Assembly: GCA_019054805.1 (NCBI GenBank)
Contig: JAHQIY010000013.1
Coordinates: forward strand, 1,426,001-1,490,000
Direction of reading: 5' to 3'
Length of the DNA: 64,000 nucleotides
Source of the DNA: Brachionus manjavacas
Taxonomy: Eukaryota > Rotifera > Eurotatoria > Ploima > Brachionidae
The position numbers and the translations under genes are program-made. Below the pieces are notes generated by a model. That model saw only the letters and a list, made by a program, of their open reading frames with translations. It ran no database searches and was not told the origin of the DNA. Shown here one piece after another: positions 1-64,000 of this stretch (position 1 is the stretch's first letter; each line of letters begins with the position of its first letter).

Positions 1-194
1 AATTTTTTATTTTTTAATTTTGTAATTTCACTTAGATTTTATATTTCAATTTACATTTTTAAAAAATTATTGAGTGATATTTACTTAGAACTAAAAATAT
101 TTATTTTATCTAATCTAGTTTTATTTTATTATACTCTGAAGGTTACTAAGCTCTATTAAGATAAAACAGAAAATTAACAAAAGATAATAATATT

Positions 195-493
195 TAAGTC
201 ACAAGTCAAGTCAAGTCAATGACTAAAAATTTTTTTTTTTTAGTGAAGTTTAGTCAAGTGAACTAATTATCTGATTTTTAAACTAAAAAATAAATATGAT
301 TTTTTATTTTAATCCAAAAAAAGTTTAGTTTTATAATCAGAAAATTAGTTGACTCGACTAAACTTCACCAAAAAAAATGAAAAAATTTTAAGACATTGGC
401 CTTGACTTAAAAAAAAAAAATTTAAGTCAAGTCATAACTTTGACTTAAATTTTTCTGACTTAGAGTTAAAACTGTGACTTAAAAACAAGTCTG
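195..493. mobile_element. Short inverted-repeat element (MITE), hAT-like end
   Basis: The two halves are imperfect inverted repeats: AAGTCACAAGTCAAGTC at the left and its complement pattern at the right, with a shared inner block (GTGAAGTTTAGTC and its complement). The right end matches the terminal sequence of the 937-bp element at 4599-5535 (complement of CAGACTTGTTTTTAAGTCAC). The left terminus seems to have lost its first bases. ATAATAT occurs on both sides but is not a clean target duplication. There is no coding capacity, so it is probably a non-autonomous element of the same family. Confidence 0.6.
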
Positions 494-1744
494 GATAATA
501 TCAAAGACTACTGGCATCCATCGCCAGCTTTCAAAGTTTTAAAGGGTAAGTATTTTTTTTACTAACTAAATGTTTCATCATTATTCATGGATGTTTCATC
601 AATGAATCATCTCATATTTTATGCCTGAAAATTTTTTTTGGATTAAAACCAGGAAATTTTCATCTTTTTCTCTTCAGAAAATTTAAAAATGGCCTAATCA
701 TGAAAAACTTAGCATTTTGAACTATGCTTTATTCTTGAATCAAATCATTAAATATGAAAGAAATACTTGTATTAAAGCCAAGAAAACCTTTTTGGACTTA
801 TTTACTTGATTGTGAAATGTTATAGATTCTCTGTAATTTATCATTTTACTTTTTAATTTACTAAATAGATGTTTCGATTTTGACTTCTTTTTCTGATAAG
901 AACTGATCATGAGAAAATTTAGTTTTTCAAACAGAAATTAAACAAAACAAACTTAGTTAATTGACATCAGATATTTTTAAATAATTTGTAAATAGTTGCA
1001 GAATGACTTTGCAAAGATACGAAGAAAAATTGCTTATTAATTTTATTTTTGAAAAGAAAATAATATAATCTGAATTTTTATTTAATTAGACATTGCCTAA
1101 AAATTCGTAAATTACCGAAATAATGAGTAATAAAAATAATTGATTATTTTTTAAAAATCGGCAAAGTGTTGATAAAAAGACTTTAGATATTCTCAAAAAA
1201 TGTATCTCTTTTTTAATTTTCAATCTTTAAAATAAGATAAATAAACAAAATAGACACACTAAAAATAAAAAATAAACAACAATTAAGTAAATTATTAAAT
1301 TAAAAAAAAACTTTAGCAATTATTAATATAACAGACCTAAGACAAAGTTTTACCAAATTTATCCAAATTTAATACTAAGATTTTTAATTCTTTATACTTC
1401 TAAGGTCCCTTTTACCTTGGGGTCTCAAGTATTTTTCTTTTTTTTTAAATTCAAATTACAAATCGAATGTTCAGCTCTTTTTAGACAAAAAATTAAAAAA
1501 ATTCGCAGGTTTTTTTCAATTGTTTCTTTTAAATAAATTGATTTTCATTTTGCATTTTAACTTTGATTCTTTACGTTGGAAAACGGTAAAATCAAATCTA
1601 TTTTTTAGTTTTCAATTTTTAAAAATAAAATCCTGTATTATAAAAAAAAATTCATAGATTTTTTCAAACTTAATTAAAAGCACATTTAAGCAAAAAATAT
1701 TTCAAAAAAGAAGAAAATTAGCATGATCAGTTTATTTTCTTCGT
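494..1744. other. Intergenic, AT-rich, nothing recognised
   Basis: This stretch has a high AT content with homopolymer runs and no open frame with protein-like composition. I see no tRNA or rRNA. Confidence 0.6.
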
Positions 1745-2010
1745 GTCTCTAGATGCCGACCAACTTAGCTCGTTGCACCACGTTTTCATCTTGTCTCCAC
1801 AAGTGTAAGACCCATCCATTCAAGTCTGTTCGTACTCGATGCTTTCAAAGCAGTGGGCCTGTTCGCTACACTTCTATGGACATTGCCAGGGTTGTCAATG
1901 AATCTTCTGTAAAACGGGTTCCAAGCGGACACTGCAAACTCCAGATGTGAAAGAATGTAGGTGCGATTGAGCTAGGTCGATAGTTCCACGTCCCTAGACA
2001 CGAATGTATG
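1745..2010 (-). pseudogene. Non-LTR retrotransposon RT relic (C-terminal part)
   Basis: The minus strand reads HLEFAVSAWNPF followed by degenerate sequence ending near EWMGLTLVETR. This is the thumb/C-terminal pattern of non-LTR reverse transcriptases (RP.LEYA..AWNP, then ...L.L..LE.RR). Stops and frame changes interrupt it. The plus-strand open frame at 1753-1950 is an antisense shadow. It is a short dead fragment with no other domain left. Confidence 0.6.
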
Positions 2011-2069
2011 TTTAAGAATGCCTAAAGCTTGGTTTGCTTTTGATTCAGCGTGCTTTTGATTCACGGGTG

Positions 2070-3785
2070 ACCAAAAATGTTTGTCTTAAAATTCATTTAG
2101 AAAAAAAAAGGTGAACAGATAAATAATTTCGTCCCTCAACAGTAACAGGTTCAAAAAACAATTTTTTATTTGTTATTTGTAGCCGTCTCCTCATAAAAAT
2201 TTTTTGTTGTTTTTTGATGATAATATATTAAATCTTAAGCATTAATCTTGATTTATTTTTTATTTTTTCAGTAAATATTTATGATTTTTTATTTTTTTTA
2301 TTTGAAATTATCAGAAACAACATACAAAAACACTCTTTATACTTAAAAAAGAAAACTTTAAAAACTAGTTATTTTTAGAAACTAATTTAAAAAACATACT
2401 TCTAGGATTAAAAAATTTTTTTTTTTTTTAATTCATTTCAATTGAATCATTAATTTCAAAATTAATAATTAACTTTATTTCTTAAAATTAATAAACTAAT
2501 ACAATTTGAAAAATAAATAAGTATAGGTGTTGCAAGTTTAAAAAAAGAAAAATTTTCTGTGTACGAAACAAATGGTTAGATTCATTGATTTGATTTATAC
2601 TTTATTTTTAGTTTTAAAAAACAGAAAACAAAATCGATTAATAAATTAACAAATATCAAACTTTTTAAAAAATAAAGAAAATCTTTTCGATTATTCTCTT
2701 TAAATTTGTTCACAAAATTCGAAAAATAATAAAAAAGCGCATTAAAGATATTGCAATTTAAAAAAAATAACTAGAAAAACAATCGAATGGTTTAATTTTA
2801 TAAAAAGAGATATTTCGAATTTTTTCATGGATTTTTTTTAATATAATACCATTTCTTTATTAAAAAATGTCTTGCTTTAGTATTAACTGTTGAATTAAGA
2901 TTGAAAAAGTGCGATTTTTAAGATTTTTTTTCAGTTTCAAGTAAAAAATAATTTAAAATATTTGAATTATTTTTTACTTATTTTTAAGTTATTTTACTTT
3001 AAAATTTTAAGTAAAATAACTTAAAAATGAGCCATAAAGAACCCGGGTTGTGTAATGAATCAGCTTGTATGTTTTCGACGTCAATTAATTTGACACCATA
3101 CTTTTGACTATTTAGTTTTGTCTTTAATATTTTCTTACGTGTTAAAATTTGACTTGTATTAATTTGACTAAATAAAACTTGACTTTAATATGAACGTCAT
3201 TAAACGTGACTTGACTGATTTTATTATTTTTTCCCTATTTTTTTTTCAGCATGGAAGAATTAATTCTTTTGATAAACATAAGTGAAATAATTAAAGACTA
3301 TTCAAAAATTAAAGTTATAGATTTTTTAAGATATTTAGCTTTAATTATAGATTACTAATTTACTAATTGATTATTAAATTGTATATATATGTTTCAATTT
3401 TATTTTCATTAACTAATTAATAAAATAAATTTTTCGTCAAGTTTATATTTAGTCCAATTAATGAAGGCAAAATTATACACGTCAAAATAACCGTCCACCA
3501 GAATCCGATATAGTCAGATTTTTAATTTTTATTGAAACCTTGAGTCTTCTTCATCCTCTTACTCTTACCTCTTAATCATCAATTTAAACCAAATGAAAGC
3601 AAAATTCAGAATAAAATGAATTCATTTTGTTTAACTTATTTATTTGACTTATTATTAACACCAGAAAGCCCGGTGGAATAAATTGACCAGATTTTTTAAA
3701 ATTTAAATTAATTTTTTTCTGAAAGAAATAAATTTTTGAAAAAATGGCATGTTGAAACTAGAAAACTTCTTATTATTTTTAAATA
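2070..3785. other. Intergenic, AT-rich
   Basis: No gene is seen. At 3060-3230 the motif TTTGACT or its complement recurs several times, which resembles the AAGTC-rich ends of the nearby inverted-repeat elements. It may be a decayed copy of one. Confidence 0.4.
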
Positions 3786-4393
3786 ATTTTACAGGCTAAA
3801 AAAACCAATGGGAGCTAATCCACACAGTCTTCTGAATTAGAGTCTGTATTTTTAGTTAGTAAATCAGAGTTTGACTAAAATCCTCTGTGATATCAATAGT
3901 TTGAAGATTATACGCCGAAGTTACTCTTCTTTCGACAACATTAAGTCTTAAACTTGTCACGTAACATGATTAGTTGTTCAAAAGAATATTTTCTCTGCGT
4001 TGATTGTTTCTGGTAAGTTTAGTAATAAATCAATTGCATTTCAACTGAATACTGCTTCAGCTTCGTTTGCCTTTGCTGTAGATGAGGTAATTTTCTTTTT
4101 TTCATATTTTTGTCATTGAATACATCAATAATAAATATAATATCAAATTTCTTAAATGTTTTTGCTGAATTTGTTTCTGCTTCAGTTGTTGTCGTTGAAT
4201 CTCAATTCGAGTCTCTTCCAACTCATGTTTTTTTTGTAAATAAGCTTTTAAATCTTGCTTATTCATCGCTTTTGCCTCATCTAAGGATATAACTAGACGT
4301 CTTATGATTTCTTCTTCATATGATTAGATTCGGTGACGTCATCATACCCTCTGTTACTAGATCGGAGTGACCATTATTGATTGGGTTACTCAT
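3786..4393 (-). pseudogene. Degenerate coiled-coil ORF, probably a mobile-element relic
   Basis: The minus strand opens with MSNPINNGHSDLVTEG (ATG at 4393). A one-base shift then leads into a Lys/Gln/Glu-rich helical stretch (DLKAYLQKKHELEETR, then QRQQLKQKQIQQK), interrupted again further on. The composition and the coiled coil look like a gag-like or transposon-encoded protein, but I cannot name a family. Several stops and shifts make it non-functional as read. Confidence 0.35.
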
Positions 4394-4590
4394 CGTTCTT
4401 TTTCGAGCTCGTAAAGGCTATGTCTCTTTTGATCATGATTAATAATTCCCATTAATCTAATTCAAGAGTTTTAGCAAATAGGCTTATTTTCAATTAAGTG
4501 TTTGGAACGTAAGAATTCATATTATTATATGTAATACCAATTACATGCTTAAATTCGAAATTTTTTTCCTAACCTTAACAAGAACATATA

Positions 4591-4598
4591 CTCAACTG
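4591..4598. repeat. Target-site duplication, left copy (CTCAACTG)
   Basis: The same 8 bp, CTCAACTG, recur at 5536-5543 immediately outside the inverted-repeat element. An 8-bp duplication is the signature of hAT-superfamily insertion. Confidence 0.8.
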
Positions 4599-5535
4599 CA
4601 GACTTGTTTTTAAGTCACAGTTTTAAGTCAAAGTATGACATAAAAATTTTTTATTTTTTTTAAAGTCAAGTCAATGACTTAAAATTTTTTTTTTAGAAAA
4701 AGGCTAAGTAAAGCCGGTCAGCTTGACGGTCAAAATTTTGGACCGTTTAAAAAATCGGTAAAAAATAAGTGGGCAGTCAAAGATACGGTCAACATTGTGG
4801 CGGGCGGTCATTTAGCCGTTCAAGCTTTGCGGCTAGAGTTTTGGACTGCCGCGCTGAAAAAAAGAGGTTAAAATATCAAAAAAAATTAAAAAGTTAATAT
4901 AATTAAATATGTTTATTAATTAACAACAACCACTAACAACAATACTACTACTACTTTACTATTTTTATAACTACTACTACTACTTTACTACTATTATAAC
5001 TACTTATACTTTACTTACACTACTTCTACTACTTTAAAGAAGTTTACTAGTAGGAGTAATAGTAGTATTGTTGTTAGTGGTTGTTGTTGGCCGTTGACCG
5101 TTGATAGTTGTTGGTAGTGATTGGAAGTTGGTTGTTGGAAGAAAGTCGTATGTAGTTTGGGGTTGTTGGTAGCGGGTGATTGTTGGCCGTTTGTATTTTT
5201 TTTATTTTATTTTTAATTAAATTATGGGTTTTTTTTTTTAATTAATAAACATATTTAATTATATTAACTTTTTAATTTTTTTTTGATATTTTAACCTCTT
5301 TTTTTCAGCGCGGCAGTCCAAAACTCTGGCGCCAAGCTGAACGGCTAAATGACCGCCCGCCACAATGTTGACCGTATCTTTGACTGCCCGCTTATTTTTT
5401 ACCGATTTTTTAAACGGTCCAAAATTTTGACCGTCAAGCTGACCGGCTTTACTTAGCCTTTTTCTAAAAAAAAAAATTTAAGTCAAGTCATTCGACTTGA
5501 CTTGACTTAAGACTTGTGACTTAAAAACAACACTG
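4599..5535. mobile_element. 937-bp palindromic hAT-like non-autonomous element
   Basis: The ends are terminal inverted repeats beginning CAGACTTG (left) and CAGTGTTG (right, complement), both followed by TTTTTAAGTCAC. Inside, about 225 bp at 4697-4922 are repeated inverted at 5232-5468 with only a few differences (shared blocks include GCGGGCGGTCATTTAGCCGTTC and GGACTGCCGCGCTGAA on the left-arm strand). The centre carries a second inverted repeat of CAACAACCACTAACAAC and a run of ACT triplets. The element is flanked by the 8-bp direct repeat CTCAACTG. There is no transposase ORF, so it must have been mobilised in trans. The CAG-type ends and 8-bp duplication point to hAT. It is GC-richer than its surroundings. 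Confidence 0.85.
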
Positions 5536-5543
5536 CTCAACTG
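5536..5543. repeat. Target-site duplication, right copy (CTCAACTG)
   Basis: Exact match to 4591-4598, directly abutting the terminal ...CACTG of the element. Confidence 0.8.
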
Positions 5544-5672
5544 TCAGCACTTGTGAATTATGTGAGTTATTTCATTTATGAATTCATCTTACAAATTCGA
5601 ATTGCTTGTGTTTAAATAAAAAAGCTGCTATTAAAAAATGAAAATGATAATCGAAAAAAATATTTGATAATA

Positions 5673-6600
5673 ATAATAATAATAGTAAGCTACACCAATC
5701 TAATGCGGAGCAAGACATTAAATGGCCTCGCTATGGTAGCTGTCTGATTTTAACATAAATCCTTATTATGATTAAAAAATTATTATTTCAGTTTCAAATG
5801 TTTATCGAGTTTGTTTTTAAATTTATTCTTGGATTTTGCATTGAAAACTTCAACTGGTGATTTGTTCCACTTGTTTACCACTCGATTTGTCAGGAAGCAA
5901 TCTCCATTTTTAAATCTTGTCAATTGTTTGGTCAGTCTTCTTTGATGTCCTCGGATTCGTCCAGCTGTGCCATTAGATGAGAGTGCATGACTCTTGATGT
6001 GCGGATTCTGTAATTGAATATTACTTATACCGTTCACTATATGAGGGTTTCGATTAAGTCTCCACGTTTACGTCTTGCCTTAAGTGTGGTTAGCCACAAT
6101 CTTGTAAGTCTTTCTTCATGATCTAGATTTTTAAGCTAATTACTAATTTAGTAGCTCTTCGTTGAACTTGTTCAAGAATTTTTGAGTCTCTTTTGGTATA
6201 GGGGCTGCAGGCTGCTACTGCATACTCTAGATGTGGTCTGACAAACGAAACGTACAACTGATTAAATGTACTCACAGACCAGCATTTGAAGGCCTGCTAA
6301 ATTGACCTAAAACTGCGTTAGCTTTGTAGCTTGGTGGGTAAATTTCAGGTCATCTGTTAGATAGATTCCAAGATCTTTCTCACCGCTTGTTTGGATTATT
6401 GGTAAGTTGTTCATTGATAAATCAATTCCGCTTATAGTTTTATTTTTGAAGAACATAAATTTGCATTTGTCTTCGTTAAATTTCAGTTGCCAGTCAATCG
6501 ACTATTTAGCAAACTTGTCAATGTCTTTTTGCAACTGTTCAACAACAAGACGGTTTCTAATGATCTTTATTAGTCTGCTATCATCATGATGTTACTAAAA
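5673..6600 (-). pseudogene. Non-LTR retrotransposon relic: RT palm to C-terminus and 3' tail
   Basis: Read on the minus strand from about 6600. A decayed catalytic box (HHDDSRL where YADDTKL is usual) is followed by QLQKDIDKFAK, then DWQLKFNEDKCKFMFF, a stop, GEKDLGIYLTDDLKF, further broken sequence, and an intact C-terminal frame at 6037-5783 (GDCFLTNRVVNKWN, matching the family's ...FF.NRVV..WN). The 3' side has a GGAGC...GCTATGG..GCTGTCTG block and then an (AAT)n tail at about 5673-5692. The same tail layout is seen in the element at 18766-19648. In-frame stops and the lost catalytic box make it inactive. Confidence 0.75.
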
Positions 6601-8014
6601 ACAAATTTGCTCCTATAGAAAATAAAAGCCAGAAGAAAATTTGAAATATTTGATTTTTGATTATTTTGTAAAGCCTAATTTAAAGTTAAAAATAGTATGC
6701 AAAAAGGAGATGAGCGCCTTCCCAATTATCCGCTAGGGTAGAAAAGAGACAAATTATTTTTATTTATTTTAACCTTAAGTTTCAAGATAAATAAATAAAT
6801 ATTATTAAAAAAATGATATTGAAAATTTAAAAATTCCAATCGCATATTTATTAAAAGTTTAATTATTAATTTTAATTTAATTAGTTCTCTAATCTACAAC
6901 ATACTCGACCTCATTTATTTTTTTTATGACAATTAATTTTTTTGTTATATGAATTAATTTTTTTGTTAAATTTAATCATTGAAATGACGGCTTAATATTT
7001 TACCTTTTTTAATATAAATTAAATAGATGACTATAAATTTATTTAATTAACAAGAAAAATGCAAATATGCTACATTTTAAACTCTTTAAAAATCATTTGA
7101 CTATTCCACACTTAGTGTGCTTTATGGACATATATAGCTTTATGGATATAGCCATTGCATCATTTTGTAGACACTTGCAAACTATAGAAAAACTATTAAC
7201 ATTGATAATATTGAATGTGCTCTAAAGACTTCAATTGGAATGATTGAAAATGTCAATAACTATACTTTAGATATGTGACTTAAAAAATAATTAGCTATAT
7301 TCAAACCAGATTTTTTTTAAATTTTCTTGCTAGAAGAAGGCACATGACCTTTCTATTAAGCTATTTCACTCTAATAATAATAATTAGATTTTTTTCTTTA
7401 TTTTACTCGATTACCTATAAGGCTTGAATTAATAAATAATAATAAAAATAGTATGCATTCTATTCTGAATTCAAAGGTAAATAGGAATCTTTAGGTAAGA
7501 AAATTTTTAGAAAATCAAAATAAATTATGCTTAATTATTATGATATAATATGTAAAATATGGGAAATTACAAATAATATTTAAAATTTAAATATTGACTC
7601 TAAATTTATAAGTTATTTAAAAAATAAGTTTTTACTGTAAAACCAAAAAAATGTATTCGAATTAAATGTCTAGAAATTTTCCAAAAAAAATAAATTTCTA
7701 GATGAATTTTTGTTGAATTTTTTTCATTATCAATTTAAAAGATAATGTTAGAATTTTTATTTAGATTTTTTTGGACAATTTTTAGATTAATTATTTAATT
7801 TTTTTAATTAAATCGGTTCCTTATTTATTCAATATTTCTATTTCTTCACATCATGGATCATTAAAATAGATAGTTGGTCTCTTGATACTTGATTTAAAAA
7901 AAAAAAAAAATATTTAATTAAAGTTTCTTTAAAATCTCATAGATCTTCTTTTAGCTTTAATTTTTTTTATCATTTCGAAAATTGTTATTTGATAATATTC
8001 CAAGATAATATTTC
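6601..8014. other. Intergenic, AT-rich, with one dispersed 45-bp block
   Basis: No gene is seen. A GC-richer block at 6713-6759 (GAGCGCCTTCCCAATTATCC... followed by GCTAG and a GAAAAG run) recurs inverted at 44683-44726. The remainder is AT-rich with homopolymers, plus the presumed SLC66A2 upstream region. Confidence 0.5.
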
Positions 8015-9058
8015 ATGATGAATATAATTGAAAGCCAAGAGGATCTAAAGGATCCAAATTTAAACAGCAATTTTCAAAATGATTTTTATGTTGAAATAAG
8101 CAGATTTGTAGGATTAATCTCGAGTGGATTTATGATTTTTGGAGGAATAATTCCTTATATTCCTCAATACAGAGTGATCAATCGGTCCAGAAATGCAAGT
8201 GGTTTTAGCACATTGGTCTGTCTGGCTCTGCTAGTAGCAAATATACTTCGCATTTTTTTTGGTTTGGTCATCCTTTTGAAACTCCTCTTTTGATTCAAAG
8301 TATTGTCATGATTTGTTGCATGCTGATAATGCTTGAGTTGTGCATAAGAGTCAAAAATGAAATGCTTCATTCTTCGAGCATGTTAGCACCACCTGAAAAA
8401 AAATTTCTAGATTTCGACAAAGAATATTTCTGGAAATGGACCGATTTTAAAAGTTACATTCAATTTCTCATCACTTTTGTATTATTAGTTGGATTTTTTA
8501 CTAATTTGTTTATTAATTCTACTTATTTTGTAGAAACATTGGGTAACATTTTGTTGGCTAAAAGCATCCATGATTTTCTCAGCTAGAAACAATTTCCAAT
8601 TTTTAAATTTTTTCAAGTTTCTTTCGATTTGCAATTTTTAAGATGTTTTTAAAATTTTAAAACATAATTTCTAAAGCCTTTCGTAAAATCATGGATGCTT
8701 GAAATAAACAGAAATTAAATAATTATTAAGGTTTTCTATCAGTTTTCACAGGCGCAATGGTCGCAGCTCCTCAATTTTACCGTAATTATGCCAACAAATC
8801 GACTCAAGGAATGAGGTAACTATTTAAATCAGAAATTTTGTTTTTTATATTTAATTTTATTTGGTTTTTCTATTTTTCCATAGCTTAATCATGGTTCTTA
8901 TGTGGACAATCGGTCATTTATTCAAAACGATCTACTTCATTGTAAGAAATTCACCATCTCAATTTTGGTTGTGTGGATTGTTGCAAGTTTCTTTAGATGT
9001 TGCAGTTCTTTTTCAAGTTTATGTGTATTCTTCTAATCAAAAAAATTTTTTTAAATGA
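8015..9058 (+). CDS. SLC66A2: SLC66A2 (PQLC1), PQ-loop membrane transporter, apparent frameshift
   Basis: This is a seven-helix PQ-loop family protein of endosomal/Golgi-type membranes. Human SLC66A2 is linked to phospholipid flipping and retrograde traffic; its substrate is uncertain. Exons: 8015-8542, 8752-8815 and 8884-9058. Exon 1 carries the first PQ motif (GGIIPYIPQYRVI) and GFSTLVCLALLVANILRIFF. Exon 2 carries the second PQ motif (MVAAPQFYRNYANKSTQGM). Exon 3 reads MVLMWTIGHLFKTIYF and CGLLQVSLDVAVLFQ, closely like vertebrate SLC66A2. The reading frame breaks in a run of eight T at 8255-8262. Nine T would give the expected continuation (WFGHPFETPLLIQS), and downstream the +1 frame continues unbroken. 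A base-calling/assembly error in the homopolymer is the likeliest cause; a real frameshift mutation is the alternative. The downstream FDFDKEYFWKW-type segment is conserved, so the gene is probably functional. Confidence 0.88.
8562..8700. repeat. 16-bp perfect inverted repeat inside SLC66A2 intron 1
   Basis: AAGCATCCATGATTTT at 8562-8577 is repeated as its exact reverse complement at 8685-8700. Both lie in the 209-bp intron between exons 1 and 2, near its ends. Pairing in the pre-mRNA would bring the donor (8543) and acceptor (8751) together. It may instead be the remnant of a small inverted-repeat insertion. Confidence 0.6.
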
Positions 9059-9091
9059 ATTTTTGATTTTTGAAATACAATAATATTAAGT

Positions 9092-9097
9092 AATAAA
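9092..9097 (+). terminator. Polyadenylation signal AATAAA for SLC66A2
   Basis: AATAAA lies 34 bp after the stop codon and is followed by a T-rich stretch. Confidence 0.5.
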
Positions 9098-9189
9098 TTT
9101 ACTCTTTTTTATTCAAAACTCTGTAATTTTTTGATACCGATTATTTTTAATAAAAATTTCGCCATTTTAATTACCCAATTCATAGAATC

Positions 9190-10435
9190 TCATCTAAATC
9201 AATTAAAATAGTAGTAGTTGGAGTAGCAATAAAAAATACTGCAACCCAAAACGGGTCAAGCTTTTACAGGTTTTAGCAATAAATAATTTTTTTTATGCCA
9301 TTTATCCAGTTTAGTTTTAGAAATATTTTTCAGAAAGGCTATTCCATATTTTAACCATAATATTTGTCAGAAAATGATAACAATGCATACAACTTTTGAC
9401 ATCCTCTCTTACCATGCATTTTGTGTTTTTCCTCAAGTTGATTACTTGATTTGAAGAAAGGTTAATTCCATAAATAAGTTTAACACTTTCATAGCCATTA
9501 ATGATTTTATAGATCTGAATAAAAATCATTCCTCATTCTTCTTACTTTGAGGTCAGTTAACTCTAACAACTAAAATCTTTTGTCATATTCGTAATTACGA
9601 TAGAAAGCAATGATTCTTGTTGCTCTTCTCTAAACTTTTTCAGATTCAACGATTTCTTTTTCTAAATATGGGCAGCAAAAACTTATTGCAAACTCTAAGT
9701 GTGGCCGTACAAGCCCTGCATTGAATAGCATTCTCAAAAAGTCTGTATTTAAATATCTGAAATTCTTTGCTATCGTTCCTAGCATTCGGTTCGCACGATT
9801 TGTGCAGTACCTGACTTGGTTTGTCCATTTAAGGTCATTTTGATTATGGATACCTTAATCCTTTTCTAGATTCATTTTAGATAATTTTATAGTTCCATAT
9901 TTATTAAATTTTATGATCATAGTTTGAATTTTTTGAACCAATTTGCATTACAAGGTATTTTTCGATGTTTAAATCAAGAGACCAGGCGAGAGACCAGCTT
10001 GAAATATGTTTTATGTTTTTTTGAACTAAAATGTTGGCTTTTACATCTTTAACAATTGATAACATTTTTGTATCATCAGCATATTCCTCACATTTATTTT
10101 TTACAACATTTGAAAGATCATTAATAAATATCAAAAAAATAAGTGGTCATAAGACCGACCCTTGTGGGACTCGACTAGTAACTTTTAACCATTTAGACAT
10201 TGATGAACCTAAAAAAACTCTCTGCTTTCTATATGAAAGAAAATCAACTATTCAGTAAATTATTATTCTATTAAAACCACAAGCTTTGAGTTTAAAAATT
10301 AACAATCTGTGTGAAACCCTGTCAAAGCTTTTGAAAAATCGGTGCAGATAATGTCAATTATAATGTCAATAGATGATCATTGACTGAGACCTTTCGTAAC
10401 AAAATCTAATGACAAAATAATACGTAAAAATAATG
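9190..10435 (-). pseudogene. Non-LTR retrotransposon relic with RT core
   Basis: On the minus strand, from about 10400 downward, the RT motifs appear in order: DIICTDFSKAFDRVSHRLL, FLSYRKQRVFLGSS, SRVPQGSVLWPLIFLIFIND, EEYADDTKML (catalytic box intact), then the C-terminal part in broken frames (9828-9646 and 9529-9317, ending ...IWNSLSEKYF). Stops and shifts separate the pieces. The 3' side at about 9200-9290 has a short GTAGTAG-like stretch. The intact YADD box and readable motifs suggest a younger relic than the one at 5673-6600. No endonuclease domain remains, so it is 5'-truncated. Confidence 0.8.
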
Positions 10436-10439
10436 TTTT

Positions 10440-11375
10440 TTTGTATCTTGTCCCATGGGACCCTCCTGATCCCCTGAAACGAAACACAAATTCTGAAACT
10501 AGAGAAAATTCTGAACAAAATGTAGGTTTTACTTATTCAAAATTTTGATTTTTTAGCCAAATAAACTAGTTGATAAAGGGGGTATTTTCTCAATTTTTAT
10601 TGAAATCATTCATTTTTTTAAAGTTTATTTTTATTAAACATTATGTTTTTGTTATTATTCATTAAATTGTATTTTCATGTTCAAAAATAGTTAAAGAAAC
10701 AATATAAAAAAGTCTAAATAAAAATATAAGCTAATAAATAAGAATATGCAGTTTACGAATTTGAGATCGAAAATCGAATCCTAAGATAGTGTTGACGTTT
10801 TCCATTGCCGGAACCTTAAGTTTTTTCAATCAAGCTAATAAATTTAGTAAAATTTTGAAAATTTGAATCAGATAATTTAATTGCAGATCGATATATTAGG
10901 CTTTTGGTTATTTGATTGAAATATTTTTCATCAGGTGATTTAAAGATTTATTTTTAATTACATCAAATTTTCATAAATATCTTATTTAAATAGACATAAA
11001 TAATTTATAGATATATATTTGTATATAGGTATTAAGAAAATTCTTTCAGGATCATCTTTAACGAAGTTATACGTAAACGAAGAAGGCATATCAAAAATTT
11101 GCCAAAATATTTCTGTGCTTTATTTAGATTTAGAAACTAAAATTTTAAAATATCAAACAGTTCAAGATAACATTAGGACAAAAATTTAACATCAATTTGA
11201 AGATTAGATTTGATTTGAATTAAGTGGCACTTAAAATGAATAAATAAAACGATTTTAAATTAAAAATTATTATAAATTTTTTTTTCACAACTGATAAATT
11301 TTTATATTTTTTGTCAAAAACAATAATGCTTAATTTTCAATCAATTATTTAGTTAGTAAGTTAGTAGTTATTGCT
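10440..11375. other. Intergenic, AT-rich, nothing recognised
   Basis: No protein-like frame or RNA gene is apparent. The start (10440-10500) is relatively GC-rich (TCCCATGGGACCCTCCTGATCC) and could be leftover retroelement sequence. Confidence 0.5.
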
Positions 11376-11379
11376 GCGA

Positions 11380-11650
11380 AATCCTAAAAACTAAAATGTC
11401 AGAATTTGTCACTGCATTGTGGCAGCTTGATACTGTAGCATCCAATTCTGTTGAACTTATCTAAATCCGCTTCGAAGCTTTCGGTATATTTGGATATTAA
11501 TACACTCTCAGGTTAAGTCTTCCAGTGTGGAACAACTCAGCTGTAAATAATTTCTAAACTTGACAAAAAGGCTTTCGCTTTAAACTCCCATGTTATTGCC
11601 TCTCAATATTGCAACAGGAGCTTTTTCTAATGATCTAAATAATGAATATC
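11380..11650 (-). pseudogene. Non-LTR RT relic, extreme C-terminus
   Basis: The minus strand reads AFLSSLEIIYS, stop, VVPHWKT, stop, PESVLISKYTESFEADLDKF. This fits the C-terminal signature of these RTs (FFSNRVVPLWN.LPE.VV....FK..LD.F). It is a short, interrupted relic with no catalytic part. Confidence 0.55.
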
Positions 11651-11725
11651 TGAAAAATTTGACCTTCTTTAGTCCGTTTAGTTATTTAAACATTTTAATG
11701 GCCTAACTCTTCATTCTCTTAGTCT

Positions 11726-12025
11726 CAGAGTTGTTTAAAAGTCCCAAATTAAAGTTCAAGTCAGGATTTTTTTTGGTTTTATTTTAGCCTTTTGCTCAGA
11801 CTTTTGAAAAAAATTAAAAAGTCTGAGCCAAAGACTAAAAAAGTCTGAAAAACATGAATTTTTTGCCGTTCCAGGTAGCTATTGGGGGGGCCAAATGTTT
11901 TTTTTACCGTTTCAAGTAGTTATTGTTGCGGCCTAGTTAGAGTCAAAGTCACTAAAATTAAATTCCAAGTTCGGACTTAAAAAAAACAAAATAAAAGTCT
12001 TTTTGGTGGCTTTTAAACAACTGTG
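11726..12025. mobile_element. About 300-bp MITE with TTGTTTAAAAG ends
   Basis: The left end begins CAGAGTTGTTTAAAAGTC. The right end, complemented, begins CACAGTTGTTTAAAAGCC. Inside are AAGTCTGA blocks in both orientations and two diverged direct copies of a roughly 28-bp unit (TTGCCGTTCCAGGTAGCTAT and TTACCGTTTCAAGTAGTTAT). I find no convincing target duplication. A related 3' end lies near 63330-63400. There is no ORF, so it is probably another non-autonomous hAT-like family. Confidence 0.6.
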
Positions 12026-12069
12026 GTTTTGTTAATCTAATTTTCATTTTTCATCAATCTCATCTCGTA

Positions 12070-12400
12070 AGCTGTACCTCTAAAAGTCAATGCATTTATT
12101 TACTTTGTTTAATGCGTTCACATCCACTCTGCATGATGAGCACCTTCGATTATCCTCAGTAAGATATTTATCCACATTTAAATCGTTAAAATTTTAATTA
12201 ATCGGACAAAATATGATTGCTTTGATCACCTCAACTCCAATTCCCCAAATGTCCTCATACTCAGGCGTTGAAAAAGTATACAATTGTGTCTTTAAATTTT
12301 TTACTCTCTTGACAACAGTTCGCTTAAGCATTCCATTAGTTTGCTTTTGCACACACAAATTTAACTTGAGCGGTACAAGTGCTTCCTGTAGTTTTGACAT
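12070..12400 (-). pseudogene. Unrecognised protein-like relic with a CxxC motif
   Basis: The minus strand from ATG at 12400 reads MSKLQEALVPLKLNLCVQ... to EYEDIWGIGVEVIKAI. One stop (12194-12196) follows, and the same frame then continues into DKYLTEDNRRCSSCRVDVNAL. The continuation in one frame past a single stop, and the mixed composition, suggest a decayed coding sequence. The surroundings (MITE and RT relics) suggest a mobile-element origin. I do not recognise the family. Confidence 0.3.
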
Positions 12401-12404
12401 TTAA

Positions 12405-13022
12405 AAATCTTGCATTTGTTGATACTTTGAATTTATTTTTGTATGAAAAATTTTTTCTAATTTTTAAATCGAATATTTCAATTTGCATATGGGATTTACA
12501 CTTAATTAAATAAATTAAAGATAGATTAGAAAATACTAAATTCTAGTAATCTAGAAAAATAGCATTAAAAAAGATTTTTAGATTTTTCAGCCCTCTCGGA
12601 ATCTGACGTAATAGAAAATACGGACTTTCTAGTGTTAATAGAAAGTACTTATGATTCAGCTTTTAATAAATTTTTGTTCGTTTATTTTTCATTAATAAAT
12701 ATTTAAGTCATCTTTTGGTTTTAAAGCAATTTTTTTTATTTTGATTTGTAAAAAATGTAATAAAATTTTGAATAAAATTTACATTACTATAAAAAAAATT
12801 TAAATACAACTATATGCTTAAGATTTTAAAAAGTCAACTATTTTGTTAATATACAAAACTAATAATTTAAAATACAGTATCAAATAGACTGTCACAATTC
12901 CTCGATTTAATCGTTAAAAAAAAACAAAAAAAAAAAAGAACAAAAAAAATTTTTTATCATTTTTTACGTAATTGCTAATTTCTTATAAAAAAATAATGCG
13001 CTTTATTGACTGTTATTAAATT
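12405..13022. other. Intergenic, includes probable Pitx 3' UTR
   Basis: No gene is seen. TTTATT at about 13002 (AATAAA on the minus strand) could be the Pitx polyadenylation signal, about 20 bp past its stop. Confidence 0.45.
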
Positions 13023-18500
<5,478 letters not shown>

Positions 18501-18765
18501 AATTTTTTCCTCACTCAAATTAAAATCATGTTTTAAAGAATGTTTGGCTAAAATAATGAAATACCCTCAGTCACCCAATTATGGCAGATTTTTAATCAGG
18601 TATAATTCAATATGTCTATCACTGTCTATCAAATAAACCATCCGACTTTATATCTCTCTTTGGATATTTTATTCTAAAAATATTTATTCATAATATTATT
18701 CATTAAAACTGCACATTTTTTTTGTTATAAAAAATTAACTCAAATAAAATTTAATATTTAGCTTA
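18501..18765. repeat. 265-bp direct repeat, copy A
   Basis: This is identical to 19649-19913 over 265 bp except for one base (T at 18751, G at 19899). It begins AATTTTTTCCTCACTC and ends TATTTAGCTTA. The copies exactly flank the truncated retroelement at 18766-19648. The repeat is noncoding. Confidence 0.9.
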
Positions 18766-19648
18766 TTATTATTATTATTATAAGTTAATCTGCAACGGGT
18801 TTTAAACCGCGGAGCTAGGTACCTCAAGTACATGGCTATGGCAGATAAGTAGTGTGATTTAACAACAAGTTTTAAATATGAATTCAAGAAATGAAAAATA
18901 AAGATAAAATTAAAAGTGTTAGTTTGATTTGAAATCATCATATCTATTTTTAAATGCGTTCACTGTTGGTGCACTCGTAACTTCTGGTGGTAGCTCATTC
19001 CATAGGGGTACTGTTCTATTGGAAAAGAAGTTGTCTCTAGGTGAGCAGTTTTTAACAAATTGCCTGTATAGTCTCTTCCGTGATAATCTGGTTGAGCCAG
19101 CAGGTCCCATGTTTTCAGATGCAGGTACATTGGCTATTGGATGATACCAACATACTTGATTAAAGTTGTTTTTGAATTTGTAGAGTTGGATGATGTCCCC
19201 TCTTTCCCTCCTTTCTTCTAATGTCGTCAGGTTAAGTGATGCTAATGTCTCTTGATATGATTTGTTTCTTAGTTGCGGAACACTCTTAGTAGCTCTTCTT
19301 TGGACCTTTTCGAGGAGCTTAATGTCTTGTTTTTTATGAGGGTTCCATGCTGGAGCAGCATACTCGAGTAATGGGCGAATATGTGATGTGTATAAAATTT
19401 TGAATGTTTGCACATTCCATTTAGTAAACGATCTTTTGAGTCTACCCAAGACATTATTTGCTTTTAAAGTGACATTCTTAATGTGATCGTCCCATTTGAG
19501 ATTATCTTTCAGTATTATGCCGAGGTCTCTTTCAGTCGATGTGTTTGTGAGGACATATGTGTTCTGTTTCGAATTATCATCTGCTTCAAACGTGTACTCA
19601 CGGTTTCGATGGATAAAAAATCGTATTATTAATATTATTAGTATTATA
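18766..19648 (-). mobile_element. 5'-truncated non-LTR retrotransposon with RT C-terminal ORF
   Basis: The minus-strand frame (stop at 18919) is open across the element and encodes the C-terminal part of a non-LTR reverse transcriptase. Motifs: STERDLGIILKDNLKWDDH, SHIRPLLEYAAPAWNPH, LLEKVQRRATKSVPQL, LTTLEERRERGDIIQLYK and FFSNRTVPLWNELPPEV. The catalytic box and endonuclease are missing, so the copy is 5'-truncated at about 19648. The 3' UTR ends in a (TAA)n tail abutting copy A (TTATTATTATTATTA at 18764-18780 on the plus strand), as in L2/CR1/Jockey-type elements. The ORF is uninterrupted, so the insertion looks recent. Its first dozen residues come from the flanking repeat. It lies between 265-bp direct repeats. 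Confidence 0.85.
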
Positions 19649-19913
19649 AATTTTTTCCTCACTCAAATTAAAATCATGTTTTAAAGAATGTTTGGCTAAA
19701 ATAATGAAATACCCTCAGTCACCCAATTATGGCAGATTTTTAATCAGGTATAATTCAATATGTCTATCACTGTCTATCAAATAAACCATCCGACTTTATA
19801 TCTCTCTTTGGATATTTTATTCTAAAAATATTTATTCATAATATTATTCATTAAAACTGCACATTTTTTTTGTTATAAAAAATTAACTCAAATAAAATGT
19901 AATATTTAGCTTA
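19649..19913. repeat. 265-bp direct repeat, copy B
   Basis: Second copy of the 265-bp repeat at 18501-18765 (one mismatch), on the 5' side of the retroelement. The near-identity implies recent origin, concurrent with or just after insertion. Confidence 0.9.
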
Positions 19914-20288
19914 AATAAAAGCAAATTTCTTCTATTTGTGGTTACTCCTTAATGAGCTATTTTGTAGACAAATATAAAAAAAATAAATTCAAAATTTATT
20001 GTCGTAAGTATTCTTTGTTTTATGTAAATGCTGAATAAATGTCTCCATAGATCCAAAAACATAAAGACTTTTTTAGCACTTTTTTATGTCAAATAACTTC
20101 AAAAAATTGATAAAATTTTCATTATCTCAATATCTCATTTTAATTCAATTATTCTGTTCAAGAGATGTAAAAATGTTCAATTTTGATTAAGATTCTTTCT
20201 ATGTATTGAAGTAAATATTTTGTTATAAGAACAATTTTTAATAAATTAAATTAATTTTACAAAGTAAATAAAAAAAAAATCAAATCAT
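19914..20288. other. Intergenic / TRAPPC8 3' region
   Basis: AT-rich and noncoding. It contains the probable 3' UTR of TRAPPC8. Confidence 0.5.
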
Positions 20289-23200
20289 CTAAGGCGATAA
20301 AACAAAAGGTCTCTGATATTTTGAAGAACCACTACGTGTCAACTTGGAGCAATGATAAATCAGTTTTTCATGTTGTGATGCATTCATGTGAATTCTTTTG
20401 TTGAAATCTTGATTTGGAATTGGAGGTTTATTGAATGTCTTGCTTGAAAATTCTATATCTTTCAAAATGAAAAACTTTTCTTCATTTTTTCTAATCTAAA
20501 AATGATAATTTAACATTTTTTTGTGTATCAATATTTTTTGTATATTATTTACCATTATTAGAAAAAAAAGTACTAAACAGTTATTCTCACTAGTGTATTT
20601 GTATCTATTTTGGCAGAAATTCTCGATTACATCATAGATATTGTTTAGATTTTCGTGAGAGTTTGGATCATTTTTAAATAAATTGAAGTGTAAAGACTCA
20701 AATTTTTTTTCGCTATCTATGGCATTTGAGTTTAAAGTGTCTGCTTTGAATACAAACGATATTTTCTTTGACTTTTCTGATACAATTGATTCCAGACTTT
20801 TTAATTTGGACGGGCAATTTTTTTTAAAACTTCTTATTTTCCAAAATTTACTTATGCTAAATATATTGCAAATTTCCATCTCATCCTTAAAAATTTAATA
20901 AGCACTTGGAATGTTTTTCAAAAAATTTACCAAATGTCCTCGACAATTAATTTCTATGTTTCCTACAAAAGAAGAATCATCGAAAGGACTCATCGTTCTT
21001 ATTTTATTCTCATAAATCATGTTAGCATTTTCTATCATTACTCTAGACCTGACTGTGCGATATCTAAATTATTTTATTAAAATAATTAAAATCAATGAAT
21101 TTTATTTGAAAAAGTTACTCTAATTTATTTGATTTTGAAGTTGGCATAGCCGCGATAGATTGTTCAACAATTTCTTGATAAGCGAGCAAAAAATTAAAAA
21201 AATTTTTCTCATAAACTTCATTTGTTTGAATCCATAAATCCAAAATAACTTTTTGCTTAGGCCTAATGGTAAGGCTACTAAGATTTTGAACAATTTCTTT
21301 GTCTACATTCTCAAATTCGAAACCGAAATCGTTGCCTTCTAATTAGAATGTAATTAGACATTGCTTTGGTCAAAAATCCAAAAAAAAAATACCTGATTGT
21401 AAATTAGAATTTTTAAATAAAGCGTTTGACTTAGTAGATTTATCAATTGCAATTTTTATGCTTCCGATTGAAGTTTCTTCACTAAGGTTGATCAAACAAA
21501 TGTTTATTTTATGAATTTGATTGCAAAACATTTTTTCGGGCAAATTGTCAACATTGACCTAAAACTCCGTCCAAAATTCAATTCAAAATACAAATAAAAA
21601 AACAAACCTGAAGCAAAGGCATTTTCTTCACGATCTTAAAGTTAAGAGAGTTCTGAACAGAAGCAACTTTAGGTCGCAGATTTTTTTTTATGATGTTATT
21701 TCGTTTTTCTTTGAATTCAAATAGTTGTTTTCCTACCAATTGTTCAGAGCATTTTTTTGATCCATTGCCCCCAGTTCCCAATTTATATTTCATACCCAGT
21801 ATACAAAGGTTTCCATCTTGTTCCCTGGGCTTAATTAATAAGCGTACCAATTTTTCGCTTTTACATGGAATTAAAATTTGATCGATGCTCTTGATTTCGG
21901 CACAATCTGCTGCTTGATCATTATCTTGATCATTTGAAATTTGGATATTTTTATCTTTTTCATTTAGATTATGCTTTATAAATTTCCAAAGAAGAACACA
22001 ATCTTTTAAAATTAAATCAACTTTCAAAGTGTTCACTAGATTAAATGAAATTTCAATGAATTCATTGCAAATCGCTGTAGGTGTGCTATTATAAACAGTG
22101 GAGCTATGATAAATGCCGGTCTGAGGCTTGAAAAATACTGAAGGTATCGTTCCAAAATTTGAAATACAAACAGCTTCTTCTAATTTTTTCCAAATTTCCT
22201 TTAAATCGTTGAAATCATTAGGACTATTTTGGAAAAATTCCAAGCTTTCTTGGTTATTAATACAAGTCTTGTTCGAGTCAAGATAAAAGTTTTCAATCGG
22301 ATTCAGATTTATTTTCAAAGTGCCAATATCAATTGCTGGCAATCGCAAGATTAAATCAACATTGCTATTTAGATTTAAGCTGTTAGAAAAGTCAATAAAC
22401 TTTTGTAATATGTAGGATTCATTCGATGAATTATGTCGAGTGGACAGCTTATTTTCGCGAGACATTGCTGCACAAGTTAGCATATTGATATTTTTTTTGA
22501 AAAGAATATCTCCTAGATATTGTAAAGCTTGATCGATATTTGACAATTTTTGATTTTGGCAACTCAATGAAAAATTAATTTGATCTAAAATTTTTGTCCA
22601 TGCTTTGTCTGAGTAACCTTGGAGAGCATTTTTGTACGCTAGGACACTGTGCATGTCCTAAAAAGAGTCAAATTAAAAATTTACTCATTGAATTAAAAAG
22701 ATTTCCAAAAAAACTTACTTGGCCAATTTTTTTGAAATTTTCGCCAGCCAACGATATTAGAAATGAAAATTTTCTAAAATTTGGCGGAGATTGTATCAAA
22801 TAGTAATAGGCTGCTTGTTCCAGAAAAAGGGACCTGCGTAAGTCGTTTTCATCGACATAAAAATGGATCAATTGACTGGCAGCCTTTGAATGATTCGAAA
22901 TCATTCGAAACATTTCTGTACTAAACAACAAACATCGCGTTGAATATGAGTCATTTTTGCATTCATTTGTGTAAATATGCAGTGCTTCTTCGATATAGTG
23001 GGTATTCGAATTTTTATTTAGAGTAAATGAAGATAAATTAGAGTGCAACGAGTGATCAGTCACTGAATTCAAGTGACCTGCAATTGAAGCCATTTCTAGA
23101 ACACTTGCTAAATGCAACTTTGCAAAAAAAGAATTCTCGGAGCCAGCAAAAGCTGAATTTTGAATACTAGCAAAGTCTTTTTTGAAGGAAAGATAATAGT

Positions 23201-25030
23201 ATAGTGACAGGTCATACAATTGGAACAAAAATGCCAAATCAGCCAATCTTCTTGTGTTCAAATCATCATTTGTATGAACAAACTGATTATTCGAGTTGAA
23301 AAATGTGCTGCTCGCTTTCGATGAACTATTCGAAGTGTCTTGAGGATTTATGGTCAAATTGGATAGTGATATAATAGGTGACGTGGATGTTTTTGAAGAT
23401 GAACTGGATAAACCGAAAAATTTTTTCGATATACTAAATCCTTTGAGGATATTTTTTTTCGATTGAAATTGTTCATTTAATACTCTAATTGTTTTTTCAG
23501 CATATGGTATTAATCCACGAGTCAAAAATTCACTAAAAAAAGTTTTGATTCTATCATGGTCACTTAGAGATAGGCACATTCCATGTCTTTCTTGATATTG
23601 TTCCGAATCTTTTAAAATAATTTTATCATTGATTAGTTATTTTCTTTTTTTACTTGCTCATTTTTACTTGATTTTAATACATTTCTTTCCAAAACTGAGT
23701 CATTTGGACTATCGAAATTTTTGTAAATATCTCTCAATTTGCAATACTTTGACCAAGGATCAAAATCTGGATAGGTCTTGTCAAAATCATGATTTTCAAA
23801 TGATTTAGAATTGATTTGCAACAGATGGCAATTCGAGGATCCATATGAATTTTTTAGCGATTCATAAATTAAATGGGCTCTAAACAAATAAAAGTGATTC
23901 AAATAATTAAACAAAATTCCCATTCAAAATTACTTGGAAATTTCACCCTCTTGAACATCATGCAGTAAAACAAAATATTTATAAACGTTCACAAAATTTG
24001 GAAAAAACCATTTCTTGCAGTTATTCTGGCTAGAATCAGTTTGCTCTTGAATTACCAATTTTTGAAACTGATCAAGTGGATCTATGTGGCTGGTCGAAAC
24101 AACGAATATGCCTGGAAAAGGAAAAAAATGATCTCAATTAATCAAAGTTAAGAAGCAATCAACTTCGACTCGTTTTTAATCAGTATATTTAACCTCAGAT
24201 GCACCAAAACTCTTTTGGCTTAAAATCTAAATTTAAATCCTCAAATGTTTTAAACAGATTTTCAAATAAATAAATCTCTTCTGAATCATGTAGATTTTAT
24301 CTTTGTATTTAACATATTTATAAACAAAAAAACTTGGTACTTCTAGCATTAAGTCATTGAATTTTATGCAATTTAATCTAATTGAGTAAACTTATCACTT
24401 TATTTTAACTGAAGTTTGGCTCTACCAATTTGTTTGAGAAAAAACAAGTCAGGATTTTTTCAATTTAAAGAATATACAGCCAAGATAATTTCGTATAAAC
24501 TCATGATCCTCTTTGGTGCAGTATTTAATAAAGTTTTCTCTCCACTTTTCGAACCATGGTGTGCATGCTGTCAAAAAAATGAAAATATTAAGCAAATTTA
24601 TTTTTAAGGTTTATTAAAAGTACTGTTCGTTGTAATTTTGTATAAATGGTTTTCAAATAAACTTAAAGAAACTGTATCCTCTTCAGCATTGTAAAGCATA
24701 CAAGACTCGAGAATTTTTTTGATTGCAATAGGCTGAGGATCGATGTGATTTATATCCTTTATATCAATTTTGAAATTTTTTATATTGCTAGGATTGTTAG
24801 ATGGATCAAAGATTTTAACTCAAAATTGAAAAAATTAAAAAAAAAATTAAAAAAAAAATTCAAGTGATCTCACTTTCACCATTATATTTTGAAAACGGCT
24901 GAATGAGTTCAATGAAAGTAAGATTATTTTTTCGGCACACAACTTCGGCATCATAACTACAGCAAACAGCTATTTGCGGAAGAAAAGATTCTTGCAGAAA
25001 TTCTTTTTCTGGTTTTGATCTTTGAGTCAT
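20289..25030 (-). CDS. TRAPPC8: TRAPPC8 (Trs85 homologue), TRAPP III complex subunit
   Basis: TRAPPC8 is the specific subunit of TRAPP III, a Rab1 exchange factor acting in ER-Golgi traffic and autophagy. Twelve exons (minus strand): 25030-24874, 24818-24624, 24567-24478, 24111-23934, 23879-23668, 23608-22719, 22657-21608, 21558-21393, 21338-21119, 21063-20931, 20885-20553 and 20495-20289. They total 3831 bp, an exact 1276-residue frame (human about 1435). Family matches run in order: ESFLPQIAVCCS, FIELIQPFSK, PWFEKWRENF, CKKWFFPNFVNVYKYFVLLHD, SLSDHDRIKTFFSEFLTRGL with PYAEKTIRVLN, RRLADLAFLFQLYDLSLYYY, RRSLFLEQAAYYYL, and DCVLLWKFI in the C-terminal half. Most introns are 40-70 bp; one (24112-24477) is 366 bp. 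The protein is divergent and shorter in the C-terminal Ig-like region. It shares a 213-bp divergent upstream region with GSKIP. Confidence 0.92.
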
Positions 25031-25243
25031 ACTTCTGTTTCCTTTCTATTTTTGATATTTAATTTAGAATTTAGATTTTTGATTTAATAAATTATGCAAA
25101 ACTAAATTTATTTCGAAATTTATTTCATTTTACAAAAAAATTTATTCGTAATAATTTAGAAATTAAAATATAATAAAACAAATAATATTTGCTCTTTTTC
25201 CAACAAGTCTAACACAAACGACTACCTAAACTTAGTTTAACAA
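25031..25243. promoter_or_regulatory. Bidirectional promoter region TRAPPC8 / GSKIP
   Basis: Only 213 bp separate the two divergent start codons, so the promoters and 5' UTRs of both genes must lie here. No core element can be assigned by eye. Confidence 0.6.
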
Positions 25244-25615
25244 ATGGAAGACTACTTTGATAAGCAAGATAATCAAGCGCAATCTTTGGCAAACGAAGCA
25301 GAGAGATTTGCAACAGAAATTAGTTACGGAGTAAAATATGTGAAAGTTTCCGACAAATTAGAAAAAAGTAATTCAGTTGCTCATATTAACATAACATCTA
25401 TAGAAAATGAAAATTGGTGCATTGAGTTAAACCCTCAAGGATTTTTAATCGTATCAAATGAGCTTGACACAATAGATAAATCAACTAGACTTAACAATAT
25501 ACAAAATAAAACAAACCTATTTGAAACAATCGAAAGCTTGATGTTTACCATTAGTCCTTTGTTTTGTAAAAAATTTAATGAAATGGTTAGCGAAAAACTT
25601 AGCAAAATTAATTGA
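25244..25615 (+). CDS. GSKIP: GSKIP-domain protein (GSK3-beta interaction protein)
   Basis: A single-exon gene of 123 residues (human 139). The family binds GSK3-beta through a short C-terminal helix and, in vertebrates, PKA regulatory subunits, restraining GSK3 activity in Wnt signalling. Visible features: LANEAERFATEISYGVKYVKVS corresponds to human EAEAVVNDVLFAVNNMFVS. VAHINITSIENENWCIELN corresponds to VAYINVETKERNRYCLELT. ETIESLMFTISPLFCKKFNEMV corresponds to [22 protein letters not shown], which covers the GSK3-interaction helix. The extra N-terminal segment of the vertebrate protein is short here. It is transcribed away from TRAPPC8. Orthology is inferred from pattern matching, but the full domain is covered. 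Confidence 0.85.
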   Translation: MEDYFDKQDNQAQSLANEAERFATEISYGVKYVKVSDKLEKSNSVAHINITSIENENWCIELNPQGFLIVSNELDTIDKSTRLNNIQNKTNLFETIESLMFTISPLFCKKFNEMVSEKLSKIN

Positions 25616-26191
25616 AGCAGTATTTTAAATTGAATCTCAAAAAATAATTGAAATAATTGATTGCTTTAACTTTTAATTTTTCTTTAATATATTTTATTTT
25701 TATCTAAAAAACGACTCAGTATTTTTAATAAAATATATTTATATAAATATTGTTCTTTAAAAAAATTTAAAATTTAATTTACTGAATTAAATAATGCAAT
25801 TTTATTTTAATTCGACATTTATTATAATTAATTAAAATTTGAGTTTTAGCAATGAAATTTTTGCAAATTTAGCAATAACCACGTGTTTTTAAGGATTCAA
25901 TGATTTTTTTTAAAAGAACTTTGCATAAAATTTGCATTCATTATGTTTCGTTAAGCTTTTTTTAAGCATACCAATATTAGTACATTACAAAAAATTTAAA
26001 AAGAATAATTACTATTATTTTTTTTAAACAGTCAAGAAAAATTCAGTCTATATCCTTTTTCAGTTTTTTAAATCAGTCTTTCTTTTTTTTTTTTTAATTT
26101 TATCCAGAACAACTTTTGTTTTTTGTTTACATCTTAAATAATATTAAAAATGTCCAATTTAAAGATTGAAGAATAATTTTTTAGAGATATC
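25616..26191. other. Intergenic, AT-rich
   Basis: An AATAAA at 25727-25732 may end the GSKIP transcript. Otherwise only AT-rich sequence and the upstream region of the zinc-finger gene are seen. Confidence 0.5.
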
Positions 26192-29100
26192 ATGTCAATA
26201 TTATTTAAAAAATTGAAAACTGACCACCGAAATTTTTCTACAAGAGATTATGACGAAGAAAAAATAATGTCAAATTCGATTAATAATTCAATCAACAATC
26301 AAACAATTCAAATTTATAAATTTAATGAAAATACCCAAAATAAAGATATGGATTTTTCGATCATTAGCGATGATGAAATTTCAACTTATTCAAATTTTTT
26401 ATCAAATAATAAAGAAAGTAATAAGTTCGACACACCCAACATAGTTCCAACTCTTTCCAATGTTGAAGACATATTTCAGTTTTTATCACAAAAAATCGCT
26501 AAATATTGTCAAGTTTTAGCTGATTTGACAAACTGTGAGGTGTTTTACAAAGCGCAACTTCCTTTAAATATAGAGATGCTTTCCGATGATAATCTGCTTC
26601 CCAAAAATTCAAAATTCAAGGAATCGAATAAAAAAATGCATTCTTTGTATTGGGGAACGCATCGAATGCTTTTTCAATATTCTCACGGCAAAGGACTAAA
26701 ATTTAGCAAGGATAATGGCGATTGTTTGATTCGAATTAATCAAAGATCATTTTCAAATGATGTGAACAATTTAATAGAAGAAATTTTTAATGAACCAAAT
26801 TCCACTTGCAAGCTTGATTCAAAAAGTAACAATTCACCAAAAGTTGAGACGTCACAGACTAAAACTGGTCAAGTTGATAAGCTTAACAATGAAATGAAAA
26901 GACAAGAAGAATCAATTGATGAAATAAATATTAGAGATTGTTATATTTCTCTAAATCGAATTGATGAAAATGAGTTTGATAGACATTTATTTAATTTCGA
27001 AAATTCAAATAACAGAATAAATTTAGAGGCAAATAAGCATGAATATTTTCACGAACTTAATTTACCCGACGAAGAAGAATTATATTCTGACGAATTTCAA
27101 ATAGATTTTGAAAGAAAGACCGAAAAAATGAATGAGACATTTTTTCTAAACGACTTCAGCGATTCAATCAACAGTAGTTTAAGCGAATGTGAAAACGATA
27201 GACAAGACCAAAAGCCTTCATTATTAAAAAATATTTTGGATCATGATTTAAATAATGAAGAAGAATATTTTCGTTGTGACTTTTGCAAAAATACCTATTT
27301 TAGACATCTTACTCAGTTGAAAGTAATTTTTTAAATTTAAAAATCACTCAACTAATTCCGTCAACCATTTAATTCTATTATGGAAAAAAAATTGGTTCAA
27401 AATTACGGTCATGCTTTTGAACTAAGAAAACGACATTAAAAGTATAAATTAAAAACAAAGAAATTTAAAATAGAAATTTAAAAATTCTAATTTATTTTTT
27501 ATCTGAGAATGTGACATAAACCCTCAAATTTTACTTTTTTTATTACCGAATTAAATTTGAAATAATTGACAAAATAATTACAGATTTTATAAAAGCAATG
27601 TAAAGTCAATTTTAAAGAAGAACAGTCTAAAACAGTAATGTGATATTTGTTTAAGTTTAAAAATTTTTATTAAGTGTAATGCTACCAAATTTGTTTAGTT
27701 TTGATTAATATTCAAAAATATTAACGTAAAGACAAAAAAAAGCACAATAACTTAAAAAATAACTTCGATAATTAAAAAGAGATTTTATTTTGAAAACAAA
27801 ATTTTATTTATTTATTCAATCAACGCCAATTCTGGCGATCTAATTAAAGTTAAAAATATAAAAATCAAAATTAAATATATGTAAGTTTTTTGTTACTTTA
27901 GTTTCGCACAAACGAAATTCTATAATTTTACAAAATTTCCATCAGTTATTAAAAAATTGTTTATTTTTACAATTAAATTTTTATTTAATTAATGTTTAAT
28001 TGAACTCTTTATTCTTTTCCTATTTTTTATTTTTACTTTCAAAAAGCCTTAATTAGGGAATCCAGAAGATGCTTTTCATTTTAAAAACAATGTATATTTT
28101 TTTAATTAAAATCTATATTAAATCTACTATTATGATGTAAAATTAAACTTTAGTTTAATTTACAAATATTTTCGAAAACTAAGTGTTTTCTTAGTTTTAA
28201 AAAAAATAAAAATCTGTTTTTTGCTTGGCAAAATTATTGAATTTTAATACATAATTTCAATAAAAAAATTTTATACTTTTATTGCACATTTTCAGCTTAG
28301 AAAAAAATTACATTGTTAAATTTTTTTACTAAATTTTAAATGCTTCATCATTTTTTCTTTTTAAAATTGTTTCAATAATGGCGATAATGCAATGCTGATT
28401 TGATACAAAGGTTTTTAGTAATTTTACGTAATTTTTCGAAAAATTACGTAAAATTACTAAAAACCTAAAAACGTAAAATTACTAAAAACAAAAGGTTAAA
28501 TTACGAAAAATTACAAAAATTACCAAAAACCAGTAAAATTCAGTCAAATTTAGATAATTTTGGAAAAATTAGTAAAAATTTGAAAAAAAGTTTATAATCT
28601 GAATATAAGGAGATAATTATATATTAAATTTATTAAACTTTTTTATATTTTATTAAAAAAACAAATTTTTTTTTTTTTAATTGGATTTATTTCTTTAATT
28701 TAAATTTCCGTATTTTTAATTTTAATAAACGATAAATAAGATAAAGATGTTAATTTAGGAAAAAAAATTAAATGAGTAGAGCCAAAAAATATTTTTCTAA
28801 TATTTTGAATAAATTTTTTTTATTATTTAGCCTTTAAAATCGAACGATTTATTTTTTAATTAATTTTACCCTTTTTCAAAAGTTAATGATAAATTAAGAG
28901 AAGTATAATATGAAAAATTTTTTTATTTTCAAAAATGATTAAAGAAAAAAAATACTAAAAATACAAGTATAAATTTGATAAGTAGAAAAAGGAAAATTAC
29001 ATTATATCATTTTACATCGAATGACCTCCAAAAATAGATAAAAATACTTTTTATCACTGATGTTATAATAAGTATTTTTCAAAATTTTTTTTTGCCATGG

Positions 29101-30579
29101 TCTCATTTAAATTATCTATGAATTTTTCTCTTAATTTATTTAGTAATTCTTGAGTATTCTTGAAAAGATTAAAAAAAATCGGATGATTAGATGTTTTTTT
29201 AATTTTTTTAAAGGCGATTCAGTTCGTAAATTTTATTACGTAAATTTACGTAATTAATTTTTTATTACTGTTACGTAATTAATATTTACGTAAATTTACA
29301 AATCGGTAATCGTAAAAATCGCTAATTTTTTTTTAAATTTGTTTAATTAACTGAAAAAAGTTAAAATGGTTTTAAAAATGGCATTTATATTTTCAAGTAA
29401 TTTTACGAATTTTTTTGTAATTTAAACGAAATTTTACGTAATATTTCGAAAAATTACAAAAATTACCAAAAATCCTTGTATAAAATCAGAACTTTATATT
29501 TTTAATAAAAACATTAAAAAATTTATATTATAAATGGTATTTTCTATTAGATTCATGAATTACGTGTTCATCAAAATGTTACAATAGAGCAAGTAAATAA
29601 CGAATGTCCAAAATGCAAAACCAAATTTAACGAAAATTACATTGCATTCGTAAAACATTTGATCGAATGTTATTTCCCAAATTTATATAGCTGTAAAACA
29701 TGTAAATATCAATTCAATAATTATTCTCAATTTTTGTTCCACGTCAAATATGTACACACTAATGTTATTTATATGTGTTCAATTTGCGGTCGAAAATACA
29801 AAACTTTAAAACAACTATATGATCATGACAAATTGATTCATGCTAAGAGCAACATCTATTGTGAAATTTGCTCGGTACAGAAAAAAACAAAACACGGTCT
29901 TTTTGAGCACTACAAATATGAACACTTGAACAAAAATCATGATAATTGTGAGGTATTGGAAAAAACTAAGCCATCTATGGTCAAAATACTTGACAATGTT
30001 GAGGCAAACTCTTCGACATCGGGCTTGAACTATTCTTATCTAAAGTATACTAATCATTCTTTAAAATCACTCCAAACTGAATTTGAAGATACACAAATTA
30101 ATCTAGAGAGTGACATTGAGAACATAAACCAAAATAAATCAAGCGTTCATAGTTTTCAAAAAAATGATTTAATTAGAGGTCTTATAGATCGTAAACATCA
30201 ATGTAAGTGGTGTATGCTTCGTTTTTATACAAAATCGCAATTAAAGCAGCACGAAGTTACGCACACTAACTCTGTTCTCTATTGTCCTATTTGTGATAAA
30301 GAGTTTACTCATAAAGATAGATTGAGCGGCCACATGAAATGCCACATGGAACCTTCGTTAGAGTGCAAAGTGTGCGGAAAAAAATTCAAGCGTCTGTGTA
30401 ACCTTTACAACCATGAATTAGTGCATGGACTTACGGAACATGCATTCATGCTTTGCCAATTTTGTGGAAGAGGTTTTAGATCTCGGAGGGACTATCAAAA
30501 TCACGTGATAGCCAATCATAGAGATCAACTAATTAAATCGGATTCTCAAGACAGTGACCCGAAAGAAGACTTTCTTTAA
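26192..30579 (+). CDS. C2H2 zinc-finger protein, nine fingers
   Basis: Two exons, 26192-27322 and 29551-30579, joined in phase 0 across a 2228-bp intron (donor AAA|GTAATT, acceptor TATTAG|ATT), give about 719 residues. The N-terminal 370 residues are acidic/Asn-rich with no domain I recognise. The intron falls inside the first finger (CDFCKNTYFRHLTQLK|IHELRVH), whose spacing is one residue longer than usual. Fingers then run CPKC..., CKTCKYQF..., CSICGRKY..., CEIC..., a roughly 75-residue linker, CKWCMLRF..., CPICDKEF..., CKVCGKKF... and CQFCGRGF.... TGEKP-type linkers are absent, so this is not a classical KRAB/Krüppel array. A nucleic-acid-binding regulator is likely; I cannot name an orthologue. 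Confidence 0.85.
28409..28466. repeat. 58-bp perfect palindrome
   Basis: From AGGTTTTTAGTAATTTTACG to its exact complement, centred on TTTCGAAA at 28437/28438, both 29-bp arms match without a gap. It lies in the long intron of the zinc-finger gene and is followed by more ACGTAAAATTACTAAAAAC copies. In RNA it would form a perfect hairpin. Confidence 0.85.
28467..29480. repeat. TACGTAA/AATTAC-rich repeat blocks in zinc-finger intron
   Basis: Two patches (28467-28560 and 29215-29480) are built from short units such as ACGTAAAATTAC, AAATTACCAAAAA and TTTACGTAA in both orientations. A third patch of the same style lies at 60005-60245. The DNA between the patches is plain AT-rich intron. Confidence 0.55.
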
Positions 30580-30604
30580 AAGTTATTAAAATTACTTTTA
30601 GTCA

Positions 30605-30610
30605 AATAAA
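30605..30610 (+). terminator. Polyadenylation signal AATAAA for zinc-finger gene
   Basis: The hexamer is 25 bp after the stop codon. Confidence 0.45.
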
Positions 30611-31230
30611 AAAATTTAAAAGAAATTTGAATAAATTTTAGTTAATCTGATTTCCTGCGATAAATAAAAAGCAATCCAACTAGTCAAAATTATTCAGTTC
30701 ATTTTTTTCTATTTATAAAAAATAATGATATTATTATTCCAATTTCCCTTAATTTCTATTATTTAATTTTATTTTATAAAGTTGAAAAATTTTAAAATCT
30801 AACAAACAAACTTAACTTCATGAAACCTTTAATATTGTTCTGCACTCTTTTTTTTGTAATTTTTAGTGAATCCAAAAAATAAAATTTTTAACACACTTTT
30901 TATTGTGAGTTGTTCAGACTTAAAATCATTTAATAAAATTGATGAGGGAATCAAATAATATAAAATTGATAATTTTTTTACTCCTTCCTGTTCCTTATGA
31001 TTATATAGAGATGAAGCTTATCTTCAAGTTACATTAGTTCTGACTTTATAGATGATCTTACACAAGTAAATAAAGAGTCTCGAAATTTTCTCCATTTCAA
31101 TGAAAATAGATTTTTAAACAAAAGGGACCAAATATTTTTAGTTCTTAACTCAAGAATTTTGATTAAATGCTCAATAAGACTTCTCTTTAAAATTTCATAT
31201 ACTCTTTATCCTCTCATACACATTCTTTCT
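30611..31230. other. Intergenic, AT-rich
   Basis: Nothing is recognised apart from AT-rich spacer sequence. Confidence 0.5.
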
Positions 31231-31234
31231 ACTA

Positions 31235-31836
31235 TCGAACCTCGTTATAACGAATCCTCCGTTCAGTTACATTATAAATAAATGTGAAGAAAATAAAAAT
31301 CTTTTTGGGTAACAAAAATTTTATTTAAAAATAAAAAAAATATTTATTAAAAATAAAAACAGAAAATTAATTGGATTTTAAAAAAGGGGAAATTTTTGAT
31401 TGCTTAAGTTGTACTCTATTACCAATTGCCATTTCTAATTCGACGAACTTTTTAATAAAAAAACGATCATCATTGTCATCTGCTGGCAAAAAATTCTTTT
31501 CTTTTTGAAACATTTCTGAAAAACCTGTTTCTGAAATAATTTGCTTTGCATTGCTTTTTAAACTTTAACTTGATCTTTTCAAGTCAATCTTCAAAGATCT
31601 TCAAATTCATCCACGCACTTTTATCAAAATAGTAATAAATTGGCAAATTTTGTTTCCGTATTCCTTTCAAACAACGAGGTGTTTCTGAGTGGTTTATTAA
31701 AAAAAGAGTAAGTTTTTCTGTACCGCTCATATTAGTCCAGAAAAGTAAAGTTACCCTTTCTTTAGACTTTTTGATCGAATTGCATAGTATGTTTTTGTAG
31801 TGTAGCGTATTTTCTGGTAGGGTTCCCTGCAATGTG
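31235..31836 (-). pseudogene. Pogo/Tigger-type DNA transposon relic (DDE transposase fragment)
   Basis: The minus-strand frame 31832-31584 reads KKSKERVTLLFWTNMSGTEK, then LFLINHSETPRCLKGIRKQN and YYFDKSAWMNLKIFED. This matches the central DDE domain of Tigger/Jerky (CENP-B-like) transposases (..K.RVT.L...N..G.EK...L.IG.S..PRCFK......Y..N..AWM....F..WL). After a stop, a further open piece (MFQKEKNFLPADDNDD ... QLKQSKISPF) looks like the C-terminus after an internal deletion. CGAACCTCGTTATAACGAA at about 31239-31257 resembles pogo/Tigger terminal repeats and would mark the 3' end. The N-terminal HTH part is missing. The element is inactive. Confidence 0.72.
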
Positions 31837-31889
31837 AAATATTAGTACAAAAATTACAGTACAAAAAGTAAATAATTTTTTTTCTAATC

Positions 31890-32095
31890 ATGTAAAAATG
31901 GTTCTGTAAACAGTATAATATTGTACAAATGTTTTAGAAATGAATACCAAGCTCTGCAAAAACTCTGCAGCTTATTGCATATATTGATCAAATATTTTTT
32001 GATGGTGTGCATTTTACAGAAAAATGCAGAGTTTTTGCAGAGCTTGGTATTCGTTTGTACGAATTTGTACAACATTGCAGAACCATTTTTGCAAA
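31890..32095. mobile_element. About 205-bp inverted-repeat element (MITE)
   Basis: A perfect 28-bp inverted repeat (31942-31969 and 32025-32052; begins GAATACCAAGCTCTGC) is nested within outer arms AAAAATGGTTCTG (about 31894) and CAGAACCATTTTT (about 32078), plus TTGTACAAA pairs between them. Both strands show short open frames only because of the symmetry. It adjoins the Tigger-like relic and could be its non-autonomous derivative, but the ends do not obviously match. Confidence 0.7.
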
Positions 32096-32099
32096 ATAG

Positions 32100-34050
32100 A
32101 AAAATTTGCCCAACAATCCATTACTTGCCGTGAGTTCTTTATAACCTTACATTATTGCATATTTTAACGCTTGATGTTGTATTTAACTAGAAAATCATAT
32201 ATTTAACCACTTATCGATTGCGTCTTCTAAATCTTGATATTTGCGATTGATGATGTAGAATTTTCTTCTTTGATATTTTTATTGATATCATATAAAATTA
32301 AACTATCATCAGTTTAGTTACAGTTTAGTTGCTTTAAAAGATACCTAAAATTGATTCAAGTTTCGGAATAGAGAAGGTACGATAAATAGATCAATAATGG
32401 CTTTGGATAAAATTTTTGGATTAATAGTTTTGTGTAGAATGATTTTAAAATAAAAAGGTTTTTAATTAAAGACAGTTCCTGTGATAACGTAAAATTTTGC
32501 AAATAATTAAATGTAATAATAGCCTATTATTTTTGGAAAATATTGCATGTAAATAAAACTGAAAAAAAAGTATTATTCACACTTTTATAAATACATGTAA
32601 CTATGGACTAAGTGGCCAGGACTTTTCATAATTGCGCAATTATAAAAAAAATTTATTTAAAATTTTAACTAAAACTTATAAAAATAATTCAATTTCTTTT
32701 TTAAATGGAGATAATAATAATTGTAAATTATTTCAAATCTTTTAAGAAATTAAGAAATTAATAAATAAATTGTTTTGAATGAAATTGATACTAAGAAATA
32801 CAAATTTTAATTGAAAAATTATAATATTATTAAAAAATAATAAAACAAAATATCAACCTTTAAGAGGCCTTCTTATTTTCTGATGGGACCGCTTATTTCA
32901 TTTAAAATTGCTTACAATATTTCAATAAAAAAATTGAACTTTTAGCGAAAATATTTCAATCCTCTATTGATTTTTAATAATTATTATTAATTATTAAAAA
33001 TTCAAAGCCTTATGCAGTCTAATAAAATAATCAAATGTTAAGTAAACAAAATCCAAGGATGAATACTGATAAATGCTCGTCTTCAGGATTATTTGTTTCG
33101 ATTCTCACTTAATTCAAATTTTCATTTCTATTCAAATATTTTTTCGGCAATTAAAAATTTTAAAAAATTTTCACCTTTTATTCTCAATTCATGATTACTT
33201 AAATTACGTTATCATCAGCAAAATCTTTAGAGTATAAACAAGAGAATTACGGAAATTTGATTAAAAAATGTGAATATTTCTTACAATTTTTCAATTTTTC
33301 AGATGCTTTTATAAAATAATTAATAATTAATTATTAATTTATTAAAATTAAAAAAATTGATAAATGTTATGATATTAGAAAGAGAAGAATTCAGATTTTT
33401 ACCCTAAAATTTCTATAAACTAAATAATTGCACTTAAGATCAAATATTAATATTTGGTAAATTGAGAATATATAAATTTACTGGAAAATTTAGAAAAAGA
33501 ATTTGCATTTTTTTTATAAAAAATTATTTTATTTGCGATAAACCTTAGCGAAGGAGTCTTTGTACTGTTTTTTAACTACTGAATTTTGGAGCAAATATAA
33601 GCGTCTTAAGAGAGATAGACCAAGAGAGGCAATCCAGAACTCTACTTTTAACTTCCAATTTAAAGATATTATTATATTAGTTATTTAATCATTATAAAAG
33701 TTCAATATGGTTTACTATGTTGCAAATTTTTTAAACAAAATCTTTAGTAAATATATTCCAATTTTTAGTTGATTTGACTAAAAATTTTACTTAAGACTTA
33801 ACTTTTGATCTGTTCATATCAATTATTTGTTTGAGGCAATTTTTTTTGTTTTGATGGATTCAAGTAAATAACCTAATTTCATCGGTTTTCTACGTACTTC
33901 ACATATAAGCTGAGAAAAATAGGTTTCTAACGCTTTGGCTACAAGCTTTCTATAGAATTTCGAGATCATTATTATCATTTCCAAAGTAAAATTTTTTTTA
34001 TTTTTATTAAATTTATTTTTTTTAAATACTTAAAATTGATAACTAAAAAA
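32100..34050. other. Intergenic, AT-rich
   Basis: No gene is recognised. A GC-richer patch at 33540-33650 (CTTAGCGAAGGAGTCTTTG ... AGACCAAGAGAGGCAATCC) could be a further decayed mobile-element fragment; it has no readable motif. Confidence 0.45.
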
Positions 34051-34055
34051 ATTAA

Positions 34056-34600
34056 ACCAAAATAAACATTTTTAAATCTTCAATCATTTTATCTATTGTT
34101 TTATGGGATGGAATGGATAAACTTCTTAACGAAATACTTCTCAACTTTTCGAAAGCTTTTAATACACCATCACATAAAAGACTCTTCCATAATATTCGCT
34201 GTCCAGTTAGACGAAAGTTTTTAAGCTGGTAAGAAAATTTCTTGAGTAATAGGACACAACGTGCTGCTCTTAGTTTAACTGTAAATGAGTGGTCAGAGAT
34301 TCGCAGCCAATTTCCCAAAGGATCTGTTCATGGTGCAATATTTTTCATTGTTTACACAAATAACCTCTCAGATTATGGTGTATGGGTTTGTGTGCTAAAA
34401 AATGTGAGACGATTTACCTAAGAGGATTGAATTAGAGAGTATGTAGCTGATAGCAAAAAGAATGAGAATGTAACACTAGAGTTTAACTGTGAAAAGGATT
34501 TAGGTGTGACGGTGCTCAAGTAAAAGGTGAGTGTTCAGTGATGTTAAAGCAGTGATGGGTTCAGACATTCTGCTAATTTTAATGTCGCAGCAATAGCTCC
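34056..34600 (+). pseudogene. Non-LTR retrotransposon RT relic, plus strand
   Basis: The plus strand reads LLNFSKAFNTPSHKRLFHNI, then FLSNRTQRAALSLTVNEWSE, then QFPKGSVHGAIFFIVYTNN LSD, later CEKDLGVTVL, matching the RT blocks D.SKAFD.V.H..L, ...R.Q.V, G.PQGSVLGPLLF..YINDL and EKDLGV. The catalytic box region is deleted or unreadable. The minus-strand open frame at 34052-34318 is an antisense shadow. Confidence 0.7.
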
Positions 34601-34839
34601 TAACTAAACTAAATCTTTTATTAAAAATTGAAAATTCAAAAATTTTCGTTCAAAAGTTAATTTTTTAAATTACGATGAAGTTTTGAAATTTATTTATAAT
34701 TGGGAAAGAATTAAAATAAAAAAAATACAAATTAAAAAAGTTTATTAAAACAAATGATACCAAAAACTATATTTTGACAATGCATTTTTGATTGTACAAC
34801 ATAGAATAGAACAATTTTATAAAATTCAGTTCATAATTG

Positions 34840-37800
34840 CTAATTAATAAGCTTGTTACATCTTCGATTTAAAAATCGTTTAACTCGTTTGAAATTTTTT
34901 AGTTTCCATTCTCTTATTTCGAAATTTTTTTGTACAACCCAGTCTTCATTAAATTTTATCATAGAGTCTGAATTTAAATAATTTTTTGAAAATAATGAAG
35001 CAAAATCGAATGATAATTTTTTACTTGTTAAATATTTCATTAAATCTTGACTGTTAATTATAATCAAAAAATTCTTATTAGGAATGATTTTTGGGCAACT
35101 ACAATTTAAATAATCTTGATCAAAATAAAGTGATATTTCCATATTTTTTTTAAATGACATGTCGATTTCAATATTTGCTTTTAACACGCTGAGAATTTTT
35201 GCAGAGAATTTTTTTAATTCTCTCTTTGAGTTTAATAAGTTAGAATTTTTAAATTCATCATTAATGGTTTCGCCTGCACTGGTGATTTTCAACACGATCA
35301 CTAAGATATTTTATTTTAGAAAAAAAATTCACTTTTTTTACTCTTTCTAAAAATTACCTAGATCTGATTTACACAAATCCAATATTTTTAATTTTTTTGA
35401 TTTCATTTTACAATATTCACACCTTTTTTCAAATCTTAAGGATTTCAAGTATGAATTTTGATCAGCTATGCTATTCTTCTTATCATATGTCATAGATAAT
35501 GATGTAGTGGTTGAAGATGGGATGGTAAGGAATTTTCTGAATTCTATATAAAATTAAAAAAAAATATGGTTTAAAAATGTTTAATTTAAAATACCTATAC
35601 AAGGAATGATTGCTGAATTTGTTTGTAAAAAACCTTTCTTACAGCGATCACACTTTAATCCCGCAACTCCTACTTTGCATGGACATTGGCCTGTATTTTG
35701 GTTGCAAACTTTTCCTGATGATCCGATCATATGGCAACTGCATTCTTTTAGACAAGTTTTAATAGTAAATTGACAAATGAGTTGGTAGTTAAATTGTAAT
35801 TTAAGGTAATATCTGTTTAAAAGTTTTTACCTTGACACGCTTTATTATCTGACATGGAATAAGCGAAATTTCTGTAGTATCCTTGCGCACAATAGTGACA
35901 AAATCTTCCTGCTGTGTTATGCTTACAATTAATGCATACTCCTCCACTTTTGCGACCAGAGAGGAGATAAAGTTCTTTATTAAAGCGACATTGATTTGAA
36001 TGATTGTTACAATTACAAGCTATTTATTTTTAAATTATAATCTTTTCAAGAAATAAATTTTCCGTTTTCAAAACAACAATTTTAAGCTATTGATTATAAA
36101 AACACTGGACTATCACTGAACCTGCCGAATTTGAATGAAACTACTATTGATTAAATTAAAGGATTTTTTTTGTTTTTTTTTTTCAATTATCGTTTGATTA
36201 AAAAAAAATTATTGGCATGAATTAAACCTTTCATTTCTTTTTAGAAAAAATTTAAAAAATAAAAAATTTCTAACCCAATTTTTCTGTTTAAAAACGAATT
36301 AGATTTATCAAAAACTATTCGCGGTTTAAAAGTTTTGTCTCAAAAATTGAAAATAATTTTTAGTCTTTCAAATTGTTGTTTTATAAAATTACTGAAAGGT
36401 ACTTACTGACACATTCATTCGCATCTCGTGTAGTGCCTCGAGCCCATGGCCTATCATAATGAAATGGTAGACATCTTTCACATTCTATTCCAGCTGTATT
36501 ATGTTTGCAATCACATTGATATTTTCCATCTCTTAAAGCAAAATTGTTTTCAATAGAATTTTTGAATTTATTTTCTTTTTTAAGATGACATAAAAACGAT
36601 GTCAAAATACATAATCTTGTTTTTAATTTACATATCAATAAATTTAATGATTTAAATTCAAAAAGTACTCATAAGCTAAATTAAACAATTAAAGAAAGTT
36701 CCATCATTGAATTTCAGAAAAAAAAATCGAAAAAATACCGTTCCAAAGAAAATTACAAACAAAAATTTGAAAAAAAGCGAAAAGAAGGCTCTAAATACCA
36801 TATAAATAGAAAATTATTTTTTGTAAGTGTTTCATTGATAAAATATAATTTTTGCTTGTTTTCATCCATCAATTCCTTTTAAAGCTTCCACTTTATTTAA
36901 AAAAATTTTTTTTAAGCTCATAAAATGAACGAAAATCCTTCTTTTTTAATTAAAAACGATCAAACTGAATAAAGAAATCAATATTGGAATCTGATTTGAA
37001 TTGATTGTTAGTGAATATATATTTCAAATATTAATTCTGAGATATCCAGGATTGAACAAAAATGAAAGATTTTTTATATTTTTTCATTTTTCAATAAAAT
37101 TAAAAAAAAAAAATGCGGATTTTTTTGAAATTTCTGAAATTATGAAATAAATATCGCTAGCTATTGCACTAAAAGAATTCTATATTTTCTAATTTTTCAA
37201 GGGAATTTCAATATATTTTTCATTTTCTGATTTATTATTTGATTAAAATATTATTTTATTACCTTAGATCGCTAAATAATGATTCATTAAAGTAGAATTT
37301 AAGTGTAATTTCTTTAATGCGATCTTAAACAGCAGATTGTTTTTGTTTGAGTTAAATTTAAAACACTTAAGTGTACTTATATTTTGTCTAAGAATTGTAA
37401 GCTACTTGAATAAATCCTCGAATGCATTCAACAATTAAAACAATAAAAATATTTTTGTGTAAAAAAAAATCAAATGTTTTGATATTCAAAATTATTATTT
37501 AAAAAATAAAAACCTGTTTAAAATGCAGCGCGATGCATGACCATTACATTTACATCTTCCGCCTATGGCTACTTCCGAAACAGCCGTGTAGAAATATCCT
37601 AAATTATTTATTTGACTGAAAAGTTCTCTTGATTGTTTATTTCTCTGGCTTTTAGGTCTATATTGGGATTCATTAACTAAATTATGATGTAAATTTTTAT
37701 TTAATGAAGGCGATAAAAGTCGAGTGAACACAATTTTTATATCGGTAGCAGTGACCCAATCGTGTAATACAGGACTTTTGTCAAAATCATGAAACGATGG

Positions 37801-38478
37801 ACGCCCATCTAAAGTACTGAAACCAATTCGATTTAAATTGTATTTTGATGACATTAAATGACTATCTGAGCAGATTGCTTCTTGTTCATTAGACTGCGTA
37901 ACTTTAGCTCTTAATGGTCGGTTGTATACTTTCTGGCACTCGCTAGAATAATATTGAAATGGAATCCATGTCTTTCCATGATCCATACTTTTGAAAATTG
38001 CTAAAGAATCTGGCTTTAATTGTGTACAAAATTCTAGACTGATGTATGTTAATTCATACTTTTTACCAAAAGAAATTATAACTGATAAATTTGAAATTTC
38101 ATATGGTTCATAAACTGGAGCCGAAACCCAACATGTCTGATTTGTTCGCTCTAAATCGGTTAGATGAAAAGCATTGGGCACAAATGGTTCGTTTTTGGAA
38201 TCACATATCGAGCAATGCATCCTTGACATTGTAGACTTTTGATGAAAATTGTTTGACTGGATGCAATATTTTACGGGAGGTGAGCCACATGTTGATGACA
38301 CAATCGGTATCTTTTTGAATGCAACATTTTCAAAATTAGGAATGCATCGCTTTGCCTGTCTAGTTATACTATCATAGCAAGGATCTGATTCTTCGAAAGA
38401 TCTTGATATGGCATATTTTTCGTAGGAATTAGTTAACAAATTTAGGTTCATAAAAACTAGAAACACAATTAAGATCAT
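34840..38478 (-). CDS. netrin: Netrin (laminin-N, LE repeats, NTR domain)
   Basis: Netrin is a secreted axon-guidance and cell-migration ligand for DCC/UNC5-type receptors. Six exons (minus): 38478-37514, 36531-36407, 36019-35831, 35744-35595, 35543-35358 and 35300-34840. They sum to 2076 bp, 691 residues, exactly in frame. Order: signal peptide ([18 protein letters not shown]), laminin N-terminal domain ([12 protein letters not shown] ... [18 protein letters not shown] ... [13 protein letters not shown]), then three laminin-EGF repeats with [46 protein letters not shown] and [15 protein letters not shown]. The C-terminal NTR/netrin module shows [20 protein letters not shown] and a basic tail ([13 protein letters not shown]). 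Intron 1 is 982 bp; the others are 50-390 bp. The linker before NTR and the NTR domain itself are more divergent than the LE repeats. TTTATT at 34741 (AATAAA on the minus strand) is a plausible poly(A) signal. Confidence 0.94.
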
Positions 38479-41400
38479 GCTTTTTATTCAATACAGATAT
38501 TGAATATTTTTTTTCTCAGTTAAATTGTTCAAAATATCTATAAATAGTAGAAAAAAAAAACTAGATGAAAAATTAAAACATAAAACTTCAGGATAATAGT
38601 CATAAAAAAACAAACACAACAAAAAAATTATTTTTCTTTCAAATATAGATCTATTCTGAATAAAATAGGGATTTGATTAAAAAAATAAAAAGGCGTGCTC
38701 AGGTAAATTACCCAATTGAATTGTCTAAAATTTCTCAGAAATCTATAAATACATTCAGTCTCTCAAATAAGCCATAACCTGAATTCAATCTCTATCATTT
38801 AAATCTACCGAAGGGCCTTAACAAGTGTCAATTAATTAGAAATCTTTCAATATTTTAAATGTCCAATATTGAAAAATTAATTTCAAATTTCGGGTTTTAC
38901 CTGTCTTTGTTTTGATTGATAGATTAATTAATTTTTAATTGTTCTTGTGTTCTGTTTTTGGTATTCTATAAAATTTATTAAAAATCTAATATATTCTATA
39001 TATTCAACGATTTCAAAAACGAATCATACAATTTAATTGAAAAATAAATTTTTGAATGATATATAATTTAATAAGAAAATGACAAAAATTAATTAATATT
39101 TTTATTTATTACTAGCAATAAAAGAGTTTCGTAAGAAAATCTCAATATAAGACGATTTAATTTTTTTAAATGACACTCAAATTTTTAAATATGATTTTTA
39201 TTAAAATTGAAAAATGAAAATTGAAACCTTATTTTCATAGAAAGAAAATTTATTTGGTGATCTCAAATTTAAACGTATTAGATATCGATAACTTATCCGC
39301 ATATGATCGTTAAAAAAATTAATAAATAATTTTTTTCAATCTAATTATAATCACTATAATATTTAATAAATATATTCATTGGTTTTGACTTGTTTTTAAT
39401 TCTTATAAAATTCGTTTATCTCCTTGGAACCATTCTAATAACTTTTGTTTAAAATATTTAATATAAATCCTAGATATAAAAAACGAAAGAAATTAAAAAA
39501 TTAATCAATATATTTGTTTTGATGAAATTGATTTTTATAAATGAAAAATTAAGATTTTGAAAAGCAAATGAGCATTTTAAATCCATGGAAAATCTTAAAA
39601 TTCGAACCGAAACTAAAATTAAATGAAAATTAATTTGTTTAAAAGATTAAATTTAAAATTGCATATCAATTTTTATGCTTATTTTCTATTTTTGATGCTA
39701 ATCTTAATTTTATTTATTAAACTAAGAAACCATAAACTGTAAATAATTTGACACTTATTAATTTTTTATCCAAATTTCTCAGATGCTTAATTTATTTTCT
39801 AATTACTTTTTGATATTTTTTTATTTAAATATTCCAAAAGTTTAGAATGATTATTTCAGAACTGCTTTAAAAATTAAATTAAAAAGAAAAATTCTTTTTA
39901 AAGAAAAAAAGAATTGAAATTTCTTTTAAAGAGTAAATTTAGTTAAATCAAACTAAATGTTTTTATATATATTTTTTGTTTTCATTTTAACTTTGTCTTA
40001 TGATCAAAGAAAGATTAATATATTACACTCAGAATAAAAAATCTGCAATATATATGTCAAAGTCTGATGACATATTTCTTGAAACTAATCCTTTTATCCT
40101 AGTTATTTATAAATTTCGAATGGCTAATTTTTTTTTCTGATGATAATCCCGTTTCTAAATGAGAATACGTTTTATTTCAAAACTTAAAATGCAAAAGTCT
40201 ACTTGTAAGAAATTAGTATTTTTCTGGCAAAAATACGAGTGAATTTTAATTTTCACACTTAAACAGAAATTAAAATCTTTTTGAAAATTTAGATTAATGT
40301 TTGAATAAAAAAGATTTAAAGTCCTAGTATATTTACAAATACAGCGAACATCTAGCAATAAAAAAATATTTTGTATAAATGAATTTACAGGAAACATAGA
40401 TTCAAATATTTGATACTAATTTAAGAGCTATTTTAATAATAATTTTTTCTAACTTATTTAATTCATAAAAATTCAAATAAACAACCTTAGAGATTTTAAT
40501 AAATATTCTAATAGACTATGCATTTCAAAACAAATAAAAATATTTTTTCCTTTATCACTAAAAATATTATTTTTGATTTTACTTTGTAAAAAAAAGTATT
40601 AGTAATCCTAGATTTTTGTTCAAATAAATTTCTAATTTGATTTATAAAAATTAGATTTTCCTAGTATTCTATTTAAACCTCTTTTTCTCTATTCTTTTTA
40701 AATCGTCTTAATTTTTTAATTGACATTTTTTAGTGATTTAAATACCGTTTTGATTGCTTATTTATTTTTTATTAAAATAATAATAAGTGTCGTTAAATAA
40801 CTCAATCATATTTTTAGCTGTCGCTTTAAACAAAGATGATTACTAAGAGATTAAATAGAATCCTTGAATATTTTTTATCATCTGTCTTTATTTCAAGATC
40901 TTTTTGAGTTCTTTTTCAAATAACTATTCGGCATTTTGGAAATCGAAAATTTCAAGCCCAATTCATTTCAACTAATAATCTATCATTGATTTATTTATCT
41001 AAGAAAAAATTTAGAATATCGACTGATTAATTTATCTTTTTTAAATCTATATTTAGAATTTTGTCATTTTTTTTTGTACAAAGAGGGCAACATTTTTCTT
41101 TAAAATAACTTTTATGATATGAATAGAAAGCAGAAATAGAAAGAGAATTAAAAAAATTATTTCAACGGCTTAAAAATTTTTACCATCTTGCTTTTTCTAT
41201 TTTGTAAAAGAATCACATTTTGTATTCTTTTAAAAAGACTGATTAACATTTTTTTCAGTTTAATTTTTTATTCACAAAATAGATTATTTAAATCACAAGT
41301 TACACACTTCACAATAAAACTTTTGTTTAGAATTTAAAAATTAAATTTTTAATAATCTATTATGCTATTTTAATTTAAAGAATAATATTAAATTTTCATT

Positions 41401-41757
41401 TAAGTCAAACTTCAAAATAAAAGTAAATCCTTATTAGAATGTTGTCTTTTCCTTTACTTTAAATCGAATAATTAAAATTTTTACAAGTGGTAGATATCTT
41501 TTTGGATTTTGATACAAATAGTCTATTTGTATCGAATTGTTTAGTATTGGAATGAACCTAATGGAGAAATTAGGTGTATGAAAAAATTAAGTTATGGAGC
41601 CAAAAAAGATTTTTGTTTGAAAAAGAAATGAAACAACTGTTACAACTCGTTTGAGGTTCTAAATTTTTAGATTTTTTTTATTCACAAATGTATTTTTTTA
41701 AATTAAAAAATAAATTTTTAATATCTAATAATTAGATTATAAAAAATTAATAATAAA
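38479..41757. other. 3.3-kb intergenic region upstream of netrin
   Basis: AT-rich throughout, with no protein-like frame and no recognised mobile element. It should contain the netrin promoter. An AATAAA complement (TTTATT at about 41678) may serve the convergent end of ZNF830. Confidence 0.5.
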
Positions 41758-42582
41758 TCAGCATCTTTTTTTGGTTTGTAAAGTAATGCTTAAAAAGTTT
41801 TCTAAGTCAACATCAGAGTCTTCTAGATCTGAATCTCTTTCAAATTCAGTCTTTGGTGTTTTTTTTAATTCTATTTTATTTTTCAATAATTCTTCTCGTT
41901 TGTTATGGAAATTTTCTATTTTTTCCCATCGAAAAATAAGTTCTTCTACTTCTTCTAATTCTCGACCAACATCCCTCATTTTTTCATCCTTCGAATTGTC
42001 CAATTCTGATTTCGTTTCTTCTATTTGGATTAATCGCTTAAATTCCTCATATTGACTGTTTATATCCTGTACTTTATTTACACCACGAACTCTATCATCT
42101 ATATTACGATCATCATAAAATCCTTCTGGTAGAAAACCTGAAATAACCTCAGCAGGTTTCACTGATTGTGATGTTTTTGAATCGTTCATTAGATCGAATT
42201 TTGTTTCAAACTTTTGCTTTTTAATTTCTTTATCATTTTTATTTAAACTACTGTAATTTGTTTGGTTTTCATTAAGGCTTTCAGAAATATTTCGTTTAAT
42301 TGCTCGGCTATCTTTGATGGATTCAATCGATTCATAATTTTCTTCATCAATCTTGTTTTTTAATTTTATTTTATTTTCTAGATGAATTTTTGAAACCAAA
42401 TGTTTACTCCACAGAAGTTCATTTTTGATTGATTGATTGCAAATAATACAAGAAAGTTGCCCGATTGAGTTGTACCTTGCAAATGCAGAATTTATCCTCT
42501 GGTTTTTGCCAGCTGAAAAATTTGAAGCTAAATTTATCTTTTTTTCGACATTTTTTGTTTCATTTTTAAATTCCATTTTCAA
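41758..42582 (-). CDS. ZNF830: ZNF830 (CCDC16), splicing-associated zinc-finger/coiled-coil protein
   Basis: A single-exon gene of 274 residues. ZNF830 is found with spliceosomal complexes (XAB2-associated) and is needed for cell-cycle progression and early embryos. The N-terminal RINSAFARYNSIGQLSCIIC then NELLWSKHLVSKIH is the conserved U1-like C2H2 finger (human RINSPFAKYNRLGQLSC, then SELLWQTHVLGKQH). The conserved GFLPEGFYDDRNIDDRVR matches human IPGGFFDDPEVDARVR. A C-terminal coiled coil (ELEEVEELIFRWEKIENFHNK) and acidic DSDLEDSDVDLENFL end the protein. It is shorter than human (372 aa), mainly in the central linker. It is head-to-head with PSMC5. Confidence 0.9.
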   Translation of the reverse strand: MKMEFKNETKNVEKKINLASNFSAGKNQRINSAFARYNSIGQLSCIICNQSIKNELLWSKHLVSKIHLENKIKLKNKIDEENYESIESIKDSRAIKRNISESLNENQTNYSSLNKNDKEIKKQKFETKFDLMNDSKTSQSVKPAEVISGFLPEGFYDDRNIDDRVRGVNKVQDINSQYEEFKRLIQIEETKSELDNSKDEKMRDVGRELEEVEELIFRWEKIENFHNKREELLKNKIELKKTPKTEFERDSDLEDSDVDLENFLSITLQTKKRC

Positions 42583-42926
42583 ATTTTTAAAAGTTATGTT
42601 ATTTTTATTCGTAAATTTTTTTTCGAATTGATGCTTTTAAAGTGACTCTTTAAAAATGTCTTAACTCAATTCATAAATTTAAAATTAAATTAAATATTTT
42701 ACATAATAAATCAAAAAATTTGCAATAGTAGGTTAACTTTCAAAGGAGCTGTTAAATTTATTAAATGCATGTTCATGATTTTTAAAACTTTTAGTTTCAA
42801 ATCAAATTCAAATTCGGTTTCGTCATCGTAGATTTTTATTTCAATTTGTCTTGGTCCAAGAGTATAAATATTTTCCTTTAAAAAATTTCTTTTATCATTC
42901 TTACTCTTTTTTGAACAAACAGAAAA
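42583..42926. promoter_or_regulatory. Divergent intergenic region ZNF830 / PSMC5
   Basis: 344 bp lie between the two start codons, probably a shared promoter region. The minus strand also carries an open frame of about 70 codons at 42711-42920 (with LGPRQIEIKIYDDETEFEFD) of unexpectedly protein-like composition but without a convincing start. Confidence 0.5.
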
Positions 42927-44297
<1,371 letters not shown>

Positions 44298-44334
44298 AGA
44301 TAACATTAAATCGAACGATATTTAAAATTGATTG

Positions 44335-44340
44335 AATAAA
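44335..44340 (+). terminator. Polyadenylation signal AATAAA for PSMC5
   Basis: AATAAA lies 37 bp after the stop codon. Confidence 0.5.
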
Positions 44341-45545
44341 AATTTTATTTTATATAATTTAAACTTAATTATTTGTGAACTATTATCAAATAAAATTTAC
44401 AAACCTTTTTGATTTTATTTTTAATACATTTCTTAATATCTATTTGTCTATTAGAAAACATTGGTAAAACCAAAAAAATATTTTTTTACTAATGTAATCT
44501 ATATAAATTAGAGCTAAATTAAACAAAAATATCTTATTATGATTCTATTGAATTGTGATTCTTTTAGAAAACCGAAGAGAATTTGTTCCTCCATCGAGAT
44601 CAAAGAAAAGAAACTCAGAATCATTTAATAATTTCAATTAAGCAATGCTTTTATTTGAAAAATTAAAGTAAAAAATATGATAATAATTTTCCCTTTTCTA
44701 TACTAGCGGATAATGGGGAGGCGCTCGATATTTCAGTGACTGAATAAAGATAATAAATATCTAATATTAAAGGTTAGACATTGTTAACAATCATAAATTT
44801 TTTTTACTTAAATGACATAGAAAGAAATTATTTTATTATATAAGTTTAATAAGATTAGTTATTAGACTAAAAATTTTAGTCAAAAATTATTTTATCGATT
44901 TGAATAATCAAAAATGTTTGAATAAATATTGAAAAACTTGAAAAATATCAGACCAATTTAGATTGTAAAGGATTATAATTATTCGTAGTAATATTGTTAT
45001 TTATTTATATTCAATCTAAAAATATATCATATTGAATATATTTTATTAGAGCTCTCTAAGGAATGTGGATGCTTGTGTAAAAAAAGGCGACAGTTTTTTT
45101 TAATTTTTTGATGAAAATTGAGATTGAATGTAAGTATTTGATTTATTTAATCTCACATGTTTTGAAAAATAGAATAATTTGAATTATAAAAATGACCTAA
45201 CATTTTGTGTAACTTTGAATTACTCGAATTTATGATTTTTCTTCTCTAATGTTAATAATTTGTAATCAGTGACAACAAATTCAGTCAAGTAAATTCAAAA
45301 ATTGAAATAGTAAAAATATTGTACCAGCAATTGGATTTTAGAGTTATTAACTTATAAAATTCAATTTTGTTTTAGAATTTTTATTTTATTTTAATTATAA
45401 GATACAAAATAAGCTATAAAATGATTTAAATATCTATCGAAAAAATAATATTTGATTTTTTGAAGGAATTAATTGATCTATTAAAAAAATGAAATTGAAA
45501 AATACACATCCGCTTATGTTAATTTATAAAATACAATATCATGAT
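44341..45545. other. Intergenic, AT-rich
   Basis: The only distinct item is 44683-44726, an inverted copy (about 37 of 44 bases) of the block at 6713-6759, containing CTAGCGGATAATGGGGAGGC. Nothing else is recognised. Confidence 0.5.
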
Positions 45546-45841
45546 TTAATTATTTCCAATTAATAATAAAGAGACCAGAATCAAAATCGATGAAACATTA
45601 AGTTTTCCTGAGAGATTTTGAGCATCTATGGTTTGACCGAGGGTATCTTTATTTTCCATATTTGAAGCTATCGAATTAAAAAAACTTAATTTTATTTTTT
45701 TGTTTTTTTTTTAATAATACTTGTTGTGTTGCCGACACTTTCTGATATATGATCCGTTGAATTTTCAGTACTTTTTAAGATTTCAGATGAACATAAACTT
45801 ACAAAGATGACCAATATCGTTAAAAAAATTAAGTTTTTCAT
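45546..45841 (-). CDS. Small secreted / probable GPI-anchored glycopeptide (80 aa)
   Basis: Two exons on the minus strand: 45841-45721 and 45667-45546. The 53-bp GT-AG intron (donor ACAA|GTATTATT, acceptor CGATAG|CTTC) joins in phase 1 to give 243 bp, 80 residues. Residues 1-18 form a clear signal peptide (MKNLIFLTILVIFVSLCS). The mature stretch is short and polar with four potential N-glycosylation sequons (NST, NTT, NLS, NVS). The end is a typical GPI-attachment signal: small residues, then a hydrophobic tail (SSILILVSLLLIG) with only NN after it. The plan (signal, about 40-residue glycosylated core, GPI tail) resembles CD52-like surface peptides in architecture only; no homology is claimed. 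The intron-free reading stops after 49 codons. The spliced form is supported by frame, intron size and domain logic, not by transcripts. Confidence 0.55.
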
Positions 45842-47205
45842 TTTAAAAATTTGATCTGAAAATTGAAATCAAGATTATTATTGTTATTATAGCTGATGTA
45901 AAATAAATCAAATTTAGATAAAATTGTAAAGTTCTATAGCTCTGAAAAACAAACTTTTGAAAAGAGGAAAAAAGAATGAGCTTAAAAAATCCACAATATT
46001 TTCTAGAATTTATATATTAATTTGTCTTTTAATCTGTAGCTATTGTAAAAGTCATTGAATTTAAGCGTTTATTTTTAAAAAATATTATTGTTTCTCTATT
46101 AATTGTCTTGCAATATTCTTTCTATGGTTAAAGCATAACTTGTCAGTATTTTGCATATTTAATTCTAAAAAAGACAAACCATTTTAAAAATCTAATTCCA
46201 CTTATAGAAAGAATATATTGAATTATTTAAAGAGAAAATAACGGTTTAAATTATTTTAGAGGGTAAAACTGGTCGAAAGTATATGATGTTTAAGAATAAG
46301 TATTTTTTAAAAAGAAAATTTAAATAAATTCAAACTGATAAAATTTGAATTATTTTTCAGTATAACGTTAAGAATCTATTAATAAATTTTGAATAAAAAG
46401 ATAACTTAACATTTTCCATTTAACCAAATAATATGTCATTGAAATACAAAATTTTTTACTTATTCTTATCTAATCAGTGCAATCGATAAAATTTATCAAT
46501 TTTTGATTTAAAAAAAATAAAATATCTTAGTATTTAAGGAATTTATTGTTAGTAAAGTTAATTAATTGAATTAATTAAATATTTTTTATTTTAAACAGAA
46601 AAATAATTTTAAAAATGAAGAATTGAATTGAACTAATAACTTGATAATATTATACTAATTTTTTTAACTTGATAGAATTAACTTATCTATTTTTACTAAA
46701 ATGAAGTCGATATGCTATAATTACTTTCATTTTTAAAATAAAATAAAATCCATTAATCTAAATAATAAAAGGCTATAAATATTTTGTGTAAATATTTCTA
46801 TTTAAAATAAAAAAATTTTTTTTTTCTGTTTTAAAAATTAAAAAAAAATTAAATGTTTTAGTATTTAAGGAATTTATTGTTAATTAAATAAATTAATTAA
46901 ATATTTTTATTTAAAAGAGAAAATGAAGAATTGAATTAAATTTATAAGTTGATGATATTAATCTAAATTTAAATGCTTTTAATATGATAGAAACAAAAAT
47001 GTCATTTTGCTAAATAAAAATATTTAATTTAAATGAAACTTAACAAGGAAATGAAATAATTTAATTAAAAGTATTTTGGATCAAAGCAAAATATAACATG
47101 CCAAACAAAAGAAATTATAGCCAAAATAAAAAAAATAAACGAAGACTTTTATTTATGAATTTTGATTAGATAATTTTTAAAATATTAATAAATTAAGTTT
47201 TTTAT
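45842..47205. other. Intergenic with a diverged tandem duplication
   Basis: About 46505-46685 is repeated at about 46835-46995 in the same orientation: an exact 24-bp core starting TAGTATTTAAGGAATTTATT at 46528 and 46859, then AAATGAAGAATTGAATT in both, with many differences between. No gene is seen. Confidence 0.5.
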
Positions 47206-47758
47206 TCAAAATTTGTAGTCAATTATTGAATGCAAATCGTAATTGTGCTCACAAAACTCTTGTTGATCTTTTAATAGATAGATTTTATAAAATGTTAAAC
47301 TATTTGTTTGATTATAAAAAATATTACTGTTTAAAATATTCTCGATTTCTATAGTATCATCTGTTCCTTTTAAAACTGAAAACATCACATTTGAACTTTT
47401 TAGTGCTGGTAATCTGCAAATTTTCTGAGAGAATTTTTTTTCCATCTCCAGTTTAAAAGAAAGGTATAACCCTTGACCAGCTCTCGCTGACGATAAACGG
47501 TTATTTTCATCAAATTTCTGGAACTATTATTATTATTATTACGAAAAAAGTTTTTAAAAAATTGTGAGTCAAAAAATTACATTCTTTTCTTGGTATTCTA
47601 AATCATTGACTGTCTTTATTTCGGATTTGACATTCAAAAAACTAAAATTAATTGATTATACCTGAATTACAAGAAAAATTTTTTTTTTACCCATGTTTTA
47701 AAATATCTTGGACGCCTAATTCATTCTCTTTAAATTTTGAATTTTTAAAGTTTTCCAT
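47206..47758 (-). CDS. POMP: POMP / UMP1, proteasome maturation protein
   Basis: POMP is the chaperone that guides 20S proteasome half-mer assembly and is degraded as the first substrate. Three exons (minus): 47758-47691, 47641-47581 and 47517-47206, totalling 146 residues (human 141). Matches: ILKHGFLNVKSEI corresponds to human LLRKGFSCVKNEL. SARAGQGLYLSFKLEMEKKF corresponds to LRNIQGLFAPLKLQMEFKAV. QKICRLPALKSSNVMFSVLKG then TDDTIEIENIL corresponds to QQVQRLPFLSSSNLSLDVLRG then NDETIGFEDIL. The last roughly 35 residues extend differently from the vertebrate C-terminus. Introns are 49 and 63 bp. It is divergently arranged with RPL27. Confidence 0.9.
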
Positions 47759-48313
47759 TGCTTATTATTTAATTCTTTTATTTAATATTTAAAAAGAAAT
47801 TTAAGTTGTAAAATATCAAAATTGCTGAATGATATTAAATTTTGGAACTTAGTTTAGTTATATTAAAGCATGAATTCTACTTTTGCTTGATTTTATTTTA
47901 TGTTTATAGACCCTTTTGTTTCGCTTAGAAAGTGTTGAAATTTTTATTGTCTTATAAAAATTTAATTTCTAAAAGATTAAATTTTAAATACAAATATCAA
48001 GTTTATTTTAAAAAAATTACAAGACAAATTTTGAGTAATTTTGAAGAAACTAAATATATACAAAAATTTTAAATTGTTATATTATAATATTAAATTTCAT
48101 ATCCATACACTGATTTTCAATTTTACCAAAAAAATACTTAATTCATCAAAAACGTTGATCTAGAAATTTTCGTTTGAATTGAATTATGTCCATTGAAAAA
48201 ATTATATCCTTTATAATCTTATTAATTTTAAATATCCTGTATTTTAATTTGAACTTTTTCATCATATTTTGAAAATTTTTAGATTATAGTCTAAGAATCT
48301 ACACTATAAGAAA
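47759..48313. promoter_or_regulatory. Divergent intergenic region POMP / RPL27
   Basis: 555 bp separate the two starts. TTTTTAG|ATTATAG just before the RPL27 ATG looks like a splice acceptor, so RPL27 may have a 5' UTR intron. The promoters of both genes should be here. Confidence 0.5.
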
Positions 48314-48781
48314 ATGGGCAAAATTATGAAACAAGGAAGAGTCGTTCTAGTGCTCGGTGGTCGCTATACTGGAAGAAAAGCTGTCGTAGTCAAAAGTTAT
48401 GATGAAGGTTCCGGTGATAGACCATACGCTCATTGCTTGGTTGCTGGCGTTGATCGCTATCCACGTAAAGTAACCAGAAGAATGGGTAAAAAAAAAGTGG
48501 AGAAGCGTTCAAAAATTAAGCCATTTTGTAGAGTGGTTAATGCAAACCATTTAATGCCTACCCGATATTCTGTTGAAATTAATTTTGACAAAAATAAAGT
48601 CAACAAAGATATTTTCAAAGATCCTGCTTTAAAACGAAGGGCTAAAAGTGATGTTAAATCCAAACTAGAAGAAAGGTAAGCAAAATTTTTTGTTTAAACT
48701 TGTCAAAAAAAATAAAAAAATTTCTCTTTTAGATACAAAACCGGAAAAAATAAATGGTTTTTCACAAAACTACGCTTTTAA
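48314..48781 (+). CDS. RPL27: 60S ribosomal protein eL27 (RPL27)
   Basis: A structural protein of the large ribosomal subunit. Exons 48314-48675 and 48733-48781 (57-bp intron, phase 2) give 136 residues, exactly the human length. Hallmarks: [20 protein letters not shown] (KOW motif), [39 protein letters not shown] and the C-terminal [21 protein letters not shown] at 48817-48822 is the likely poly(A) signal. Confidence 0.97.
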
Positions 48782-48816
48782 ATTTTCAATTTAATTTTTT
48801 TGAATTAGAATTTTTC

Positions 48817-48822
48817 AATAAA
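48817..48822 (+). terminator. Polyadenylation signal AATAAA for RPL27
   Basis: The hexamer is 36 bp after the stop codon. Confidence 0.55.
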
Positions 48823-50211
48823 ATTTAAATTGATTTTAAAAATTTTGATTAATATTTTACATAGTAAATCAAAGTTAATATGTAAAAAAATTAAAAAGTT
48901 AGTTAAAAATATATCTAAATTTAATATTTGAATGTTTTTCAAAGCTATTATCAATTGATTCATATTTTACCTTCTGAAATAATTGACGTTGTTATGGGAT
49001 TTTCGAACCCTGAAAATTGAAAAAATTTTTGACTAAAAAGACATGTCGATATTCCAAATTATTGAATACCGGTATTCGAGAAATAATGAAATGTCGTAAT
49101 AATCAAGCAAATACATTTATAAAAGAAGTAATTATAATAATTTTTCAGGTTTAATGAAACGGAATTTTTTTAATATTTTAAAAGATTTTTTGATGTAAAA
49201 AATATTTTTTTTTGAGTGAAGATAATTTGAAAAACTTTTATAGACTTAATTAGATCAAATTCTATCAAATTTTTTGGTTATTATTTTACAAGTTATTCAG
49301 CAACAATTATCATCATCATCAATCAACTGTAAACAACCTGGGTTTACAAACATTCACGGTAAGGGAAAAAAGCTTAAAGATTACATAGCGATAAATTTTT
49401 TCCTAGTTTAACCTGATTTATAACTGCTTGCCAATTTAAAATTTTTCATCTCTGTTTCAATCGAATTCAATTTTAAAAATAAAATTTAATAATTAATATG
49501 ATTATTTTTTTCAATTACTTATTTTTGTATTTTTTTTTTGAAATTTACACTTTAATTAATTTTTAAATTCTAAATTTTGAAAGTAATTTTTTTTCACTAA
49601 TTCTAATAATTAAAATTATTAAATTACCAATATATATATTTTACCTAAAATACGTTTATTTACATCATTTAGAACATTGAAAAATACGGTTAATTTACCA
49701 AATTTTACGCAAAAAATGTAAATTCATAGTTTGGTAATATCAATGTATTTAATTAACAAAATTCTGCGAAGAATCTATGCAGTTTTTATTAAGATTTTCA
49801 TTGGAATTATTACAAGTTTTTAAAATACGGATAATCATAATCGATATAATTTAGGATTGAACTTATTATAGATATTTCAAAGTTTTTGATTTGCAATATA
49901 TATTTTATAAAAACATAATAAATACAAAAATTTAATGCATTAATTCATAAATTTTTTTGGCAAAATTTTACTTTACCAAAAATTAGGTTTTTTAAAATAA
50001 TGATTTTTTAATTTTTTTTTAAATCAAAAACACTTGAAAATAATGATAGGCTAAATCATAGTAAAAAATAATTGTCTAAATGTCAAAGATACTAATATGT
50101 TTACTGGGCATGTTTTTTGGTTATATAAATCTAAATGAAAGATTTTCTTACTATTTTTTAGATAAAATTTAAATTTTTTATACTTTAGGAATTGAGGTAT
50201 TATGCACAAAA
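48823..50211. other. Intergenic, AT-rich
   Basis: No gene is seen. ACGTAAA-type short words occur around 49680-49720 but do not form a clear repeat block. Confidence 0.5.
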
Positions 50212-53200
50212 ATGAAATACGAAAATTCAAGATATAGATGGTTTTATGGAATAATACCGCACATTGTCTATTTTCTGATGAATTTTAAATTTTCTGAAAA
50301 TAGAATTTTTGATGGTATTAGTTCAATTGATCAAGACTTTGACGATCTTGCCCTTGACTTAGCAATTAAACTCAAAAAAGAATATTCAGATGATCCTGTA
50401 TCTGATCTTTTTGCAGCATCCTATGATCTTCAAAAGATAGCCAGAGTTAGATTTATATTAAATAATAATATCTTGATAATAATAATTTTTTTTCAAGATT
50501 TCTGACATTGATGATTCATTATTTCATTTCAAATTTACTAGAAAGAATGTTCAGAATCAAAATTCAATAGATACATCTCATTTGAATTTAAAAAATCATG
50601 AAAAAAGAGATAAAATAAGATTTAAACGATTTATTCATAACAAAATCGAAAATATCAGAAATGATGATAGGGTCGAATACGTTCACCCGCAGACATACCT
50701 TGTGAGAAACAAAAGACGACTAACAAAAAATGAATTAATAAATATAATTGGTAAATTTTAATTTTTTTAAATATTATGATAACAGTTGACATGATGTTTT
50801 CTTTTAATAATATAACATAATTATTTATCTTATATTTTTTGATTTGAGGATTAAAGAATTAAGGGTGTTTAATTTTATTTTTTAAATTGACTTATTAAGA
50901 AGAAAAATTAATTTTTTTTTTAAATCCATTATGTCTAGTTTTTTTTTTCAATAGATACAATTCTTAAGGAGTCATTAGATAAAAATTTGGAATCTAAAAT
51001 TTATGCGAAGCGAAACAAACAACAACAATTTAATAATGAGATTATTTTTAATGACAAAAATTATAATAAACAATGGTATCTGGTCAATGATGGAAAAATG
51101 AACTTATCTCGAGTTCATGATTTAAATGTGAAAGAAGGATGGATCAAAGGATTTAGCGGAAAAAATATTTCTATTGTGATAATAGATGATGGACTGGATT
51201 ATGAGCATCCTGATTTTAAAGGAAAATATGTAAATTTTAAACAAAAACGATTTTTTAATATAGATCTTAATTTTTTACAAAAGAGAGCTGATTTAAGTTA
51301 TGATTTGAATGATGAAAATGATCCAAACCATGATCCAATGCCATCAACTTTTGATAATCAAAATAAGTATAAATTCAATTAATTAATTTAAAAAATTTTT
51401 TAGCTAATTTTTGATATCTTTAAAAAAATAAAAATTTGCCTTTTAGTCATGGAACAAAATGCGCTGGAGTGGCTGCAGCGATTGGTAATAATTCGGTTTG
51501 TGGAGTAGGAGTTGCGTTCAATGCACAAATTGGAGCAATTAGAGTACTAGATGGAGCCATTACTGATTTGATAGAAGCAAGAGCATTATCATATATGTCC
51601 AAATTTGTGGATATAAAAAGTGCTTCATGTACTTTACTTTTAAAATACAAATTTAAATTTAATAAAATAATTCAATTTAAAGGGGGACCTAGAGATGATG
51701 GAGCACATATGGAATATCCAGGGTATTTTGTAAACCTTGCTCTTGAAGATGGCATAAAAAATGTATTCAAAATTTTTCTTTTCAACTATTTAAATATCAA
51801 ATTAACGTAATTATCCGAATTTAGTAAATCTTTAGTGCCTTTCCACTAAAGAATTTTTTACATGTTATAACAGCGTGACACTAAAAAAGAGTACTCTATG
51901 TTAAAAACATGTCACTAAATTCGAATAATTTCGTTACCTTAATTTTAATTCTATTAAAATTAAAATTTTCCTAAATATTAATTAAAATATCAAATATGCA
52001 AGGGTCGAAATGGAAAAGGTACACTTTATGTTTGGGCTTCAGGAAACGGAGGGGGTAATGATGATGATTGCTCATGTGATGGCTACGCCTCGCATTGGAA
52101 TATCATTTCAATAGGTTCAATTAATCATAAAGGCTTAACACCATATTTTATGGAATTATGCCCTTCCACGATGGCAGTGGTTTATTCTGGTGGACAAAAT
52201 AATATAAATGGAGACGAAGATGATCCAGGTGTAAGGGTAGTTGCAAGTGATGTAATGTTTAATGTCTTTTAAACTTAAAGTCAATTTAATAAGAAATAAT
52301 TTTCTAAAGGTAAGAGGAAAATGTACGACTACGTTTCAAGGGACATCAAGTGCTGCTCCACTTGCTGCTGGAGCAATTGCTTTAGTACTAGAAGCAAATC
52401 CAAATTTAACATACAGAGATGTAATGCATTTAATTACAAAAACAGCAAGGATTCCTAACTTAGAAGATGTATCTGGATGGATTGTAAATGGTGGAAGATA
52501 TCATATAAATGAAAAATATGGATTTGGCGTGCTAGACGTTGCACTTATGATTCAAGAAGCTCAAAATTGGAATAATGTAGGTGAACGAATGAAGTGTGAA
52601 GTAGAATATAAGGGAAATTTTAAGTAATTTTTATTAGATTAAAAAATTTTATTCTAAGTTTTCTTTCGTTTAAGTCAATTGAACTCGGGTTCAAAAAGCA
52701 TTATTAAAATCAGTGCTCAAAGTTGTATTACTTTAGATAACTTAGAGCATGTTATCGCAAATATTTCGTTTGAATACTCAATAAGAGGAAATGTTAAATT
52801 AACATTGATTTCGCCCCACGGTACTCCTTCAGAAATTCTTTCTTTTCGTAAAAATGACAAAAGCAAAAAAGGTAAGATTTCCTTTTGAAAATAATTTTTT
52901 TATACAATAAATTTAATAAAAACTTTATATTAATATTTTAAATAAGGAATTAGAAATTTTCCATTTATGACATTATTCAACTGGGGTGAGAATCCGAGAG
53001 GAACATGGAAATTAATGATTGAGACCAAAAACGATTCTACTAATTCAATAGGAAAATTGGAGCATTTTTCATTAATACTTTATGGTACAAAACAAATACA
53101 CAAGAGATCGATGGAACAGCGTTACAAAGATTTTAAACATACGGCATTTTTTCCCGATAAAGTAACTATTCAAAAAATTTATGAGAGAGAATTAATCCAG

Positions 53201-53236
53201 TCAAGAAAAATAAAAATTAGCCGTAAAAAATATTGA
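50212..53236 (+). CDS. Furin/kexin-family proprotein convertase, no C-terminal membrane anchor
   Basis: This is a subtilisin-like protease that cleaves pro-hormones and precursors after basic pairs in the secretory pathway. Ten exons: 50212-50445, 50498-50750, 50955-51229, 51284-51366, 51447-51628, 51683-51762, 52003-52251, 52310-52623, 52675-52871 and 52947-53236; 718 residues in frame. The prodomain ends with KRR and KAKR-like sites. Catalytic residues: Asp in IVIIDDGLDYEHPDF, His in NHGTKCAGVAAA, Ser in FQGTSSAAPLAAG. The oxyanion-hole residue is Asn (WASGNGG), as in furin and PC1/3, not the Asp of PC2. SASWGP is rebuilt across the exon 5/6 junction. The P domain ends with GENPRGTWKL and LEHFSLILYGT. 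After it only about 45 basic residues remain, with no Cys-rich repeats and no transmembrane helix. The N-terminal hydrophobic segment is weak, so a further 5' exon may exist. PC1/3-like is one option; subfamily is unresolved. Confidence 0.9.
51806..51945. mobile_element. MITE-like insertion in convertase intron 6
   Basis: The inverted ends AACGTAATTATCCGAATTTAGT (left) and a complement-related GTCACTAAATTCGAATAATTTCGTTA (right) enclose ACATGT, CACTAAA and AGAGTACTCT motifs. The same words (ACGTAAT, GACATGTCACTAAA, AGAGTACCCT) recur at 60570-60785, indicating a dispersed small element. The inserted intron is 240 bp, against about 50-60 bp for most of its neighbours. Confidence 0.55.
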
Positions 53237-53519
53237 ATTAAGCTGAGATAGTTTTTTGAGCATTTTGAAAAATAAATAAATTTTAGATAAAAATAAAAAT
53301 TGCTTCTTATTAATTTATAAAAAAATTTTTTAGCTTATACTTCTTATACTTGAAATAATTTATTTTTATAATACAAAATCAACATCACTATTCCAATCAA
53401 GCTGTTTTTGTCTTTTGCTGTAGCTATGTCTCTGTGTCCGATTTGAGTTATGTTCTCATATAAGTTGGATTATGAAATTGCATTATGAAATGTTCAATCT
53501 TATTTATGATTATGTCTTG

Positions 53520-53880
53520 ATGTAAAGATAAGAATTCTACAAAATTTTTGGTACTGATGACAGGTTGATGTTTTTCGACCTATTTTAATTTAGTCAACGT
53601 AATAATTTTAAAGTGTTAAAATTAAAAGACAAAATAAAAAAAATTTTAACATTAAAATAAAAAAAAATTAATTATCTCAGAAAATAGTCAAAAAAAACTT
53701 ACCATTCAGTAATGTTTTCTACCAATATTCGATCTATTTTCTTGAAATAAAAAAAATTTATTTCATTTTGTCTTTTAATTTTAACACTTTAAAATTATTA
53801 TGTTGACTAAATTAAAATAGGTCGAAAAACATCAACCTGTCATCAGTACCAAAAATTTTGTAGAATTCTTATCTTTACAT
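53520..53880. mobile_element. 361-bp near-perfect hairpin element
   Basis: The first roughly 115 bp (starting ATGTAAAGATAAGAATTCTA) are repeated inverted at 53766-53880 with about one mismatch (G at the GTCAACG position against A). The roughly 130-bp loop is AT-rich and noncoding. There is no transposase. No clear target duplication could be read at the edges. The high arm identity implies recent origin or a long double-stranded RNA-forming structure. Confidence 0.75.
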
Positions 53881-55079
53881 TTAGAAATATTGTTTAAAAG
53901 TGTTGAACAGTACTTTTTTTAAATAATTGTAATAAAACAAGGAATCAATTTAATTAAAAATATTTTTCTACAGTTTTTGCTCCAAACTTTAGCGCCGCCA
54001 AATTCAAACAATATTTCCTTCGAAAATTTTTTTCTAACCAGATCCAAAGAAACCTAGACAGGAAAATAAGCTTTTTATAAAAATAAAAAAAATAAAAAAA
54101 ATAAAAAAATAAAAAAAATAAAAAAATAAAAAAAATAAAAAAATAAAAAAAAAAGGAAAAAGACTTTTTAAATTACTTATTTTTTAAACTAACTTAAATT
54201 GGGTCAAAATCTCTAATTTTGTGTTTTATTATTACTAAAATTTTTACGCTATACAAAATTGTAAAAATCAAATAGTTATGTTTATTTTGATTATTGGATC
54301 CAATTAAAAAAAATTTTATAATGAAAGTATTTTCATTAATTTTATTTGACGAGATTATGGACAATTTATAAAAAAAAACTCACATTATATATACTCGATC
54401 TATACTCGCAATATAAAAATATCTTTTTTTTCAAAAATTAGCTATTTTTATCTAATTTCATCGATATTTAGAATTTGATTTGAACCTAAATAAAATTAAA
54501 AATTTGCTATTTAATAATTTTTTGAGTATAATACTAGAATTAATTATCTCAACTGTAATTTGAATAAATTTTTAAATTCATAAATTATTCGTTTAAATAA
54601 TTATAATATTTGAATAAAGAATTACATAAACTAAATAGAATTTAAAAAAAATTATGCTATCAAGTTTAATAGAGCTCTATATACAAAAATTTAGCGGAGA
54701 GGCTTTCTTTTTCAAAATTGAAAATTACAAGAAATAAATGCACAGAAAAAACTTCTATGTTAGATTTTTTTTAGAATTAAAATCAAGAAAATTATAAAAA
54801 AAATTATTGTTTCCAAATCGCTAAGCTATATACATTAAAATGAATATATTTTTTAATTTTTATTATTAGATATTTATTAAAGTTAAAATCGCTTTATTTA
54901 GATATATATGAATCGGGAAATGACAAAAAGAACAACTAGAAGTACCCAATTTTAAAAGCTATCTAAAATCTAAAAGATTTTTAATTGTCATTTGACATTT
55001 TTATAAATTAGACGGTATATTTAAAAAAAAAAAAGTTGTCAATTTTTTGGTTATTTTTGTTTTTCCGCAAAAAAATAAA
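53881..55079. other. Intergenic, AT-rich, with an A-rich simple repeat
   Basis: About 54079-54154 is a tandem A-rich repeat of units AAATAAAA/AAAAAAT. The rest contains no gene I can see. The end should carry the promoter of the ZCCHC gene. Confidence 0.5.
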
Positions 55080-58000
55080 ATGCAAAAAAAATTTCAAGTG
55101 TATGACTGGTTCAAAACCCTTGATGGAGCGAAACGAATAGATTTCTTAAACGGAATGCTTCATTTGTGCTTTCCGTTGGAACTCCGTTTTTTAGGATCTT
55201 GCATCGAAGAACTGGCTAGAAAAGATTATTTATATCTTAAAGACGCTGAACTGAAAGCAAATTCGATACAAGAAATTCAACAATTCAAAGATATATGCGA
55301 CAAAATAACGCGCAGCAAAATGATTGTCACTCTTGCCTTACTAGCCTCAAATAACTTTGAATGTGCTCGTTTGTTGTTTGAATTTTTAAACGTTGACATT
55401 TGCCAAACCATAGACAAAATGAAATCAATATATATGGATGCAAAAATAGCGGACGAATTTCTTCTTCTTCTTACAATGGCTGCCAATCATCCGGCATTTG
55501 ATTTTCAAATGAAAACAAAAATGAGTCATTTATACATTTCAACTGAGAATAAACTAAAAACGGAGGAAATTATTAACAGAGATAGTGATGTAGATATGTG
55601 CTCATGTGAAAAATCCAAATACAAAACATTAATGGAAAAAAATATTTTGAATTCATATTTAGACAATAATGAATTTAAAGAAAAAAAAAAAACTTCAAGT
55701 GACAATCCAGTTAAAGTTGATAACAATAACAATAAGAATAATCAAGCGCTCTTTGATTCAGCTGAAAACTCGAACATGAACTCAAAACCAGTATTTAAGA
55801 CTTCGTCATCATCGTCTCTGTCTTCTTCAAACACTTCGTTAGTCGATACTTTAAACAATGATCTAGAGCTCAATGAAAGTAAAGAAAAAAATATAGAACA
55901 TTTAGAAAGAAAAGATTCAAATGAACAAACTTTCATTAAATCAATTAACTTTGAAGGCGTCCGATCAATAAAAGGAACTAATAATTATCAATTTTCAATT
56001 AAAGTATTTGATTAGAAATTAAAATCTATCAAAAAATTATCTAAATTGTTATAGATTCACTGGTCGGATTCAATATCGAGCGAAATACACAAAACTTATT
56101 CTGAAATATGTGAATTTAACAAAAAAGTATTAAGAAAATTAAGAAAATTAAGAAAAAAAATGAATTAATTTTTGTTTTCAAAAGTTGATTAAATTGTTTC
56201 CAAACGAAGTGTCTAATTTAAAAGAAATAAGTTCATTAGTTTCAAAAGAAGATCAGAAAGAAGATTTTGTCAAAGAAATGCCATTGGTAGCTGACTATTG
56301 CAAGTAAAAATGTTCATTAGATTTTTATCTTTTTGATTATTTAATTTTTGATTATTGCAAACTTAGAAGCATCTTTTTCAATTTATATCGACGAATTTAA
56401 ACTTATTTTTTTTACTTTTAGCAAATTGGCAAAATTACCCATAGAAATATTCAAATCTCAGTTATTCAAAAGTTTTTTTATTAGAGACTTGCAGCTAACT
56501 AATGCTTTAACGAACAAAGAATTGCCAGCTGATTCATCAAGAAACCAAAAATGTGATCCAGAAATTACAACCGAAAATAAATCAGAAATTTCTGATTTAA
56601 AATGGTGCGAGAATAAAAATATTAAAAAAGAAAACATCGAATTTGATCAAGACGCTGAATCTTTGTCTAATATATCAAAGAAAAATGTAACAGTTAGTGT
56701 GGCAAACGTTTTCAATCAAAAGCAAAAAGAGGCTTTCTATCAAAAACAAAATTTTTCTCAACTATCAAGATCAAATCAACATCAACCAAAAAATAATTTG
56801 CCTCATTCAAAAGCTTTCGACCATAATAGTCAGAAAAATTTACTATTTCAGAATCAAATACTGAATCCAAATTTGCAGCAATTTCAATTACAAACTTTTC
56901 AGCCAATTGCCAATGTAGGAATTTCCTCACCACCAAGTGCATCTCCGATACCTGTACACTTTCAGCCACAGAACATCAACCCTTCAGGCTCTTTGAATAA
57001 CAGCCGCTGCAGCTCTCCTTGGATGATTATGCCCTCTTCACCATTGCCAATTAGTAATTATCAAAACCAAGTAAACAATCCAATCCAAAATTCATATCAA
57101 ATTCAGAAACAAGCTGGAAAACAATTTCAGAGTAATCAAAAAGAACCCAAACAATCAAGTATGCATCATGATGAAGTAAGTATGCCTATTGATCGTCTAA
57201 AAGTTTAAATATTTTAAATTTAGCTTCTCTTGCGATATGTTTTGGATAACAATAATTCGAACTCAAATTTGCCAATATCGCCAAATGATAATCAAGACTC
57301 TAAAACTTCAAATAAAAATCTCAAAAGCAATATGGACACAAAAAAAACTAATAACAAAACCAAAAATCATCAATTTCAGCCAAATCAGTCATCTAATGAA
57401 GTGTTTAATTTACAATTAGCTGATCAATCTAATAACAACCAAATGAATCCAGCTATTTCTATTTCGCCCAAGTCTAATCCCATCAATCTTAGATCCTCTT
57501 CTTCGTGCTCTTCGGCTTCTTATCAAACTCCACCACCTCAGCAACAACACCATCAACACCATCAACAACTTCAACAACATCAACAACATCAACAACACCA
57601 ACAGCATCAACAACATCAACAACACCAACAGCAGCAACAGCAGCAACAGCAAAGTTTAAATAACACATTTCAAGCAAACAATAATAGTTCATCATACCCT
57701 TTGAAGCAAATTCCTTCTCCATTAAATAGTAATCCGAACAATTCTCAATTACTAATTCAAAATCAATTCTCACAAAATCCTAGTCATCATCAAAGCTATA
57801 TTTCATACAATAATCCGGCCAACATAAATTCTTCCGGTAAAATCAAACATTCCCAAGTTCCTTTGCTTTTAGCACCAGTTGTTTCAAAGGGAGCATCTAA
57901 TTTACCTATTGCATTTGGTCTACACCAATATGGCCAGGCAACTATTTTCCCTCAAAATATTCCAATAATACCCGGTTTAACTCAACCACCAGCACCTATT

Positions 58001-59752
58001 CCAATCACGCAAGTTGCTTCTTTACCAAACCACGATAATAGAGTAGCAAGTCCATCGTTACCTGGATCGTTGTCATCCCTTTCATCAAGTTTTAAGATTT
58101 ATAACAACTCAAAAAACAATCAAAACAAGCCGAATGAAAATTGTTCTAAAGATTCTTCGACAAAAAAAATGTGCAAATTAACAGGAACCACGTCTGAAGA
58201 TGAAGAAGATCAGGATTCGAAAAAAAATCTTATAAATGCTGATGAAATTGAGAGTAGTAAAAGCATAAGTGATACCACTGATAATATTACTGGAGAAATT
58301 GAATTTGATGACGATGAGAAACAATATAAACCAAAAGAAGAGAACAAAAAAGAGCAAAAAAAGCAAGACTCAATTGATAAAACTACACTTAAGCAAAGTT
58401 TTCCACAGGCAGAATATAGCAAGCCGATTTCAACTTCATATTTTTATAATCAAAATAAAATTAACTCTTCAGATGAATTAAATCACACTACAGATACAGA
58501 AATAAAGACTGAAGCCGAAATTACAAGAAATTCAAAGTCAAAATTAATTGAAAATGAACAAAAATCGCTAAAAATAGATAAGAATGTCGCTGAAAACTAC
58601 GACTCTGGTAAGTATTCTAAATGTTATCCAGGGTCAGAAAATTTATCTGCAATGACAAATGTAAATGGGTCTAATTTTACCCATTCTCAGCCAATTCCTA
58701 TATCTTTGAATAACTTATATTATCAAATTCCGTCATACGGTGTACAAGAAGGTCAAAACATTTTAAACGGCATTACAATATCAACTCAACCAGTAAATTC
58801 ACACCACTCGTCTAGCTCTCAAACTCAAATTAACCATTCTTTTCAGCAATTTGCACATTTCAATTCGATTCAATCTGCAATTCCAGTACCGATACCGTTA
58901 GGTCCACCTTTTGCAGCTCCACATTCACAAATTCAAGCATTACAGCAAGGCCAAACACAAATTCATCCTAGTCATCATCCGCATGCACCATATTTAATTC
59001 CTTTTATTCCACCTATTAATCAATCAAATTCTCAAACTGGCAAAGCAACACCAACACCAGGATCAAGTCCAACTGCAAGTCAACACTTGACAGACACAAA
59101 TCCAACTGATGAATGCTCGACTAGCTCATTGAACATCAACAGCTCAAAGCATTCGATTAATCTACAAATTTCGCAACAATTTCCATTTTCAGTTAACCAG
59201 AACCAATCAACAGATACGAACATACCAAATTTCAATAATATGATGACTGCCGCATCAATGGCTTCACCGAGTCAACAATTGCAGCATCATCAGCAAAACA
59301 TATTAATGATGATGATGATGGGAAATGGACAACCGGGGCCAAGCTTCAATATTGGCAATCAACTAATGAACAATGCAACGATAAATAATAGTTTTTCAAA
59401 TTTTCAACAGATTCAGCCGACCCATCAAATGCACTCAGCGTCCGTAAATAATATTAATAAGTTACAAAAGACTAAAAAATCATGTTACAATTGCGGTTCC
59501 ATTAATCACACTGCATATGAATGTAAAGAACCATCGTTAGAATTTACAGGAAATTCAAACAATTTCAAACTGAATTATAAACCAAATATTTCTGCCAATC
59601 AATCACACATAGATCAGAAAAATATAAATCAAATTGAAAACAAGTCATTAAGTCCTAGAATGAAGCATTCAAAATTTTCAAATAAAAATTCTAACTTTCT
59701 AAATTCAAATCAACGCCCTGAAAATAAACAAAATCTTCAAAACCATCAATAA
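55080..59752 (+). CDS. ZCCHC14: ZCCHC14/ZCCHC2-type protein (PX-like N-terminus, C-terminal CCHC knuckle)
   Basis: Vertebrate ZCCHC14 binds RNA hairpins and recruits TENT4 poly(A) polymerases that add mixed tails; whether this protein does so is inference. Exons: 55080-56003, 56055-56126, 56185-56303, 56422-57175 and 57224-59752, 1465 residues in frame. The N-terminus VYDWFKTLDGAKRIDFLNGM then LHLCFPLELRFLGSCIEELA matches human VYRWFSELSSAQRAEFLCGL then LDLCIPIELRFFGSCLEDLA. LLLTMAANHPAF is also shared. A PX-like stretch spans exons 1-4 (IHWSDSISSEIHKTYSEI ... NKLAKLPIEIFKSQLFKSFF). The C-terminal zinc knuckle is CYNCGSINHTAYEC followed by KEPSLEF, as in human CYNCGATGHRAQDC KQPSMDF. In between, about 900 residues are Asn/Gln/Ser/Pro-rich, with a His/Gln run at about 57535-57655. 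I see no SAM domain, which vertebrate ZCCHC14 has and ZCCHC2 lacks, so the name is approximate. Confidence 0.85.
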
Positions 59753-59921
59753 ACAAAGTTAATCGCAATCGAATCATTTCAATTTAGTTTAGATTTAGAT
59801 TTTTTTGATTAAATAATTTATTATTGCGGAGCAAAATTTTTACACATAACTTTAATATTATTTTAGAGAATTTTTTTTGAAAAATTTGACAAATTTTGAT
59901 TTGTACTTTTTTGTTTGTGAA

Positions 59922-59927
59922 ATAAAA
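59922..59927 (+). terminator. Polyadenylation signal AATAAA for ZCCHC gene
   Basis: AATAAA lies 170 bp after the stop codon. Confidence 0.4.
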
Positions 59928-60004
59928 ATAAAATTAAAGTGGTTGAAACTTAATTATATGATTGGACTTAATTATATATAAAGCACTGATTTGCTACGAG
60001 CATA

Positions 60005-60245
60005 TGAAAATATCTTACGTAAATTTACGTAATTTTACGTAAAAAAATCTAACGATAAATTTCGTAGAGTGACGTAAAATGACTTTTGTAAAATTACGAT
60101 AATTAGCGTTAATTAACGCAAAATTATCGATTACGAATTTCCGATACCGATTGACGTAAAATTACCGAAGTTACTGATTACCGATTCGAAGCTGCAAAAG
60201 GTGAATTATCGTAAAATTGCCGATGCCGATTTACGTATAAATACA
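60005..60245. repeat. TACGTAA/CCGAT-rich repeat block
   Basis: The block is composed of TTACGTAAATTTACGTAA-like words and ATTACCGAT / GCCGAT variants. It shares vocabulary with 28467-28560 and 29215-29480. No ORF is present. It is probably a family of decayed short elements. Confidence 0.5.
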
Positions 60246-60569
60246 ATAATGCCAAAAATTAGCTAGATTTCGGCTCTTTTTTGAGTTTTTTTTTTAAATT
60301 TGATTTCACAATTTTTTTGATTAATTTTCAAAAAGATAAATGTTGTAATTTACAAAAAAAAATAACGTAAATTTTTATTTTTTTGAGATAAAAAATCGTA
60401 AAAAAGAGTAAAAAAATGTAATAATTGTTAAAGTAAAATTTAATAAATTTATTTTTAATAATACTTTTGAAAGTTAATTAGCTGTTTGACCAGTCTTTAT
60501 CTCTTTGAATAACAATCTTAATTGGCTTTCATTCAAATTTATTTCATAAGTACTATTTTTTTTATTTTT

Positions 60570-60785
60570 TCAATTAACGTAATGGCCCGATAAATATGAC
60601 ATGTCACTAAAACAGAGTACCCTATTTTAGTGACATGTAATATTTGAGTTAACACTGATTTTTAAAATTGAAATATTCGCTTTTAGTGACATGCACTAAA
60701 AAGCAAATATGCATAAATATTGCTATTTTTTATGAAAATTCTGCTCTGGTTTAGTGACATGTTTTAACTCATGTTAATTTAAAAA
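60570..60785. repeat. GACATGTCACTAAA repeat element
   Basis: TTAACGTAATGG is followed by GACATGTCACTAAAACAGAG, its inverted partner TTTTAGTGACATGT, a second TTTTAGTGACATG and a further TTTAGTGACATGTTTTAACT at the right. It is therefore a nested inverted-repeat structure related to the intronic element at 51806-51945. Confidence 0.55.
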
Positions 60786-61550
60786 TCAACTTCTTTTTTT
60801 TTGAAAAATAAACTCTTTCGGCTTTATAAGAGGCTTAAAGCCTAATGACTCATTCTATTGTAAAAATTGTAGTTAGTTTAACTTTTAAAATTCAACTTAA
60901 ATGTGGTCCAACTTTTTTTTACTCGTTCCAAGATTTGTTAACTTCATCCGTTCTTGTTTTTTTAGACTTAATAAGATTCCAATATATTATGAATTTTTGT
61001 ACACTTTTTACTTGTTTTTAAAACTATAATACATTAAAAAATTCAATTCAATTCAAATAAAATATATTTTTCGTAAAAAAACTTTTATCTTAAATTATTT
61101 ATTATAAATAATGTGTCAATTACATGAGTTTTTACATGAAATTTTCAAAAGAAAAAGAATGTTTTTTTCTTTAATGTTCAGTGAGAATAACTTAAATGAA
61201 CTTTGGATAAAAATATCAATCTTTAAAAGACATTTCCCGTTTTACTTGAAACAATGATAAATTTTTTAGAGCCAGTTACTAATTTTATTTTTTAAAAAGA
61301 TATCCTAGACTGCCTCTGTGAACATAAAAAGAATTTCAATGGACTGCATTAAAAGTTGATTTCAATATATTCCACTGAACATCACAGAAAAAATCTTTCA
61401 TTTAAATTCTAAAGGCAACCTTTTTTTTTCTCACCGAAAAATATTCTTTAATTTAAAAATTATTCTTGTGTTAAAAAAAATCATTTATTGAATTAATTGT
61501 TTTATTTCAATTTAAAAAATCACTAAACGTATAAATTTTTTTTTAATCTA
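60786..61550. other. Intergenic, AT-rich
   Basis: No gene or RNA is recognised. Confidence 0.5.
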
Positions 61551-61554
61551 ATTA

Positions 61555-62391
61555 GTTTCTTTGAAAAACCAATCTTTTGCTTTTGCTTTTCTACCACGTT
61601 TTTTCTTTTGCGTTCCTTTAGTCTTGAAACTAAAATCGATTTGGATAAATTTGGTTTTTTACCGCTAAAGCAGCAATATGCGTACACAAATAATCCTTGA
61701 AATAAGCCTTACAAGTACAATTACTAAATAAACGTTAACACCTGCATATCATATATTTAATAAAAAATATCTTTGTTTTAATAAAAATTACCATAAATTT
61801 ATTAAAAAAAAAAATTATTACCAAATTTAATAAAAATATATCAAATAAAAAAATAAACCAAAAAGAACAAAAAATTACTCAAATTTTTTTTTTTTGACTA
61901 GTTACTTTTTTTTGGTTTAAATTTTTTTTTTTTGTACAAGAATAATATAATTTTTTTTGTAAAGGCTTACCACACGTTTCACACATTTTCACATTTTACT
62001 CACACTTACTGTAGTTTTTTGTTGCTTGCTACTTGGTCCTGGAACTGATTCATCAACGTCGAATATTAAATTCTCTTCTGGTTCTCTTAGATCAGACGGT
62101 TGAATTTGAATACTTTTTAGAGTTTTAGCAGGAGCACCTCTTTTTTTGCTGTTATGTATCGGCAAATCTAAGCCAATTGAGCTGAAATCCAGTATTTTAT
62201 CGAATTCTAATTATGAAATCCTCTATTTTATCGAATTCGCAGTAAAACTCGTATTTTACCGCTTGACCTCCTGGGTTGGAATTTGGCTTTGTTTTTACTA
62301 TTTGCTCTTCGAGTTCTTCGGCTGCCAAGAGTGTATCTTTGAGTGGGTTACCTAAGTAAATATCGGTTGAATTAGTTTTTTCGTGAGACAT
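61555..62391 (-). pseudogene. Broken SWIM-type zinc-finger protein, probable transposase relic
   Basis: The minus strand from ATG at 62391 (MSHEKTNSTDIYLGNPLKDT ...) runs to a stop at 62197. A 31-bp tandem duplication (GAATTCGATAAAATA...GGATTTCA, twice) shifts the frame. The shifted frame continues to about 62010 (KKRGAPAKTLKSIQIQPSD ... DVDESVPGPSSKQQK). After about 270 bp of AT-rich sequence a further piece at about 61740-61555 reads NCTCKAYFKDYLCTHIAALA, a CxC...CxH SWIM finger, then a broken stretch and KKKRGRKAKAKDWFF. SWIM fingers followed by a basic GR.AKA motif are typical of MULE-type transposases. The order of the parts and the breaks indicate a dead copy. Confidence 0.45.
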
Positions 62392-63640
62392 TTTCTTACT
62401 AAAACATAATTATACATTTACATTCTAGTGCTTTTATTAGCTTTTTAATTCTTAATTATTGATAAGACTGGATGGTTCAAAGAGTGATATAGTTAAATTA
62501 AATTAATGTCAATTATTTTTGTTTGATGAGTTTTTTAATTAAAGTGATAATTTAGGTTTTTTTAATTTAAAAGTATGCCCTTAATCTTTAATCTTTGAGC
62601 TATTTGAAAATTTAAATTCGACTTTTGGCTTTGCAATCTTGTTCTTAATTTATATTGTCATCACGTGATTTAAAAGCTAAATTTCAAATGGAAAGTTCGC
62701 AAGCGAACCCAAGCCAAATTCAACGTTGGAATTTTAAGAATTTAGTCAAACTGAATCTTAAAAAGATGGAGAAATTTGTTAATCACAAAACAATCTTTAA
62801 GTAACTCAAATGTGTTTTCAGAGATTCGGAATTTAAAGAAATTACAGCAATCTACACTCTTCGAACAAAATTATAAAGTTCGAACACGCCTTTACCGCAT
62901 CGAAAGTCTTTGAACGTTCAATCGAAATTAATGGTGAATTTTTAGGCAAAATGTCATTTTTTGGAGATTTTTACATTTTTACATTTTTTACATTTTTATT
63001 TTGTGCAAAACTAATTGTAAGATTTCAGAAATTTTTGAACATAAGAATTTGAATTATAATAAAAAATTTTTATTTTTTTGAACATTTTTTCCATTGTAAT
63101 AAAATGTTTATTATAATCAATTTCTTTTTGAATTTTAAATATTTAATTAAAAAATACTATTATACTGAATTTTATTTTAATATAAAGATTTTATTTAAAA
63201 TGCTTTTAAGGAAAAAGATCAATAAAAAATCTTCTTTCCTTAGTCGATTATTATTTTTTATTTATTTGTTTTATCTGTGCCGAATTAAATCTCCTTTAGA
63301 TTAGTATGCAAACAAATTTACTTGATCCTGAAGTCCAAGTGCGGACTTAAAAAAAATAAATTTAATATAATAATTAAAATAACTTTTAAACAGCTTTGAT
63401 TTATTTCTATTTTCTACCTAATTTTTTAAATGACCCTAAATTCTTTTTTTTTTTGTTTACTTTAAACAAGAAATTATTAAATAAATTATTAAAATTTTCG
63501 ACAATTAAGAAATAATATTTTTTTTTGACACCAATAGAATAAAAAGAAGTCGACTTAGTAGAAGCAAAAATGAATTTTTTGACTCCGACAACGAATAACA
63601 AGAAATAGTGGAGCGAGGCGTAGCAATGGTCAAAAAATTA
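62392..63640. other. Intergenic; holds a MITE end
   Basis: About 63330-63400 (AAGTGCGGACTTAAAAAAAA ... ACTTTTAAACAGCTTTG) matches the right part of the MITE at 11726-12025. A short ATG frame at 62688 runs 38 codons only. Nothing else is recognised. Confidence 0.45.
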
Positions 63641-63713
63641 GCCAGCACAGAAAATAGGTACTAAAATCTCAACAGTCCAAAGTAGTTCTTTTTTTGCCCA
63701 ACTTATTAGATAC

Positions 63714-63938
63714 ATGCATTATCGACGCCCAAAATTTTTGCTCATTCGACTTCTCCGTGCTCATTTCTTCTTTTGCTCATTCGCTTTGGTTCAAGGTGGC
63801 CTACAATTTCAAAATATTCAAACTGGAGTCGTATTTGAGCAGTCGCTCTTTAGCCTGGACTCGACAGACTACAAAAGAGGCATTGTGGCACTGATCTTTG
63901 TTCGACCGGTCCGATACATCACATTTTCCTTTTCATAA
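63714..63938 (+). CDS. Hypothetical short ORF, GC-richer than surroundings
   Basis: A 74-codon frame starting MHYRRPKFLLIRLLRAHFFF with a signal-peptide-like N-terminus. Base composition is clearly richer in GC than flanking DNA. There is no recognised domain, and a second overlapping frame (63694-63894) is open too. It could equally be the 5' UTR/promoter region of a gene on the other strand. Confidence 0.2.
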   Translation: MHYRRPKFLLIRLLRAHFFFCSFALVQGGLQFQNIQTGVVFEQSLFSLDSTDYKRGIVALIFVRPVRYITFSFS

Positions 63939-63952
63939 ACAATCTCACTTAC

Positions 63953-63975
63953 CTAGACCAAAGTAATCAGACATT
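63953..63975 (-). CDS. Possible first coding exon of a minus-strand gene
   Basis: ATG followed by SDYFWS and a strong donor (CTAG|GTAAGT) on the minus strand, with a GC-richer context. The next exon was not found, so the gene is unproven. Confidence 0.2.
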
Positions 63976-64000
63976 TTCAAGTGTTCCTGGCCAAATTTGG

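Follow-up and report, generated by a model that had tools for sequence, protein, structure and literature searches.

A very probable 265-bp target-site duplication around a 5'-truncated LINE in the rotifer Brachionus manjavacas

The window analysed here, a stretch of 64,000 nucleotides of the B. manjavacas genome, lies on C13 of an assembly of 114 Mb in 61 contigs. It contains a 5'-truncated LINE placed between two copies of a direct repeat, together with a netrin-like exon and a separate open reading frame (Table 1). The element retains a part of an ORF whose protein was found by eye to be equal to the end of the 647-aa ORF of a longer copy of the same family, L038; no Pfam match was obtained for this part. 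The TTA shared by the tail and the target would fit priming of reverse transcription at this position.

Table 1. Positions of the features in the window
Feature	Position	Strand	Remark
ORF	13880..15172	-	end presumably part of a homeodomain
Left copy of target-site duplication (very probable)	18501..18765	.	alignment extendable to 18496
(TAA)n 3' tail	18763..18781	-	read from the sequence; outermost TTA also in the duplicated target
5'-truncated LINE, ~849 bp of the family's 3' end	18766..19614	-	family of 25 genomic copies
C-terminal part of reverse-transcriptase ORF	18919..19614	-	ORF without the RT domain, which is lost by the truncation
TAA-rich filler, 34 bp	19615..19648	.	fills the gap from the 5' truncation point to the right repeat
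Right copy of target-site duplication (very probable)	19649..19913	.	alignment extendable to 19643
Netrin-like exon	37495..38487	-	PF00055; several relatives named netrin

A repeat search of the window detected the 265-nt direct repeat with 264 of 265 bases equal and one substitution, as the sequence-only reading of this DNA had reported. The identity was also confirmed by blastn with free edges, which aligned 18496-18765 with 19643-19913 (269/271, one gap and one substitution), and comparison of the two flanks gave an E value of 4.6e-138. The sole substitution between the 265-bp copies is T/G and is located close to their right end. When the 265-bp unit was searched against the 114-Mb genome, passing over simple repeats, only a 35-bp stretch on C7 was detected besides the two copies in the window. 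The same earlier reading had stated that the repeats exactly flank the element. This holds on the tail side, where the left repeat adjoins the (TTA)n tail and the adjacent TTA is common to both repeat copies. It needs correction on the truncation side, because the TAA-rich filler separates the truncation point from the right repeat and the edge is thus off by 28-34 bp.

The match of the element to its family stops at 19614, and the filler beyond this point was unlike the element sequence at the corresponding place in copy L034. The filler resembled the element's own tail over 17 nt at 94%, a weak match (E 0.007), and a search for its source, covering the reference copy and 6 kb of sequence surrounding the locus, gave only weak TAA-rich similarity to tails. 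At the other end of the element, the last ~80 bp (window 18779-18862) were ~80-84% conserved in comparison with sister families on C22, C8, C9, C33, C20 and C10, and the next ~150 bp showed hardly any match to them. The motif ATCTGC was present in six of the seven aligned rows of this segment and GCAGAT in all seven. The segment may correspond to the RNA end that the reverse transcriptase recognises; folding of the 3' end gave z = -1.38, with 15 of 200 shuffled sequences as good.

A search with the whole element identified 25 family copies in the genome, 97-100% identical to the window copy, two matches on C7 being counted as one copy. A 147-bp query from the 3' end hit 31 places, all 31 first-look candidates being scored. 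Of these, 24 matched over 137-147 bases with 98-100% identity and six over 63-70 bases with 79-83% identity, and the rearranged copy L012 matched over 51 bases with 98% identity. The 24 places and L012 were the same 25 copies as those found by the whole-element search. The copies share a 3' end with its tail (at least 137 of the 147 query bases in 24 of the 25) and are raggedly truncated at the 5' side, the 22 copies with an assigned 5' end starting between reference positions 2953 and 4736.

The 647-aa ORF of L038 matched the reverse-transcriptase domain RVT_1 (E 4.4e-34). Endonuclease matches of APE type, spread over two ORF pieces, were obtained in the same copy for Exo_endo_phos above the cut-off (E 4.7e-8) and for Exo_endo_phos_2 just below it (26.9 bits versus 27.4). 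The solved structure scoring highest with the reverse-transcriptase ORF was human LINE-1 ORF2p, and the best structures were mostly LINE-1 ORF2p, followed by R2. Most of the best 120 of 7077 protein relatives were unnamed, and named animals were few, namely Brachionus calyciflorus and Hydra vulgaris. With a reverse-transcriptase domain, an APE-like endonuclease domain, and a 3' tail combined with varied 5' truncation, the family is, judged from its sequence, an APE-type LINE, possibly CR1/L2-like.

Several further properties of the family and its relatives were observed. The 5' ends of seven of the 22 copies (L022-L025 and L027-L029) fall within 27 bp, at reference positions 4710-4736 and 161-187 bp from the 3' end, an arrangement reached in ~0.1% of draws from a smooth exponential null; this is perhaps a strong stop for reverse transcription. 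The longest copy, L038 (C6:1510500-1520499), carries an insertion of ~840 bp at 4162-5004 of the reverse strand, of which at least three other genomic copies exist at 97-98%. Reverse-transcriptase frames of related LINEs were located on the same strand ~4-17 kb apart (G000:C2:8966390 and 8970454; C30:438574, 444273 and 461538), spaced as if they formed local clusters or had been duplicated locally.

The 5' and 3' flanks of each of the 25 copies were compared with each other, with 600 mispaired flanks as controls. The window copy scored 262, and 599 of the 600 controls scored 15 or less; the single exception, at 101, combined L013 (5' flank) with L017 (3' flank) and is due to a dispersed repeat common to both. 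A second copy, at C18:394879-395637, showed a direct repeat of ~166 bp reaching both junctions (score 160, two differences). This repeat adjoins the tail and the 5' truncation point, is unrelated to that of the window, and matches its own locus only. Long duplications (~265 and ~166 bp) are therefore present in two of the 25 copies, both exceeding all 600 controls, including that at 101.

A long flanking repeat was found in none of the other 23 copies, either by the flank comparison or by a scan for direct repeats (blastn E 1e-15 or better, at least 50 bp, at least 88%, within 8 kb), the latter being the basis for L038 and L040, whose 5' ends are uncertain. The scan, which covered 324 kb with overlapping loci counted, detected only the window and C18 pairs and one 63-bp low-complexity pair at 89%, and no direct repeat at 14 loci with more distant relatives (L030-L033 and L044-L053). 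The next best true flank pairs scored 15 and 14, values equalled or beaten by two and four of the 600 controls. The latter belonged to L011. A similarity between the flanks of L022 (35 bp at 80%, with a 15-base core equalled or beaten by two of 600 controls) was marginal and was rejected, as it does not reach the element and shows more divergence than a copy of ~99% identity should have. Short matches directly at the junctions were analysed in 22 copies, L038, L039 and L040 being left out for their unclear junctions. At least 6 bp were shared in seven of the 20 copies without a long duplication, the longest match being 8 bp, compared with 5.4% of 462 controls, and the mean match was 5.0 bp in true pairs versus 3.6 bp in controls. 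Some short duplications thus exist in the family, single cases being indistinguishable from chance.

The sequence-only reading had proposed that the flanking duplications of the genomic copies be measured, and this yielded two long duplications in 25, each locus-specific and ending at the tail and at, or close to, the 5' junction. Only short duplications at the other copies, a result which that reading had counted against itself, occurred in part: 23 copies have no long one, but the C18 copy has ~166 bp. The 23 copies limit the frequency of long duplications rather than the explanation.

If the 265-bp stretches were terminal repeats of the mobile element itself, LTR- or Penelope-like, they would also be direct repeats flanking it, as is seen. 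Each repeat, however, matches its own locus only, apart from the 35 bp on C7, although the family has 25 copies, and the domains, the tail and the ragged 5' truncation mark the element as a LINE. LTR or Penelope-like membership was rejected as terminal repeats are not shared between copies, and this origin has a practically negligible probability.

A CTA-tailed LINE family was used for comparison; a TTCATA-tailed family was also noted in the genome. From the best 40 places (549 candidates), the first 21 were taken, and 10 of these were measurable, with the 5' end at the full-length place. A long abutting duplication was present in none of the 10 within ~450 bp of each flank, three of the 10 having an uncertain 5' boundary. 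The proportions of 0/10 in the CTA-tailed family and 2/25 in the TAA family were statistically indistinguishable (Fisher P = 1). One CTA-tailed copy, L058 (C8:2591500-2600499), is inserted within a satellite of ~525 bp, whose undisturbed monomers serve as a built-in empty site; the duplication there was ~3 bp, as determined by eye.

The C8 copy demonstrates that LINEs do enter tandem arrays in this genome, which bears on the idea that the 265-bp unit had been duplicated in tandem beforehand and that the LINE landed exactly at the boundary of the two copies. The C8 array, however, continues for several monomers on both sides, unlike the window site, where the unit has just two copies; a tandem-array target was rejected at this site for that reason. 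In the window, neither repeat edge is more than 34 bp away from an element end. The boundary coincidence would be needed twice in 25 copies (C13 and C18), and comparable direct repeats are otherwise absent from the 324 kb scanned. We regard a pre-existing tandem duplication as very improbable.

An assembly artefact, in which haplotypes with and without the insertion were joined in series, would account for the single mismatch as an allelic difference, as judged from the assembly rather than from reads. A false join, however, is not expected to put the edges at the tail and the truncation point, and the identical pattern at two unrelated loci also speaks against it. The structure spans ~1.4 kb, and the assembly has 61 contigs over 114 Mb, so that reads long enough to build it probably span it. 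Such a misjoin is scarcely credible.

The divergence between the repeat copies was compared with that of the elements. The window element had 3/831 private substitutions, and the C18 element 3/741. Repeats of the same age as the insertions would be expected to differ at 1.9 and 1.3 positions, respectively, and one (1/265) and two (2/166) differences were observed, in a test of little power. In the same alignment, L041 and L040 showed 53/281 and 23/757 mismatches, which were put down to internal rearrangement and not to age.

The repeats fit the element ends, tail and truncation point, a second independent case exists, and the ages match. We therefore consider that the window repeats are a long target-site duplication arising from target-primed reverse transcription of the LINE, with a probability of about 0.92. 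The basis is one assembly and two cases, and the filler beside the right-hand repeat and the 23 copies lacking a long duplication, one of them with an apparent target deletion, count against this reading. The exceptionally long target-site duplication suspected in the sequence-only reading is supported by the C18 case, the locus-specific repeats, their edges at or near the element ends, and differences fitting the age.

Junctions of other copies showed that insertion in this family can be untidy. L017 (C1:467900-468341) lies inside the dispersed repeat that is also found beside L013 (89% over 291 bp on the 3' side and 73% over 326 bp on the 5' side). In the best 40 of 677 candidate copies of this repeat, which include L013's own stretch, the sequence is uninterrupted at the L017 site, none of the 40 covering fewer than 245 of the 261 query bases. 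By eye, L017 lacks ~59 bp at the insertion point relative to L013, with ~18 TAA-rich bases in their place. As far as these alignments tell, the L017 insertion probably deleted ~60 bp of the target without a duplication. At the 5' junction of L039, near 7072 in the element sense, a filler was seen by eye to repeat the initial ~15 bases of the element copy, which suggests template jumps or error-prone joining in the family.

Under the preferred reading of a long target-site duplication, the LINE RNA would have been inserted by target-primed reverse transcription. The endonuclease would have nicked the + strand after ...AGCTTA (18765), and the 3' end at the nick would have primed on the (UAA)n tail. 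Synthesis of the cDNA would have stopped after ~849 nt, with 34 nt of TAA-rich filler added at its end, possibly through a jump to, or slipping on, the TAA tail. The other strand would have been broken ~265 nt away (166 nt at C18) instead of the usual few nucleotides, giving long 3' overhangs at both ends, whose fill-in would leave two copies of the 265-bp target. The distant second break may have come from the element endonuclease, a pre-existing nick, or repair.

A variant of this scheme keeps the same insertion event and ascribes the duplication to repair, a break at the cDNA end being healed by copying or re-joining neighbouring DNA; it belongs within the preferred explanation, and the confidences overlap. 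The 34-bp filler at the window junction is in its favour, as are the L039 filler resembling the element's 5' end and the TAA-rich bases beside the ~60-bp target loss of L017, by which untidy joining occurs in the family. The repeat edges, on the other hand, are clean, as simple fill-in predicts, and the final sequence cannot tell repair from a staggered second nick. Repair is a possible route, held at well below even odds. A broader proposal is that, in this family or this host, the distance of the second-strand break from the first nick is only loosely controlled and may lie to either side of it, so that outcomes would range from the loss of ~60 bp of target to duplications of 166 and 265 bp; we consider this generalisation rather doubtful.

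Known systems were compared with the window case. The R9/R2 group has a restriction-like endonuclease and uses a single rDNA site with a fixed stagger, and R9 is reportedly, to go by the title of its paper, specific to rDNA. According to the portions of the reports used here, R9 belongs to the R2-A clade and makes a 126-bp stagger (PMC3581529, PMC6895275), and modest duplications of 10-20 bp are general for LINEs with APE endonucleases (PMC6895275). The window duplication is like that of the rotifer R9 in exceeding 100 bp, the parallel drawn in the sequence-only reading. Unlike R9, as far as the same portions describe it, the TAA family carries an APE-type endonuclease domain, and its insertions are dispersed and vary in outcome, so that R9 is not the best parallel and ZfL2-2 and L1 are closer precedents. 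Membership of R9/R2 was rejected on the APE-type endonuclease matches, the varying outcomes, and the flanks of the family copies, which were unlike each other by eye.

In the consulted sections on the zebrafish LINE ZfL2-2 in chicken DT40 cells, one of 25 wild-type insertions carried a 1228-bp duplication, and a model was presented by which second-strand cleavage, depending on where it falls, leads to duplication, blunt joining or truncation (PMC2666801). The TAA family resembles ZfL2-2, as described there, in its 5'-truncated insertions, mostly short target changes and rare long duplication (PMC2666801). The ZfL2-2 events of those sections were fresh insertions in cultured cells, whereas the rotifer copies are natural and were surveyed over the whole genome, with 2/25. 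For human L1, the extracts of PMC5223499 at hand state that duplications above 100 bp never made up more than 10% of HeLa events, and report them in 4/7, 21/23 and 22/28 events in three lines deficient in nucleotide-excision repair and in 3/9 in complemented cells. The same extracts suggest, as speculation, a distal unrelated nick for the long L1 duplications (PMC5223499). Human L1 has a poly(A) tail and the TAA family a (TAA)n tail; on these extracts, both have duplications above 100 bp. Given the ZfL2-2 value of 1/25 and the L1 values of up to 10% of HeLa events in these sources, 2/25 falls within the known range.

The window case is supported as one of two natural examples found here of an outcome of LINE insertion that is rare but already described in print. 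Among the literature matches listed, no title reported on the TAA-tailed family, which is not proof of absence. Long duplications are hereby shown in natural insertions and not in cultured cells alone, which overturns nothing. If the second break were indeed loosely controlled, LINE insertion in this genome would steadily give rise to small duplications and deletions under natural conditions. Second-strand cutting and copying by LINEs is described in the available part of PMC6895275 as a poorly understood step, and this small young family, with its short, absent and very long duplications and a probable deletion, provides a natural record of the variability of that step.
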